DNA of 64,000 bases from Spongiibacter tropicus DSM 19543 (GTDB lineage: Bacteria; Pseudomonadota; Gammaproteobacteria; Pseudomonadales; Spongiibacteraceae). Position 1 is the first letter of the stretch. Every line of letters begins with the position of its first letter. This document shows positions 1 through 64,000 of this stretch, in pieces. The DNA lies in the NCBI RefSeq assembly GCF_000420325.1, contig NZ_ATUS01000002.1, positions 248,001 to 312,000 of the forward strand, written 5' to 3'. Below the pieces are notes generated by a model. The model saw only the letters and a program-made list of their open reading frames with translations. It made no database searches and had not been told where the DNA came from. The position numbers and the translations under genes were made by a program.

Positions 1-3000
1 CACCTCACCCAAATCGCGCACCGCAAATTTGCCACGTAATTGAGAGCGGTGCTCCCCGCTGTCGTCCACCCACCAGTGGAGCTGGCTTTCCCTCTTGGCA
101 TCCCCCAGATCCACACCGAGCAACTGGCCGCGCAGCGACATGAAGTGCGCACCGCGTGCGTCTGGGCGCAAATCGAAACCGACTCGCCCGTAATCTTTCC
201 CACCCAGACTGAGCTGCTCGATATCCACATCCAATATCGGCAAGCTGCGCGGATCCACTGACGCCAGACCGCTTTCTCCAGCGACCTGTTCTGTCGACAG
301 TGCGGGCAGCGCCAGACGCTCGAACATCAGCACATAGGGCTCAGCTTCCGTCATCGGCACTTCGATATTACCGGCAAGTTCGCGACTATCTACCCGCAAT
401 GTCCACACCGACTCATCGCTGCGTGCACTGATCACGGCATCGTGCAACATCTGTCCAAGGGCATCCAATTCGCCCACCTGCAGACGATCAACGATCACCG
501 GTAAGGATTCCCCGCTACCCGTGTTGTGCTGCTTTTGATTCTGCAACTCCAGAAAGCGCGTTAGCGCAAGTTGCCACTGGTCCATCGCCGCAAAATCGAG
601 GGTACCAGTCACACTGACGGTATTACCGCGCAGCTCCGCGCTTGCCCCCTTACCCAGCGCAATCGCCACCGCACTCTCGTCGCCGCGCTGCTGGTAATGC
701 AGTTGAAACAGTTCACCCAGGGCAACGGTCAGCGGTGGCGCATCGGAACCCAGTCCCGCATTTACGCGAAGGGGCAACGGCTCGTTAGATGCTTTGTAGA
801 GAGGCTGGGGCAAGCGCACCGAAATGCCTTGCATGTCAGAGCGAATTTCCACCCCGGACTGATCCCCTCCCGCCCTTAACACCATGTCAACACGTGTTCG
901 CCCCTGCAGAAAACCCATGGCAGGCTGGTCAAGCCAACGCTGCACATCTGCGGCATCGATCATGCTGCTGGCATCAATGCGTACCTCGCTTTTTTCCTGA
1001 CGGATACTTGCCTTCAGCGCTTCTCCGAACAGACGGCCGCGTAATGACGGGCTGCGCAGGCCTTTCTCGGTACTGTAATACAACGGCCCCGTTATCTGGC
1101 TCAGCGACAATTTGATATCCGGCAACCACAGCAGCGGAAGATTAATATCGGCCTCTACCTCCACCGCGGGCAGGGCACGACCTTCCAGCGGGAGCTGCAC
1201 CGACACCTTCGCGCGGCTCTCGCCCTCACCCCGCCAGCCATCAATAACGTTTCCACTCAGTGCGCCAATCGGGCTGTCGCGAAACAGCGCCTGCACCTCG
1301 GCAAAGCTGGCCCGCGCTGAGGCACCGACATTCAGTTGAGGAATATCCCGTTCATTGGGGGCAATACTCACTGCAACATCACTCAGCGCAATACCGTTGA
1401 TGGACATGCCATCACCGCTGCCCCACAACTGGCCATCATCGAGATAAACCGCAGCCCGCGCCGCATTCAACGCGGGCCAGTCAGTTTGGAATTGCAGGCC
1501 GAGTTCCGATACGTCCAGAGCCAGCTGTACCGTTCGCAAATCGTGCTCGTCCGAACGCAGCGACCCTCGATAGATAAATTCGGCACGGTCCGCAACGCCC
1601 GCTTTCAAGCTGCCATCCAGCCAGGCAAGCAGACCGTCGCTCAGTATATCCGGCGCATAGCGACGAGCCGCCGCCAACGAAAGCTGCGTCCCAGAAACCG
1701 CCAGGGTCATTGCCGGCCCCACTTCCGCCCCGGCTTCAAATGGTAGATCGAGACGCAGTAAGGCGCGGAGCGGAGACTCACCATCCTTGGCGACGATCGG
1801 GCCGCTGTGCAGCGCCAAGCGCTGATCGGCGATCTTCCACTGCAGCTCCGTTGAAAAATCGGTCAGTTGAAACGGAGCGGGATACAAATCCGGAAAAGAC
1901 AGTTCCAGCGCATCGCTATCGATCAGCAGTCGACCGCGATCACGTGTCACTTCCAAGTAGCCGCTAAGCCCTGTAACCCCCGGTGCACCGTGCCAAGGGG
2001 AAAGACGTAATCCGTGCAACTCGCTGCGCAAGGCGAATTCCGGCTGCTCACCACTCTTGAGATCGACACTGACCCGCTCAAGCTTGCCGCCGGGCTGCAA
2101 GGTGTTGAGCAGCTCGGTTAACGAATCCGATAAGGCTCCGCTGTCACGCAGCAGCTCAGCACCGCTGTCCAGGGCCAGCGATGGCAGCGAAAACTGCCAG
2201 GTGCTGACGTCGGGGTGTGACATCAAGAGCCCGTCCAGCGACAGCTCCTGCTCTCGCCAATCGGCCGCAAAACGTCTAAATCCCGCCCGCCAGAATCCAT
2301 TCTGGTGACGACCATTGAAAACCATCTGAACATTCTGGAAGCTCTCATCTGAGCCCCAGAGACTGCCTATCGCCAGATTATCCGCCGACAGTTCGCCGGT
2401 GATGCCCATCCGTCGCCCGGCCTCCCACTCCAGCCAGAGCTGCCCATCAACCTTGCTGTGGATGAGCGCCTGATCATTGAAAAGTGGCGCCAGAGCGGAA
2501 AAGCGACTGCTGTCCAATGCAATGTAGGCGGTGGCGGAAAAACGGCGGTCACGAGGATCACCCAGCGCTTCGGCCAGCAACTGAATCTCGCCACTATCGT
2601 CCGCGCGGAGATTGGCATAGCTGCGGCGGAACTCACCGTCGCTCAGCCAGGAAAAATCCTCACTCTGTATGCGGCTCTGCGAGCCATCCGAGAAATGAAG
2701 ATACAGATCGAGGTGTTGCATACTGGCGCGACGCACCGCGAGGATTAAATCCAGCAGCGAATCAAAACTGCCCCCGCCCCCGGAAGTGCTGATGCCGGGC
2801 AAGTACCAGCGGCCGCCGTCATCTTGACGCAAGTGCAGGGTGAGCGACCCCAGTTTTAACTGCTTGAGACGGGGCGCCGCACCCAGCAAGCTGCCGATCG
2901 GATCCAATACCACTCGCGCCTGATCAATGATGATGGCGCCGTTGCCAATATCCAGCTGCGAGACGTTCAGTACCGGTGACAGCCCCGACCAACTTCCCTC

Positions 3001-3183
3001 CAGCTTTTCTGCGGCCAAGGGAATTCCTGTTAAGCCCTCAAGCTGGACAAAAATATCGCTTTGATAACGGCTGACCAGCCCGATGTACTGCCGCCCAAGG
3101 CTGGCGTACAGCGCCAGCAATACCAGTAACAGCAGAGCCACACTCCACAGCACGGCATAGGCGCGACGGATCAGCCCCTGCAC
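1..3183 (-). CDS. yhdP: YhdP-family AsmA-like envelope protein, 3' end outside window
   Basis: A 1061-codon reading frame runs from a GTG at 3183 off the left edge. A TGA lies two codons upstream, so no earlier start is possible, although the Shine-Dalgarno sequence is weak. The N-terminus is a short basic stretch (residues 5-6 RR) followed by one hydrophobic helix at about residues 9-25. The rest is a long periplasmic region rich in beta-strand-like alternation. Large AsmA-like proteins of this architecture (YhdP/TIGR02099, about 1270 residues in E. coli) bridge inner and outer membrane and take part in phospholipid transport. About 200 residues are probably missing. It follows rng by 50 bp at the end of the mre operon, the usual place for yhdP in pseudomonads. 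Family assignment is from N-terminal architecture and synteny. Confidence 0.85.
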   Translation of the reverse strand, partial: MQGLIRRAYAVLWSVALLLLVLLALYASLGRQYIGLVSRYQSDIFVQLEGLTGIPLAAEKLEGSWSGLSPVLNVSQLDIGNGAIIIDQARVVLDPIGSLLGAAPRLKQLKLGSLTLHLRQDDGGRWYLPGISTSGGGGSFDSLLDLILAVRRASMQHLDLYLHFSDGSQSRIQSEDFSWLSDGEFRRSYANLRADDSGEIQLLAEALGDPRDRRFSATAYIALDSSRFSALAPLFNDQALIHSKVDGQLWLEWEAGRRMGITGELSADNLAIGSLWGSDESFQNVQMVFNGRHQNGFWRAGFRRFAADWREQELSLDGLLMSHPDVSTWQFSLPSLALDSGAELLRDSGALSDSLTELLNTLQPGGKLERVSVDLKSGEQPEFALRSELHGLRLSPWHGAPGVTGLSGYLEVTRDRGRLLIDSDALELSFPDLYPAPFQLTDFSTELQWKIADQRLALHSGPIVAKDGESPLRALLRLDLPFEAGAEVGPAMTLAVSGTQLSLAAARRYAPDILSDGLLAWLDGSLKAGVADRAEFIYRGSLRSDEHDLRTVQLALDVSELGLQFQTDWPALNAARAAVYLDDGQLWGSGDGMSINGIALSDVAVSIAPNERDIPQLNVGASARASFAEVQALFRDSPIGALSGNVIDGWRGEGESRAKVSVQLPLEGRALPAVEVEADINLPLLWLPDIKLSLSQITGPLYYSTEKGLRSPSLRGRLFGEALKASIRQEKSEVRIDASSMIDAADVQRWLDQPAMGFLQGRTRVDMVLRAGGDQSGVEIRSDMQGISVRLPQPLYKASNEPLPLRVNAGLGSDAPPLTVALGELFQLHYQQRGDESAVAIALGKGASAELRGNTVSVTGTLDFAAMDQWQLALTRFLELQNQKQHNTGSGESLPVIVDRLQVGELDALGQMLHDAVISARSDESVWTLRVDSRELAGNIEVPMTEAEPYVLMFERLALPALSTEQVAGESGLASVDPRSLPILDVDIEQLSLGGKDYGRVGFDLRPDARGAHFMSLRGQLLGVDLGDAKRESQLHWWVDDSGEHRSQLRGKFAVRDLGEV

Positions 3184-3233
3184 GGTTCAGTCAGCCCCAC
3201 CGCAGTCCAGGGCGGATTGCGACGCAGGCCCCG

Positions 3234-4706
3234 TCAAAGCAAGATGACATCAAACTGCTCCTGGGTGTACATGGCCTCCACCTGAAATTGGATACTGGCG
3301 CCGATAAACTCTTCCAGATCGGCAACACTGGCGGACTCTTCATCCAGCAGACGGTCAACCACCTCTTGAGAAGCCAGCACCAGCAGGCTCTTGCTCTCGT
3401 AGGCGCGGGCCTCGCGCAGAATTTCGCGGAACACCTCATAGCAAACGGTTTCCGGCGACTTCAGCGAACCGCGACCGTGGCAGAAACGGCAGGGCTCACA
3501 TAGTACGTGTTCCAGACTCTCCCGGGTGCGCTTGCGCGTCATCTCGACCAAACCCAGCTCCGATACGCCGGTAATGCTGGTCTTGGCGTAATCCTTCTCC
3601 ATCGCCCGTTCCAGCGCCCGCAGTACCTGACGACGATGCTCGGGGTCTTTCATATCGATGAAGTCGATAATGATGATGCCGCCAAGATTGCGCAGCCGCA
3701 GTTGTCGCGCCAGCGCGGCAGCTGCTTCGAGATTGGTTTTGAAGATGGTTTCTTCGAGGTTGCGGTGCCCGACAAAAGCGCCGGTATTAATATCGATGGT
3801 GGTCATCGCCTCGGTCTGATCAATGATCAGGTAGCCACCCGACTTAAGCTCCACCTTGCGACCCAAGGCCCGCTGAATCTCGTCCTCTACACTGTAAAGA
3901 TCGAAAATGGGCCGCTCGCCAGGATAGTACTCCAGCTTGGCGCGCAGCTCCGGCAGGAAATCCTTGGCAAATTCATCGACGCGCTGAAAACTTTCGCGAG
4001 AGTCGATGCGCACTTTTTCCAGCCCCGGCCGCACCAGGTCTCGCATGGTACGCATAAACAGCGGCAGATCTTCGTAGATGATCGATGGCGCGGGGTCACG
4101 CTTCATCCGGCGCTGGACCGCCTGCCACAGCCGCTGCAGGAAATCGACGTCGGCGCGCAGCTCATCCTCACCGGCCCCTTCCGCCGCCGTGCGGAGAATA
4201 TAGCCGTCGGGAGGCAGACTGCCGTCTTCCGTGCCTTCCCGAAGAATGGTTTCCATCAGTTCGCGCAGCCGCTGCCTCTCATCCTCGTCATCAATGCGGT
4301 GAGAAACCCCGAGGTGCCCTGCACCCGGCATGTACACCAAATACCGCGAAGATACCGAAAGATGCGTGGTCAGCCGCGCCCCCTTGGTGCCCATGGGATC
4401 CTTGGTGACTTGCACCGTCAGTTGCTGTCCTTCGCGGATTTTGCTGCGAATATCAGCATGATCACTGCCATCCTGCGCAAGCGAAGCGATATCGGAGGCG
4501 TGAATGAAGCTGGTGCGCTCCAACCCCACATCCACAAACGCCGCTTGCATGCCCGGCAATACACGCACAACTTTGCCCTGGTAGATATTCCCGACAATGC
4601 CCTTGGAACGACTGCGTTCGATATACACTTCCTGCAGCACGCCGTTTTCCACAACGGCAACACGGGTTTCCACTGGCGTGACGTTTATCAGAATTTCTTC
4701 GCTCAT
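3234..4706 (-). CDS. rng: Ribonuclease G
   Basis: 490 residues, the usual RNase G length. Endoribonuclease of the RNase E/G family that matures the 5' end of 16S rRNA and degrades mRNAs. The N-terminus (SEEILINVTPVETRVAVVE) is typical. An S1 RNA-binding domain follows at about residues 38-125 (GNIYQGKVVRVLPGMQAAFVD). The catalytic acidic motifs IDINTGAFVG and IDFIDMKD lie near residues 300-350, and the zinc-link cysteines (CEPCRFCHGRG) near 405-415. It lacks the long C-terminal degradosome scaffold of RNase E. It starts 4 bp after maf and is surely cotranscribed with mreBCD and maf. Confidence 0.97.
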   Translation of the reverse strand: MSEEILINVTPVETRVAVVENGVLQEVYIERSRSKGIVGNIYQGKVVRVLPGMQAAFVDVGLERTSFIHASDIASLAQDGSDHADIRSKIREGQQLTVQVTKDPMGTKGARLTTHLSVSSRYLVYMPGAGHLGVSHRIDDEDERQRLRELMETILREGTEDGSLPPDGYILRTAAEGAGEDELRADVDFLQRLWQAVQRRMKRDPAPSIIYEDLPLFMRTMRDLVRPGLEKVRIDSRESFQRVDEFAKDFLPELRAKLEYYPGERPIFDLYSVEDEIQRALGRKVELKSGGYLIIDQTEAMTTIDINTGAFVGHRNLEETIFKTNLEAAAALARQLRLRNLGGIIIIDFIDMKDPEHRRQVLRALERAMEKDYAKTSITGVSELGLVEMTRKRTRESLEHVLCEPCRFCHGRGSLKSPETVCYEVFREILREARAYESKSLLVLASQEVVDRLLDEESASVADLEEFIGASIQFQVEAMYTQEQFDVILL

Positions 4707-4710
4707 CGCT

Positions 4711-5274
4711 CTACTCTACCATCATCCCCAGTGTGCGCAGCAGTCCCGCTGTTTCATACAACGGCAGACCCACTACGCCGCTGTAGCTTCCGTCGATGCG
4801 CGCCACAAACTGCGCGCCGCGCCCCTGTATGCCATAGCTGCCCGCCTTGTCGTCGGCTTCGCCAGTATCCAGATAAGCCGAAATCCGCCGCTCGCTCAAT
4901 TCGCCAAACCATACCGCCGTCACCACCTGTTCTGCGAGCAGTTGCCCTGCGCCGCGCAAGGCAACAGAGGTGATAACCTCGTGACGGCGACCGCTTAAAC
5001 GCCACAGCATCGCACGTGCGTCATCACGATTTTCAGGTTTGCCAAGAATGTCACCGTCCAGCGCAATGGCGGTATCTGCCGCCAGCACAATGGCGCCGTC
5101 AGATATCGTGCTTGCGGCAGCTTTTTCCCTTGCCATTCGGGCAACATAGCGACCGGGGGGTTCACCCGACCGCGGTGTTTCATCAATATCAGCCGGACAG
5201 ACCCGGTAGCTTACCCCGAGCTGATCCAGCAGCTCAGCCCGGCGGGGCGAGGCCGAAGCCAGTATTAAATTCAT
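4711..5274 (-). CDS. maf: Maf-family nucleotide pyrophosphatase (YhdE type)
   Basis: 187 residues. Maf proteins hydrolyse non-canonical or modified nucleoside triphosphates to monophosphates. The signature N-terminus ILASASPRRAELL (residues 4-16) binds the phosphates, and the catalytic acidic motif VLAADTAI sits near residue 65. Later conserved elements GKPENRDDA and the Y-G-I-Q-G segment near residue 147 are present. Its place between mreD and rng is that of E. coli yhdE, whose product prefers dTTP/UTP; that preference is inferred here from context. Spacing to both neighbours is 4 bp. Confidence 0.95.
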   Translation of the reverse strand: MNLILASASPRRAELLDQLGVSYRVCPADIDETPRSGEPPGRYVARMAREKAAASTISDGAIVLAADTAIALDGDILGKPENRDDARAMLWRLSGRRHEVITSVALRGAGQLLAEQVVTAVWFGELSERRISAYLDTGEADDKAGSYGIQGRGAQFVARIDGSYSGVVGLPLYETAGLLRTLGMMVE

Positions 5275-5278
5275 AGAA

Positions 5279-5764
5279 TCAGTACGCGACGAAGAGCCGT
5301 TGCAAAACGCTCATTGTGGGGCGCAAAATCAGCCAGAGCAATGCTGTACTCAATACGGGAAGAAAGACCTGCCAATAGGTGTAGGGCAGGCCGTTAAGGC
5401 TCTGCGCCCACTGTTCTACCAGTATGCGGAACAATTCCAGCAGGCCAATTAATGCCGCCTGCTTACGGAGGCTGAACATGCGCAATTGCTGGTAGGAAAT
5501 TTGGATAATGTAGGCGACGACCGCCAAGGAGAAGGCATTCTGCCCCAGCACCGAGCCCAGCAAGATGTCCTGTACCAGGCCACATAGCCAGCACAGGGCA
5601 ATACCAATACGCTCGGGCAACACCAGCAACCAGAAGATCAAGACCAGCAACAACCAATCCGGCCGCAGCCAGATAAGGGTTCCGGAGAGAGGGGTCAGAC
5701 TCAGCAGCATCGCCATCAGCAGGCTCAGTCCGATAAAAATCAGGCGCTGCGGATGCACATCCAT
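5279..5764 (-). CDS. mreD: Rod shape-determining protein MreD
   Basis: 161 residues, almost entirely hydrophobic with about five predicted membrane helices. MreD is the inner-membrane component of the elongasome, linking MreC and MreB to the peptidoglycan synthases RodA/PBP2. The N-terminal VHPQRLIFIGLSLLMAMLL and the W-L-RPDWLLLVLIFW segment fit the family. The start lies 3 bp past the mreC stop codon. Confidence 0.95.
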   Translation of the reverse strand: MDVHPQRLIFIGLSLLMAMLLSLTPLSGTLIWLRPDWLLLVLIFWLLVLPERIGIALCWLCGLVQDILLGSVLGQNAFSLAVVAYIIQISYQQLRMFSLRKQAALIGLLELFRILVEQWAQSLNGLPYTYWQVFLPVLSTALLWLILRPTMSVLQRLFVAY

Positions 5765-5767
5765 GAG

Positions 5768-6601
5768 CTACTCCGCGGCCGGACGGTCGCTGAAGACCAA
5801 CAGCACATTGCGACTGCGATCCAACTCCGCCAGCGGTTTGGCACGCACCTCAGCAAACGGTTTGCCGGGGTCAATCGCCACCTTCGTCACCTCACCCACC
5901 GGATAACCGGCGGGAAAACGCCCACCCAACCCGGAACTGACCAGCAGATCGCCGACCTGGATATCGGTGGTCGCGGCAACATGGGAAACACTGAGTTCAT
6001 CAATCAGCCCGCTGCCCTCAGCAATGGCACGCAGTCCGTTGCGACTGATACGAACAGGGATGGCGTGAGCGCTGTCGGTAATAAGCAGCACTCGACTGTG
6101 GTGAAGACCGACTTCAACAATCTGCCCGAGCAGGCCCTTGGCATCAATGACCGGCTGGCCGACAAAGGCTTTGTCCTCGCTGCCCTTATCGACCATGAGC
6201 ATATGGCGACTGGGGTCGGAAGCGACCGCCACCACCTCAGCGACCACGACGGTATCGGTCACCCGCTCCGCCGAATTCATCAACTCACGCAGCCGCACAT
6301 TCTCGGCTCGCAACTCGATATGTTTTTGCAGTTTGGCATTCAGAATCAGCGACTCCGCCCGGAGCGCCTTGTTTTCTTCGATCAGCTTGCTGCGACTGGT
6401 GACCAGCTCACTGAACTCGCCGCTGAGCCGGGAGGGGATATCTGCCAGCCAGTAGAACGGCGTAGCGATCGCCGACAGTTGGGTTCGCAGTGGACCCATA
6501 AACTCCAACCGGCTGCCCAGCAGAATCAATACCAGAGCGAGACCGCCCAGCACCAGTAAACGGCCACCCGATGAGGGTGGTTTGGAGAATACCGGTTTAA
6601 T
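5768..6601 (-). CDS. mreC: Rod shape-determining protein MreC, probable ATT start
   Basis: 277 residues from an ATT codon at 6601, or 261 residues from the first conventional start, a GTG at 6553. I prefer ATT. The 16 extra residues begin IKPVFSKPPSSGGR, matching the Lys-Pro-hydrophobic-Phe opening typical of gammaproteobacterial MreC. A strong GGGAGGA ribosome site lies 7 nt before ATT, and the frame is closed by the mreB TAA 33 nt upstream with no ATG, GTG or TTG between. Starting at 6553 would cut into the membrane anchor (GGRLLVLGGLALVLILLGS). MreC is a bitopic periplasmic scaffold of the elongasome. A coiled coil (SKLIEENKALRAESLILNAK) precedes the beta-rich periplasmic domain. Confidence 0.93.
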   Translation of the reverse strand: MKPVFSKPPSSGGRLLVLGGLALVLILLGSRLEFMGPLRTQLSAIATPFYWLADIPSRLSGEFSELVTSRSKLIEENKALRAESLILNAKLQKHIELRAENVRLRELMNSAERVTDTVVVAEVVAVASDPSRHMLMVDKGSEDKAFVGQPVIDAKGLLGQIVEVGLHHSRVLLITDSAHAIPVRISRNGLRAIAEGSGLIDELSVSHVAATTDIQVGDLLVSSGLGGRFPAGYPVGEVTKVAIDPGKPFAEVRAKPLAELDRSRNVLLVFSDRPAAE

Positions 6602-6634
6602 CGCCGCGTCCTCCCGCTGCCACCCAGCGCATGC

Positions 6635-7678
<1,044 letters not shown>

Positions 7679-7908
7679 TTATCACCTTGTACGGTTCAAC
7701 TAAGAAAAGAACCGGGCTGGCAGGGTCGAAAGCGCGCCACATTGGGCAGTACGAACCCCTAGATTAAAAACTTTGCCACTCTATCAATGGCAGGGATTTA
7801 GGGCAAGGCGCAAGTATGATAAGTTTACGGGCTTTTCCTAAGCCGGGTCGGGCATGCCCCCGACGATCGCAGGTGCCGCCACAGGCGCCACTCCAACAGG
7901 AATGAACC

Positions 7909-8196
7909 ATGAGTTTAGAACAGAGCGACATCGCCAAATTGGCAAGACTCGCGCGCATCCGTATTACGGAAGAAAGCAGCGAAGAATTGCGCCAGCGAAT
8001 CGGCGATATTCTCGGCATGATCGACACTATGCAGGCCGTTGACACTCAGGCGATCGAACCGATGGCCAACCCCCACGATGCCAGCCAGCGGCTGCGCGCC
8101 GACGTGGTTACAGAGACCGACCAGCGTGAGCATTTCCAGCGCATTGCACCCAGCACGGAAGACGGGCTGTATCTGGTGCCCAAGGTCATAGACTGA
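7909..8196 (+). CDS. gatC: Asp-tRNA(Asn)/Glu-tRNA(Gln) amidotransferase subunit C
   Basis: 95 residues. GatC is the small stabilising subunit of the GatCAB complex, which amidates misacylated Glu-tRNA(Gln) or Asp-tRNA(Asn). The family pattern is clear: the [15 protein letters not shown] opening, the central FQRIAP and the C-terminal [11 protein letters not shown]. It is the first gene of gatCAB, preceded by an AGGA site (aacaggaatgaacc ATG). Confidence 0.97.
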
Positions 8197-8240
8197 GCCC
8201 CACTCGCCCACGCCACAGAATTGAGAGAGCAGACGCCACC

Positions 8241-9695
8241 ATGCCAAGCCACACCGTTGCCGACCTGTTGCGCGGCCTCGCCGCCGGCGACTTTTCCAGT
8301 GAAGAGATCACCCGTCAGTACCTGAACGATATCGAACAGCGCGACGGTCACTACAACAGCTTTATTAGCGTGACTGCCGAGCAAGCCCTGAACCAGGCCC
8401 GCGCCGCGGATGCCGCCCGTGCCAACGGCGAAACAGGCAGCCTGAATGGTCTGCCGATTGCCCACAAAGATATCTTCTGCACCGAAGGCGTCCGCACCAG
8501 TTGCGCCTCCAAAATGCTGGACAACTTCATTGCCCCCTACAGCGCCACGGTGGTGGAAAAAATGGCCGCCGCCGGGGCCGTCATGCTGGGGAAAACCAAT
8601 CTGGACGAGTTCGCGATGGGCTCCTCCAATGAAACCAGCTTTTATGGCGCTGTGCGCAACCCCTGGAACCGGGACAAAGTGCCCGGCGGCTCTTCGGGCG
8701 GCAGCGCCGCGGCCGTAGCCGCGGGGTTGGCACCTGCCGCCACCGGCACCGATACCGGCGGCTCGATCCGCCAGCCGGCGGCGCTCTGCGGCTTAACCGG
8801 TCTGAAGCCCACTTACGGACGGGTATCGCGTTACGGCATGATCGCCTTTGCCTCCAGCCTCGATCAGGCCGGACCGATGGCCAGAACCGCCGAAGATTGC
8901 GCCCTGCTACTGCAAAGCATGGCGGGCTTTGACGCCAAAGACAGTACCTGCATGGATGTGCCGGTGCCGGATTACCACGCCGCGCTGGATCAGGATCTTC
9001 GCGGCCTGAAAATCGGCGTTCCCAAGGAATACTTCAGCGCCGGACTGGACAGTGCCATTGGCGATGCCGTTCACGCCGCACTGGACGAGTATCGCAAACT
9101 CGGCGCCGAAATCGTCGACATCACCCTGCCCCACACCGAACTGGCAGTGCCCTGCTACTACGTTATTGCCCCGGCAGAAGCCTCCACCAATCTGTCGCGC
9201 TTCGACGGTGTGCGCTACGGCTACCGCTGCGAAAACCCGCAGGATCTCGATGACCTGTACACCCGCACTCGCGACGAGGGCTTTGGCGAAGAAGTTAAAC
9301 GCCGGATTCTGGTCGGCACCTATGCGCTGTCGGCGGGCTTCTACGACGCTTATTACCGGAAGGCGCAACAGATTCGCCGCCTGATCAAGAACGACTTCAC
9401 CGAAGCGTTCAAGCAGGTCGACCTGATCGCCGGCCCCACCGCGCCGAACCCGGCGTTTGGCCTGGGTGAGAAAGTCAGCGATCCCGTCACCATGTACCTG
9501 GAAGATATCTACACCATCGCCGTCAACCTTGCAGGCCTGCCCGCACTGTCAATGCCGGTTGGCCTTACCAACGGCCTGCCCGCCGGCATGCAGCTGATCG
9601 GCCGCGACTTCGACGAGGGCCGCCTGCTGGCCGCCGCCCACCAATATCAGCAAGTCAGCGACTGGCACCTGCGCCGCGCTCCCGACTGCGAATAA
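8241..9695 (+). CDS. gatA: Asp-tRNA(Asn)/Glu-tRNA(Gln) amidotransferase subunit A
   Basis: 484 residues. Glutaminase subunit of GatCAB with the amidase-signature fold. The Ser-cisSer-Lys triad is visible: Lys in [10 protein letters not shown] near residue 77, cis-Ser in [14 protein letters not shown] near 152, and nucleophile Ser in [12 protein letters not shown] near 176. It releases ammonia from glutamine and channels it to GatB. Lies 44 bp after gatC and 11 bp before gatB. Confidence 0.99.
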
Positions 9696-9706
9696 GGAGA
9701 ACGCCA

Positions 9707-11170
9707 ATGCAATGGGAAGTGGTCATTGGCCTGGAAGTACACGTCCAGCTCACCACCCAATCCAAGATTTTCTCCGGCGCCAGCACCGCCTTTGGCGCGG
9801 CGCCCAACACCCAGGCCTGCGCGGTCGATCTGGCGCTGCCCGGCACTCTGCCAGTGCTCAATGAGCAGGCCGTGAAAGATGCCATCCTGTTCGGTCTGGC
9901 CATCGATGCCGAGATCTGCCGCGATTCAGTATTCGAGCGTAAAAATTATTTTTACCCCGACCTGCCCAAAGGCTATCAGACCAGCCAGATGGACAAGCCC
10001 ATCGTCGGTCCCGGCGTGGTAGAAATTCGCCTGGAAGACGGCAGCACCCGCAATATTCGCATTCATCACGCCCACCTTGAAGAAGACGCAGGCAAATCCC
10101 TGCACGAAGCGTTTTTTCAAAACCACGGCCAGGGAATGAGCGGCATCGACCTTAACCGTGCAGGCACACCGCTGATCGAGATTGTATCCGAACCGGACAT
10201 GCGCAGCGCCGAAGAGGCGGTTGCCTATCTGCGCAAGATTCACTCCATCGTCACCTATCTCGGCGTTTCCGATGGCGATATGTCACAAGGCTCCATGCGC
10301 TGCGACGCCAACGTTTCAGTGCGCCTTAAAGGCGAAGAGGAATACGGTACCCGCGCCGAAATCAAGAACATCAACTCCTTCCGATTTGTCGAGCGTGCCA
10401 TCAAGGTTGAAGCCCAACGCCAGATTGATCTGCTGGAAGACGGCGGCACCGTGGTGCAAGAAACCCGCCTGTACGACAGCGACAAAAATGAAACCCGTTC
10501 GATGCGCAGCAAAGAAGAAGCTAACGACTATCGCTACTTCCCCTGCCCGGATCTGCTGCCGGTGCGCATCGAGCAGTCGCTGATCGACAAGCTCCAATCC
10601 GGCATGCCCGAACTTCCGGATGCCAAACGCGCCCGTTTTGAGAGTGAGTACGAACTCTCCGCTTACGACGCCAGCCTGCTCACCGCCGAGCGCAGCACTG
10701 CCGATTATTTTGAAGCTACCGCAACGGCAGCGGGCGACGCCAAGCTGGCGGCCAACTGGATCAATGGCGAACTGTCTGCGGCTCTTAATCGCGACGGCAA
10801 GTCGCTACGCGATTGCCCGGTCAGCGCCGAACAACTTGGCGGACTGATACTACGCATCCGCGACAACACGATTTCAGGCAAAATCGCCAAACAGGTGTTT
10901 GAAGCCCTGTGGAATGGCGAGGGCGACAGTGCCGATACCATTATTGACGCCAAAGGCCTGAAGCAAGTGTCAGACAGCGGGGCCCTCGAAGCGATGATCG
11001 ATGAGGTTATTGCCGCGAATACCGCCCAGGTGGAACAGTACCGGGAGGCCGATGACGGCAAGCGCAAGAAACTGATCGGCTTCTTTGTCGGCCAGATCAT
11101 GAAAGCCTCCAAAGGCCAGGCCAACCCCGGCATGGTCAACCAGTTACTCAGTAAAAAGCTCAACGGCTAA
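9707..11170 (+). CDS. gatB: Asp-tRNA(Asn)/Glu-tRNA(Gln) amidotransferase subunit B
   Basis: 487 residues. GatB activates the misacylated aminoacyl-tRNA with ATP and transfers ammonia. The N-terminal [13 protein letters not shown], the central [19 protein letters not shown] and the C-terminal YqeY-like tail ([19 protein letters not shown], about 462-480) are complete. AAGGAGAACGCC precedes the ATG. Ends the gatCAB operon, perhaps with the small gene at 11193 as a fourth cistron. Confidence 0.99.
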
Positions 11171-11192
11171 ACCGCCGTTTATAGGATCAGCA

Positions 11193-11483
11193 ATGAAAAA
11201 AGATAAAGAAAAGGTATTGGACGAAGTCTGGACCGAAGACCGCGTTCGTGAGTTTCTGAACGTCGAAGCCAAAGCGGGCGTCGACGCCGATTTTCACCGC
11301 TTACTGAAAGCTTACCAGAGCATGCGCGCCGACGATTTTGAGCTGTTCATCGGCATGTTTCTGCAAGCCGACGGCAATATCAACGCGGTGGACGGCAGCG
11401 GCCGCAGCGTACTGAGCTACGCGAAAGAGCACCGCAACTCCGCCGACTATGTAGCCGCCCTGGAAGCCAACGGCGCACAGTAA
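11193..11483 (+). CDS. PA4642-family small protein of unknown function
   Basis: 96 residues, charged and without signal peptide or membrane segment, so cytoplasmic. The opening KKDKEKVLDEVWTEDRVREF and the segment FELFIGMFLQADGNINAVD resemble the conserved pseudomonad family named after PA4642. The middle (NAVDGSGRSVLSYAKEHRNS) has an ankyrin-like look, which is a resemblance only. It lies 22 bp after gatB, so cotranscription is likely. No function is known to me. Confidence 0.8.
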   Translation: MKKDKEKVLDEVWTEDRVREFLNVEAKAGVDADFHRLLKAYQSMRADDFELFIGMFLQADGNINAVDGSGRSVLSYAKEHRNSADYVAALEANGAQ

Positions 11484-11502
11484 GCCCCGCACTCGGCCGC
11501 TT

Positions 11503-12090
11503 CTAATTTTGGGAGCGGCCTCGCGTCAGCCGGTCGCGATTTTCCTGTTTTTTCCGCTCGCTCTTTTTCAATAGTACATACACGGCCCCCGCACCGCCGT
11601 GCTGCGGCTGCGCGCTGCAGAATGCCTGCACCTCGTCAATTTGTGGCAGCCAATGGGCCACATGAGACTTCAGCACCGCCGCACCGGACTGGCTGTGGTG
11701 CCCCCGGCCGTGAACAATAATCAGCGTTCGCAAATCCATCGCCATGGCGTCGCGAATAAAGCGGAAGACCTGCTCCCTCGCCTGCTCAACGGTCATCTTG
11801 TGCAGATCAAGTCGCGCCTCGATGTCGTACTTCGCCTGCTTCAGCTTACGGTAGACACCGTACTGAACGCCCTCGCGACGAAATTCAACGATATAGTGGG
11901 GGTCCAACATGGGGATTTCGCTGCTGGATAGAAAGTTGCGGGGAGCCTGACTCGCCGTTGCTGCCAGGCGACGCGCGCGCTGCGCCAACGCATCACTTTC
12001 CTGCTTTTTCTTCAGGGCAACGCGGGCATCATTGCGCAAAGGTTGGACGCCGAGCATTTCCTCGGCAAACAGCTTGTCGTCATCTCTCAT
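11503..12090 (-). CDS. Smr-domain protein (SmrA-like)
   Basis: 195 residues. The Smr domain occupies about residues 90-180: LDLHKMTVEQAREQVFRFI, then LIIVHGRGHHSQSGAAVLK with the GRG-containing loop, then FCSAQPQHGGAGAVYVLLK. Proteobacterial Smr proteins of this size are nicking endonucleases or nucleic-acid-binding proteins; the LDLH and HGRG motifs associated with activity are intact. The N-terminal 90 residues are charged (FAEEMLGVQPLRNDARV is family-typical). Convergent with the PA4642-like gene; 58 bp divergent from the CWC gene. Confidence 0.9.
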   Translation of the reverse strand: MRDDDKLFAEEMLGVQPLRNDARVALKKKQESDALAQRARRLAATASQAPRNFLSSSEIPMLDPHYIVEFRREGVQYGVYRKLKQAKYDIEARLDLHKMTVEQAREQVFRFIRDAMAMDLRTLIIVHGRGHHSQSGAAVLKSHVAHWLPQIDEVQAFCSAQPQHGGAGAVYVLLKKSERKKQENRDRLTRGRSQN

Positions 12091-12148
12091 TGCAGCCTCA
12101 CTTCCATCGCCATCACCGCTCTTACGCGATTTACAGTATTATCGATGG

Positions 12149-12364
12149 ATGACAAGGGAAACTGCAAACAACCAGCTTTGCCCACTGTGCGAAGGTGAGA
12201 ATCACTGCGCTATCGCCGCAGGGCAGGCCGCTGCCAGTTGCTGGTGTATGACGACGGAGATCAGCGACGAAGCAAAAAAAGCGGCGGCCGAAGCGGGGCC
12301 ACCGCAGCGCTGCATCTGCCCCGGCTGCGCACAGCGCAGCGCGGTCAGGGTTTATTCGCCGTAG
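12149..12364 (+). CDS. Cysteine-rich CWC-family protein
   Basis: 71 residues with eight cysteines in the pattern CPLCEGENHC, then CWC, then CICPGC. This is the pattern of the small cysteine-rich CWC family found beside other housekeeping genes in gammaproteobacteria; function is unknown and metal binding is likely. I start at the ATG at 12149 (TRETANNQLCPLC) because upstream in-frame codons overlap the divergent smr gene and have no family resemblance. The last 13 bp overlap the 3' end of the convergent gene at 12352. Confidence 0.78.
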   Translation: MTRETANNQLCPLCEGENHCAIAAGQAAASCWCMTTEISDEAKKAAAEAGPPQRCICPGCAQRSAVRVYSP

Positions 12365-12714
12365 CTGTCCAGCTTCTTCTGGTAGGCATCACAGGCTGGC
12401 GTACTGGTGTCGGCTTCCAATTCCTCACAACTGAGCACCGCCATCGACTTCATACAAGCCACTGCGGGCTTGTACAGCGCGTGGCTCTCCATGCCGCTCG
12501 CCTGAAAGCTCGCCAGCATAGGGCCACACATACCATCAAGCTGCTGATTGATCATTGCCATCATCTCCGGCGGAATCTCTTCTCCCACCATGCTCGCTTT
12601 CGCGCACATTTTGGTCTTTTCGCACAAAGCGTTGGCAGCCTGCTCAAATGGCTCCGCAACGGCGGGCAGTACCAGCCCCATCAATACAGCAGCAATCCAT
12701 GGCTTGATCGTCAT
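12352..12714 (-). CDS. Small exported cysteine-containing protein, function unknown
   Basis: 120 residues. A classical signal peptide (TIKPWIAAVLMGLVLPAVA, about 1-20, with an A-V-A/E cleavage site) precedes a mature protein with six cysteines (LCEKTKMC, GMCG, VACMK, LSCEE, PACDA). Three disulfides in the periplasm would be possible. The mature part looks helical. Its start overlaps the stop of the gene at 12711 by an ATGA, so the two are translationally coupled and probably work together. I do not recognise the family. Confidence 0.75.
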   Translation of the reverse strand: MTIKPWIAAVLMGLVLPAVAEPFEQAANALCEKTKMCAKASMVGEEIPPEMMAMINQQLDGMCGPMLASFQASGMESHALYKPAVACMKSMAVLSCEELEADTSTPACDAYQKKLDSYGE

Positions 12715-12968
12715 TTTTGTTCCTCAATAATCAACACTTTCAGTGTCGCCCCCGAAGAGGCACCCAATACCCGGCCGTGAACGACTTCGGCCCGGCCGTT
12801 TGCATCCACAATCCCAACAAGTGTTCCTTTCGGGTACTCACTGAGATCACCGGATACATGCACCGTCTGCCCCGGAGAAAGCACCGTGATGTCGTCGACC
12901 TTGAGCGGCGGCGCCGCCCACGCCAAATTCCCGGCCAGCAACAACGCAGGCAATACCTTTCCTTTCAT
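12711..12968 (-). CDS. Small exported protein, function unknown
   Basis: 85 residues from the ATG at 12968, chosen because GGAGA lies 6 nt upstream; a GTG two codons earlier would leave no spacer. The signal peptide KGKVLPALLLAGNLAWA is followed by a mature beta-rich domain of about 67 residues (VLSPGQTVHVSGDLSEYPKG, GRAEVVHGRVLGA) without cysteines. The fold could be a small OB or SH3-like barrel, which is speculation. First gene of a two-gene unit with 12352-12714, overlapping by 4 bp. Confidence 0.72.
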   Translation of the reverse strand: MKGKVLPALLLAGNLAWAAPPLKVDDITVLSPGQTVHVSGDLSEYPKGTLVGIVDANGRAEVVHGRVLGASSGATLKVLIIEEQK

Positions 12969-13099
12969 ACACACTCTCCATTACAGGCAGGATGACACGG
13001 ACATTTAACGGTGAATGATGGCGGTCGACAAGCCCAAATCACTGCGTCGCGAGCCGCTTCACATCAACGCGCCCCTACTCGGGTATGATGGCAAGCTCG

Positions 13100-13879
13100 C
13101 TACTGGGAGTCTTTTCGCTTTTCGATTTGGTGACGGTCCTCTGTCATACCGATTTGCCAGTAACCGCTGGCATACAGCCGGTCACGTGGCACGGCCCTAT
13201 CACCGACCATGTAGCGGCGAATAGCGCGAACCGCCCCGCTTTCCCCCGCCACCCAGACTGCCGGGGAACCGGGAAGCCAGGTCTTGGCCTTAACCGCATC
13301 CACCAAGCCATTACTATCCAGTTCCGGGTGAGGGTTGACTCGCCACTGTACCGCCATCCCCTCGGGGAATGGCAGCGCCTGTCTGTCAGCGGGATCGAGG
13401 ATGTCGAGAACCGCATAGCCTTTCGCCTCGGAGGGTAATCGCTCGATATTTGCCGCAATCGCTGGAAGGGCTGACATATCACCGGCAAAAAAGAACCAGT
13501 CGGCCTGCCAGTCGACAAACTTTGGCGCACCTGGACCGGCAAACCCCACACGGTCTCCAGGCGCGGCCGCTGCTGCCCACGCGGATGCCGGCCCGTGGTC
13601 TGCATGCATCATAAAATCCACATAGATTTCACCGCGTTCGGCATCGAAGTGACGCAGGGTATACGTGCGCACAATCGGCCGCTCTGCCTCCGGCATCTCC
13701 GCAAACGGCGGCAGGGCAATACTGCTTTGCCCTGGACGCGGCAGCAAAAGCTTGAAATTCGCGCTATCACAACCCGGTGGAAAATCACTCAGCTCACCAC
13801 CGAGCACCAGTCGCCGCATATGGGGCGTCAGCAATTCATTACGTAGAACAGTTAACATTCTGGGAGACGGTCTGGACAT
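13100..13879 (-). CDS. Siderophore-interacting FAD protein (ferric-siderophore reductase type)
   Basis: 259 residues from the ATG at 13879, which has AGGA about 7 nt upstream; longer starts overlap the promoter described below. The FAD-binding segment is RPIVRTYTLRHFD (R-x-Y-T motif, near residue 90). The C-terminal NAD(P)H-binding lobe begins at DWFFFAGDMSALPAI and ends in WVAGESGAVRAIRRYMVGD and RLYASGYWQIGMTED, as in the ViuB/YqjH family. Such proteins reduce ferric siderophores in the cytoplasm to release iron. It is divergent from a MarR regulator at 13974, which probably controls it. No siderophore transport genes lie nearby. Confidence 0.92.
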   Translation of the reverse strand: MSRPSPRMLTVLRNELLTPHMRRLVLGGELSDFPPGCDSANFKLLLPRPGQSSIALPPFAEMPEAERPIVRTYTLRHFDAERGEIYVDFMMHADHGPASAWAAAAAPGDRVGFAGPGAPKFVDWQADWFFFAGDMSALPAIAANIERLPSEAKGYAVLDILDPADRQALPFPEGMAVQWRVNPHPELDSNGLVDAVKAKTWLPGSPAVWVAGESGAVRAIRRYMVGDRAVPRDRLYASGYWQIGMTEDRHQIEKRKDSQ

Positions 13880-13941
13880 AGCATTCCTCATAGCGAGGCG
13901 GAACAGGCTTGTGCCCGACCGCCACTTAGTAGACAATATCA

Positions 13942-13970
13942 ACCATATTTAAACTAATTGACTTTGTCAA
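13942..13970 (-). promoter_or_regulatory. Predicted sigma-70 promoter of the siderophore-interacting gene
   Basis: On the minus strand a perfect -35 box TTGACA (13970-13965) is followed after 17 bp by TATGGT (13947-13942), four of six matches to the -10 consensus. Transcription would start near 13935, giving a leader of about 56 nt before the ATG at 13879. The -35 box forms half of the palindrome at 13958-13970. Confidence 0.6.
13958..13970. promoter_or_regulatory. Candidate MarR operator (palindrome TTGAC-TTT-GTCAA)
   Basis: Perfect 5-bp inverted repeat with a 3-bp centre, lying 3 bp before the marR start codon and covering the -35 box of the divergent siderophore-interacting gene. MarR dimers bind short palindromes of this sort, so the site could serve both autorepression and repression of the neighbour. 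Binding is inferred from position and symmetry only. Confidence 0.5.
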
Positions 13971-13973
13971 CAA

Positions 13974-14399
13974 ATGAGCACTGATATCCGCAACACCATC
14001 TGGCATCTGGCCTTCCAATTCAAAGTCAGCGCCAAGCACGCGATTCGCGACAGAGGCCTGCCTCTAAACGGCATGCATGCGCGAATGCTCAGCCTTATCC
14101 AGCACCAGGAGCGCTGCACGGCCAATCAACTCGCGACCACAACCGGTCGAGACAAGGCCCAAATTACCCGGCTATTGAAAGAGCTGGAGGACATGGGACT
14201 CCTTACCCGCCGCCCCCATCCCAGCGACAAACGCAGCCAACTTCTCACTCTCAGCACTGACGGCCAGGCGCTGATGGCAACCGTCGAAAAAGCCGAACAC
14301 GCTGTCGAAGCACAAATGCTGAAAGGCCTCAGCCAAGACGAGGTCGCCTCGTTTCTAAAGCTGGCCGAGAAAATGCTCAATAACTTGCAGGGCAACTGA
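13974..14399 (+). CDS. MarR-family transcriptional regulator
   Basis: 141 residues. The winged helix-turn-helix spans about residues 45-110: CTANQLATTTGRDKAQITRL is the recognition helix region and GLLTRRPHPSDKRSQLLTLS is the wing with the family D-x-R motif. N- and C-terminal helices form the dimer interface. It is divergent from the siderophore-interacting gene, 94 bp start to start. No Shine-Dalgarno sequence is present; the 13-bp palindrome ends 3 bp before the ATG, so the message may be leaderless. The ligand is unknown. Confidence 0.93.
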   Translation: MSTDIRNTIWHLAFQFKVSAKHAIRDRGLPLNGMHARMLSLIQHQERCTANQLATTTGRDKAQITRLLKELEDMGLLTRRPHPSDKRSQLLTLSTDGQALMATVEKAEHAVEAQMLKGLSQDEVASFLKLAEKMLNNLQGN

Positions 14400-14493
14400 A
14401 GCCAGACTTGCGGGCAAACGTCTGTTAGCACTGCATCTTTCACGCGCTGACGCTACACTGCAAAATTCGTTAACCGGACTGGATGTCATCACT

Positions 14494-15228
14494 ATGAGCC
14501 CTCTCAGCGGCCCCCAATACCTGTTTCGCGGCTTTGAGCTGCTGCGCCTGCCTGGCATCCGTCTGTTTGTGGCCCTGCCCCTGCTGATCAATACCGTAAT
14601 CTTCGGCACACTGAGCTACCTCGCCTTCGACTATTTCTCTCACTGGATAAACCAACTGGTGGCCTGGCTCCCCGACTGGCTGGATTTCCTCCAGTGGCTG
14701 CTCTGGCCACTGGCGGTCATTCTGGTTCTGGCGGTGGTGATGTATTTATTCAGCACGATCGCCAACATCATCGCCGCGCCCTTCAATGGCCTCCTCGCAG
14801 AAAAACTGGAGGAGCATCTCTGTGGGGTTGAGGTCGAGGCAAGAGAGACGCTGGTACAGGCGCTGGCGAGCTTTCCTCGCAGCATCGGCAGGGAGTGCCG
14901 AAAACTGCTGTATTACGCGGGATTTGCGATTATTACGCTGATTGCCAGTTTTATTATTTCGCCCATGGCACCGCTGCTGTGGTTCGCCCTGAACGCATGG
15001 ATGATGGCGATTGAGTACTGCGATTACCCGATGGACAACCACAAGCTGAGCTTCGCAGAAGCACGGCGGCGTATCGGCAGCCAGCGTGCAACCAGCTTCA
15101 GCTTTGGTGCACTGGTGATGTTGGGCACCATGGTGCCGATATTGAACCTGTTTATCATGCCCGCCGCCGTGTGCGGTGGCACGCTGATGTGGGTAGAGCG
15201 AATGAAGGGAATGGAAAAGCGCGCTTGA
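14494..15228 (+). CDS. cysZ: Sulfate transporter CysZ
   Basis: 244 residues with four to five hydrophobic segments (about 22-50, 65-92, 140-170, 205-235). CysZ is a proton-driven inner-membrane sulfate importer for cysteine synthesis. Family signatures seen are the GPQYLFRGFELLRLPGIRLFV opening, the IANIIAAPFNGLLAEKLE segment near 87-105, and the region AWMMAIEYCDYPMDNH near residue 170. Its stop codon lies inside a hairpin shared with the convergent rhlB. Confidence 0.95.
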   Translation: MSPLSGPQYLFRGFELLRLPGIRLFVALPLLINTVIFGTLSYLAFDYFSHWINQLVAWLPDWLDFLQWLLWPLAVILVLAVVMYLFSTIANIIAAPFNGLLAEKLEEHLCGVEVEARETLVQALASFPRSIGRECRKLLYYAGFAIITLIASFIISPMAPLLWFALNAWMMAIEYCDYPMDNHKLSFAEARRRIGSQRATSFSFGALVMLGTMVPILNLFIMPAAVCGGTLMWVERMKGMEKRA

Positions 15229-15237
15229 GGCGCGCTT
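15217..15237. terminator. Bidirectional hairpin between cysZ and rhlB
   Basis: Inverted repeat AAGCGCGC/GCGCGCTT with a 5-nt loop, followed by A/T-rich sequence on both sides. It overlaps the cysZ stop codon (15226-15228) and reaches the rhlB stop codon (15236-15238), so the terminator is built into the coding ends of both convergent genes. The U-tracts are short. Confidence 0.6.
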
Positions 15238-16618
15238 ATTTCAGCAATACTTCCGGGGGTTGCTCGCAATTGAGCTTCATACCAAGTTCGGCTTCGATAT
15301 CCGGCAGCAGGAAGGCATCATCTTCACAGGCAAAGCTGATTGACGTTCCCGTTGCTCCTGCCCGGCCAGTACGGCCAATACGGTGTACGTAATCGTCAGG
15401 TTCTTCCGGCAGGGTATAGTTGACCACGTGACTGATGCCCTTCACGTGAATCCCCCGCCCCGCCACATCCGTGGCGACCAGACAGTTGATCTCGCCGTCT
15501 TTGAACTGCTGCAAGGTACGTGAACGCTTATTCTGAGGGATTTCTCCAGACAGAATACCGCAGCGAACGCCGGCTTTGCACAGACGCTCATGCAGGCGGC
15601 GCGTCTCATCCCGGCGATTGGCAAAGATAATAATGCTGTTCACATCCGGCTGCTTAACAATGTTCAACAGCACCCGGAATTTATCCTGAGACTCCACCAG
15701 GTACACCCGTTGATCGACGGTATCCGTCGCCACCGACTCGGGTTCGATCTCGATTTTTACCGGGTCCAGCGTCCACTGCTCCGTGAGGCGGACAATATCT
15801 TCGGTAAAGGTCGCACTGAACAGCAACGTCTGGCGGTGGGTTTTGCGAGGAGTGAGGCGAACAATGCGCTTCACCTGGGGAATAAAGCCCATATCCAGCA
15901 TACGGTCGGCTTCATCGATCACCAGCAACTCCACCTGATCCAGATACAGATCACGGCGCCCGGAAAAGTCCAGCAACCGGCCCGGCGTGGCGACCACAAT
16001 ATCGACCAGGTCGTTATTCAAACGATCAAGCTGCTTCTGATAATCCATGCCGCCAATCAGTGTGACAACATTCAGACCACAGTATTTGCCAAGCTGACGC
16101 GCATCCTCACCAATCTGCACCACCAACTCTCGAGTCGGTGCAATCACCAATGCCCTCGGCTCACCGGCAAAACGCTCGTCTTCTACCGGGTTATTCAGCA
16201 GGTCATTAAAGATCGTGATCAGGAATGCCGCTGTTTTACCGGTACCCGTCTGGGCTTTGCCGATCACGTCATTACCGCGGAGAGTATGCGGCAGGGACGC
16301 CGCCTGGATCGGAGAGCAATACTGAAATCCGGCGTCAGCAATGCCATGCATCAGGCTCTCGTCAAGGCCGAGATCATGAAAGCGCGTTTTGCCCTCTTCT
16401 TCCGGCACCTGAAACTGATCAAGGCTCCAAGCTTGCTGTGGCGGTTTTTTCTTGGCGCGGGAGCGCTTGCGGCCACCGGCGCGACTATCGCTTTGCCGCT
16501 CGGCGTTTTTTGATTGATCAGAGGAGTCAGCGGGCGTGGGCGCAGCGGAGCGCTTGGCCTCGGCTGCGGTGTTATCGTCCGCCTTTGCGGATGAGGATGA
16601 AAACAGCTTCCTTAGCAA
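15236..16618 (-). CDS. rhlB: ATP-dependent RNA helicase RhlB
   Basis: 460 residues from a TTG at 16618, which has AGAAGAG 6 nt upstream and gives the family-like opening LRKLFSSSS; another TTG at 16645 would add nine residues. DEAD-box motifs are complete: Q motif [13 protein letters not shown], motif I AQTGTGKT, Ia [46 protein letters not shown]. RhlB unwinds RNA for the degradosome. A charged disordered N-terminus of about 70 residues ([11 protein letters not shown]-like) precedes the core, as in pseudomonads. Convergent with cysZ. Confidence 0.94.
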
Positions 16619-16663
16619 AATGATCTCTTCTTCAGAATTGAACAATAATCGAACATTCTACCA

Positions 16664-17398
16664 TCATTCGTCGCCCGTTAGACCAGCAGCATCGGAATCC
16701 GCCGACTCAGAGGAGCGAACAGCCGGGGCACTGGCGGGGCCCGACGACACCAGCGCGGCTCGCGCCTGCCGGTCGAGATAATCATCCAAGCTCAACCATC
16801 GCCCGGCACCGGTGAACAACAGTGCCAGCAGCATGATGAAATAGGTCGCCGCCTGCTCAATACCATTATTGATCACGGCGAAGCTCCCCTTCTCAGTCAA
16901 CCAGTCCCCGTTGCCGTGTTCGCTCATCAATGCTTCGGCACGCTGGAGACGGCGCGCGACATCCAGGCTGTTTTCCAGGCTGTCTCTTGCCGCAGGAATT
17001 CCGATGTCGGCCAGAGGTTTGGCCACGCTTCTCATGGGCTCACTGGGGGCGACGGTAAACCAGCCGTGTTGCCAGTGAACCGTAACAGCCGCTACCAGCA
17101 TGGTGATCATCAGCGGCAGACTCACCCACCGTACAGCCAGCCCAAACAGCAGACAGAACCCACCTACCAGCTCGGTGTACGCCGCGAGATAGGCCATCAA
17201 CACCGGCTCGGGAAACCCCAAGCCCTGCCCAAACCAGCTGATAATCTCATCGATGTGATACGCCTTGTATAAACCGGCAGCCAGCATGACCGGCGCCAGA
17301 TACAGACGCATTAACAGCGGCGCCAGAAAGGCTAAGTGACGCAAGCGGCCAAACAGGCCGTCGTGAAGCCAGTAGTAACTGCGCAAAATGGCGTTCAT
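16664..17398 (-). CDS. DoxX-family inner-membrane protein
   Basis: 244 residues with four membrane helices (about 25-45, 68-90, 92-110, 160-180). The first is preceded by LMRLYLAPVMLAAGLYKAYH, typical of DoxX, with the ELVGGFCLLFGL segment in helix 2. A soluble insertion of about 55 residues (WFTVAPSEPMRSVAKPLADI onward) separates helices 3 and 4, and a Ser/Ala/Asp-rich tail ends the protein. DoxX proteins are quinone-linked or sulfur-redox membrane proteins; the role here is not known. GGAG lies 6 nt before the ATG. It lies downstream of moeB on the same strand with an 85 bp gap. Confidence 0.85.
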   Translation of the reverse strand: MNAILRSYYWLHDGLFGRLRHLAFLAPLLMRLYLAPVMLAAGLYKAYHIDEIISWFGQGLGFPEPVLMAYLAAYTELVGGFCLLFGLAVRWVSLPLMITMLVAAVTVHWQHGWFTVAPSEPMRSVAKPLADIGIPAARDSLENSLDVARRLQRAEALMSEHGNGDWLTEKGSFAVINNGIEQAATYFIMLLALLFTGAGRWLSLDDYLDRQARAALVSSGPASAPAVRSSESADSDAAGLTGDE

Positions 17399-17483
17399 GA
17401 AATGCTCCTTCTTTTATTATTATTCGCGCGTTTTTTATAGTGACGCACTATAGCACTGAAGGAAACGGCCGCGTGTGTGTCAA

Positions 17484-18242
17484 TTATCGCCGCGCACACA
17501 CCGGGCAATCAGGGTCCCGAGGCAAACGAAACTGGCGAAGCTCCATCGTCAGGGCGTCAATCAGCAACAAGCGGCCGATTAGCGGCTCACCGAATTGTGC
17601 GAGGCATTTGATGGCCTCGATGGCCTGAATACTACCCACCATTCCCACGACCGGCGACAGCACACCGGCATTGGCGCAGTTCAGCTCGTCGCTGCCTTCC
17701 TGGTACAGGCAGCGATAGCAGGGACTGTCATCCCGGCGCATATCGTAAACACTGACCTGTCCTTCACCGCGAATCGCGGCGCCGGAAACCAGCGGCACTT
17801 TCGCTGCCGCGCAGGCCGCATTCAGCGCAAACCGGGTCTCGGCGTTATCCGTGCAATCCAGCACCACATCCACCGCAGCTACCGCCTTCGCCAAGCCGTC
17901 ACCGGCCAGGCGCTGCTCGTAGCCATGTATCCGCACCTCGGGATTCAAGGCCGTCAAGATATCGGTAGCGGACGCCACCTTACTGCGCCCGATATCAGGG
18001 GTGCTATGAACAATCTGGCGCTGCAAATTACTCAACTCCACGCCGTCGTCGTCGGCCAGATCCAACTGCCCTACGCCCGCCGCGGCCAGATACATGGCAA
18101 CGGGAGAGCCCAAGCCGCCAACACCGACGATCAGCACTCGACTGTTCAGCAGCCGCTGTTGGCCGGCCACATCCAGCTCGGGCAGAAGAATATGACGACT
18201 GTAGCGCAACAGTTGCTCGTCGCTCAGCTCAATACCGCTCAT
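17484..18242 (-). CDS. moeB: Molybdopterin-synthase adenylyltransferase MoeB (ThiF/HesA type)
   Basis: 252 residues from the ATG at 18242, whose ATGA overlaps the prmC stop. E1-like adenylyltransferase that activates the C-terminus of MoaD for molybdopterin synthesis. Visible are the opening LSDEQLLRYSRHILLPE, the nucleotide-binding loop VLIVGVGGLGSPVAMYLA (about 32-49), LVSGAAIRGEGQVSVYD, and the zinc-binding pairs CYRC (near 170) and CPVC (near 248). No rhodanese domain follows. Placement after prmC is the pseudomonad order; the murI seen there is absent here. Confidence 0.93.
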   Translation of the reverse strand: MSGIELSDEQLLRYSRHILLPELDVAGQQRLLNSRVLIVGVGGLGSPVAMYLAAAGVGQLDLADDDGVELSNLQRQIVHSTPDIGRSKVASATDILTALNPEVRIHGYEQRLAGDGLAKAVAAVDVVLDCTDNAETRFALNAACAAAKVPLVSGAAIRGEGQVSVYDMRRDDSPCYRCLYQEGSDELNCANAGVLSPVVGMVGSIQAIEAIKCLAQFGEPLIGRLLLIDALTMELRQFRLPRDPDCPVCARR

Positions 18243-19096
18243 ACCGACTCTCCCGCCCATTGCCCCAGGGTGTAGCGCTCATTGTCACCGTAGTCACGAC
18301 CACTGCGCACCCCGGCAAAACCGACGGCCTTCAGCACATCGCGAACCGCTGCGGCCTGCTGGTACCCGTGTTCCATCATCAGATACGCGCCGGGCTTAAG
18401 ATATTGCGGCGCCTGCTGAGCAATGCGCCTCAGGTCGCCGAGCCCATCGTCGTCGGCCACCAGCGCTGAAGCGGGTTCAAAGCGCACATCTCCCTGCCGC
18501 AAATGGGGGTCATCTGCGTCGATATAGGGTGGATTGCTGACAATCAAATCAAACTGTGACCCGGGCGTGAAAGCCGCAAACCAGTCAGATACCTCCAGCG
18601 TCACATTTTCCAGCCCCAGTGACGCTTTATTGCGCTGTGCAAGCGCTACGGCGGCGGGAGACTTGTCTACCGCCCGACACTGCCAACTCGGCCATTCGCT
18701 GGCCAACGCCAGCGCCAGCGCACCGGTACCCGTGCCCAAATCCAGTAACGCCCCGGCGTCGCTGTCAGTGAACAGCATCAATGCAGCCTCCACCAAGCTT
18801 TCGGTATCCGGGCGGGGAATCAGGGTATCTGCCGTTACCGCCAGTGGCAGCGACCAGAACTCCCGAACACCGAGGATATGCGCAATGGGCTCGCCGTTCA
18901 GGCGGCGCGCCAGCAGTTGCTCAAACTGTTTCTGCTGCAGCTCATCCAGCTCGCGTTCCGGCCAGGTGTAGAGATAACTTCTCGGGCAATCAAGCACATG
19001 GCAAAGCAGCAGCGACACATCCAACGCCGGACTATCGCTGAGCGACTGCAACGCTTGCTGCATCGCCTGCGCCTGCCCGATGGTCAGTGCCGCCAC
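18239..19096 (-). CDS. prmC: Peptide chain release factor N5-glutamine methyltransferase
   Basis: 285 residues. PrmC (HemK) methylates the glutamine of the GGQ motif in release factors, and its substrate gene prfA lies 6 bp upstream. The SAM-binding motif LLDLGTGTGALALALA (near 115-130) and the catalytic NPPY in LIVSNPPYIDADDPH (near 185) are intact. The N-terminal helical domain (about 1-85) binds the release factor. Confidence 0.97.
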   Translation of the reverse strand: MAALTIGQAQAMQQALQSLSDSPALDVSLLLCHVLDCPRSYLYTWPERELDELQQKQFEQLLARRLNGEPIAHILGVREFWSLPLAVTADTLIPRPDTESLVEAALMLFTDSDAGALLDLGTGTGALALALASEWPSWQCRAVDKSPAAVALAQRNKASLGLENVTLEVSDWFAAFTPGSQFDLIVSNPPYIDADDPHLRQGDVRFEPASALVADDDGLGDLRRIAQQAPQYLKPGAYLMMEHGYQQAAAVRDVLKAVGFAGVRSGRDYGDNERYTLGQWAGESV

Positions 19097-19102
19097 TTGC
19101 GC

Positions 19103-20185
19103 TTACTCCGCCATCGCCGCCAGCAGGTCAGCTTGATGCTCCTGCCGCAACGGCCCCACTACTTGATCAACGTCGCCCTGAATAAACTCATCGAGCTTGT
19201 ACAGCGTGAGATTAATACGGTGATCGGTCACCCGCCCCTGAGGGAAGTTGTAAGTGCGAATCCGCTCCGAGCGATCACCACTGCCTACCAGATTGCGCCG
19301 CTCATCAGCCTGCGCCTGCTGCTGCTCGCTCTGGCGAACATCGTTGATGCGCGCCGCCAGCAGCGACATGGCCCGTGCGCGGTTTTTGTGTTGTGAGCGC
19401 TCATCCTGACACTCCACGACAATGCCGCTGGGAATATGGGTGATGCGCACCGCCGAGTCGGTCTTGTTCACGTGCTGACCGCCTGCGCCACTGGCGCGGA
19501 AGGTGTCGATACGCAAATCGGCCTTATTGATCTCCACCTCTTCAGAGGCTTCCGGCTCCGGCATGACCGCCACCGTGCAGGCCGAGGTATGAATCCGCCC
19601 CTGGGACTCCGTCTCCGGCACACGCTGCACCCGGTGCGCGCCAGACTCAAATTTAAGGTGTCCGTATACATCCTGCCCAGCGACGCGACTGATGATTTCC
19701 TTATACCCCCCGTGCTCGCCAGGCCGCTCATTCAGCACTTCGATTTTCCAGCCTTTACGCTCGGCAAACCGCGAATACATACGAAACAGATCGCCGGCAA
19801 AAATGGCAGCTTCATCACCGCCGGTTCCTGCCCGAATTTCCAGAAAAACGTTGTGGGAATCGTTGGGGTCGCGTGGTAACAGCAAGGTTTGCAGCTCGGC
19901 CTCCAGCGCGTCGAGACGTTCTTCACCCCCGGCGATTTCTTCTTCAGCCATTGCCCGCATTTCAGCGTCATCTTCGCCCAGCATCAGCCTCGCCTCGTCC
20001 AGGTCGTCATTAACCTGACGATACTGGCCATAAGCCGCCACCACGGGCTCAATTTCGGCATATTCCTGCGATAGTTTACGGAATCGATCCTGATCCCCAA
20101 TGACCTCGGGGTCGCTCAACAGCGCCCCGATTTCTTCATAACGGTCGAGCAAATTTTCCAGTTTGCTGCGAATAGAAGCCTTCAT
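19103..20185 (-). CDS. prfA: Peptide chain release factor 1
   Basis: 360 residues, exact family length. Recognises UAA and UAG. The anticodon-like tripeptide is PET (in [14 protein letters not shown], near residue 188), a known PxT variant, and the peptidyl-hydrolysis motif is [19 protein letters not shown] with GGQ near residue 233. It follows hemA by 51 bp in a hemA-prfA-prmC-moeB operon, the standard gammaproteobacterial order. Confidence 0.99.
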
Positions 20186-20236
20186 AGAATCTCGCTTGGA
20201 TAGAAAGAATCCACTCTCACAGAGAATGGCCGGGCG

Positions 20237-21511
20237 CTAATCGTCGCGCTCTTTGAGTTGTAGCAGCTCGCGAGCCCAGTTGACCAGGTCATTGCGGCCT
20301 TGGGCACCCGCGGCCTTAATCTCTGCAGTGGGGCTGTGAATCAGCTTATTGGTCAGGCCACGCGCCAACTGCTCAAGCACGGCGGCGGCGTCTTCACCTT
20401 TTTCCAGCTGACGGCGTGCACGCTCTAATTCAGCATCGCGCAGGCGCTCGGCCTTGGCGCGGTAATCCTTGATGGTATCCACCGCATCGCGCGAGCGCAG
20501 TCGCGCCTGCCAGTGCGCCACTGCGTCAATAATCAGCTGATCAGCCTTGCGCGCCTCGCTTTCACGGGCACGTTTATTTTCATCGACAATCTCGCGAAGG
20601 TCGTCAACGGTGTACAGGTACACGTCGTCCAGCTCGGCCACCTGTGGCTCAATATCGCGCGGAACCGCAATATCCACCATCACCATAGGGCGGTGCTTGC
20701 GCTTTTTCAGCGCCGTTTCAACCGCACCTTTGCCGAGAATCGGCAACTGACTGGCCGTAGAGGCCACCAGAATATCGGCCTCGCGCAAATAGCTGGGAAT
20801 ATCCGACAGCATGACCGCCTCCGCCTGAAAAGACTCAGCTAACTGATGCGCCCTTTCCAGCGTGCGGTTGGCAATCACGATGCGTTTCACACCTTTCTCT
20901 CGCAAGTGGCGCGCTACCAGCTCGATGGTTTCGCCGGCACCAATCAGCAGCGCCGTACACTTGCTCAGGTTGCTGAACACATGCTGCGTCAGAGACACCG
21001 CTGCGTAGGCCACGGATACCGGATTCTCGCCAATGGCCGTGTCGGTACGCACCTGCTTGGCCACGGCAAACACATGGGAGAACAGTTGATTCATCGCGGC
21101 ACCCGCAGTGCCAGCTTCAGCGGCCAGCGCGTAGGCGGACTTCATCTGCCCGAGGATTTGCGGCTCGCCCAGCACCATGGAGTCCAGCCCGGCGGCGACC
21201 TCCATCATATGCTGAAGGGCATCGCTGTCGCGGCTGACATAGCAGCATTCACTGAGCTGCGCGTGATCAACATGGTGGAAACGCGACAGCCAGTCGAGAA
21301 TGGCCTGCTCGCCACCCTCCTCGTCATCGTCCGCGGCCAACGCATAGATCTCGGTGCGGTTGCAGGTCGACAGGATCGCCATTTCTTCACCCAGGCCGGC
21401 AGCGACCCCGTCGCGCAAGGCAACGTGGATCTGTTCTGGCACAAACGCTACCCGCTCTCGCAAGGCGAGAGGCGCAGAATTGTGATTGATGCCAAGCAGG
21501 AGAAGTCTCAT
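20237..21511 (-). CDS. hemA: Glutamyl-tRNA reductase
   Basis: 424 residues from the ATG at 21511 ([20 protein letters not shown]), which matches the family N-terminus; an upstream in-frame start would add 21 unrelated residues. Reduces Glu-tRNA(Glu) to glutamate-1-semialdehyde, the first step of the C5 haem pathway. The catalytic cysteine is in [12 protein letters not shown] (near residue 50). The NADPH domain follows ([17 protein letters not shown], near 185), then the C-terminal dimerisation helices. Divergent from the TPR lipoprotein gene across about 220 bp. Confidence 0.98.
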
Positions 21512-21729
21512 TACATCGAGAAGCCGAATCGGGAGCGCAAAAACTGAGGCGGATTCTACCAAGTTGGCACTCAAATGTGGATTTTATTACAGTGCCCACG
21601 GTCGAACAGAGCGAATACAGTAGGCTCAACGTCATCGCCTGCCCTGCAAAAGAGCGCCAAATCACCAGCGCTTGGGGTAGGATTGGCAAATACCGATAAC
21701 GGGCAACACAGCAATTCAACAGGACCCGC

Positions 21730-23445
21730 ATGTCATCATTGCGAACACTCAGCACTCTCGCCGCAGCAGTATTGCTGACAGCCTGTGCGCTCCCCGCCAG
21801 TCAACCGGCACCCACCCCACCGGAGCCTCAAGCTGCCGACACCCTCCAGCCAACTCGGCCACTGCCTGAGGACAGCGTGTATGACTTGCTGATCGCAGAA
21901 TTCGCCCTGCGAAATCAGGACCTGAACACAGCCCTTGCCCAATACCGCAAACAGGCCGACGCCACCGGCGATGTTGAACTGATCGCCACCACCGCCCGGC
22001 TGGCCGACTATATGGACCGCTACACTTTGGCGGAAACCTATGCGATGCACTGGCTGGAAGCCGACAATGACGCCAGCGAAGCCCACTTTATTCTTGCCAA
22101 TGCCCTGGCTCGACAGGGCCAGGCCTTGGACGCACTGCCACATATGGAGCGCGTACTCGAACTCGGTGGCGACAGCAATTTTGCCACCCTATCGGCCGCC
22201 GCGCTGACCCGCCCGGACAATGAAAAAGCCGCGTTTTACCAGGCGATAAATGATGCACTGCAACGCCACCCCGGTGACAACAGCCTGCGCACCGGCACGG
22301 CATTGATGCTGCAGTACCATCATGAGGAAGAGGCGGCGCTCAGCCTGATTCGCCAGGTTTTGGACGAAGAACCCGATAATGTCCATGCACTGCTGATAGA
22401 AACCCGCACCCTCAGTCAGATGGGGCGCGACGACGAGGCCATGACCCGCCTGAAATATGCCGTCGACAACAATCCTCACCACAAGCGCCTGCGCCACGAC
22501 CTGGCCCGCAGGCTGGTTAAAACTGACTTGTATCAGGCCAAAGCGCACTACGAAGTCCTGGCCCGTCAATATCCGCAGGATCACGACATCCTGCTGGAGC
22601 TGATGCTGATCAACCGAGAACTGGACCATGACGGCGAAGCCGACCAGCAGCTCAAAGTGCTCAGCGACGACCCGGAACACCGCAGCCGAGCCCACTATGT
22701 TCTCGGCCGACTTGCCGAAGAAGAACGCGACTGGGCCGACGCGCTCAGTCACTATGAAAATGCCACACAATCCCCTGAATTCAGTGAGGCCAGTCGCCGT
22801 CTGGCCAGCATCAGCCTGTCGACGGAAGGTCAGGAAAAAGCACTGGCGCGACTGAAAGCACTGCGCGAAGCCCAGCCCCAACAGGCAGAAATACTGTATC
22901 TACTCGAAGCGGAAATTCTGCGCAAAGAAAGGCTGAATCAGCGGGGCATGACCCTGATGACGCAGGCATTAGCAGAACTGCCCAACAGCGACCAGCTACG
23001 CTACGCCCGCTCACTGTTCGCCGAAGGAATCGGCGATCTGAAAACGGTCGAAACTGATCTGCGCCACATCCTTGCGCGCAAACCCGACGACGTAGCGGCA
23101 TTGAACGCTCTGGGTTACACGCTGGCGAATCTGAGTAGCCGGTTAGACGAAGCACAACAACTGGTCTCTCGCGCCCTGACCCTCGAACCGGACGATCCGG
23201 CCATCCTCGACAGCTATGGCTGGATACTGCTGTTGAAAGGCAACACCCAGGAAGCACTGAACTATCTCGAACGCGCCTTCGCACAAGACAGCGACCACGA
23301 GATTGCAGCCCATCTTGGCGAAGCCTACTGGCTGCTGGGGCGCGAAGACGAAGCCCGCAAGGTCTGGCAGGAAGGACTCAAAAACACCCCAGACAGCCCA
23401 ATTATTTATGACACGCTCAAACGCCTGAAACTGATTGATGACTGA
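21730..23445 (+). CDS. Tetratricopeptide-repeat lipoprotein upstream of lolB
   Basis: 571 residues. The N-terminus has a lipoprotein signal with lipobox LLTAC (Cys near 18), then a proline-rich linker, then TPR-like helical repeats to the end. Examples are DVAALNALGYTLANLSSRLD, AILDSYGWILLLKGNTQEAL and EIAAHLGEAYWLLGREDEAR. The gene precedes lolB as in pseudomonads (PA4667 type), suggesting a link to outer-membrane lipoprotein traffic, but its function is not established. The stop overlaps the lolB start. Confidence 0.88.
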   Translation: MSSLRTLSTLAAAVLLTACALPASQPAPTPPEPQAADTLQPTRPLPEDSVYDLLIAEFALRNQDLNTALAQYRKQADATGDVELIATTARLADYMDRYTLAETYAMHWLEADNDASEAHFILANALARQGQALDALPHMERVLELGGDSNFATLSAAALTRPDNEKAAFYQAINDALQRHPGDNSLRTGTALMLQYHHEEEAALSLIRQVLDEEPDNVHALLIETRTLSQMGRDDEAMTRLKYAVDNNPHHKRLRHDLARRLVKTDLYQAKAHYEVLARQYPQDHDILLELMLINRELDHDGEADQQLKVLSDDPEHRSRAHYVLGRLAEEERDWADALSHYENATQSPEFSEASRRLASISLSTEGQEKALARLKALREAQPQQAEILYLLEAEILRKERLNQRGMTLMTQALAELPNSDQLRYARSLFAEGIGDLKTVETDLRHILARKPDDVAALNALGYTLANLSSRLDEAQQLVSRALTLEPDDPAILDSYGWILLLKGNTQEALNYLERAFAQDSDHEIAAHLGEAYWLLGREDEARKVWQEGLKNTPDSPIIYDTLKRLKLIDD

Positions 23446-24010
23446 CTATACCCGCACACTACCTCTGATCGCCGCACTGCTGCTCGTCAGCGCCTGCAGC
23501 AGCCTGCCGCCTGCAACATCAACCGACAGCGACTGGCTTATGCAAGGACGTATCGGCCTCTGGATGGGCGATCAGCAAGAAAGCAGCCAGATCCGCTGGC
23601 TGCAGTGTGGCCGTGACAATAGCCGCATTCGCCTCAGCGGCCCCATGGGAGTCGGTGGTGCCGAGATCATCAGTGACCGCTACGGAGCGGAACTCAACTA
23701 CAAAGGGGAGACTCGCCGCGCCCAGAATGCCGAACAACTTGCTGCAGAAATCGGCTGGCCCGTTCCTGTTTATGCTCTACGCTACTGGCTGCGGGGCCAG
23801 GCCGCACCTGACTCACCACTGACGGCAGAGGTCAGCCCCGACGGACGGCTTGCCCATCTGGAACAACTCGGCTGGACACTCGACTTCGCACACGATGCAA
23901 ACGCCCGTGAAGAGACGCTGCCCAAGCGGGTTGAAGCCCGCCGACAGGACGTACGCCTTAAGCTGCTGATCAGCAGCTGGTCACAAGCCAGCGAAGAATG
24001 TACAAAATGA
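23438..24010 (+). CDS. lolB: Outer-membrane lipoprotein receptor LolB
   Basis: 190 residues from the ATG at 23438, overlapping the preceding stop. LolB accepts lipoproteins from periplasmic LolA and inserts them into the outer membrane. The lipobox LVSAC places the lipidated Cys near residue 20. The family hydrophobic segments [19 protein letters not shown] and the [12 protein letters not shown] region are present, and the C-terminal [21 protein letters not shown] is typical. Overlaps ispE by 4 bp. Confidence 0.95.
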
Positions 24011-24849
24011 GCCAGCTCAGCCTACCCTGTCCCGCCAAAATCAACCTGTTCCTGCACATCACCGGGCGCCGCCCCGATGGTTACCACGAACTGCAGACGG
24101 TTTTTCAGTTGCTCGACTATGGCGACACGCTTCATCTGACTGACAGAAGCGACGGCCAACTGCACTTCCTGAGTAAACTGCCCGGCGTGAACGACGGCAA
24201 CAATCTGATCCTGCGCGCCGCAAGGCTGCTACAGGACGCCAGTGGCAGCCCTCTAGGCGCCGATATTCGCCTGGACAAGCGCCTGCCGATGGGTGGCGGC
24301 ATCGGCGGCGGCAGCTCCGATGCCGCCTCCACCTTGCTGGGCCTGAACAGCTTATGGCAACTCGGCCTGAGTCTGGATGCCCTCGCCGAGCTGGGCTTAG
24401 AGCTGGGCGCCGATGTGCCCGTCTTTGTTCGCGGACGGACCGCCTGGGCAGAAGGTGTCGGCGAGATCATTCGCCCCATCGACACCGCATCGCGCTGGTA
24501 TCTGATCCTCCGCCCCGACTGCGAAGTCAGCACCGCAGAAATTTTTTCGCATGAACAATTGACACGTCATGACTCACCCATCAAAATAGCGGCCTTTCTT
24601 GAGGGGGCCACTGGGAACAGCTGCCAAAAACTGGTCAGAACGCTGTATCCAGAAGTTGATAAGGCCTTGATTTGGCTGGATCAATTTTCCCCCGCGAGAC
24701 TCACCGGCACCGGTTCCTGTGTGTTCGCGAGTTTCGACAGCAAGAGTGCAGCAGCCAGTGTTTTGGCGCAGTGCCCGACAAACATGAGCGGGTTTATCGC
24801 GAAGGGTGTAAACCACTCGCCACTGCACACCACACTCGCTGAGGCGTAA
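24007..24849 (+). CDS. ispE: 4-diphosphocytidyl-2-C-methyl-D-erythritol kinase
   Basis: 280 residues from the ATG at 24007, whose ATGA overlaps the lolB stop; a start three codons earlier is possible. GHMP-family kinase of the MEP isoprenoid pathway. The opening [22 protein letters not shown] holds the catalytic Lys. The ATP loop is [16 protein letters not shown] (near residue 95) and the third GHMP motif is [12 protein letters not shown] (near 235). tRNA-Gln begins only 8 bp after the stop. Confidence 0.97.
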
Positions 24850-24857
24850 CGGTTTAC

Positions 24858-24932
24858 TGGGGTGTCGCCAAGCGGCAAGGCACTGGGTTTTGATCTCAGC
24901 ATTCGTAGGTTCGAATCCTACCACCCCAGCCA
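24858..24932 (+). tRNA. tRNA-Gln (anticodon TTG)
   Basis: 75-nt cloverleaf including encoded CCA. The acceptor stem is TGGGGTG/CACCCCA. The anticodon arm CTGGG-TTTTGAT-CTCAG places TTG at positions 34-36. The T arm is GTAGG-TTCGAAT-CCTAC. It lies between ispE and prs as in pseudomonads. Its 3' end and the following TTTT are repeated exactly at 25088-25109. Confidence 0.97.
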
Positions 24933-24936
24933 TTTT
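24915..24936 (+). repeat. 22-bp direct repeat, copy 1 (3' end of tRNA-Gln)
   Basis: Covers the 3' half of the T arm, the acceptor strand, the CCA and four following T residues. An identical 22-bp copy lies at 25088-25109, 173 bp away. Repeats of a tRNA 3' end are the usual scar of tRNA-targeted integration or of tail duplication. Confidence 0.85.
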
Positions 24937-24996
24937 GACAGAGTGATACGAGGTATTCGGCGCTCTGACGGGGAAAGGCAATAGACAGCCTGATCC

Positions 24997-25095
24997 GGTA
25001 GGATCGAACCGAGGTTCGATAAGTGCTTTGCACTTAGGCATCGCAAAGCGATGGCTGAAAGCCAAAGGCCCGGCAGGGCCGCAGCCCATCCTACC
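24997..25095 (+). repeat. Cluster of five short hairpins inside an outer stem
   Basis: An outer inverted repeat GGTAGGAT (24997-25004) and ATCCTACC (25088-25095) encloses five consecutive inverted repeats with almost no spacer. They are ATCGAACC/GGTTCGAT (25003-25020), AAGTGC/GCACTT (25021-25035), CATCGC/GCGATG (25039-25053), TGGCT/AGCCA (25052-25064) and GGCCC/GGGCC (25067-25080). Hairpin 1 shares two bases with the outer stem and hairpins 3 and 4 share two. The RNA could fold as a multibranch structure. GTAGGATCGAA at 24998-25008 differs at one position from the tRNA-Gln T arm, and GGTTCGA recurs at 25013. No coding potential is seen. Confidence 0.75.
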
Positions 25096-25109
25096 ACCCC
25101 AGCCATTTT
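25088..25109 (+). repeat. 22-bp direct repeat, copy 2
   Basis: Exact copy of 24915-24936. It is followed 2 bp later by a strong intrinsic terminator that would suit tRNA-Gln, suggesting this is the ancestral tRNA 3' end and that the 173-bp segment was added between. Confidence 0.85.
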
Positions 25110-25111
25110 CA

Positions 25112-25141
25112 GATTCCCGCCCTATGGCGGGAATCTTGTTT
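25112..25141 (+). terminator. Intrinsic terminator after the tRNA-Gln region
   Basis: Perfect 10-bp stem GATTCCCGCC/GGCGGGAATC with a 4-nt loop (ctat), followed by TTGTTT. It separates tRNA-Gln and its downstream element from prs. Confidence 0.85.
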
Positions 25142-25241
25142 ATGGTTTACGGTTCCAGACAAGCTGCCCGCATGTACTTAATCAGCTTGCCATGAAACCT
25201 GCTCTTCACGACTTTAACCTCAGCCTTACAGGACTTCGACC

Positions 25242-26186
25242 GTGCACAATATGATGGTCTTCAGCGGCAACGCCAACCCCGAGCTGGCTCGCAAGGTTGC
25301 CGAGCACCTCCGCCTTCCACTCGGTGACGCCACGGTCAGCAAGTTCAGCGATGGCGAAGTCTTTGTCGAAATCAATGACAACGTACGTGGCGCCGATGTC
25401 TTCCTGATTCAACCAACCTGCGCACCGACCAATGACAATCTGATGGAGCTGGTGGTAATGGCTGATGCCATGCGCCGCGCCTCAGCCGGGCGCATTACTG
25501 CCGTCGTCCCCTACTTCGGTTATGCCCGCCAGGATCGCCGTGTACGCTCTCAGCGCGTACCTATCTCTGCCAAGGTTGTGGCTGACATCCTCAGTGGTGT
25601 GGGCATCAATCGCGTTCTGACCGTCGACCTGCACGCCGAACAGATTCAGGGTTTCTTTGACGTTCCCGTCGACAATGTCTACGGCTCACCCATTCTGCTG
25701 GACGACATTACTCGACAAAACTACCCGGACCAGATGGTCGTTTCTCCCGATATCGGCGGCGTTGTTCGCGCCCGCGCTGTCGCCAAGCGACTGAACGATG
25801 CCGACCTCGCAATTATCGACAAGCGCCGCCCGAAAGCCGGTGTCGCTCAAGTCATGCATATCATCGGTGAAGTTGAAGGCAAGACCTGCCTACTGGTCGA
25901 CGATATGGTCGATACTGCCGGAACACTTTGCAAAGCCGCCGCCGCACTGAAAGCGCAAGGCGCTGCAAAAGTTGTCGCTTACTGTACACATCCTGTATTA
26001 TCCGGGCCCGCTGTGGACAACATCAGCAATTCCGATCTGGATGAGCTGGTGGTGACTGACACGATCCCCCTGTCAGAAGCTGCAGCCAACTGCACAAAAA
26101 TTCGCCAGCTTACCCTGGCAAACCTGCTGGCCGAGTCGATTCGACGGGTCAGCAATGAAGAGTCGATCAGCGCCCTGTTCCGCTAA
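25242..26186 (+). CDS. prs: Ribose-phosphate pyrophosphokinase
   Basis: 314 residues from a GTG at 25242 with AGGA 8 nt upstream; the product begins [15 protein letters not shown], aligning with the family N-terminus. Makes PRPP from ribose 5-phosphate and ATP for purine, pyrimidine, histidine and NAD synthesis. Signatures are [20 protein letters not shown] (near 93-112, ATP binding), [17 protein letters not shown] (near 128), and the PRPP loop [12 protein letters not shown] (near 216). Confidence 0.98.
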
Positions 26187-26219
26187 TTCCAGCGCAACAC
26201 CACACTGCTTCGACATACG

Positions 26220-26251
26220 CCGCCGGACTGGTCGCAAGTTCGGCGGTTTTT
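26220..26251 (+). terminator. Intrinsic terminator or attenuator between prs and rplY
   Basis: 10-bp stem CCGCCGGACT/AGTTCGGCGG (one G-T pair) with a 7-nt loop, followed by TTTTTC. It ends 22 bp before the rplY start, so rplY would need read-through or a promoter inside prs. Confidence 0.8.
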
Positions 26252-26272
26252 CGCTTTATATGAGGAGACATT

Positions 26273-26917
26273 ATGTCCAGCGAATACACGGTAAACGCCA
26301 AAGCGCGTACTGACGTAGGGAAAGGTGCGAGCCGCCGCCTGCGTCGCTTGGCTAGCGAAGTTCCTGCGATTATCTACGGTGGCGACAAAGCCCCTCAGAT
26401 GATCAGCATTCCCCACAAAGATCTGGTCTGGTTCCTGGAAGACGAAGCGTTCTTCAGCTCCGTTTTGACCATTGACGTCGACGGCAACAAAGAGTCTGTG
26501 GTTATTAAAGACTTGCACCGTCACCCAGCCAAAGCGCAGCTTCTGCACGCAGATTTCCTGCGCGTCAGCGCCGACACCAAGATCACACTGCAAGTACCGC
26601 TGCACTTCATCAACGAAGAAGGCTGCCACGGTGTGAAAATGCAGGGTGGCTCTATCACCCACGCAATGACCGAACTGGAAGTCCAGTGTCTGCCTAAAGA
26701 TCTGCCCGAGTTCATCGAAGTGGACATGCTGGACCTGAAAACCGGCGATATCGTCCACATTTCAGACCTGAAACTGCCTGCTGGCGTTGAAAGCACCGCA
26801 CTGATTCTGGGCGAAGACCACGACTCAGCCGTTGCCAGCGTTCAAGCACCTCGCGGTGGCGGCAGCAGTGATGACGACGCTGAAGAAGACAGCGAAGGCG
26901 AGAGCGAAGAATCTTAA
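26273..26917 (+). CDS. rplY: 50S ribosomal protein L25, long Ctc/TL5 form
   Basis: 214 residues. The N-terminal L25 domain (about 1-95; SRRLRRLASEVPAIIYGG) binds 5S rRNA. The C-terminal TL5 beta domain (about 100-190; SITHAMTELEVQCLPKDLP) is present, unlike in E. coli, whose L25 has 94 residues. The tail is very acidic (DDDAEEDSEGESEES). TGAGGAGACATT precedes the ATG. The rplY-pth-ychF order is conserved in gammaproteobacteria. Confidence 0.98.
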   Translation: MSSEYTVNAKARTDVGKGASRRLRRLASEVPAIIYGGDKAPQMISIPHKDLVWFLEDEAFFSSVLTIDVDGNKESVVIKDLHRHPAKAQLLHADFLRVSADTKITLQVPLHFINEEGCHGVKMQGGSITHAMTELEVQCLPKDLPEFIEVDMLDLKTGDIVHISDLKLPAGVESTALILGEDHDSAVASVQAPRGGGSSDDDAEEDSEGESEES

Positions 26918-26940
26918 TTTCGCTTTGAGCAGGCGCCCCA

Positions 26941-27528
26941 GTGACCCGAATCAAACTGATTGTTGGGCTGGCCAACCCCGGCCAGCAATATCAGGATACT
27001 CGTCACAACGCGGGTGCCTGGCTCGTCTCTGAGTTGGCCCGGCAACAGGGCTGCTCGCTACAGGCCGAATCGCGTTTTCATGGCGATACCGGCCGTTTTT
27101 TTATGGACGGGCAGGACATTCGCCTACTCATCCCCTCCACCTATATGAATCGCAGTGGTCAAGCCATTGCAGCAATGGCCAATTTCTTCAAAATTGCGCC
27201 GGAAGAAATCCTGATTGCCCACGACGAACTCGACCTGCCTCCGGGCAGCGCCCGCTTTAAAAGCGGCGGCGGGCACGGCGGACACAATGGCCTTCGCGAC
27301 AGCATCGAGAAGCTGGGTAACAACCGGAACTTCCATCGCCTGCGCATTGGCATTGGTCATCCGGGCAGCGCAGACCAGGTCACCGGCTATGTACTGGGCA
27401 AACCCAGCAATGATGACCGTATTGCGATTGACCACTGCATTGATGAAGCACTTCGCTGCCTGCCGGACGCCGTCAACGGTGACTGGGCCAAGGCCATGAA
27501 TCGACTACACAGCTACAAACAGGGATAA
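26941..27528 (+). CDS. pth: Peptidyl-tRNA hydrolase
   Basis: 195 residues from a GTG at 26941 ([16 protein letters not shown]). Cleaves peptidyl-tRNAs dropped from ribosomes. Catalytic residues are visible: Asn in GLANPG (near 11), His in [11 protein letters not shown] (near 21), Asn in [10 protein letters not shown] (near 68) and Asp in [11 protein letters not shown] (near 94). The [11 protein letters not shown] loop follows. 23 bp after rplY and 4 bp before ychF. Confidence 0.97.
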
Positions 27529-27532
27529 CACC

Positions 27533-28624
27533 ATGGGTTTCAATTGCGGCATCGTCGGACTTCCCAACGTCGGCAAATCGACACTGTTTAACGCCCTCAC
27601 CAAGGCGGGCATCGACGCCGAGAACTTCCCCTTCTGCACCATTGAACCCAACTCTGGCATCGTGGCCGTACCCGATCCTCGTCTGCAGGTTCTGGCAGGC
27701 ATCGTGTCCCCCGAACGCGTGCTTCCCGCAACCATGGAGTTCGTCGATATCGCCGGACTGGTTGCCGGCGCTTCCAAGGGCGAAGGCCTGGGCAACAAGT
27801 TCCTGGCTAATATCCGCGAAACCGATGCCATTGCTCACGTCGTACGCTGCTTTGATAACGACAACGTCATTCACGTCGCCAACAAAGTCGATCCTGCCGC
27901 CGATATTGATGTGATCAACACCGAACTGGCTCTGGCAGACCTCGATGCCGTAGAGAAGCAGCTGCAGAAAGTCAGCCGCACCGCCAAAAGCGGCGACAAA
28001 GAAGCTGTGGCAATGAAAGCGCTACTTGAGAAGCTTCAATCACACCTGGACCAAGGCAAGCCGCTGCGCTCATTAACGCTGGATGACAACGAACAGGCAC
28101 GGGCCGCCACGCTGCACCTGCTGACGACCAAGCCAACCATGTACATCGCTAACGTCAACGAAGATGGCTTTGAAGACAATCCCCACCTGGATGTGGTGCG
28201 CCGTATTGCGGAAGAAGAAGGGGCTATCGTCGTGCCCATCTGCAACAAACTGGAATCGGAAATCGCCGAACTCGACGACGAGGAAAAAGGCGAGTTCCTG
28301 GCCGATCTCGGCATGGAAGAGCCCGGTCTGGATCGCGTTATTCGCGCGGGCTACCAGTTGCTGGGCCTGCAGACCTACTTTACGGCAGGTGTTAAAGAAG
28401 TCCGCGCCTGGACCATCCCAGTTGGCGCCACAGCGCCCCAATCGGCTGGTAAAATCCATACCGATTTTGAGAAAGGCTTCATTCGTGCCGAAGTCATCGG
28501 CTACGACGACTACGTAAGCAACAAGGGTGAACAAGGCGCCAAAGACGCCGGCAAATGGCGACTGGAAGGCAAGGACTACATCGTCAAAGACGGCGACGTC
28601 GTCCACTTCCGCTTTAACGTCTAA
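27533..28624 (+). CDS. ychF: Ribosome-associated ATPase/GTPase YchF
   Basis: 363 residues. Obg-family P-loop protein that prefers ATP (OLA1/YchF). The P-loop is [14 protein letters not shown] (near 8-21), switch motif [17 protein letters not shown] (near 70), and NVNEDG replaces the usual NKxD specificity motif, as in YchF. The C-terminal TGS domain (about 278-361; [16 protein letters not shown]) is complete. Translated just after pth; tRNA-Met lies 72 bp downstream. Confidence 0.98.
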
Positions 28625-28696
28625 TGCACTGCGCGCAGGCTTGACAAGCTACTGAGAAGTCAGGAAAATGCGCGCCTTCTCTCGACAGAGATCTGT

Positions 28697-28773
28697 GGCA
28701 AGGTAGCTCAGTTGGTTAGAGCACAACACTCATAATGTTGGGGTCGGCGGTTCGAATCCGCCCCTTGCTACCA
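28697..28773 (+). tRNA. tRNA-Met elongator (anticodon CAT)
   Basis: 77-nt cloverleaf with encoded CCA. Acceptor GGCAAGG pairs with CCTTGCT through one G-U pair at position 1-72. The D arm is GCTC-AGTTGGTTA-GAGC, the anticodon loop is CTCATAA with CAT, and the T arm is CGGCGG-TTCGAAT-CCGCC. The sequence matches elongator rather than initiator methionine tRNA. The order after ychF is as in pseudomonads. Confidence 0.96.
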
Positions 28774-28785
28774 CTATTCAAGAAG

Positions 28786-28808
28786 ACCACCCAAGCGGTG
28801 GTTTTTTT
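28786..28808 (+). terminator. Intrinsic terminator of tRNA-Met
   Basis: 6-bp stem ACCACC/GGTGGT, 5-nt loop, then seven T residues. Lies 13 bp after the tRNA 3' end. Confidence 0.85.
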
Positions 28809-29172
28809 ATGCCCGAGAAAAAGCCCTCTGCCCTCCACGGATAGATAAGAACCGCCGTTGCTCAATGGGCACAGCGCTTGCCATCTCCCGAAATCAGTAG
28901 CTGCGGCCAACCACACTGCATGCCATTGAGCATCGTCGCCCATAGCGCCAAAACAGCGCTTGTCAGTCGCAATGTGTCTCAGTAAGAAGCAAATTCCACC
29001 CGGTTCACAAGTTTCCCCCATCCCCCACACATTTACGCTAATATGCTTTCATGATGAGGAGCTTACTGAGATAAGCTAAAGTACAAGCTTGCTCACCAAG
29101 CACCGATATAACAACTCACGGCTGTCTCATTGACGCCGCCTAGAATAGATTGGAACTAAGTAGGGGACTCGT
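28809..29172. other. Intergenic region without recognised genes
   Basis: About 360 bp between the tRNA-Met terminator and the Ig-like lipoprotein gene. It contains only a small inverted repeat AGCTTA/TAAGCT near 29063 and an AGGGGA ribosome site just before 29173. I see no convincing promoter pair or RNA gene. Confidence 0.5.
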
Positions 29173-30855
29173 ATGAAGCTCTTGTTGCGCGCCGGCATTC
29201 TTACCGTAGCAACTGTGATTGCCGCCTGTGGCGGCGGTGGCGGCAGCGATGGCCCCAGCATATCGCCGGGAGAAGGTGGCTCTAACACCGACGGCGGCGA
29301 CAACGATACCGGGCAAGATAGCGTTGTCACTGTTTTTCGCTTCGGCTCCCTGTCGGGAACAAACTTCAATGCCGGCGAAATTGCCAGCAATCGAACTACA
29401 TTAGAAGCCGGGCAAAGCGCCACATTAACCGTCTCGATCATTGATCAAGATGGCAGCCTCGTTACCGATGATGCGAGCGTTCTTTTCAGCTCGCTCTGCG
29501 CAGGGCAAGGTCTTGCGGAATTCAGCAGTGAAATTGTTGATAACACCAGCGGGACAATCAGCACGACTTATACTGCAAGAGGCTGCGACGGCGATGACGA
29601 GATCACCGCAAGAACAAGTCTCGGCGGGAGTTCGTATAGCGCGACAGTCACGTTAAGCACACAGCCCGCTCCATTGGGTGCAATCAGTTTCGTATCAGCA
29701 TCTGAGACTCAAATTGGCATCAAAGGGTCGGGAGCTCTGCCTGAACAAGCAACCCTGTCATTCAAAGTGACTAACGCCGCCGGCGCCCCCATTCCCAATC
29801 AAGACGTCACCTTTTCACTGAACAACTCTGTAGGTGGCATCACAATCAGTAATACCAACGACGTAACCGATGCTTCCGGCATTGCATCCACGACCGTTGC
29901 CGCCGGCACCATTGCCACGACCGTGAGCGTGAAAGCGAAAGCGGTGCAGAATGGCATAGAGACCACGGCACAGTCCTTCGCTCTCGCCGTCACAACCGGC
30001 GTACCCGACCAGGACAGCTTCTCCTTGAGTGCAAGCCAGCTCAACATTGAAGGCCTGGATTATGATGGCACCACAACGAGCCTCACGATCAGAGCCGCCG
30101 ATCGCTTCAATAACCCCGCCCCTGACGGCACCACGGTCACCTTTCGCGCAGAAGGCGGTTCCGTTACGCCAAGCTGCGCTACGGTAAGCGGCGCATGTAG
30201 CGTCACCCTCACGTCCCAAGAACCGCGCCCCAGCGATGGCAGGATTACCGTTTTGGCGACAACATCAGGAGAAGAAAGCTTCGCGGATACCTCGCCGTCG
30301 AATGGCCAGTACGACGACGGAGAGCTTCTGTTTGACCTCCCGGAAGCCTTTTCCGACGACAATGAGAATGGCATTTACGACGTCAATACCGAGTTTTTTG
30401 TCGACATCGACAACGAAGGTGATTACGACGCGGCGGATGGCCTGTATTCCGGCATCCTCTGCAAAGGGCCCAATAATTGCAGCACGCAGGAGCAACTCAC
30501 CTTGCGTGAAAGCATTGTTATTGTGTTTTCCGGTTCAAGCCAGAGCGTACAGGTAACACCGAGTAGCATTGACCTCGACGGAGGCCCCGTATTTATCAAT
30601 GTGACCATTAACGATGTAAATGGCCAGCTTCCTCCCGCCGGCACGACCGTCAGCGCGACCAGTGACTTTGGCGCCGTGACAAACCTGTCTGGCAACACGG
30701 TTCTGTCTAGCAACCTGCCCGGACCGGCGGTATTCAGCTACCGGATAAATCAGGCGGCGCAGCCAGGGCAAGGTACCTTCACGGTAACTGTGACCACTCC
30801 AATCGGCATTGTGTCGAAAGGCTTTGCCACAGTGGAGCAAACAATTATCCCATAA
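29173..30855 (+). CDS. Ig-like-domain surface lipoprotein
   Basis: 560 residues. The lipoprotein signal ends in the lipobox IAAC (Cys near 19), followed by GGGGGSDG and an Asp/Gly-rich linker, then repeated beta domains of bacterial Ig-like (Big-1) type. Each has a turn such as TNAAGAPIPNQDVTFSL, ADRFNNPAPDGTTVTFRAEG or INDVNGQLPPAGTTVSATS. An acidic segment near 390-425 (SDDNENGIYD, DIDNEGDYD) resembles calcium-binding loops. It probably sits on the outer membrane as an adhesin or structural protein. The Ser/Thr-rich composition and lower GC than neighbours suit a surface protein. The gene is followed by a 13-bp hairpin and a small outer-membrane barrel gene. Confidence 0.8.
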   Translation: MKLLLRAGILTVATVIAACGGGGGSDGPSISPGEGGSNTDGGDNDTGQDSVVTVFRFGSLSGTNFNAGEIASNRTTLEAGQSATLTVSIIDQDGSLVTDDASVLFSSLCAGQGLAEFSSEIVDNTSGTISTTYTARGCDGDDEITARTSLGGSSYSATVTLSTQPAPLGAISFVSASETQIGIKGSGALPEQATLSFKVTNAAGAPIPNQDVTFSLNNSVGGITISNTNDVTDASGIASTTVAAGTIATTVSVKAKAVQNGIETTAQSFALAVTTGVPDQDSFSLSASQLNIEGLDYDGTTTSLTIRAADRFNNPAPDGTTVTFRAEGGSVTPSCATVSGACSVTLTSQEPRPSDGRITVLATTSGEESFADTSPSNGQYDDGELLFDLPEAFSDDNENGIYDVNTEFFVDIDNEGDYDAADGLYSGILCKGPNNCSTQEQLTLRESIVIVFSGSSQSVQVTPSSIDLDGGPVFINVTINDVNGQLPPAGTTVSATSDFGAVTNLSGNTVLSSNLPGPAVFSYRINQAAQPGQGTFTVTVTTPIGIVSKGFATVEQTIIP

Positions 30856-30859
30856 CTGC

Positions 30860-30890
30860 TGTGGCCTTGGTGATTACCACCAAGGCCACA
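30860..30890 (+). other. Perfect 13-bp hairpin after the Ig-like lipoprotein gene
   Basis: TGTGGCCTTGGTG and its exact complement CACCAAGGCCACA flank a 5-nt loop (attac), starting 5 bp after the stop codon. No T-run follows, so it is not a standard intrinsic terminator. It may stabilise the mRNA 3' end or act as a processing site between this gene and the one at 30934. Confidence 0.7.
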
Positions 30891-30933
30891 TGAAACACCG
30901 CACCGAATTCAAATCACCTCAGGAATACAGGAA

Positions 30934-31515
30934 ATGCTCTCCTCGACCGCACGCGGCGTCGCCGTATCGTTTCTATTGACCGCTTCAATTACCGCTCAGG
31001 CAGAAAGCAAACACTACTCCTACATTGAAGCGGCTTACGCCTACCAAAGCACCGATTGGGGGCCTTTCGAGGAAGAAAAGAACGCTACCTTTCTGGCCAG
31101 TGCCGAAGCCTTTGAATATGTCCATGCGCACGTACGCTATAACGATGGCGATACCTATATGCCGAGAGGCGTCATTCAGGACGGCTGGTGGACCTACGGT
31201 ATTGGCGCTCACTACTATCTGAGCCCCACTACCTCGGTGCTAATTGGAGCCGATCGCCACGAGATGGAATCGCAGAGCAATCGCCGAAATCAGCGCGGCT
31301 GGGAATACAAGATTGGGATACGCCACGACTTTAATGAAAAGTGGCGCGCCACGCTGGAGATCGGTGAACACAATCTTATCGTCGGTGACGATTCCACATT
31401 TATTGTCGAAGCAATTTATCACCCCATAAAAGCACTCGGCTTGACCTTCCGCGTACGGGATTATGACAAGCTCGACCTGAGCTCCTACGAGCTGGGCGCA
31501 CGCTGGAGCTACTAA
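30934..31515 (+). CDS. Putative small outer-membrane beta-barrel protein
   Basis: 193 residues. A signal peptide ending in T-A-Q-A/E (about residue 24) is followed by alternating amphipathic strands (HYSYIEAAYAYQSTDW, YVHAHVRYNDGD, WWTYGIGAHYYLSPTTSVLIGADR, LGLTFRVRDYDK, SYELGARWSY). The spacing suggests an eight-stranded barrel, with a terminal Tyr in place of the usual Phe. No enzyme motif is seen. Lies 78 bp after the lipoprotein gene in the same direction. Confidence 0.7.
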   Translation: MLSSTARGVAVSFLLTASITAQAESKHYSYIEAAYAYQSTDWGPFEEEKNATFLASAEAFEYVHAHVRYNDGDTYMPRGVIQDGWWTYGIGAHYYLSPTTSVLIGADRHEMESQSNRRNQRGWEYKIGIRHDFNEKWRATLEIGEHNLIVGDDSTFIVEAIYHPIKALGLTFRVRDYDKLDLSSYELGARWSY

Positions 31516-31541
31516 TCTCCCCTCTCCATCGGGGGCGTCTA

Positions 31542-31550
31542 TGCTAAAAT
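31542..31550 (+). promoter_or_regulatory. Predicted extended -10 promoter of cmoA
   Basis: TGcTAAAAT: a TGn extension directly before TAAAAT (five of six -10 matches). The -35 is poor, as is common with extended -10 promoters. Transcription would begin near 31557, about 22 nt before the cmoA start. Confidence 0.45.
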
Positions 31551-31578
31551 CGCCGCAAATTTTTTAGCGTCGTCCCCG

Positions 31579-32301
31579 ATGAACAAAACCGACACCATTT
31601 ACGCCTCCCCTCAGGCAGACCTGCAACGCTTTGCCTTCGATGAAAAGGTTGTGGAAGTGTTTCCGGATATGATCCAACGATCCGTTCCCGGCTACGCGAC
31701 CATTATCGCCATGACGGGTGTCATGGCCGGGCGCTATGCTAAAGCGGGCAGCAACTGCTATGACCTCGGTTGCTCACTGGGCGCAAGCTCGCTGGCGATC
31801 AGTCGCGAAACCCGAGGCCGAGATTTACAGCTGATTGGCGTCGATAACTCCGCAGCGATGATCGAACGCTGTCGCGAATACTGCACGCAATCCAACACTG
31901 ATATAGAACTGCGCTGCGAGAGTATTCAAGACACGGCGCTGAGTAACGCCTCCGTAGTCGTGCTGAATTTTACCCTGCAGTTTGTTCCCGAGGATCAACG
32001 CCAGACACTGTGTCAGCGTATCAGTGATGCCATGCTACCCGGCGGCATTCTCATCCTGTCGGAGAAAATTCAATTCGCCGACGCCCACCTTCAGGAACTG
32101 AATACCGACCTGCACCACGCCTTCAAACGCGCGAACGGCTACAGCGACCTGGAAGTGGCCCAAAAGCGCAGCGCCCTTGAAAACGTCTTGATGCCCGAAA
32201 CCTTAAGCGCACACCAGCAACGCCTTAAAGCCTGCGGGTTCAGCAGCGTAGATGTGTGGTTTCAATGCTTTAATTTCGCATCGATGGTGGCGATCAAATG
32301 A
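31579..32301 (+). CDS. cmoA: Carboxy-S-adenosyl-L-methionine synthase
   Basis: 240 residues. Converts SAM and prephenate to carboxy-SAM, used by CmoB for the wobble-base modification cmo5U34 in tRNAs. The SAM-binding segment [16 protein letters not shown] (near 56-71) carries the Gly-Cys-Ser family signature. [19 protein letters not shown] and [10 protein letters not shown] follow. The stop overlaps the cmoB ATG by 4 bp. Confidence 0.97.
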
Positions 32302-33281
32302 ACAGCCCGCGTATGGACTATCGCCCTTTCCTCGAAACGCTTGCCCAAAGTGAAGCGCTGGCTGACTGGGCAGCACAACTGCCCGCACAGATCGCCAAGG
32401 GCCTAAATCCAAAACGCTATGGCGACCTGCCAAGATGGCAGACAGCACTCGACAGCCTGCCCACGCTCACTCCCGACACCCGCCACCTGAACCGTTCACG
32501 CGTTGGCGCCGAGGGCGCTGCCGACGAGGCCAGCCGCCAAATTCTGACGGACGCCCTGAAGGGCCTGCACCCCTGGCGCAAAGGCCCTTTTGAACTGTTC
32601 GGCGTACATATCGATACCGAGTGGCGCAGCGACTGGAAGTGGGACCGCCTCGAGCAGGCACTGTCACCCTTGGCCGGACGCCGGGTGCTGGATGTGGGCT
32701 GCGGCAGTGGCTATCACTGCTGGCGCATGCGCGGCGCCGGCGCCGAACTCGTGGCGGGCATCGACCCCACCCCCCTGTTCATCGTGCAGTATTTCGCCCT
32801 GCAATATTACCTTCAGGATTTCGCCGTAGCGGTACTGCCCATGGGCATTGAGCATCTGCCAGAGAAGCTTGCCGCTTTCGACACCGTCTTCTCCATGGGC
32901 ATTCTCTACCATCGCCGCTCCCCGTTCGACCACCTGCTGCAACTGCGCGATGCCCTGCGCCCAGGCGGGGAACTGGTACTGGAAACGCTAGTGGTTGACG
33001 GTGAGTTGGGGCATACACTGGTTCCGGAGGGGCGCTACAGTAAGATGGGTAACGTCTGGTTTATCCCCTCCACCGCCACACTCGAAAGCTGGCTTCGCAA
33101 AGCGGGCTTCAGGGACATTCAACTCGTCGACGTTTCGACCACCACCACTGATGAGCAGCGCAGCACCGACTGGATGCAATTCCACTCTCTCGCCGACTTT
33201 CTCCACCCCGATGACCCCAGCCTGACCATCGAGGGCTACCCCGCCCCCAAACGCGCCGTGCTGATCGCCCAAAAACCCTGA
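32298..33281 (+). CDS. cmoB: tRNA U34 carboxymethyltransferase
   Basis: 327 residues. Transfers the carboxymethyl group from carboxy-SAM to 5-hydroxyuridine at position 34. Seen are [20 protein letters not shown] (near 95-114), the SAM motif [15 protein letters not shown] (near 132), and [19 protein letters not shown] (near 200). Forms a translationally coupled pair with cmoA. Confidence 0.97.
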
Positions 33282-33442
33282 ACGCCCGCCACAACAGGCA
33301 CTTAGTGGACATTGTTCATACTTTGAGAAAAAATAAGGCCAAAACCGGCGCAGCTTGCGGGCACTGTGGTAACGTTTCTGCGGATGTGCGACGGTGATAA
33401 TAACGGCAACATGCCAATACAAACGGGGTAGCCTCGGCATTG

Positions 33443-34918
33443 ATGGATGCGGCAGCGGCAGATAAGTTGACAGCGACGTTGGTCTCACTGACCAATGCGT
33501 GGTTTGACGACCATCTGTATCGTTTCCTCGAACGCCTGCAAGACAACTTTCATCGCCGCGCTCTGGACAGTCGAGACGATAGCGAGCAGCAAGCGCTACT
33601 CAACCAGCAACAGCGCATCCGCAGCGGTCAGGACGAGGCCTACCGGCAGTTTACCCGGCAACTGCAGCAAAAAATCAATGGTGCCACACCCTATATCCCC
33701 GGCTACCACCCCAAGCTTGACCTGTTGATGCAGCGCTGTGATCAACAGCAAAATCCTCAGCTCAGTGAGCGTGCCAGTCGTCTGTGCCGAGCGATCTCAC
33801 CCATGTCGATTCTCGCGGGCTTCCAACAACTGACTGACCCGTTGAAAATCGACAGTCAGCACCTCAGCCAAAGCCTGACCTTGTTCAACGTTTTGGTAAT
33901 GCGGGAAATTCAGCAACTCTACGACAGCCTGCTCAATCAACTGCCCGATAGTGGCGATGAACAAAGTGGCGGATTGGACGGCTGGATCGCCCATATCGAG
34001 CGCCAACTCAATCAACAGAATTTAACTGCCCAGCAACGCGCCCTGAATGAGGCACGTCTTGCACGCCTGCGCTCCCGGCACAGTGGCGCGCCCGCCAGCC
34101 GCAGCCAGGAAACGCTTAGCGATCAGCAGCTGCTACGCGAGGCAGCAGCAATCTTCACCCGCTGCCGACTGAACCGTCAGCAACAATTCCCACCGCGTAT
34201 GCTGGCGTCACTGAATACCCTGCAAACATTGGTCAGCGGTGTTGCATTACAAGAGCGGCGCCTGTTCCTCAATCCGCTGCACCCCGCGCGCCAACTCAGC
34301 CAACAACTGGTATCGGGCAGCCTTCGCTGGCAACAGGCCGACCCCTTGCTACAAGAGGAGTTCGAGAGCGCCCTGCACCGTATTGTTCGCAAGCTGCGAA
34401 ACAGCGAACTGAACAGTGAGGCGTTTACCGCGCAGCAGGCCGATGTCGATCACTGCTGTCAGCAGCTGGTGCAGAGTGCCAAGCTCAATGACCGTCGGCG
34501 GCTGCATCTTGAAGCCGGCAAGCGGCGGGTGACCCGTCTGCGCCGAAAAGTGCATACGCTGATCGACCAGAAGACCCATGGCGTCAATCTGCCAGCCAGT
34601 GTCGACAACCTGCTTTATGGTCCCATGACCAGTATTTTGCTCTATCACTGGCTGCGCAATGGCAGTAACAGTGACGCGCTGCGCCGCAACCTCGGGCTTG
34701 TCGACGATATTCTCTGGTATATCAAACCTCACCGGGAATGGGCCTTGATGCGCCGCGCCAAAGCCATGGGCAGCGATATCGAACAGCGCCTGCTCGATGG
34801 CTTGAAGCGCGTCAATGTCGACGACAGCAGCGCCCGCACACTGATCGATGAACTGCACCAGCTCCGCCTGATCGCCTCAGGCCTGTCCGGCATCAGCGGC
34901 CAGGGCGATCGCCACTGA
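33443..34918 (+). CDS. DUF1631-like cytoplasmic protein
   Basis: 491 residues from the ATG at 33443, with a TTG one codon earlier as alternative. Mostly helical, Gln-, Leu- and Arg-rich, with no signal peptide or membrane segment. The segment RRLFLNPLHPARQLSQQLVSG (near 270-290) matches the HPAR signature of DUF1631 proteins. These are known from proteobacteria without assigned function and are often longer than this, so the copy may be a short form. The following region (LRRKVHTLIDQKTHG, then GPMTSILLYHWLRNG) resembles the family C-terminus. It stands alone between cmoB and an aminotransferase gene. Confidence 0.65.
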   Translation: MDAAAADKLTATLVSLTNAWFDDHLYRFLERLQDNFHRRALDSRDDSEQQALLNQQQRIRSGQDEAYRQFTRQLQQKINGATPYIPGYHPKLDLLMQRCDQQQNPQLSERASRLCRAISPMSILAGFQQLTDPLKIDSQHLSQSLTLFNVLVMREIQQLYDSLLNQLPDSGDEQSGGLDGWIAHIERQLNQQNLTAQQRALNEARLARLRSRHSGAPASRSQETLSDQQLLREAAAIFTRCRLNRQQQFPPRMLASLNTLQTLVSGVALQERRLFLNPLHPARQLSQQLVSGSLRWQQADPLLQEEFESALHRIVRKLRNSELNSEAFTAQQADVDHCCQQLVQSAKLNDRRRLHLEAGKRRVTRLRRKVHTLIDQKTHGVNLPASVDNLLYGPMTSILLYHWLRNGSNSDALRRNLGLVDDILWYIKPHREWALMRRAKAMGSDIEQRLLDGLKRVNVDDSSARTLIDELHQLRLIASGLSGISGQGDRH

Positions 34919-35015
34919 CCCCATCTTACTGCCGCTTCACAAAGCAGTTATACTTAGCGACTGCGGTATTCACAGCACCGCGCGACGACACAGCCAACGC
35001 ACAAGCGCATTTAAG

Positions 35016-36302
35016 GTGACGATCTTGCAACTCGACCAAGCCTCTACGGAACAACTCCGCGAATGGGAAAGCGCCCTCAGCGCGCAGTATGAAGAATTTA
35101 AAGCCGCCGGGCTCAATCTCGACCTGACACGCGGCAAGCCCAGCAGCGAACAGCTCAGCCTGTCCGACGCGATTCTCGACGTGCTCGGGCACGACCTGAG
35201 CAACGAAACCAATACCGACCTGCGCAACTATGGCGGCCTGGACGGCATTGCCGAGTGCAAGCGCCTGTTTGCCCCGGTACTGGGCGTCTCTACCGACGAA
35301 ATTCTGATTGGCGGCAACAGCAGTCTGACCCTGATGTACTTCGCTGCAATGTTCGCCAACCATATGGGCTTTGGCGATCTGGGCAAAGCGTGGAGCGATG
35401 GCGGACAAACGGTGAAATTCCTTTGCCCGGTGCCCGGCTACGACCGCCACTTTGCTGTTTGCGAACACCTCGGCATTGAAATGATCCCGGTCAGCATGAA
35501 CGACAATGGCCCGGATATGGACGAAGTCGAAGCGCTGGTAAAAGCCGACGCCAGTATCAAAGGTATCTGGTGCGTACCCCGCTTCAGCAACCCGACCGGG
35601 ATTGTGTACAGCGATGATGTCGTCAAGCGCATTGCAGAGCTTGGCAAGGTCGCAGGCGACAACTTCCGCGTATTCTGGGATAACGCCTACGCCGTGCACA
35701 GCCTCAGCGACAGTGCTCCGGAGCTGGCTAATCTGATGGACGCCTGCCGCAAGGCGGGCACCGAAAACAGCGTCTATCTGTTCGGCTCCACCTCTAAAAT
35801 CACCTACGCGGGTGCTGGCGTTGCCTTTGTCGGTATGTCTGCCGCCAATCTGAAAGCATTCAAACACCACTTGGGGATGACGCAGATTGGTCCCGACAAA
35901 ATCAACCAGCTCCGCCATGTACGTCTGCTGCAAGACAGCAACGGCCTGGCCGCACATATGCGCGAACACGCGGCTGTCCTCAAACCGCGCTTTGATATTG
36001 TGCTGAAGCATCTCAACGAGGGTATTGGCGACAGTGGCCTGCTGAGCTGGACGGCGCCCGAGGGCGGCTATTTCATCGCCGTCGACACCCTGCCCGGCCT
36101 CGCCAAGCAAGTGGTGGCCATGGCGGCCGATGCCGGCGTAAAACTGACCCCTGCAGGGGCGACCTTCCCCTACGGCAAAGACCCGCAGGACCGCAACATC
36201 CGCCTTGCGCCCAGCGTTCCTACGCTGGAGGAAATCGATCGCGCCATGCAAGTCTTCGTGACGTGTGTAAAGCTCGCCTCCGTGCGCCAGCGACTGGGCT
36301 GA
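35016..36302 (+). CDS. Aspartate aminotransferase, subgroup Ic (AspT-like)
   Basis: 428 residues. PLP-dependent fold-type I transaminase. The opening KAAGLNLDLTRGKPSSEQLS matches the AspT-like subgroup first described in Corynebacterium (PF12897). The PLP lysine is in FGSTSKITYAGAGVAFVG (near residue 253), preceded by the CVPRFSNPTGIVYSDDV pocket and the RVFWDNAYAVH aspartate. The family transaminates aspartate and 2-oxoglutarate; the exact substrate here is inferred. The N-terminal Met is a TTG at 35016. A strong terminator follows. Confidence 0.87.
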   Translation: MTILQLDQASTEQLREWESALSAQYEEFKAAGLNLDLTRGKPSSEQLSLSDAILDVLGHDLSNETNTDLRNYGGLDGIAECKRLFAPVLGVSTDEILIGGNSSLTLMYFAAMFANHMGFGDLGKAWSDGGQTVKFLCPVPGYDRHFAVCEHLGIEMIPVSMNDNGPDMDEVEALVKADASIKGIWCVPRFSNPTGIVYSDDVVKRIAELGKVAGDNFRVFWDNAYAVHSLSDSAPELANLMDACRKAGTENSVYLFGSTSKITYAGAGVAFVGMSAANLKAFKHHLGMTQIGPDKINQLRHVRLLQDSNGLAAHMREHAAVLKPRFDIVLKHLNEGIGDSGLLSWTAPEGGYFIAVDTLPGLAKQVVAMAADAGVKLTPAGATFPYGKDPQDRNIRLAPSVPTLEEIDRAMQVFVTCVKLASVRQRLG

Positions 36303-36320
36303 ACCCAAGCAAAGCGCATA

Positions 36321-36350
36321 AAAAAAAGGGGCCCAGTGGCCCCTTTTTAT
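36321..36350. terminator. Bidirectional intrinsic terminator
   Basis: Stem AAAAAGGGGCC/GGCCCCTTTTT with a 4-nt loop (cagt), A-run before and T-run after. It serves the aminotransferase gene on the plus strand and the convergent DUF1820 gene on the minus strand. Confidence 0.88.
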
Positions 36351-36398
36351 TTTGTCGACGTTACTCACCGACCAGCATCGCCTCTCATGACGCGAGCC

Positions 36399-36734
36399 TT
36401 AATCGGTACTCGGCGATGGACGGCTACCGGGCATAGGGAAGTGACGTACATTACTGCCGCCCTCAGACTCCAGAATTTTCCCGGCCCCTTCTTTTTCCAC
36501 TTCATCGATGCGAATCACCGAATGCATAGGAAGGTAACTGCGAATCACTCCGCTGAATTCATTTTTCAGCTTTTCTTCGCCGGGGTTGACCACAATCTGC
36601 CCAGGCTCGCCGAATACAAACTCCTCCACCTCGATAAAACCGTACATATCGCTCTGATAAATCGCGCGGGCATACAGCTCGTAGACCTGGTTGTTGTTGT
36701 GAAAGATCACCTTGTAAATCGGGGTCTTGGGCAT
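36399..36734 (-). CDS. DUF1820-family protein
   Basis: 111 residues from the ATG at 36734 (PKTPIYKVIFHNNNQVYELY), which matches the conserved family start; longer frames run into the promoter region. The segment SDMYGFIEVEEFVFGE is diagnostic for this small gammaproteobacterial family. No signal peptide; function unknown. Divergent from miaB, as is common in related genomes. Confidence 0.88.
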   Translation of the reverse strand: MPKTPIYKVIFHNNNQVYELYARAIYQSDMYGFIEVEEFVFGEPGQIVVNPGEEKLKNEFSGVIRSYLPMHSVIRIDEVEKEGAGKILESEGGSNVRHFPMPGSRPSPSTD

Positions 36735-36799
36735 CACTTGGGCAGTTCTCAATTGGGCGGTAAATGTCCCGCGCCGGGCCATCGCCCGCGGGGCGGCGG

Positions 36800-36808
36800 A
36801 TAATACCA
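36800..36808 (-). promoter_or_regulatory. Predicted extended -10 promoter of the DUF1820 gene
   Basis: Minus-strand TGGTATTAT: TGn followed by TATTAT, five of six -10 matches. Transcription would begin near 36793, about 59 nt before the ATG. Confidence 0.4.
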
Positions 36809-36834
36809 TAATTCGCCCACAGGCACCGAACTGA

Positions 36835-36864
36835 TTGGGATTTAGGCAGCAAGACCGCTATAAT
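36835..36864 (+). promoter_or_regulatory. Predicted sigma-70 promoter of miaB
   Basis: TTGGGA (36835-36840, four of six) and a perfect TATAAT (36859-36864) spaced 18 bp. Start near 36871, leader about 27 nt. Confidence 0.6.
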
Positions 36865-36897
36865 GTCGGCCCATTTTCCAGCGCCCGTCGCCGAACC

Positions 36898-38235
36898 ATG
36901 ACTGAAAAGACCAAGAAGCTGTACATCAAAACCCACGGTTGCCAGATGAATGAGTACGACTCCGCGCGTATTCAGGACCTGCTGGGGGTCAGTCACGGCC
37001 TGGAACCCACTGACAACCCCGAAGAAGCCGACGTTCTGCTGCTCAATACCTGCTCTATTCGGGAAAAAGCGCAAGAGAAGGTCTTTCACCAACTCGGCCG
37101 CTGGAAACAGCTCAAGGAAAGCAACCCGGAGCTGATTATTGGTGTCGGCGGCTGTGTCGCCAGTCAGGAAGGCTCAGACATCGGCAAGCGTGCGCCCTAC
37201 GTCGACGTGATTTTCGGGCCTCAGACGCTGCACCGCGTACCGGACATGCTGAACCAGCGCAAGCCGGACGGCCCGGTAGTCGTGGATGTCACCTTCCCGG
37301 AAATCGAAAAATTCGACAGCCTGCCCGAACCCAGTGTGGATGGCCCCAGCGCTTTTGTGTCGATTATGGAAGGCTGCTCCAAATACTGTACGTTCTGCGT
37401 GGTGCCCTACACACGCGGCGAAGAAGTCAGCCGCCCCTTTGACGATGTCATTGCCGAAGTCGCCCAACTCGCTGCCAAGGGCGTGCGCGAAGTCAATCTG
37501 CTCGGACAGAACGTAAACGCCTATCGCGGCGAAAATCACGAGGGCGAAATAGTCGACTTCGCCGAACTGCTGAGTTTTGTCGCTCAGGTACCCGGTATCG
37601 AGCGCATTCGCTACACCACCTCACACCCGGTTGAATTCAGCGATGCCCTGATTGAGGCCTATCGCGACATTCCCGAACTGGTCGATCACCTGCACCTGCC
37701 AGTGCAGAGCGGCAGCGACCGTATTCTGGCCGCGATGAAGCGGGGCCACGTTGCCGAGGAATACCGGGCAAAAATCGCCAAACTGCGAGCCATCCGCCCG
37801 AACATCAGCCTGTCGTCCGATTTCATCATCGGCTTTCCCGGTGAAACCGAAGACGATTTCAACGACACCATGAAACTGATCGCCGATATCGGCTTCGATC
37901 ACAGCTTCAGCTTTATATACAGCGCCCGCCCCGGTACGCCCGCTGCCCAGTTGGACGACGACACCCCGGACGCCGTGAAGAAAGAGCGCCTGCAACGCCT
38001 GCAGCATCGCATTCTGCAACAGGCCAACCAGATCAGCCGACAAATGGTCGGCAGCACCCAACGTATTCTGGTAGGCGGTGTGTCCAAGAAAGATCCGGGG
38101 CAACTGCAAGGTCGTACTGAGAATAACCGAGTGGTGAATTTTTCGTCGACGAATCAATCTCTTATCGGAAACTTTGTCGACGTTCTCATTACTGAAGCAC
38201 TGCCGAACTCACTGCGCGGCGAGCTGGTTCACTGA
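36898..38235 (+). CDS. miaB: tRNA-2-methylthio-N6-dimethylallyladenosine synthase
   Basis: 445 residues from the ATG at 36898. Radical-SAM methylthiotransferase acting on i6A37 of tRNAs. The N-terminal cluster cysteines are in [11 protein letters not shown] (near 12), [12 protein letters not shown] (near 49) and [11 protein letters not shown] (near 83). The radical-SAM cluster is [15 protein letters not shown] (near 158), and the C-terminal TRAM domain begins near 375. Starts the cluster that continues with ybeZ-ybeY-corC-lnt-leuS. Confidence 0.98.
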
Positions 38236-38332
38236 GCCCGGTGTAAAGCGCGGATTTCCGAGCAGCTAAAATCGGCGTATTCTTCCCGTTATATCCCCTG
38301 ATCAGGCCGCTGCGGCGGCAAGCGGAGTCACA

Positions 38333-39301
38333 TTGACAGCACAGGCAACACAACGCGTACTTACTCTCGAGCCCAGCGACAGCCAGCACCTGGCCGCCCT
38401 CTGCGGCCATCTCGACGAGCACCTGAAACTGATAGAACAGCGGCTGCATGTGCATATTGCCGCGCGCGCCAACACCTTTCAGGTCAGCGGCGACGACAGT
38501 GCCGTGGAAGAAGCAGTGCAGCTGCTGAAACATCTTTACCGAGAGAGCACCTCAGGCACCACTCTCAACCCCGAGGCAATTCATCTGCGCATGCAGAAGT
38601 CACACCTTGAAGAGCTGTCTTCGCCCAGCGAGCCAGTGGTGATCCGCACCAAGAAGGGCAGCATCAAACCCCGTGGCGGCAATCAACAGAACTATGTGCG
38701 CGCGATTCGTCAGCACGACGTGAACTTCGGTATTGGCCCAGCGGGGACCGGCAAGACCTATCTGGCGGTGGCCTGTGCCGTTGAGGCACTGCTGGCACAC
38801 GATATCCAGCGTATTCTGCTGGTTCGCCCGGCAGTGGAAGCGGGCGAGAAGTTGGGCTTCCTGCCCGGCGATCTCGCGCAGAAAATCGACCCTTACCTGC
38901 GCCCACTCTACGACGCCCTGTACGAAATGCTCGGCAACGATACGGTGACCAAGCTGATTGAACGCAATGTCATCGAAATTGCGCCACTGGCGTATATGCG
39001 GGGCCGCACTCTGAATGACTCTTTCATTATTCTCGACGAGGCGCAAAACACGACTCGGGAGCAGATGAAAATGTTCCTCACCCGTATCGGCTTTGGCTCC
39101 ACCGCCGTTATTACCGGCGATGCAACGCAGATCGACCTGCCACGCGGCACCCCCAGCGGACTCACGCATGTGATGACGGTACTGGGCGATGTCGAAGGCA
39201 TCAGCATGACTAACTTCCAGGCCAAAGACGTAGTGCGCCACCCGTTGGTACAGAAAATTGTCGAAGCCTACGCGGCCTTTGAAGATGCCCCCCAGCGCTG
39301 A
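38333..39301 (+). CDS. ybeZ: PhoH-like ATPase YbeZ
   Basis: 322 residues from a TTG at 38333 with GGAG 5 nt upstream. PhoH-family P-loop protein with an N-terminal KH-like region ([20 protein letters not shown]) and the ATPase core: Walker [13 protein letters not shown] (near 137), Walker [12 protein letters not shown] (near 230), sensor [14 protein letters not shown]. It works with YbeY in rRNA processing. Overlaps ybeY by 17 bp. Confidence 0.95.
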
Positions 39302-39752
39302 CCTGACTCTGGAACTCGACCTGCAAATTGCCTGCGACCCGGCACCGGGCTTACCTTCGCAGGCGCAGCTACAAAGCTGGGCAGAAGCCGCGTTACGGGG
39401 ACGTCGCAACGACGCGGAACTCAGCATCCGCCTGGTGGATGAGGCCGAGAGTCAGACCCTGAACCGCAACTACCGCGGCAAGGACAAGCCCACCAACGTA
39501 TTGTCATTTCCCGCCGACCTGCCTCCCGAACTGGAATTGCCCCTGCTGGGCGACTTGGTCGTATGTCGGCAAGTCGTTGAGCGCGAGGCCGAGGAACAGC
39601 ACAAGGCGCCTCACGACCACTGGGCGCATATGATAATTCACGGTACACTCCACCTGCTCGGTTTTGACCATATTGATGATGGCGAGGCCGAGGTCATGGA
39701 AGCGCTGGAGATTGCCCTGCTCGGGCAGCTCGGCATAGACAATCCCTATTGA
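39285..39752 (+). CDS. ybeY: Endoribonuclease YbeY
   Basis: 155 residues from the ATG at 39285 inside the ybeZ 3' end. Zinc endoribonuclease for 16S rRNA maturation and ribosome quality control. The metal site [11 protein letters not shown] (near 120-130) is complete, and [17 protein letters not shown] is the family substrate-loop signature. Confidence 0.97.
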
Positions 39753-39792
39753 TCCGGCACGACCGCCACATGCGAGGACAGCACACAAAATC

Positions 39793-40644
39793 ATGAGCGA
39801 AGACCGATCTAGCAGCGATCCGGGTGATAAATCCTGGATCGAAAAAATTGCCCATGCTTTTTCCTCAGAACCGAAAACCCGTGAAGACCTGCTTGAACTT
39901 CTCGCAGTAGCCCGTCAGAACGAAGTGATCGACGACGATGCCACCAGCATCGTAGAAGGTGCCATGCATATCAGCGAAATGCAGGCCCGTGAGATCATGA
40001 TCCCTCGTCCCCAAATGGTGGTACTCAAGGCCGATCAGCCATTGAGCGAACTGCTGCCGGTCATTATTGAAACGGGCCACTCCCGCTACCCGGTTATTGG
40101 CGACAGCCTCGACGAGGTATTGGGGATTCTGCTGTCCAAGGACTTGCTGCCACTGCTGTGGAAAACCGGCAACACCGACGACATCGACCTGCGCGCCATT
40201 CTGCGCCCGGCCACTCTGGTTCCGGAAAGCAAACGCCTGAATGTGCTGCTGCGGGACTTCCGCGAAAAACGCAACCATATGGCCGTCGTGATTGACGAAT
40301 ACGGCGGCGCCGCCGGGCTGATCACCATTGAAGATATCCTCGAGCAAATCGTCGGCGACATCGAAGATGAGTACGATGAAGAAGACGATCTGCCCATTCG
40401 CAAGATCGCCGACAACGACTATGTCGTCAAAGCGCTCACCCCCATCGAAGACTTTAACGAGCACTTCGGGGCGGCGCTGAATCACGACGAGTTCGATACT
40501 ATCGGCGGCCTGCTGCTACAGTCTTTCGGACACCTGCCCAGCCGCAACGAAGTGGCACAACTGGACCGCTTTGAGTTCAAGGTCGTCAATGCCGACCACC
40601 GGCAGATTCACCTGCTGCGCATGCGACAACTGCCGGAAAGCTAA
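39793..40644 (+). CDS. corC: CBS-domain transporter-associated protein CorC/YbeX
   Basis: 283 residues. Two CBS domains (about 65-185; REIMIPRPQMVVLKADQPL and SRYPVIGDSLDEVLGIL, then the DEYGGAAGLITIEDILEQIVG signature) and a C-terminal CorC/HlyC domain (about 200-280; DYVVKALTPIEDFNEHFG). No membrane segment. YbeX is linked to Mg/Co homeostasis and ribosome metabolism. Normally lnt follows directly; here a glutamate-synthase-like gene is inserted. Confidence 0.95.
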   Translation: MSEDRSSSDPGDKSWIEKIAHAFSSEPKTREDLLELLAVARQNEVIDDDATSIVEGAMHISEMQAREIMIPRPQMVVLKADQPLSELLPVIIETGHSRYPVIGDSLDEVLGILLSKDLLPLLWKTGNTDDIDLRAILRPATLVPESKRLNVLLRDFREKRNHMAVVIDEYGGAAGLITIEDILEQIVGDIEDEYDEEDDLPIRKIADNDYVVKALTPIEDFNEHFGAALNHDEFDTIGGLLLQSFGHLPSRNEVAQLDRFEFKVVNADHRQIHLLRMRQLPES

Positions 40645-40648
40645 AAAC

Positions 40649-40679
40649 TTGAACTCCCCTCACCGCCAAGGTCTACAAT
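40649..40679 (+). promoter_or_regulatory. Predicted promoter of the FMN glutamate-synthase-like gene
   Basis: TTGAAC (40649-40654, four of six) and TACAAT (40674-40679, five of six) with a long 19-bp spacer. Start would be near 40686, downstream of the left arm of the ribosome-site-sequestering repeat. Confidence 0.4.
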
Positions 40680-40707
40680 GGGCGGATAGGCAACGTCGAG
40701 GGGAGTT
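40652..40707 (+). promoter_or_regulatory. Inverted repeat masking the ribosome binding site
   Basis: AACTCCCCTC (40652-40661) is exactly complementary to GAGGGGAGTT (40698-40707), which contains the ribosome binding site 2-3 nt before the ATG at 40710. A nested 5-bp stem CCGCC/GGCGG (40663-40667 with 40681-40685) supports the fold. Transcripts reading through from corC would form it; transcripts from the local promoter would lack the left arm. Confidence 0.5.
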
Positions 40708-40709
40708 TT

Positions 40710-42311
40710 ATGTCTGCCAGCAGCACGCTCGAAGCACTGAATAATCTGGCCCACAGCATCATCAGTTACAGCGCTCTGCTACTGGTCTTTGTGGTGGGTG
40801 TAGGCCTGCTCTACCTCGTGTGGCTGTACTATCGCGATGTCACGCAAACCCAGCACGCCATTCGCCGTAACTACCCACTGATCGGCCGCTTTCGCTACCT
40901 GTTCGAGCATCTCGGCGAATTCTTCCGCCAGTATTTTTTCGCCATGGACCGCGAGGAACTGCCGTTTAACCGCGCCCAGCGTTCCTGGGTGTATCGAGCG
41001 GCCAAAAATCTCGACAACACCATTGCCTTCGGCTCGACACGATCCTTGAACCACCCCAACGAAGTCCTGTTTATGAACTGCCTGTTCCCGACCTTGAGTC
41101 AGGACGCGGCCCCCACCCACAGCGTGTGTATCGGCGAGGGCTTCTGCGATAAGCCGTTTGCCAGCTCCGCCATTTTCAATATCTCTGGCATGAGCTTTGG
41201 CGCCATATCCAAACCGGCCATTCGTGCGTTGGCGGCAGGCGCCAAAGAAGCGGGCATTTGGATGAATACCGGTGAAGGTGGGTTGTCCCCTTACCACCTG
41301 GAAGCGGGCTGCGACATCGTTTTTCAGATAGGTACCGCCAAGTACGGCGTGCGCGATGACCACGGTCACATCAGCGAGGAGCGACTGCGCGATATCGCCG
41401 CCCACCCGCAGGTGCGCATGTTCGAGCTTAAACTCAGCCAGGGCGCCAAACCCGGTAAAGGCGGCATTTTGCCCGGCGGCAAAGTCACCGAAGAAGTATC
41501 GAAAATTCGCGGCATTCCGGTTGGACAGGATTCGATCAGCCCCAATGGGCACCCCGATATTCGCAGCGTTGACGAGCTGCTCGATAACCTGATGCGGATA
41601 CGGCGAATTACGGGAAAACCGGTCGGTTTTAAAATGGTGCTGGGCTTCAGCGAATGGCTGGATGAGCTGGGCGAGGCGGTCCACCGCCGCGGTTTGGAGT
41701 ACGCGCCGGACTTCATCACCATCGACAGCGCTGACGGCGGCACCGGCGCCGCGCCGCAAAGCCTGATGGATTACGTCGGCCTGCCACTGCGCCGCAGCCT
41801 GCCACTGGTGGTCGACAAACTGAATGAATACCACCTGCGAGAGCGCGTTAAGGTGATCGCCTCCGGCAAAATGATCAACCCCGCCGAAGCCGCCTGGGCG
41901 CTGTGTGTCGGGGCCGATTTTATTGTCAGCGCGCGCGGCTTTATGTTCGCGCTCGGCTGCATTCAAGCGCTGCAGTGCAACAAAAACACCTGCCCCACCG
42001 GCATCACCACGCACAATCCGGAGCTTCAGCGCGGCCTGGTCCCCGAAGACAAAGCCAAGCGAGTGGCCAACTACGCGAAGAACCTGATGCATGAAGTCGG
42101 CGTGATTGCCCACTCCTGCGGCGTACGAGAAGCTCGCTCTCTGCAACGCAAACATGTCTACTTGATCGATGAGCGCGGCGTACCGGAGCCGCTCAGCGAC
42201 CGCTACCCAGATAAAACACCGCGACCGGAGTACCTGATCGCCACCGACAGTGTCCCAGTGCCACGGACAGCCCCCAAGGAAGCCCGCCTGAACGAACCCG
42301 CCGAGGAATAG
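40710..42311 (+). CDS. Membrane-anchored FMN-binding glutamate-synthase-family protein
   Basis: 533 residues. One N-terminal membrane helix (about 18-40, SALLLVFVVGVGLLYLVWLY) is followed by a glutamate synthase alpha-subunit central/FMN domain. Signatures are ISGMSFGAISKPAIRALAAG (near 157-176), GEGGLSPYH, ITIDSADGGTGAAPQSLMD (near 335-353), and a Cys pattern C-x5-C-x4-C (CIQALQCNKNTCPTG, near 415) that ligates a 3Fe-4S cluster in glutamate synthase. The glutaminase domain is missing. Such single-subunit proteins are common, but their reaction is not settled; an FMN-dependent amine or glutamate redox role is inferred. Inserted between corC and lnt. Confidence 0.88.
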   Translation: MSASSTLEALNNLAHSIISYSALLLVFVVGVGLLYLVWLYYRDVTQTQHAIRRNYPLIGRFRYLFEHLGEFFRQYFFAMDREELPFNRAQRSWVYRAAKNLDNTIAFGSTRSLNHPNEVLFMNCLFPTLSQDAAPTHSVCIGEGFCDKPFASSAIFNISGMSFGAISKPAIRALAAGAKEAGIWMNTGEGGLSPYHLEAGCDIVFQIGTAKYGVRDDHGHISEERLRDIAAHPQVRMFELKLSQGAKPGKGGILPGGKVTEEVSKIRGIPVGQDSISPNGHPDIRSVDELLDNLMRIRRITGKPVGFKMVLGFSEWLDELGEAVHRRGLEYAPDFITIDSADGGTGAAPQSLMDYVGLPLRRSLPLVVDKLNEYHLRERVKVIASGKMINPAEAAWALCVGADFIVSARGFMFALGCIQALQCNKNTCPTGITTHNPELQRGLVPEDKAKRVANYAKNLMHEVGVIAHSCGVREARSLQRKHVYLIDERGVPEPLSDRYPDKTPRPEYLIATDSVPVPRTAPKEARLNEPAEE

Positions 42312-42408
42312 TCTGCTAATGCGCGCTGGCAGCCGTCACAGCGCGCCGTTACACTAGCGCGCAGTCGCAGCACAGCGATCCTTGCTGACCACTCGGAGCC
42401 ACAACAGG

Positions 42409-46920
<4,512 letters not shown>

Positions 46921-46937
<17 letters not shown>

Positions 46938-47937
46938 GCAACTTGAGGGGCAACTCGCCAAGGGCTTGCTGCCCGTCTACCTGCTCTCGGGTGACGAACT
47001 GCTGATTCAACAGGAATGCGCCGACACCATTCGCCAGCACTGCCGTGACCAGAACATCCTTGAACGCGATGTGCTGGAAGCCGAACGCGGTTTTGACTGG
47101 AACGCCCTGCTTGAGGCGGGACAGTCGATGTCGCTGTTCGCCGATCGCAAACTCATCGAATTACGACTTGGCGGCGCCCGCATGGATCAGAAAAGCTCCG
47201 CGGCACTGCAACAGTATCTGGAGCAGGCAGACGGCAGCAATATTCTGCTGATTAGTTGCGGCCGTCTCGACAGCCGCAGTATGAGTGCCAAATGGGTCAA
47301 AGCCATCGACAAACTCGGCGCAGTGATGCAAATCTGGCCGATAGAGCGTCGTCAGCTTGGCCCGTGGATCGCCCAGCGCCTGCGCGACCGCGGCATGCAG
47401 GCCGACCGCGAGGTGGCCGAATTGCTTGCCGACCGCGTTGAAGGCAACCTGCTGGCTGCCGCTCAGGAAATTGAAAAGCTGCATGTGCTGATCGGCGACA
47501 AACCGCTGAGTACCGAGGTGGTCGCCGCCGCTGTCGCCAGCAGCGCCCGCTACGACATTTTCAAACTGATCGACGCCGCACTGGCGGGCAATGCCGGTCA
47601 CGCCCTGCAAATGTACAACGGCCTGGTCGCCGAGGGCAGCGAGGAAATTCCCATGCTGGGCGCGATCAGCCGCGAGCTGCGCAACCTCTACCAGTGTGCG
47701 GTAGCAATCGAACAGGGAAACGGCATTGAACGGGTGCTCGACAACGCCCGGGTATGGGACAAGCGCAAAGGCCTGTACAAACGCTGCTTAAGCCAGCACA
47801 GCGCCGACTCGCTGGGACAGCTGCTGCAACTGGCCGGGCGGCTGGATGCCGCACAGAAAGGTCAGAGTGATGAATCGCCGCGCCTGTTGTTCACCGAAAT
47901 CATTGCCGGCCTGGCGGCCACGCCCATTATCGCCTGA
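46921..47937 (+). CDS. holA: DNA polymerase III delta subunit
   Basis: 338 residues. Delta subunit of the clamp loader that opens the beta clamp. The N-terminus LRPEQLEGQLAKGLLPVYLLSGDELLIQQE is typical, and the AAA-like core and C-terminal helical domain (RYDIFKLIDAALAGNAGHAL, GAISRELRNLYQCAVAIEQG) are complete. No Walker A motif, as expected for delta. Starts 17 bp before the lptE stop. Confidence 0.97.
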
Positions 47938-47984
47938 AGCGGCCCGCTTTCACGGGCGATACAGAAAATCGAAATGCGTCCTCA

Positions 47985-48007
47985 CGCCCGCCATTGGATG
48001 GCGGGCG
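47985..48007. terminator. Hairpin between convergent holA and the PepSY-like gene
   Basis: Perfect 8-bp stem CGCCCGCC/GGCGGGCG with a 7-nt loop, preceded by a shorter stem GCCCG/CGGGC at 47942-47957. No clear T-run on either strand, so termination would be weak. Confidence 0.4.
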
Positions 48008-48034
48008 GTCAGTGATTCGCTAAGAAGAAGCAAC

Positions 48035-48301
48035 TTAGTGATCGGGCCGGTCAGAGAGTACTTCGAGGGTTTCCGCGTGCACCTTCAGCTCGCGCTCCTC
48101 GCTGCCTTTGTAGGCCTCAACTTCCCAAACACCATTGTCCATCGACACTTCCGAAAGCGTGTAGCCCTTCGCTTCTATCGCTTTGGCGACCTCGGAAAGC
48201 GGTTTGGCATTCTTCGGAGGCAGATCCGCACTGGCCCAAGACGCTGCCAACACGGTCACCACGGCGGCAATACTCACCTTCATTGCTTTCACTGTATGCA
48301 T
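48035..48301 (-). CDS. Small exported PepSY-like protein
   Basis: 88 residues from the ATG at 48301, which has GAGGA 4 nt upstream. A signal peptide ending in S-W-A-S-A/D (near 26) is followed by a single PepSY-like domain: PLSEVAKAIEAKGYTLSEVSMDNGVWEVEAY, interrupted here as LSEVAKAIEAKGYTL and VWEVEAYKGSEERELKVHAE, ending in VLSDRPDH. Such single-domain periplasmic proteins are common beside two-component systems, but none is directly adjacent here. Function unknown. Confidence 0.82.
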   Translation of the reverse strand: MHTVKAMKVSIAAVVTVLAASWASADLPPKNAKPLSEVAKAIEAKGYTLSEVSMDNGVWEVEAYKGSEERELKVHAETLEVLSDRPDH

Positions 48302-48412
48302 AGTTCCTCCTCGCCACCCTATGAGTGCGTCACTATGGGCGGCAACTGTGAATGGTAAGGCTATGACGATTTCCTTGTGGCGAAGTTTCCCTGACCTCGA
48401 CCAAAGTCTAAA

Positions 48413-48443
48413 ACGAAAAAAGCGAGCCTGAAGGCTCGCTTTC
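48413..48443 (-). terminator. Intrinsic terminator of the ELWxxDGT lipoprotein gene
   Basis: On the minus strand an 8-bp stem AGCGAGCC/GGCTCGCT with a 4-nt loop is followed by a run of T residues. It lies about 105 bp after the stop at 48548. Confidence 0.82.
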
Positions 48444-48547
48444 CCTGGCAACGATCAAACAGTTGCATCCTTGCTGGCATCCCTGCCATTTGCAGTCCTT
48501 GCTGGCGGCGCCTCCCTACCTGGCCACCACATCATCATTCAGGCGGC

Positions 48548-50134
48548 TCAGGGGCTGCGATAGACTTGATTGGGAAGCTCCATAAGCTTCACGGTGCCCT
48601 CGGCCGTGCCATCGCTGATATAGGCATGGAGCTTGGGAGTGGGCGAATTGTCGTAGGCGGAGAACAGCAGCTTGCCCGCTACCTCGCCGCTTACCAGTGC
48701 CACGTCTGCATAGCGTGTCAGCAAGGAGCGCGGCGATGAGGAGATAGTATCGCCACTGGTCAGGTCGTTGGTTTCCAGCGCAAACACAGTACCCTCTGGC
48801 GTACCGTCAGTTTTCCACAGCTCATCACCCGCAGGCTGGCCGGCGATAATCGTCTCGGCTACAAAGTAAATGGTGCCGTCCACTTCGGTGAACAACTCGC
48901 CAAACTGCGTCCGGGATTTCACGCCAACATAGGTCGTCATGGTGTCGCCCGGGTGCATATTCTTGAAGCTGAACTCACCGTCCTCCAGCGTGGTGCGATA
49001 CACATTGTTGCTGGTCACTATGAACAAACCCAGCGAAGTGGAGTAAAAATTCGAGGTAAACAGCTCCTCGGGGAAGTCACCACTCTCATGCAGTGTGGTG
49101 CCGTCATAGGCATAGACATGGCGGGTGAAGTTAGCGGCATTGATCCTGCGGTCAGCATAGAAGTACAGCGTATCGCCCACCACCGTTAAATTCTGAACGA
49201 AGGTCACATCCTCACCCAGCTCGCGGCGCACATCACTGCCGTCTTCCGCCACGCTGTACAGTAGCAACGAGCTTTGGTTGTTGGGGTCATTGTTGGCCAA
49301 AAAGAACAGCCGCCCGGCAAAGCTGGTCAGGCTATGCGGCTGAATATTCGTGGGGTAGTAATCGCCGTCTGCCAGCACATAGGGCGTATTTGCTGGCGCT
49401 TCAGCGCGCTGCACCGCCAGCGATTCGGTCGGTTGCTTTACGGCCACACCACCAACCGGCTCACCTTCAACAAACACCAGCTGCGTACCTTCCTGGCTGC
49501 CATCGCTCACATACAGCGCAGGAACATTACGGCTATCTGATGTTACCCCTCGGCCAAGGATAAAGATTGAGTTGCCGACCGTTTGCATGCCTTGAATGTT
49601 TATTGAGGCCACGCCACCCACATCAATCTCTGTCAGCGTTTCCGCGTCGAGATCGTAAACAAAAAACTCCCGAGCGGAGCCCGTTGTACCCGCGCTGAAC
49701 GCCAGCTTGCCATCCATCCACTGCAAATCCAGCGGACCGCTACTGCCTTCGATATCCACCAGCACTGATGTGCCGGCCTCGGTGCCGTCACTGACCCGCA
49801 GCTCACGCCCCTCGTTGGGGGATTGGGCACTAAAATAGAACTTTCCATCATCAAAAAGTATCGGGTTTCGGCCGTTAAATTGTTGTATAGCCGGCTGCCC
49901 TTCATTGAAGTCCTTCAGCAAGCCCGTGCCCTCAGCGCTGCCATCGGTGGTGTACATATCAAATAAGCTGCGATTAGAGGCGCTAACCACTGGAAAGATC
50001 AGGCGCTCCACGCTGCCCGGCGTGCCCTCCGGCACACTGGTCGTGCCGCCACCACCGCCGCTCCCGCCGCCACAGGCGGCCAAAGTCAGTATCGCGGCTG
50101 ACAATGCCGCCCGTGAAAAACCTTTGTAAGTCAT
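48548..50134 (-). CDS. ELWxxDGT-repeat lipoprotein
   Basis: 528 residues. The lipoprotein signal ends with the lipobox LAAC (Cys near 21), then a poly-Gly linker. The body holds repeats of the pattern ELWxxDGTxxGT: MYTTDGSAEGT, ELRVSDGTEAGTS, LYVSDGSQEGTQ, ELWKTDGTPEGT and AYISDGTAEGT, spaced 50-130 residues apart. This pattern is expected to form beta-propeller-like blades. It is probably on the outer membrane surface; no catalytic motif is seen. It is divergent from a hybrid histidine kinase gene and carries its own terminator. Confidence 0.85.
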   Translation of the reverse strand: MTYKGFSRAALSAAILTLAACGGGSGGGGGTTSVPEGTPGSVERLIFPVVSASNRSLFDMYTTDGSAEGTGLLKDFNEGQPAIQQFNGRNPILFDDGKFYFSAQSPNEGRELRVSDGTEAGTSVLVDIEGSSGPLDLQWMDGKLAFSAGTTGSAREFFVYDLDAETLTEIDVGGVASINIQGMQTVGNSIFILGRGVTSDSRNVPALYVSDGSQEGTQLVFVEGEPVGGVAVKQPTESLAVQRAEAPANTPYVLADGDYYPTNIQPHSLTSFAGRLFFLANNDPNNQSSLLLYSVAEDGSDVRRELGEDVTFVQNLTVVGDTLYFYADRRINAANFTRHVYAYDGTTLHESGDFPEELFTSNFYSTSLGLFIVTSNNVYRTTLEDGEFSFKNMHPGDTMTTYVGVKSRTQFGELFTEVDGTIYFVAETIIAGQPAGDELWKTDGTPEGTVFALETNDLTSGDTISSSPRSLLTRYADVALVSGEVAGKLLFSAYDNSPTPKLHAYISDGTAEGTVKLMELPNQVYRSP

Positions 50135-50303
50135 CGCTCGTCCCTACCTCTATACAGTCATTTGCCTGCGCATATTTGTGGGACTAAATTTAATCAGGAC
50201 AGCAAATTTAAAACTTCACTCTGATGGGCGAAGTCAGGAGAATAGCGAACGCGGTACAACGTGTTATCGAGTTTCTTCGCCACCGAGACCAAGCTCCTAC
50301 CTC

Positions 50304-52022
50304 ATGACTGCTAACGGCAACAGCGTGCTGCAAAGCCGCATTACTCAGGAACGCCACAATCTTTTTATGGCCGAGGTGGGGTCGCGCATGGTCGTATCCG
50401 CGGCGATTGCGCTCGCGGTACTACTGCCGTTCTATCCCGCATTGAGCAAGACCCAAATAGCCCTCTGGTCAGGCTATATCCTGAGTATTTCCACCGTCAG
50501 CCTGCTGACAGTGGCGTATTACAACCGGCACCGCCAGCGCGAGAGCCAGCTCACCGTAAAATGGCATGCCATCAATATCGCCATGGCGCTGTTGTGGAGC
50601 AGTCTGTGGTGTATGGCACCGTTCCTGTTTTTCACCCAGGCGAATACCGAGCAGATTCTCGTTTTCCTGCTCATCGTCACGCTTGTCAGTTCGACGCCCT
50701 CGGTTTCGATGGGGGTGTACCCGGATATTTTTCTCAGTTTTATCGGGCCGGTATTTCTGTCGTTAACGGTGTACCTGAACCACTACCATGGCGAGCAAGC
50801 CTGGCTGATCCGATTTATCCCGCTGATAACCCTGGCCTCGCTGAGCCTGTTCAGTCTCTACATCCATAAAGCACAGCTGAACAATATTCGCCTGCGTATT
50901 GAGGCCGAGCTGGCCCACCGCGACGCCGAACGGGCCAACCGCAGCAAAAATCGCTTCCTCGCCGCAATCAGTCACGACCTCCGCCAACCCCTGCAGGCTG
51001 CGACGCTCTATGCCTCGCTGATTCGCGATCAACACGACGAGGCCAGTCATCAGATCAGCCGCAAACTGCTGTCGGCTCTCCATTCCGGTAGCGAACTGCT
51101 TGACCAGTTGCTAATGCTGTCGCACCTGCAAAGCGGCAGCTTTACCGCGCACCCACGCGACTTCTGTCTCGACGACTGCGTGGATAAGTTGATAAACGAG
51201 AGCCTGCCCCAGGCCAGAGAGAAAGGACTTCGCTTACACAGTGATATCGAGCCTGGACTCCGGCTCTACGCGGACCCACTGCTGGTTACCCAGATTCTGC
51301 GTAACCTCCTGAGCAATGCGATCAAATATACCGAGCGCGGTGAAGTCCGCTTGAATGCCCGGCAACTGAATGGCCAGGTACAACTCTCGGTCACCGATAC
51401 CGGCATTGGCATTGACCCGCAGCGCCATGACGATGTTTTCGATGAATTTATACAAGTGGATAATGCGCATCGCGCGCTGGAGAATGGCTTGGGGCTGGGC
51501 TTATCGATTGTTAAACGTCTTTGCTCGCTGAGCGGAGCATCGCTGGAGCTTTCCTCACAGCTCGGCAGAGGTAGCTGTTTTCGCCTCAGCCTGCCGGCAG
51601 GTCGTCCCCTCTCAGCCGACCAGCAGGCTCCCGAACCCGAACTACCCGCGCATTGCACGCTGCGCATCGTGGTGGTGGATGACGATGTCCGTATTACCGA
51701 ATCGCTCTCAGAAGTACTGGTGGAATGGGGCGCCGATGTCTACGCCTACAACAGACTCAGCGACGCCTTCACGGACCTGTCACGGCGGGACACCATGATT
51801 CCCGACGTGATTCTCTGCGACGGGCAACTGGGTGAAGGACATACCGCCCTGCATGTCTTCCAGGCACTTGCCAAACTTTACAGCAAAGATATTCCACGGG
51901 TATTGCTGAGCGGCATGAGCGACGCCCGGCAAGCCAGCCTTATCGACGCCAATGCCACGCTGTTGAAGCCTATTGATGCCGACACCCTGAAGCGCACCCT
52001 TCTTGAGCTATCGGGTCGATAA
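50304..52022 (+). CDS. Hybrid sensor histidine kinase with C-terminal receiver
   Basis: 572 residues from the ATG at 50304; a GTG at 50178 would add 42 residues of no clear family resemblance. Six membrane helices (about 29-47, 52-72, 89-110, 117-134, 141-158, 171-188) form the sensor without a large periplasmic loop. The dimerisation box FLAAISHDLRQPLQ has the phospho-His at 224. The ATPase domain shows NLLSNAIKYTERGEV, VTDTGIGI and GLGLGLSIVKRL. A receiver domain (about 450-570) has the acidic pair VVDDDVR, phospho-Asp in LCDGQLGEG and Lys in LLKPID. It is convergent with a LuxR-type regulator that may be its partner. Confidence 0.92.
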   Translation: MTANGNSVLQSRITQERHNLFMAEVGSRMVVSAAIALAVLLPFYPALSKTQIALWSGYILSISTVSLLTVAYYNRHRQRESQLTVKWHAINIAMALLWSSLWCMAPFLFFTQANTEQILVFLLIVTLVSSTPSVSMGVYPDIFLSFIGPVFLSLTVYLNHYHGEQAWLIRFIPLITLASLSLFSLYIHKAQLNNIRLRIEAELAHRDAERANRSKNRFLAAISHDLRQPLQAATLYASLIRDQHDEASHQISRKLLSALHSGSELLDQLLMLSHLQSGSFTAHPRDFCLDDCVDKLINESLPQAREKGLRLHSDIEPGLRLYADPLLVTQILRNLLSNAIKYTERGEVRLNARQLNGQVQLSVTDTGIGIDPQRHDDVFDEFIQVDNAHRALENGLGLGLSIVKRLCSLSGASLELSSQLGRGSCFRLSLPAGRPLSADQQAPEPELPAHCTLRIVVVDDDVRITESLSEVLVEWGADVYAYNRLSDAFTDLSRRDTMIPDVILCDGQLGEGHTALHVFQALAKLYSKDIPRVLLSGMSDARQASLIDANATLLKPIDADTLKRTLLELSGR

Positions 52023-52037
52023 GCGATCTGTCTGGCC

Positions 52038-52649
52038 TCAAATCAGGCCGAGGCCGCGCGCCTTTTCCAAACACGCCGTGCGGTTGGGTACGTCCAGCTT
52101 GTCGAACAGCAGTCGCATATGCGTTTTAACGGTATTCAGGCTGATATCCAGTGAGCGCGCAATTTCCTTGTTGCTCTGCCCCTGCTGGAGCAGCGCCAGG
52201 ATGGCCGCCTGCTGACGGCTCAGCTTAAGCGGCAAAGGCGCAGCCTGCTCGGCCAGCAGGCGATAAGAATCGGAAAAAAATGGCTGGCCGGCCATCACCC
52301 CCGACACCGCTGCCACAAAGGTTTCCACTGCCTCCCCCTTGTCGACAAAGCCGTCGATATCCAGATACTGCGCCTTCTCTACGGTAGCGGCATCCAAGGC
52401 ACCGGAGCAGAGAATTACACGCAGCCGTTTCAGCGCGCTGCCGAGAATACGCAGCAGTGACAGCCCATCCAGTTCCGGCATCGCCACATCCACTATCAGC
52501 AGTTCTGCGGAGGCCAGCGCATCGCCAGCGGCCAGCAGCTGCTGAGGGGCACCGTACTGCGTCACCTTGCAGCCCGGAATCCGCGCCGCCAGTGTCAGCG
52601 CCAGCGCGTCGGCAAACAGCAGATGGTCATCGACGATTACAATGTTCAA
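52038..52649 (-). CDS. LuxR/NarL-type response regulator
   Basis: 203 residues. Receiver domain (about 1-118) with DDH at 7-9, phospho-Asp in LLIVDVAMPELDG (near 54), Ser in ILCSGAL and Lys in GFVDKGEA. The C-terminal helix-turn-helix (about 140-200) reads LSRQQAAILALLQQGQSNKEIA and LNTVKTHMRLLFDKLDVPNR. It regulates transcription. Its stop lies 15 bp from the convergent hybrid kinase, so the two are probably a pair; targets unknown. Confidence 0.93.
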   Translation of the reverse strand: MNIVIVDDHLLFADALALTLAARIPGCKVTQYGAPQQLLAAGDALASAELLIVDVAMPELDGLSLLRILGSALKRLRVILCSGALDAATVEKAQYLDIDGFVDKGEAVETFVAAVSGVMAGQPFFSDSYRLLAEQAAPLPLKLSRQQAAILALLQQGQSNKEIARSLDISLNTVKTHMRLLFDKLDVPNRTACLEKARGLGLI

Positions 52650-52774
52650 GCTTGAAGGTATTCAGTATTTAAAGTCATGCCATATTTTATCCTAAAACGC
52701 CGCAAACACCTCAGCGTTGCCGTCATAAAGCGTCGATAACATTCCCGCACCACTCAGCGAAGGCGTCATGAAAA

Positions 52775-52791
52775 AGCACAATATTGGTGCA
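52775..52791 (+). promoter_or_regulatory. Candidate NtrC site upstream of gdhA
   Basis: AGCACAATATTGGTGCA matches 15 of 17 positions of the enterobacterial NtrC consensus TGCACYAWWWTGGTGCA, with arms GCAC and GTGC at the right spacing. It lies about 88-104 bp before the gdhA ATG. GG-N10-GC spacing characteristic of sigma-54 promoters also occurs here (GG at 52786-52787, GC at 52798-52799). Confidence 0.5.
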
Positions 52792-52812
52792 GCACTTGCC
52801 GTTCTATGCTGA

Positions 52813-54228
<1,416 letters not shown>

Positions 54229-54241
54229 GCCACGGCAAGAA

Positions 54242-54282
54242 GGGGCTCGCTGGCGCAGGGGAAGTCGCGCGCAACGAGCCCC
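54242..54282. terminator. Possible terminator after gdhA
   Basis: 8-bp inverted repeat GGGGCTCG/CGAGCCCC with a 25-nt GC-rich loop between the convergent gdhA and 54289 genes. No T-run, so low confidence. Confidence 0.35.
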
Positions 54283-54288
54283 AAGACA

Positions 54289-54735
54289 CTAGAACGGCAG
54301 TACCGCCTGTAAGGCAGGATCACTGTTCAATAGCACATCTGTCAGCGACAGACTGCCCGCCCCCGCCAGAGGGATTCCAGCCCCCAGTTTGTGGTTGGAC
54401 AGTACAATTTCTAACAGGCCATCGGCGATCAGCAACGCGCCCTCAACATCTCTTACCACCGGCAAACCACGGCCATCCAGCACCGGCAAACTCTCCAGTA
54501 CAGGCACGCCGTCAAGCAGCGAACGGCCACCGTTGGCGAACAACAGCGACCCGCTGAGCTGATTGACGGTGCCCACGGGGTCACCCAGCACACCGCCAAT
54601 CAAGGGGAGTGACGACAGCAGCCCATCTCCACCGATGCCCAGCGCGCCGAGCACGGGCAGTTCGGCCGAAGCGATACTGGCGTTCAGTATAAACACACTG
54701 GCAATGGCGGTTTTCGTCAGGCGCGTTATTGTCAT
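54289..54735 (-). CDS. Small exported Gly/Leu/Val-rich protein, unknown function
   Basis: 148 residues from the ATG at 54735, which has AAGGAG 6 nt upstream; longer in-frame starts lack ribosome sites. Signal peptide about 1-24 (cleavage after I-A-S-A). The mature part has no cysteine and repeats short motifs of the type LPVL or LPLI with Gly/Asp turns (ELPVLGALGIGGDGLLSSL, LPLIGGVLGDPVG, VPVLESLPVLDGRGLPVV). I do not recognise the family. Composition suggests a low-complexity structural or surface-associated protein, but nothing in the sequence proves this. Confidence 0.7.
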   Translation of the reverse strand: MTITRLTKTAIASVFILNASIASAELPVLGALGIGGDGLLSSLPLIGGVLGDPVGTVNQLSGSLLFANGGRSLLDGVPVLESLPVLDGRGLPVVRDVEGALLIADGLLEIVLSNHKLGAGIPLAGAGSLSLTDVLLNSDPALQAVLPF

Positions 54736-54967
54736 TATTGTCTCCTTCTTCATGAATCGCTGCCCGCCTTTACCGGCGGACATCATTGGGATAAAAAATC
54801 CGGGAAAGCTGTCAGCGCAGATTCCCGGCAATTGGCCCCGGAGTGGAACGGGCAACGTTGTTAACGCTGAGACCAAACGCTCGACGTCAAAATCACTTTT
54901 CGTAGAGAACAAACTACGCCGATAATTTGTCGATAATCCGCCACAAAGCATTCAAATACGGTCATCG

Positions 54968-55879
54968 TTACACTCTGTTCGGCTTGGCAGCCACCGGGTG
55001 ATGCGGCCTCAGCGGACGTCGACTGAAGATATCAATGACGACATTTCCGTTTGCTCTCATCACCGCTTCGATGCGTCTAAACAAGGCGTGGTAGCGATAA
55101 AACGGCACCCGAGGAAAAGCATGATGAATGGAGTGCAAGTTCTGCCCCAGCCAAAACCATTCCACCGGCTTGGCCCAAAGAGGAAACACCATGCTATTGG
55201 TATTGCGATAACGAGCCGAGTCTTCGTATGGCAGATGAGGACGATAGGCAAACCAGTAAGTCGTAAACGCCAGCCCCAGAAAGTACCCCACCTGTATGAT
55301 CGCCATAATCTTGGGAGCGAGTACAAAAAGTGCCACACGCCAGGCAAGTGCCACGCTGAGCTCCGCGAGAAAAATGAGTCGGGTATTCCGCGACGACGCA
55401 GAGACTCCTCCTTTGACGGCATACGTCATTTGCATCCACCAAAAGCGCAGCACCGCCTGCGCCGACGCGAACAGACTGCGCCCCATGTCTTTCAGCATAA
55501 AATCCGGATCTTTACCGGGCACATTGGTATGACGGTGATGCGCCAGATGTTCTTCCCGGTGCGATGCGTAAGGAATAAGGACGATCTGAGCCGCAAGATA
55601 GCCGCAAGCATCATTCAAGTAACTCAGTGATCGGTGTCGACCATTGATATTCCCGTGCACGGCTTCGTGCAGCGGGGTATAGGACATGTAGGTAATGGCC
55701 GCGACAGCAAATACCGCGATTGATAGCGGCATCTCGCCGTTAAAAGCGAGGTAATACGTCATCGCGTAACTGGCAAACAGTCCCGCGGTCATCAATAGTG
55801 TGGGCAGCGCAAAGTGCCCCATATACCGCAGCGCCTGTTGAGTGGCCTGCCGGTTCATGTTCTCCAAATCGTGCGTCAT
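54968..55879 (-). CDS. Membrane fatty acid desaturase / hydroxylase
   Basis: 303 residues from the ATG at 55879, which has GGGAGG 4 nt upstream. Membrane di-iron enzyme with three histidine boxes: HEAVHG (71-76), HREEHLAHHRHTN (107-119) and HSIHH (249-253). Hydrophobic segments flank them (about 24-50, 55-70, 170-200). The second box with an extra HxxHH suits the fatty acid desaturase superfamily, which also includes carotene hydroxylases; the substrate is not decided by sequence. Divergent from an AraC-family regulator that may control it. Confidence 0.88.
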   Translation of the reverse strand: MTHDLENMNRQATQQALRYMGHFALPTLLMTAGLFASYAMTYYLAFNGEMPLSIAVFAVAAITYMSYTPLHEAVHGNINGRHRSLSYLNDACGYLAAQIVLIPYASHREEHLAHHRHTNVPGKDPDFMLKDMGRSLFASAQAVLRFWWMQMTYAVKGGVSASSRNTRLIFLAELSVALAWRVALFVLAPKIMAIIQVGYFLGLAFTTYWFAYRPHLPYEDSARYRNTNSMVFPLWAKPVEWFWLGQNLHSIHHAFPRVPFYRYHALFRRIEAVMRANGNVVIDIFSRRPLRPHHPVAAKPNRV

Positions 55880-56240
55880 ATTGCCTCCCGTGACACTCGA
55901 AGGCGACGTGCTCATCAGCGCTCAGCACCGCCCCTTATTCAACAACAATAACGGGCGGACAACATCATTGACCGACAAAAAATATTCATATCAAGACAGC
56001 AGACAAGCCACTCCTACCCGCAAGGCAGAGCTAAGCAGAGCAGTGAGAACCGCGTCGCAGCACGGCAATTTCTTACCCTGCCAGCCCGGGAAAAAACACC
56101 GAAAATTACATAAGCCACTGTTTATTAGAAATATTTCAAAAAGTAGACAAATTTATAAAGCCGACGTACTATTCATTTTAAGCCAACGCCCGGTCGTTTC
56201 AGACTGGCGGCCATATAACAATTACTCTTGGCCATGCAAC
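55880..56240. other. Divergent intergenic region, AT-rich
   Basis: About 360 bp between the desaturase and araC-type genes. Its right half is AT-rich and contains the promoter listed at 56144-56172. I see no RNA gene or repeat. Confidence 0.5.
56144..56172 (+). promoter_or_regulatory. Predicted sigma-70 promoter of the AraC-family gene
   Basis: TAGACA (five of six) and TACTAT (four of six) with an ideal 17-bp spacer. Start near 56179, about 62 nt before the ATG at 56241. Confidence 0.5.
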
Positions 56241-57287
56241 ATGAATAGTGACTCCAGCAAGCTTATTGCTCTCAATACTCGCGCGTATCCTATTGCCCTG
56301 CTGGACCTGGCAGAGAAATTCTACGAGCGCCGAAAATTCAATGTTGAAAGCCTCTACACCCGCTGCCAGATCGACCCGTCGCAAATAGCTCGACAACAGA
56401 ACAGCATTACCGACTGGCAATTCCGCGAACTCGTCGCGGCCTGCACGGATATAGCCCTTCCGGGAACGCCCTTGTCCGTTCAGCTGGCAGACTGTATTCC
56501 GATTACCATCCCGGGAGGGATGTTCGGGCTGGCATCCTTCACGGCAAAAGACGTCCGGCAGGCTCTCGGCTTGATGATCGATTTTTCTCACACTGTGATG
56601 CCCGCCTACAAATTTGAGCGCATCAGCGTCGGGAAACAGTGGCATATTCTGCTGCACCCCGCCGTGGATATGGGCGCAGTGCAGGCCCATATTGACGAGT
56701 CCGTCTGTGGATATTTTCTCAACTTCCGTCACTTCGCCAGATTGAGCGAGCCCGCCATACAGGTCCATCTGCGCCACGAACCGCTTGGCGATATCGGCGC
56801 CTACGAGGAGCACTTCAAGGCGAAGTTCTTCTTCTCACAAAAGAGCTGCAAGCTCATCTTCGACCATCACCACCTTCAAGAACCACTGCTCACCCACAAC
56901 AAGGCCACGTTTGACGAGGTCTATCTGAAACTGCAGGACAGCGATCCCAGCATCGCGCATTCGTCGGTGGTCGCAAAAGTGAAGAAGATGCTGCAGTCGC
57001 GACTTTCTCAAGGCCAGAGTACGAGCATCTGTCAGGCCGCCGACATGCTCAATATTTCCGAACGCACATTGGCTCGCCGACTGCAGCGCGAAGGCGCCTC
57101 CTTCGTGGAGCTGAAACAGCAGGCATCGATGGACTACGCCAAATTGCTGCTCGAAAGTACCGAGCAGCCCGTCAGTAAAATCGCCCGCACCTGCGGCTAC
57201 AACAGCGACTCCAATTTTTCGCGGGCATTTAAGAGCTCTACCGGTCAAACCCCAAAACAGTTTCGGGGACGCTCCATCGCCAGCTGA
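56241..57287 (+). CDS. AraC-family transcriptional regulator
   Basis: 348 residues from the ATG at 56241; the upstream open frame is AT-rich promoter sequence. The N-terminal ligand-binding domain (about 15-200) is of the arabinose-binding-like PF12625 type (QNSITDWQFRELVAAC, GGMFGLASFTAKDVRQAL). The C-terminal double HTH (about 245-345) includes ICQAADMLNISERTLARRLQ and VSKIARTCGYNSDSNFSRAF with the family GQTPKQFR ending. It probably regulates the divergent desaturase and/or the downstream GMC oxidoreductase, likely in response to a lipid or sterol-like compound; this is inferred from neighbours. Confidence 0.92.
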   Translation: MNSDSSKLIALNTRAYPIALLDLAEKFYERRKFNVESLYTRCQIDPSQIARQQNSITDWQFRELVAACTDIALPGTPLSVQLADCIPITIPGGMFGLASFTAKDVRQALGLMIDFSHTVMPAYKFERISVGKQWHILLHPAVDMGAVQAHIDESVCGYFLNFRHFARLSEPAIQVHLRHEPLGDIGAYEEHFKAKFFFSQKSCKLIFDHHHLQEPLLTHNKATFDEVYLKLQDSDPSIAHSSVVAKVKKMLQSRLSQGQSTSICQAADMLNISERTLARRLQREGASFVELKQQASMDYAKLLLESTEQPVSKIARTCGYNSDSNFSRAFKSSTGQTPKQFRGRSIAS

Positions 57288-57424
57288 GCAACACGCGACG
57301 AACGTCCTGTAATGAACAGTTTTCGTCCGCAAATAACAGCCCCACCTTGTCTACACTGCACGCTCAGAATTTTTTATAAAAAGGCGGCGCGTAGCAGCTG
57401 CCCACCCCATTCAGAACGGCAGTT

Positions 57425-59077
57425 ATGACAACATTTGATTACGACTACATTGTGATTGGCTCAGGTTTTGGCGGCAGCGTCAGCGCCTGTCGACTCAGCG
57501 AAAAAGGCTATCGGGTGCTGGTCGTTGAGCAGGGACGGCGCTGGACACCGGAGAACCTGCCGCCGAGCAACTGGCGCATTGCTCGCTACCTGTGGAAACC
57601 CCTGCTCGGCCTGCGCGGCTTTCTCAGCATGCGCCTGTTCCGTCACGCCTTGATTCTACATGGCAATGCGGTAGGCGGCGGCTCCATCACCTACGCGCAG
57701 ACCTTGCTGGTTCCCCCCGACTCGGTCTGGCGGGATGGTAACTGGGCGGGGCTGGAAGACTGGCAGCGCGTCATGCCACAGCACTACACCACTGCCAAAA
57801 AAATGCTGGGCGTCACTCAAAACCAACGGCCTGCGGCTGCCGACAGCACGTTACGCGATATGGCTGTCGCCACGGGCGTGGGGGACAGTTTCTACTACAC
57901 CGACGTCGGCGTCTTCTTTGGCAACGACGCCGACACCCCCGGCAGTGACTACCCCGACCCCTACTTCGACGGCAAAGGCCCCCGCCGAAACTCCTGCATT
58001 GCCTGTGGCGGCTGCATGGTCGGTTGCCGCTATAACGCCAAAAACACGCTGGACAAAAACTATCTGTATTTCGCCGAGCAACAGGGCGCCAAGGTGCTGG
58101 CAGAGACTCGCGTGGTCGATGTCCGCCCCGCGGGCAACAGCACTGATGGCAGCGATGGCTACACGGTCAGCACCGTCGACGCCTTTGCTCGTCTGGGCGG
58201 TACAAGGCGAAATTTCACGGCGAAATCTGTCGTGTTCGCCGCATCGTCACTGGGCACCCAAGGCCTGCTGTTTCAGCTAAAAGACCAGGGCTCACTGCCA
58301 AACATTTCCGACGACCTGGGTAATCGCGTGCGCACCAACTCCGAGTCTATCCTCGGCGTACGCTACCCCGGCGCCGAGCAGGATCTGTCCAAGGGCATTG
58401 CCATCGGCTCAGGCATTCATATCGACGCTCACACCCACATTGAAGCCGTACGCTACCCCGATGGCTCGAACCTGCTGAGCAGCCTGTTCACCGTCCTGAC
58501 CGGCGGCCAGCCGGGAGTGACCCGCATCGCCTACTGGCTGCTGGCAATTTTGCGACTGCTGATTACCCGACCCGTTTCGGGCCTGAGGAGCCTGCTGCCC
58601 TGGCGGTTTTCCCGCGAGACGGTGATTCTGCTGGTCATGCAGACCCTGGACGGCCACATCAATATGCGCTGGAAGCGCCGCTGGTACTGGCCGTTCTCCA
58701 AGCAGTTGTGCAGTGAAGGCGACCCCATTCCCACGTTTATCCCAGAGGCCAATCGCTTTGCGCAGAAAGCCGCCGAGGCCACGGGTGGCATCGCGCTGAG
58801 TTCGCTGTCGGAAATCGCCTTCAATGTCCCCACCACAGCTCACTGCATGGGCGGCTGCGCCATGGCAGACAACCCTGAGCACGGCGTTATCGACGCTCAA
58901 AACCGGGTCTTCAATTATCAGAATCTGTATGTGGTCGATGGCTCAATGCTGTCGGCCAATCTGGGGGTCAATCCCAGTCTGACGATTACTGCGCTGGCCG
59001 AGCGGGCAATGAGTTATATTCCGCCGAAGACCGTCTCAGCTGACGCTGGAGAAACGGTGGATGATCACCACGCCTGA
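57425..59077 (+). CDS. GMC-family FAD oxidoreductase, cholesterol-oxidase-like
   Basis: 550 residues. FAD dinucleotide loop YIVIGSGFGGSVSACRLSEKG (about 8-28), preceded by an uncleaved N-terminus, then HGNAVGGGSITYAQ (near 78). A cysteine-rich stretch CIACGGCMVGCRYNAKNTLD (near 190-209) follows, and the C-terminal HCMGGCAMAD and VVDGSMLSANLGVNPSLTI close the FAD domain. Related proteins oxidise sterols or long-chain alcohols; the substrate is unknown here. Downstream of the AraC regulator (137 bp). The last 42 bp overlap the convergent SMR gene. Confidence 0.88.
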   Translation: MTTFDYDYIVIGSGFGGSVSACRLSEKGYRVLVVEQGRRWTPENLPPSNWRIARYLWKPLLGLRGFLSMRLFRHALILHGNAVGGGSITYAQTLLVPPDSVWRDGNWAGLEDWQRVMPQHYTTAKKMLGVTQNQRPAAADSTLRDMAVATGVGDSFYYTDVGVFFGNDADTPGSDYPDPYFDGKGPRRNSCIACGGCMVGCRYNAKNTLDKNYLYFAEQQGAKVLAETRVVDVRPAGNSTDGSDGYTVSTVDAFARLGGTRRNFTAKSVVFAASSLGTQGLLFQLKDQGSLPNISDDLGNRVRTNSESILGVRYPGAEQDLSKGIAIGSGIHIDAHTHIEAVRYPDGSNLLSSLFTVLTGGQPGVTRIAYWLLAILRLLITRPVSGLRSLLPWRFSRETVILLVMQTLDGHINMRWKRRWYWPFSKQLCSEGDPIPTFIPEANRFAQKAAEATGGIALSSLSEIAFNVPTTAHCMGGCAMADNPEHGVIDAQNRVFNYQNLYVVDGSMLSANLGVNPSLTITALAERAMSYIPPKTVSADAGETVDDHHA

Positions 59078-59362
59078 CAGAATCAGCGCGATACCAAGTA
59101 AAGCGGGCAGATCGAGTCGCTGCCCGTACATCAGATAAGCGACCAGTGCGATCAGCACGATGCCCAGCCCCGACCAAACGGCGTAAACCACACCAAGGGG
59201 AATGGACTTCAGGGTGAGTGAGAGCAGATAAAACGACAGGCCGTAGCCAAGTACCACCAACGCCGACGGCCAGAACCGTGAAAAACCCTCACTGGCCTTC
59301 AGCGCGGAAGTGGCCACCACCTCCGCCGCAATCGCCAGACCCAAGTAAGCCCAAGGACCCAT
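59036..59362 (-). CDS. Small multidrug resistance (EmrE-like) transporter
   Basis: 108 residues with four membrane helices. The essential membrane Glu is in LAIAAEVVATSALKAS (Glu14 position), and GVVYAVWSGLGIVLIALVAY matches the EmrE signature. GQRLDLPALLGIALILSGVVII forms the last helices. Proton-coupled exporter of cationic compounds by family. Its 3' end overlaps the GMC gene by 42 bp tail to tail. Confidence 0.93.
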   Translation of the reverse strand: MGPWAYLGLAIAAEVVATSALKASEGFSRFWPSALVVLGYGLSFYLLSLTLKSIPLGVVYAVWSGLGIVLIALVAYLMYGQRLDLPALLGIALILSGVVIIHRFSSVS

Positions 59363-59388
59363 GGCCGCGCTCCCCTATGTGTCAACGG

Positions 59389-59802
59389 TTACCGGTGATA
59401 CTCACCGGCCCGCTCTGGCTGGTAGGTAACTTCTTTAATCCGCACCCGCAGCTCACCACTGCCAGGCTTCGGCCAAGCGATGCTGTCACCCTGAGACAGC
59501 CCCAGCAAGGCACTGCCTACCGGCGCAAGAATAGAGATGGTCTTGCCGCTGTCATCCACATCCTTGGGGTACACCAGGGTCAGGCAGAAAGACTCGGATG
59601 ACGATTCCACTTCAAAGTGCACGGTGGAGTTCATCGTGACCACCGTCGGCGGCACGTCTTTCGGTTCGACAATCTCCGCCCTCGCCAACTCCGCCTCCAG
59701 GGCATCGCGGCCGGGAAATGCCCCGTCGGGCAATGAGTCAATCAAGGTCTCCAGACGATCGGCGTCCAGAGAAGAAATAGTAATACTCGGGTTTTCGTTC
59801 AT
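59389..59802 (-). CDS. rnk: Regulator of nucleoside diphosphate kinase (Rnk)
   Basis: 137 residues from the ATG at 59802 (NENPSITISSLDADRLETLI). GreA/GreB-like protein with a short coiled coil (about 20-50) that binds RNA polymerase, and a C-terminal FKBP-like domain (about 55-137; TVVTMNSTVHFEVES, then ISILAPVGSALLGLSQGDSI and GELRVRIKEVTYQPE). Rnk influences NTP pools and growth physiology. Upstream GAGA serves as a weak ribosome site. Confidence 0.92.
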   Translation of the reverse strand: MNENPSITISSLDADRLETLIDSLPDGAFPGRDALEAELARAEIVEPKDVPPTVVTMNSTVHFEVESSSESFCLTLVYPKDVDDSGKTISILAPVGSALLGLSQGDSIAWPKPGSGELRVRIKEVTYQPERAGEYHR

Positions 59803-59815
59803 GCCTTTCTCTCGC

Positions 59816-59843
59816 AAAAAAGCCGGACCACAGGGGCCCGGCT
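59816..59843 (-). terminator. Intrinsic terminator of the GGDEF gene
   Basis: Minus strand: AGCCGG, an 11-nt loop, CCGGCT and then T residues. It lies about 90 bp after the stop at 59933 and just before the rnk start, so rnk has its own promoter or relies on leaky termination. Confidence 0.7.
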
Positions 59844-59932
59844 AACAAACTACATCTTACTCTTCTTGCGGAGGGATTGAAGCCCGCTCGCACAATTTCA
59901 GTGCAAGCGGCAAAGAGGCGCCCAAAGGTCGT

Positions 59933-61090
59933 TTATATCGACCGCGCATCGCGCTCAGCCGAAGCGGAAACAACGCAATTGCGCCCGCGATATTTGGCTT
60001 CGTAGAGCAGGCGATCAACCGTTTTATAGGCGTCATTGACGGTGTGCCCAGGAGGAAACTCCGCAACGCCGAAGCTGGCGGTGCACTGCCAGCCCGGTGC
60101 AACGGCGTCGAGATCGACCAGCTCAATGTCCCGGCGCAGCCGCTCAGCAACGCCGACCGCCGCCGCCTCATCGGTATTTGGCAAAAACAGCATGAACTCC
60201 TCGCCACCGTATCGGGCCGACACATCGCCCAGTCGCGTGCTGTGTTGAATGCGCTCGGCCAGCAGGACCAGCAACTGATCGCCAACGGAGTGGCCATAGC
60301 GGTCGTTGACCTGCTTGAAGTGATCGAGATCGATAAGAATCAGACTAAAACCCGGCTGGCGGCGCATGTGCCGCCCGACCTTCTCGCGGAACCCGGTGCG
60401 ATTACTGAGGCCGGTCAAACCATCGTGCCAGCCAAGCAGACGCATTTTTTCCAGAGCGCGGCTGCCCGCCACCAGAATCAGCAACAACGCGAAAACCACC
60501 AGAAACACATTCAAACTGACCTGCGTCAGCAGCCAGTAAAACGTGCCGTCGTAGCCAAAACTGTCTTCGTGGGTCGTCGGCGCCCAGATTGACCGCAACA
60601 GGCCGGCAACAATGAAGGTGCCGGTCAAAACAAACATCAACGTGTCGAGCGCGGAGCGACGAAAATGTTGGCGAATCTGCCACAGACCGAGGGCAAAGAT
60701 GATGGCAATAAAGCCGTTCAACACATAGATCCGGACAATTCGGTCCGACAGAACATCGGTGAAATAGATTCTGAGCACCAGTGCCAGCACCGTCAGCGCC
60801 GCGACAGGTAACCACTTTGGCTTCGCGCCGCCGTAACGCACCAGACCGTTATAAAACAGCAACACCGCGCCGAAGTACAGCAGCGTGGCCAGCAGGACAT
60901 TCAGCACTTCGTCACTGGGCCAAAGCAGTGTCTGCAATGTCATCCCCAGGCCGTAACTGATGTAGGCAAGCCCGAAATAGACAAAGCTCGAAAACTGCTT
61001 AAACCCCGCCCACACCGCCACGAACACAATGCCCATCACAAAGGCAAGCGCGGGGTGAGTCATAGCCAGCAGTGTTTCAGAATTCATCAT
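59933..61090 (-). CDS. Membrane GGDEF diguanylate cyclase
   Basis: 385 residues. About seven hydrophobic helices (residues 10-220) form a membrane sensor, followed by a GGDEF domain (about 225-375): WHDGLTGLSNRTGFREK, LILIDLDHFKQVNDRYGHSVGD, and the active site RYGGEEFMLFLP, a valid GGEEF variant. An I-site-like RxxD occurs as RRDIELVD after the active site. Predicted to make cyclic di-GMP. No EAL domain. Divergent from katG. Confidence 0.92.
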   Translation of the reverse strand: MMNSETLLAMTHPALAFVMGIVFVAVWAGFKQFSSFVYFGLAYISYGLGMTLQTLLWPSDEVLNVLLATLLYFGAVLLFYNGLVRYGGAKPKWLPVAALTVLALVLRIYFTDVLSDRIVRIYVLNGFIAIIFALGLWQIRQHFRRSALDTLMFVLTGTFIVAGLLRSIWAPTTHEDSFGYDGTFYWLLTQVSLNVFLVVFALLLILVAGSRALEKMRLLGWHDGLTGLSNRTGFREKVGRHMRRQPGFSLILIDLDHFKQVNDRYGHSVGDQLLVLLAERIQHSTRLGDVSARYGGEEFMLFLPNTDEAAAVGVAERLRRDIELVDLDAVAPGWQCTASFGVAEFPPGHTVNDAYKTVDRLLYEAKYRGRNCVVSASAERDARSI

Positions 61091-63640
<2,550 letters not shown>

Positions 63641-63658
63641 TCTGACAACGGCATGATC

Positions 63659-63691
63659 AGCCCCGCCGCAGTTCGCGCGCGGGGCTTTTTT
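63659..63691 (+). terminator. Intrinsic terminator of katG
   Basis: 8-bp stem AGCCCCGC/GCGGGGCT with a 12-nt loop, followed by TTTTTT. It lies 18 bp after the katG stop and just before the convergent gene at 63703. Confidence 0.85.
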
Positions 63692-63702
63692 ATGCGCGGA
63701 AA

Positions 63703-64000
63703 TTACCCTTCAATGCGGTGCAGTGCACACACCTTGTTACCCGAGGGATCGCGCAGATACGCCAGATACATTTGCCCCAAACCGCCTTCACGCACACCCG
63801 GTGCATCTTCGCAGGACGTGCCACCGTTGGCGACGCCTGCGGCGTGCCAAGCATCAGCCTGTTCCGGGCTGCTGGCGGCGAAGCCAACCGTGCTGCCATT
63901 ACCGTGGCAGGCCGCTTCGCCATTGATCGGTGAGGTAATCGCGAACACACCGGTGGCAGTAAAGTAGAAACAGCGGCCACGGTCGTCCATCACGCCGGGC
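63703..64000 (-). CDS. VOC (glyoxalase-like) family protein, 5' end outside window
   Basis: Open frame entering from the right edge; about 99 codons are visible. The sequence GVMDDRGRCFYFTATGVFAI followed by INGEAACHGNGSTVGFAA, ADAWHAAGVANGG and MYLAYLRDPSGNKVCALHR matches the VOC superfamily, whose members bind metals and small metabolites. The specific reaction is unknown. An internal ATG at 63993 could look like a start, but the frame stays open beyond it. Confidence 0.82.
   Translation of the reverse strand, partial: PGVMDDRGRCFYFTATGVFAITSPINGEAACHGNGSTVGFAASSPEQADAWHAAGVANGGTSCEDAPGVREGGLGQMYLAYLRDPSGNKVCALHRIEG

Follow-up and report, generated by a model that had tools for sequence, protein, structure and literature searches.

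Two questions are raised by the interval between ispE and prs of Spongiibacter tropicus DSM 19543: what kind of element is the row of hairpins behind its tRNA-Gln gene, and does it act as DNA or as RNA? Within the window (the whole stretch of 64,000 nucleotides analysed here), an 8-bp outer stem encloses this row in a 99-nt segment (24997-25095), whose sequence and coordinates match the original prediction. The outer arms are exact inverted repeats (GGTAGGAT, 24997-25004, and ATCCTACC, 25088-25095), as are the arms of hairpin 1. Because the right outer arm opens an exact 22-bp copy (ATCCTACCACCCCAGCCATTTT, 25088-25109) of the tRNA-Gln 3' end (24915-24936), the complete unit spans 24933-25105 (173 bp), from directly after the CCA of tRNA-Gln to the copied CCA. 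The 99-nt segment is thus real but forms only the 3' part of this unit, and the exact 22-bp tail copy had been overlooked. Together with CGAACC, the left arm constitutes an antisense copy of the tRNA T arm in which one base is missing (GGTAGGATCGAACC vs GGTAGGATTCGAACC). The locus has the following features.

23998-24849, plus strand: ispE, the upstream gene (283-aa ORF; NCBIfam TIGR00154, 297.8 bits against a cut-off of 138.7).
24858-24932, plus strand: tRNA-Gln (UUG), the gene whose 3' end is copied (ARAGORN; Rfam RF00005, 59.5 bits).
24933-25105, plus strand: one unit of the tRNA-linked repeat (TLR) class, RtT-like, 173 bp, CCA to CCA; comparable units occur in genomes G001, G011, G012 and G013.
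24933-24996, plus strand: unit flank, less conserved (identity 0.71-0.73).
24997-25010, plus strand: antisense T-arm copy GGTAGGATCGAACC, containing the left outer arm and complementing GGTTCGAATCCTACC of the tRNA with one base missing.
25003-25020, plus strand: hairpin 1, inverted repeat ATCGAACC/GGTTCGAT.
25020-25036, plus strand: hairpin 2, TAAGTGC TTT GCACTTA, in the DNA fold and shorter in the RNA fold; compensatory changes in G011.
25039-25053, plus strand: hairpin 3, CATCGC AAA GCGATG, in the DNA and RNA folds; compensatory changes in G011.
25052-25064, plus strand: hairpin 4, TGGCT GAA AGCCA, a GNA loop closed by T-A, in the DNA fold and absent from the RNA minimum-energy fold.
25067-25080, plus strand: hairpin 5, GGCCC GGCA GGGCC, a GNNA loop, in the DNA and RNA folds.
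25088-25109, plus strand: exact 22-bp copy of the tRNA-Gln 3' end (18 nt within the tRNA plus TTTT), containing the right outer arm, from repeat comparison.
25111-25136, plus strand: terminator-like hairpin past the unit, inverted repeat AGATTCCCGCC/GGCGGGAATCT, 0.80-0.87 identical to three relatives.
25242-26186, plus strand: prs, the downstream gene (314-aa ORF; NCBIfam NF003428, ribose-phosphate diphosphokinase, 542 bits against a cut-off of 536).

Along the unit, the flank is followed by the antisense T-arm copy, by GGTTCGA (the first half of the sense T arm), by the hairpin row, and by the second T-arm half with the acceptor strand and CCA; the first 75 nt of the unit contain no intrinsic terminator. 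The proposal that a tRNA 3' half had been interrupted in the T loop by palindromes is borne out by this order, in which GGTTCGA and the hairpins are succeeded by ATCC, the T-stem strand, the acceptor strand and CCA. The predicted five hairpins within an outer stem beside tRNA-Gln are also found at the coordinates given for them: all five inner hairpins are present together in the DNA fold and four in the RNA minimum-energy fold, where hairpin 4, which competes with an extended hairpin 3, is lost to the longer form of the latter. RNA folding, which had been suggested as a check, gave -46.6 kcal/mol (z -4.95), with none of 200 dinucleotide shuffles equally stable, and the DNA fold has z values of -5.21 on the plus strand and -4.71 on the minus strand.

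We are highly confident that the segment is most of one TLR-class unit of the RtT type behind tRNA-Gln. At gathering level, an Rfam scan of the locus returned tRNAs only. In a permissive scan, RtT (RF00391) was the third-best match, at 16.1 bits against a gathering cut-off of 45 (E 0.68-1.2), and aligned over its full length (model positions 1-130 of 130). By score alone such a match would be chance; we count it because the outer stem, GGTTCGA, the hairpin row and the tRNA end all align in register, because tyrT repeats had been suspected before the scan, and because the units of congener G001 score 25.4-25.6 bits, the best of the window's own lineage. In the other eight loci scanned alongside G001, no RtT match was obtained at E<=10. 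The window unit differs from RF00391 in its score below 45, and the model carries a tRNA-Tyr end; in the E. coli annotation, the RtT sRNA lies behind tRNA-Tyr.

The original prediction knew of no named family with this layout, a view that does not hold, since the defining feature of the E. coli tRNA-linked repeats, including Rfam RtT, as described in PMC8144298, is present here. As that paper recounts, tRNA-linked repeats is the class name, with 22 units at ten loci in E. coli, first described in 1978 (Egan & Landy) and again by Rudd 1999 (both as cited in PMC8144298), and the 3' end of each is identical over 18-19 bp to the gene in front; a starvation phenotype ascribed to them was retracted, and TLRs are presented there as having had no known function before its own 5S-linked cases (PMC8144298, 2021). 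Like the E. coli elements, the units studied here lie directly behind a tRNA gene, occur singly or in tandem, contain hairpins and end identically to the tRNA 3' end (18 nt here vs 18-19 there). Unlike them, they belong to the order Pseudomonadales and follow tRNA-Gln between ispE and prs, and no TLR account outside Enterobacterales and Pasteurellaceae was seen among the open-licence papers listed in a literature search. We regard the element firmly as a known kind in a new lineage, a TLR member in the Spongiibacter/Zhongshania group. The tail-copy principle is also that of the 5S-linked TLR sRNAs RrA, RrB and RrF, of which RrB is cut near the copied end; unlike the window unit, however, these copy the 5S rRNA end and, in the data given in PMC8144298, bind CsrA, for which 19 tRNA-linked TLRs score below 0.01 (PMC8144298).

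Rows of short palindromes are likewise typical of BIME/REP elements. These are dispersed in many copies with no tie to a tRNA end, whereas the genome-wide copy count proposed for the segment, run as BLAST at E<=0.001, returned this unit and the tRNA end itself with no further copies, so that the unit is single in its own genome. Only one of the 36 tRNA genes of S. tropicus has such a tail copy at <=2 mismatches (36 by ARAGORN; an Rfam tRNA search gave 37 places, and 35 have at least 250 nt downstream). A further tail match behind tRNA-Arg(cct), at +105 with 3 mismatches, looks like chance and was set aside.

By ispE, the closest named relative is S. marinus (78%), and the window is placed near Spongiibacter/Zhongshania. 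BLAST matches at E<=1 were obtained in 47 of 57 genomes (own included), most of them short or confined to the tRNA end. Tail-copy units are present in four congeners: single units in G012 (171 bp) and G013 (172 bp), two tandem units of 169 bp in G001, and three of 175 bp plus a fourth with a shortened tail in G011; G014 has a degenerate form. The lineage thus carries 1-4 units per locus, the window one, within the one to five of TLR loci. Units are present at three of the 73 named ispE loci with tRNA-Gln, one of them that of S. marinus; the ispE locus of a Cellvibrionaceae MAG carries two units of 136 bp and that of Marinimicrobium alkaliphilum one of 122 bp. Half elements are kept at named ispE loci of Litorivivens and a Spongiibacteraceae MAG, and five named Zhongshania ispE loci have no unit. 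Tandem full tRNA-Gln(UUG) genes with 122-135 bp spacing lie between ispE and prs in 14 of the 73 named loci; they are found in L052, L066, L067, L071, L074 and other Pseudomonas/Stutzerimonas loci, and we rejected these pairs as TLRs, their second members being tRNA genes. The same applies to L096, where the match is a second tRNA and the locus has a masked stretch.

Comparison of the window with three congeners gives identities of 0.87-0.89 for the hairpin domain, 0.75-0.77 for ispE, 0.83-0.84 for prs, 0.71-0.73 for the unit flank and 0.54-0.63 for the spacer before prs; the hairpin domain is therefore either constrained or kept uniform by copying. Covariation, which had been suggested as a check, was found as compensatory changes relative to G011, these being a small number of events from few species, identified by inspection of the alignment and not by R-scape. 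In hairpin 2, AAGTGC/GCACTT is replaced by AAACGC/GCGTTT (G-C to A-T and T-A to C-G), and in hairpin 3, CATCGC/GCGATG is replaced by CGTCAC/GTGACG (A-T to G-C and G-C to A-T). The outer stem changes from GGTAGG/CCTACC to GGCAGG/CCTGCC, in step with the T stem of the tRNA.

RtT-like elements are widespread and stand behind many different tRNA genes in many bacteria. RF00391 matches 97 of 369 Gammaproteobacteria genomes at E<=0.1, with 23 over the cut-off and that of S. tropicus not among them, and 47 of 398 genomes in a phylum sample at E<=0.01, with 29 over the cut-off (4 in the same order, 19 more in the same class and 24 in one family outside the class). Applied at its cut-off, RF00391 therefore detects only part of the class. 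We read 84 RtT-hit loci, part of the Gammaproteobacteria matches listed, and at their 112 tRNA genes a copy of the gene's own tail (a non-tRNA copy of the last 16 nt, <=2 mismatches, within 1000 nt) lies downstream of 68 and upstream of 2. A unit with the own 3' end of the tRNA in front was obtained from 67 of the 84 loci. The remaining 17 have no tail-copy unit by the criteria used: some are at contig ends, L152, L170 and L199 have tail copies and no called tRNA, L146, L161, L164, L169 and L190 keep a core without a good tail, and L173 follows tmRNA. In the last case (1501-2027, minus strand), the tmRNA gene is followed by an RtT-like unit whose tail copies the tmRNA 3' end exactly, and the class is therefore not confined to tRNA and 5S rRNA. 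RtT units are also found at tRNA-Lys (L313, same order) and tRNA-Pro (L312). In L164 (1355-1526), Rfam sX4 (RF02223) scores 47.4 bits (cut-off 70) over tRNA-Ser and the start of an RtT unit, and sX4 may in part be a transcript of tRNA-Ser plus TLR.

Adding eight further loci to the 67 gives a set of 97 distinct units from 75 loci and 61 genomes (lengths of 90-260 bp and tails with <=3 mismatches admitted, 3 identical units merged; the degenerate G014 unit, L007, and the fourth G011 unit stand outside it). They measure 117-203 bp, and the tail is exact in 83. A typical unit has the tRNA 3' end in antisense, often including both T arm and acceptor strand, followed by GGTTCGA, the core, AATCC and the sense copy, with GGTT[CT]GA before the core in 87 of the 97. 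In a T-arm test, 95 of 97 units are more complementary in antisense to their own tRNA than to foreign isotypes on average, and in 61 of the 97 the own tRNA is equalled by fewer than 5% of foreign tails; this test was used in place of a rank test on 12 nt of acceptor/T stem alone, which is weak (28/97 units). In a model-free survey of tRNA genes at <=3 mismatches, tail copies were found behind 7 of 43 in G069 (Tyr, Gln twice, Ser twice, Phe, Pro) and 5 of 42 in G177 (Tyr, Ser three times, Arg). Two of the tRNA loci in these genomes (L288, tRNA-Arg, G177; L277, tRNA-Pro, G069) have exact tail copies around inserts that match no known core and are possibly a second core family.

In the class at large, the strand favoured by folding is the tRNA-sense one. 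Isolated stem mismatches of the G.T and A.C types stand at 29:7 in whole units and only 8:3 in cores alone, compared with 17:43 in shuffles, and the tRNA-sense strand is therefore the folding strand. The loops follow a rule of their own. In 86 distinct cores (from the 87 units with GGTT[CT]GA, the other 10 of 97 being omitted; L051 gives no core), 112 of 150 triloops are GNA and none is TNC, 146 of the 150 are closed by C-G, and 30 of 54 tetraloops are GNNA with none TTCG. The corresponding GNA counts among triloops are 14/162 in dinucleotide shuffles, 5/21 in unit flanks, 2/26 in terminators of the same loci, 1/11 in rRNA, 1/18 in coding DNA and 15/234 in the window. One conserved hairpin has a GNA loop in 62 of 64 cases, and all four bases occur at the second position (GAA 28, GCA 19, GGA 11, GTA 4, other 2). 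The RNA forms of GNA hairpins are less stable than the DNA forms. Extraordinarily stable DNA mini-hairpins are described as following a rule of GNA or GNNA loops on two or more G-C pairs (PMC4686876). The DNA energy parameters give no GNA bonus; we therefore rejected them as proof of DNA folding, and the GNA argument for DNA is drawn solely from this literature. Unlike in the class at large, loops in the window's own lineage are less often GNA, comprising a mixture of TTT, AAA, TCA, AAC, GAC and longer forms, with GCA and GTA in G001 only, so that the DNA loop signature is weak there. For the class, we lean slightly towards action as DNA rather than as RNA.

Cores also resemble one another within genomes. 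Across amino acids, within-genome core identity is 0.713 (14 pairs) vs 0.619 with permuted genome labels, a value reached in 0 of 2000 permutations, and composition accounts for about 0.02 of the likeness (0.529 vs 0.510). G069 contributes 5 of the 14 pairs; without it, the likeness is less clear (9 pairs, 0.675 vs 0.616, reached by 28 of 2000 permutations). Between families, core identity is 0.618 both for the same (n=736) and for different amino acids (n=1634), and isotype lineages are therefore not seen. For the suggested mobile palindromic repeat, there is support for exchange among the tRNA loci of a genome, but a transposase or carrier was not established. E. coli rtT matched 27 of 72,556 plasmid records, all called non-mobilizable (among the 15 matches listed, four are chromosome-sized, and the smaller ones, of 28-385 kb, may reflect carriage by a plasmid), and the window unit matched no plasmid record. 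The structured RNA from the ispE-tRNA transcript that had also been suggested may exist here, since a terminator-like hairpin lies past the unit and none stands ahead of the core. The original interpretation as a whole is supported in part.

As the best explanation, we propose a chromosomal TLR unit selected for the folding of its sense strand as a single strand, with a DNA-level mechanism and copying. Taken as a whole, this statement has close to an even chance of being right, and the DNA-level mechanism in particular is put forward tentatively, at somewhat less than even. The class-wide loop preference would point to DNA, exposed as lagging-strand template or as the strand displaced behind tRNA transcription, where the folded hairpins may draw both tRNA ends together. 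Through slippage and recombination between the direct repeats, tandem units could then be gained or lost and the copy could stay identical to the tRNA; cores would be exchanged between tRNA loci within one genome. As the window unit precedes a terminator-like hairpin, it should also form part of the tRNA transcript, which would be in keeping with the transcription and processing of TLRs together with the tRNA or rRNA. Conservation as strong as this agrees better with a useful function than with a selfish element.

The most serious alternative, quite possible if on balance doubtful, is an RNA function, i.e., a structured 3' trailer co-transcribed with tRNA-Gln and cut at the copied end as the tRNA itself is; the stable product, about 170 nt long, would bind a protein or compete with the tRNA. 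In a special form of this explanation, the unit is a folding switch, and its antisense copy invades the T arm before the tRNA is processed. An RNA role is kept in play because no terminator precedes the core in the five loci of the window's own lineage (0/5), although 32 of 76 first units of the class do lie behind an intrinsic terminator. Past the last unit, a terminator-like hairpin is seen by sight in the window, G012, G001 and G013, and not clearly in G011. The conservation of the hairpin domain and its compensatory changes are in keeping with an RNA, but the GNA preference is absent from terminators and rRNA. By analogy, the detection of TLRs of E. coli and Actinobacillus as RNA (PMC8144298, PMC4986893) may speak against the DNA reading: the 5S-linked RrB is reported to be processed and to bind Hfq and CsrA (PMC8144298), and Northern signals are reported for RtT homologues in Actinobacillus (PMC4986893).

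Folding predictions would likewise favour the RNA explanation. The predicted acceptor-stem probability is 0.96 for the tRNA alone, 0.007 with the unit and 0.53 with a shuffled unit (n=74), and 0.06 when the tail is shuffled and the body kept (37 tRNAs). In the window, it is predicted to fall from 0.918 (transcript to 24996) to 0.006 (to 25010) on addition of the antisense copy. Pairing with the distal tail is still preferred when the body is shuffled (0.88), and we therefore discount this preference as largely a property of the energy model. These predictions are simplified, ignoring co-transcriptional folding, tertiary contacts and modification.

That the unit is a palindromic element related to REP/BIME and moved by a Y1 (RAYT-like) transposase is improbable. 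The palindrome row, the exchange between tRNA loci and one reversed core would suit such an element, and BIME attenuators are said to resemble rtT in PMC2965389. The reversed core is that of L265 (G069, behind tRNA-Phe), lying in reverse between tRNA and tail copy (reverse score 40, forward 12, shuffles <=14). Candidate reversed cores behind tRNA-Pro (G069) and tRNA-Arg (G177) were rejected, their scores being within those of shuffles, and the reverse match in L221 was attributed to the forward unit of a convergent tRNA-Glu; L219 scores 28 in reverse and 83 forward, and behind tRNA-Ser(cga) of G177 the forward core scores no higher than the best shuffle. Y1_Tnp occurs in 75 of 97 RtT-positive vs 150 of 272 other genomes (odds ratio 2.8, p 1e-4, genome size and kinship uncontrolled), and S. 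tropicus has one PF01797 (Y1 transposase) match. However, 22 of the 97 RtT-positive genomes have no Y1_Tnp match, the window unit is the one copy in its genome, and units are tied to the matching tRNA end in the 67 of 84 RtT-hit loci noted above.

Still less probable, to the point of being very unlikely, is that a mobile element once integrated at the tRNA 3' end left this unit behind, with the 22-bp repeats as attL and attR. The tRNA 3' end is the usual integration site of mobile elements, and the direct repeat does equal the tRNA 3' end. A tRNA-Ser-like tail with a complete unit and no called tRNA ahead, as if the tRNA had been interrupted by an insertion, is seen in L199 (480-900) and fits such a remnant. 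But the repeats are 173 bp apart, which leaves no space for an integrase gene, units of 169-175 bp are well conserved in several species and tandem in two, and units in the set of 97 have the lengths of 117-203 bp given above, 90-260 bp having been admitted. E. coli rtT, moreover, matched 1 of 50,697 phage records, which is a genomic contig from Salmonella filed among them, and the best 20 of 524 matches of the window to phage records cover the tRNA only. A decayed second tRNA-Gln gene filled with chance palindromes has next to no probability, for all the tandem tRNA-Gln genes at other ispE loci, given that no second tRNA is called within the unit, that the core grammar is common to RtT units on other isotypes and that the fold has a z of -4.95.

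Returning to the DNA-level reading, a broader statement can be ventured, which we consider unlikely in its entirety: TLRs would be a widespread class of single-strand DNA hairpins, in which an ultra-stable mini-hairpin core is parked behind tRNA and tmRNA genes through sense and antisense copies, moves between isotypes and is kept copy-matched to the tRNA, and in which the antisense copy, once transcribed, can trap unprocessed tRNA. Concrete tests of DNA vs RNA action are offered by how the units are distributed, by their antisense copy and loop rule, and by the asymmetry of strands and the likeness of cores within a genome. If the statement is true, one element would connect genome dynamics at tRNA ends with tRNA maturation.
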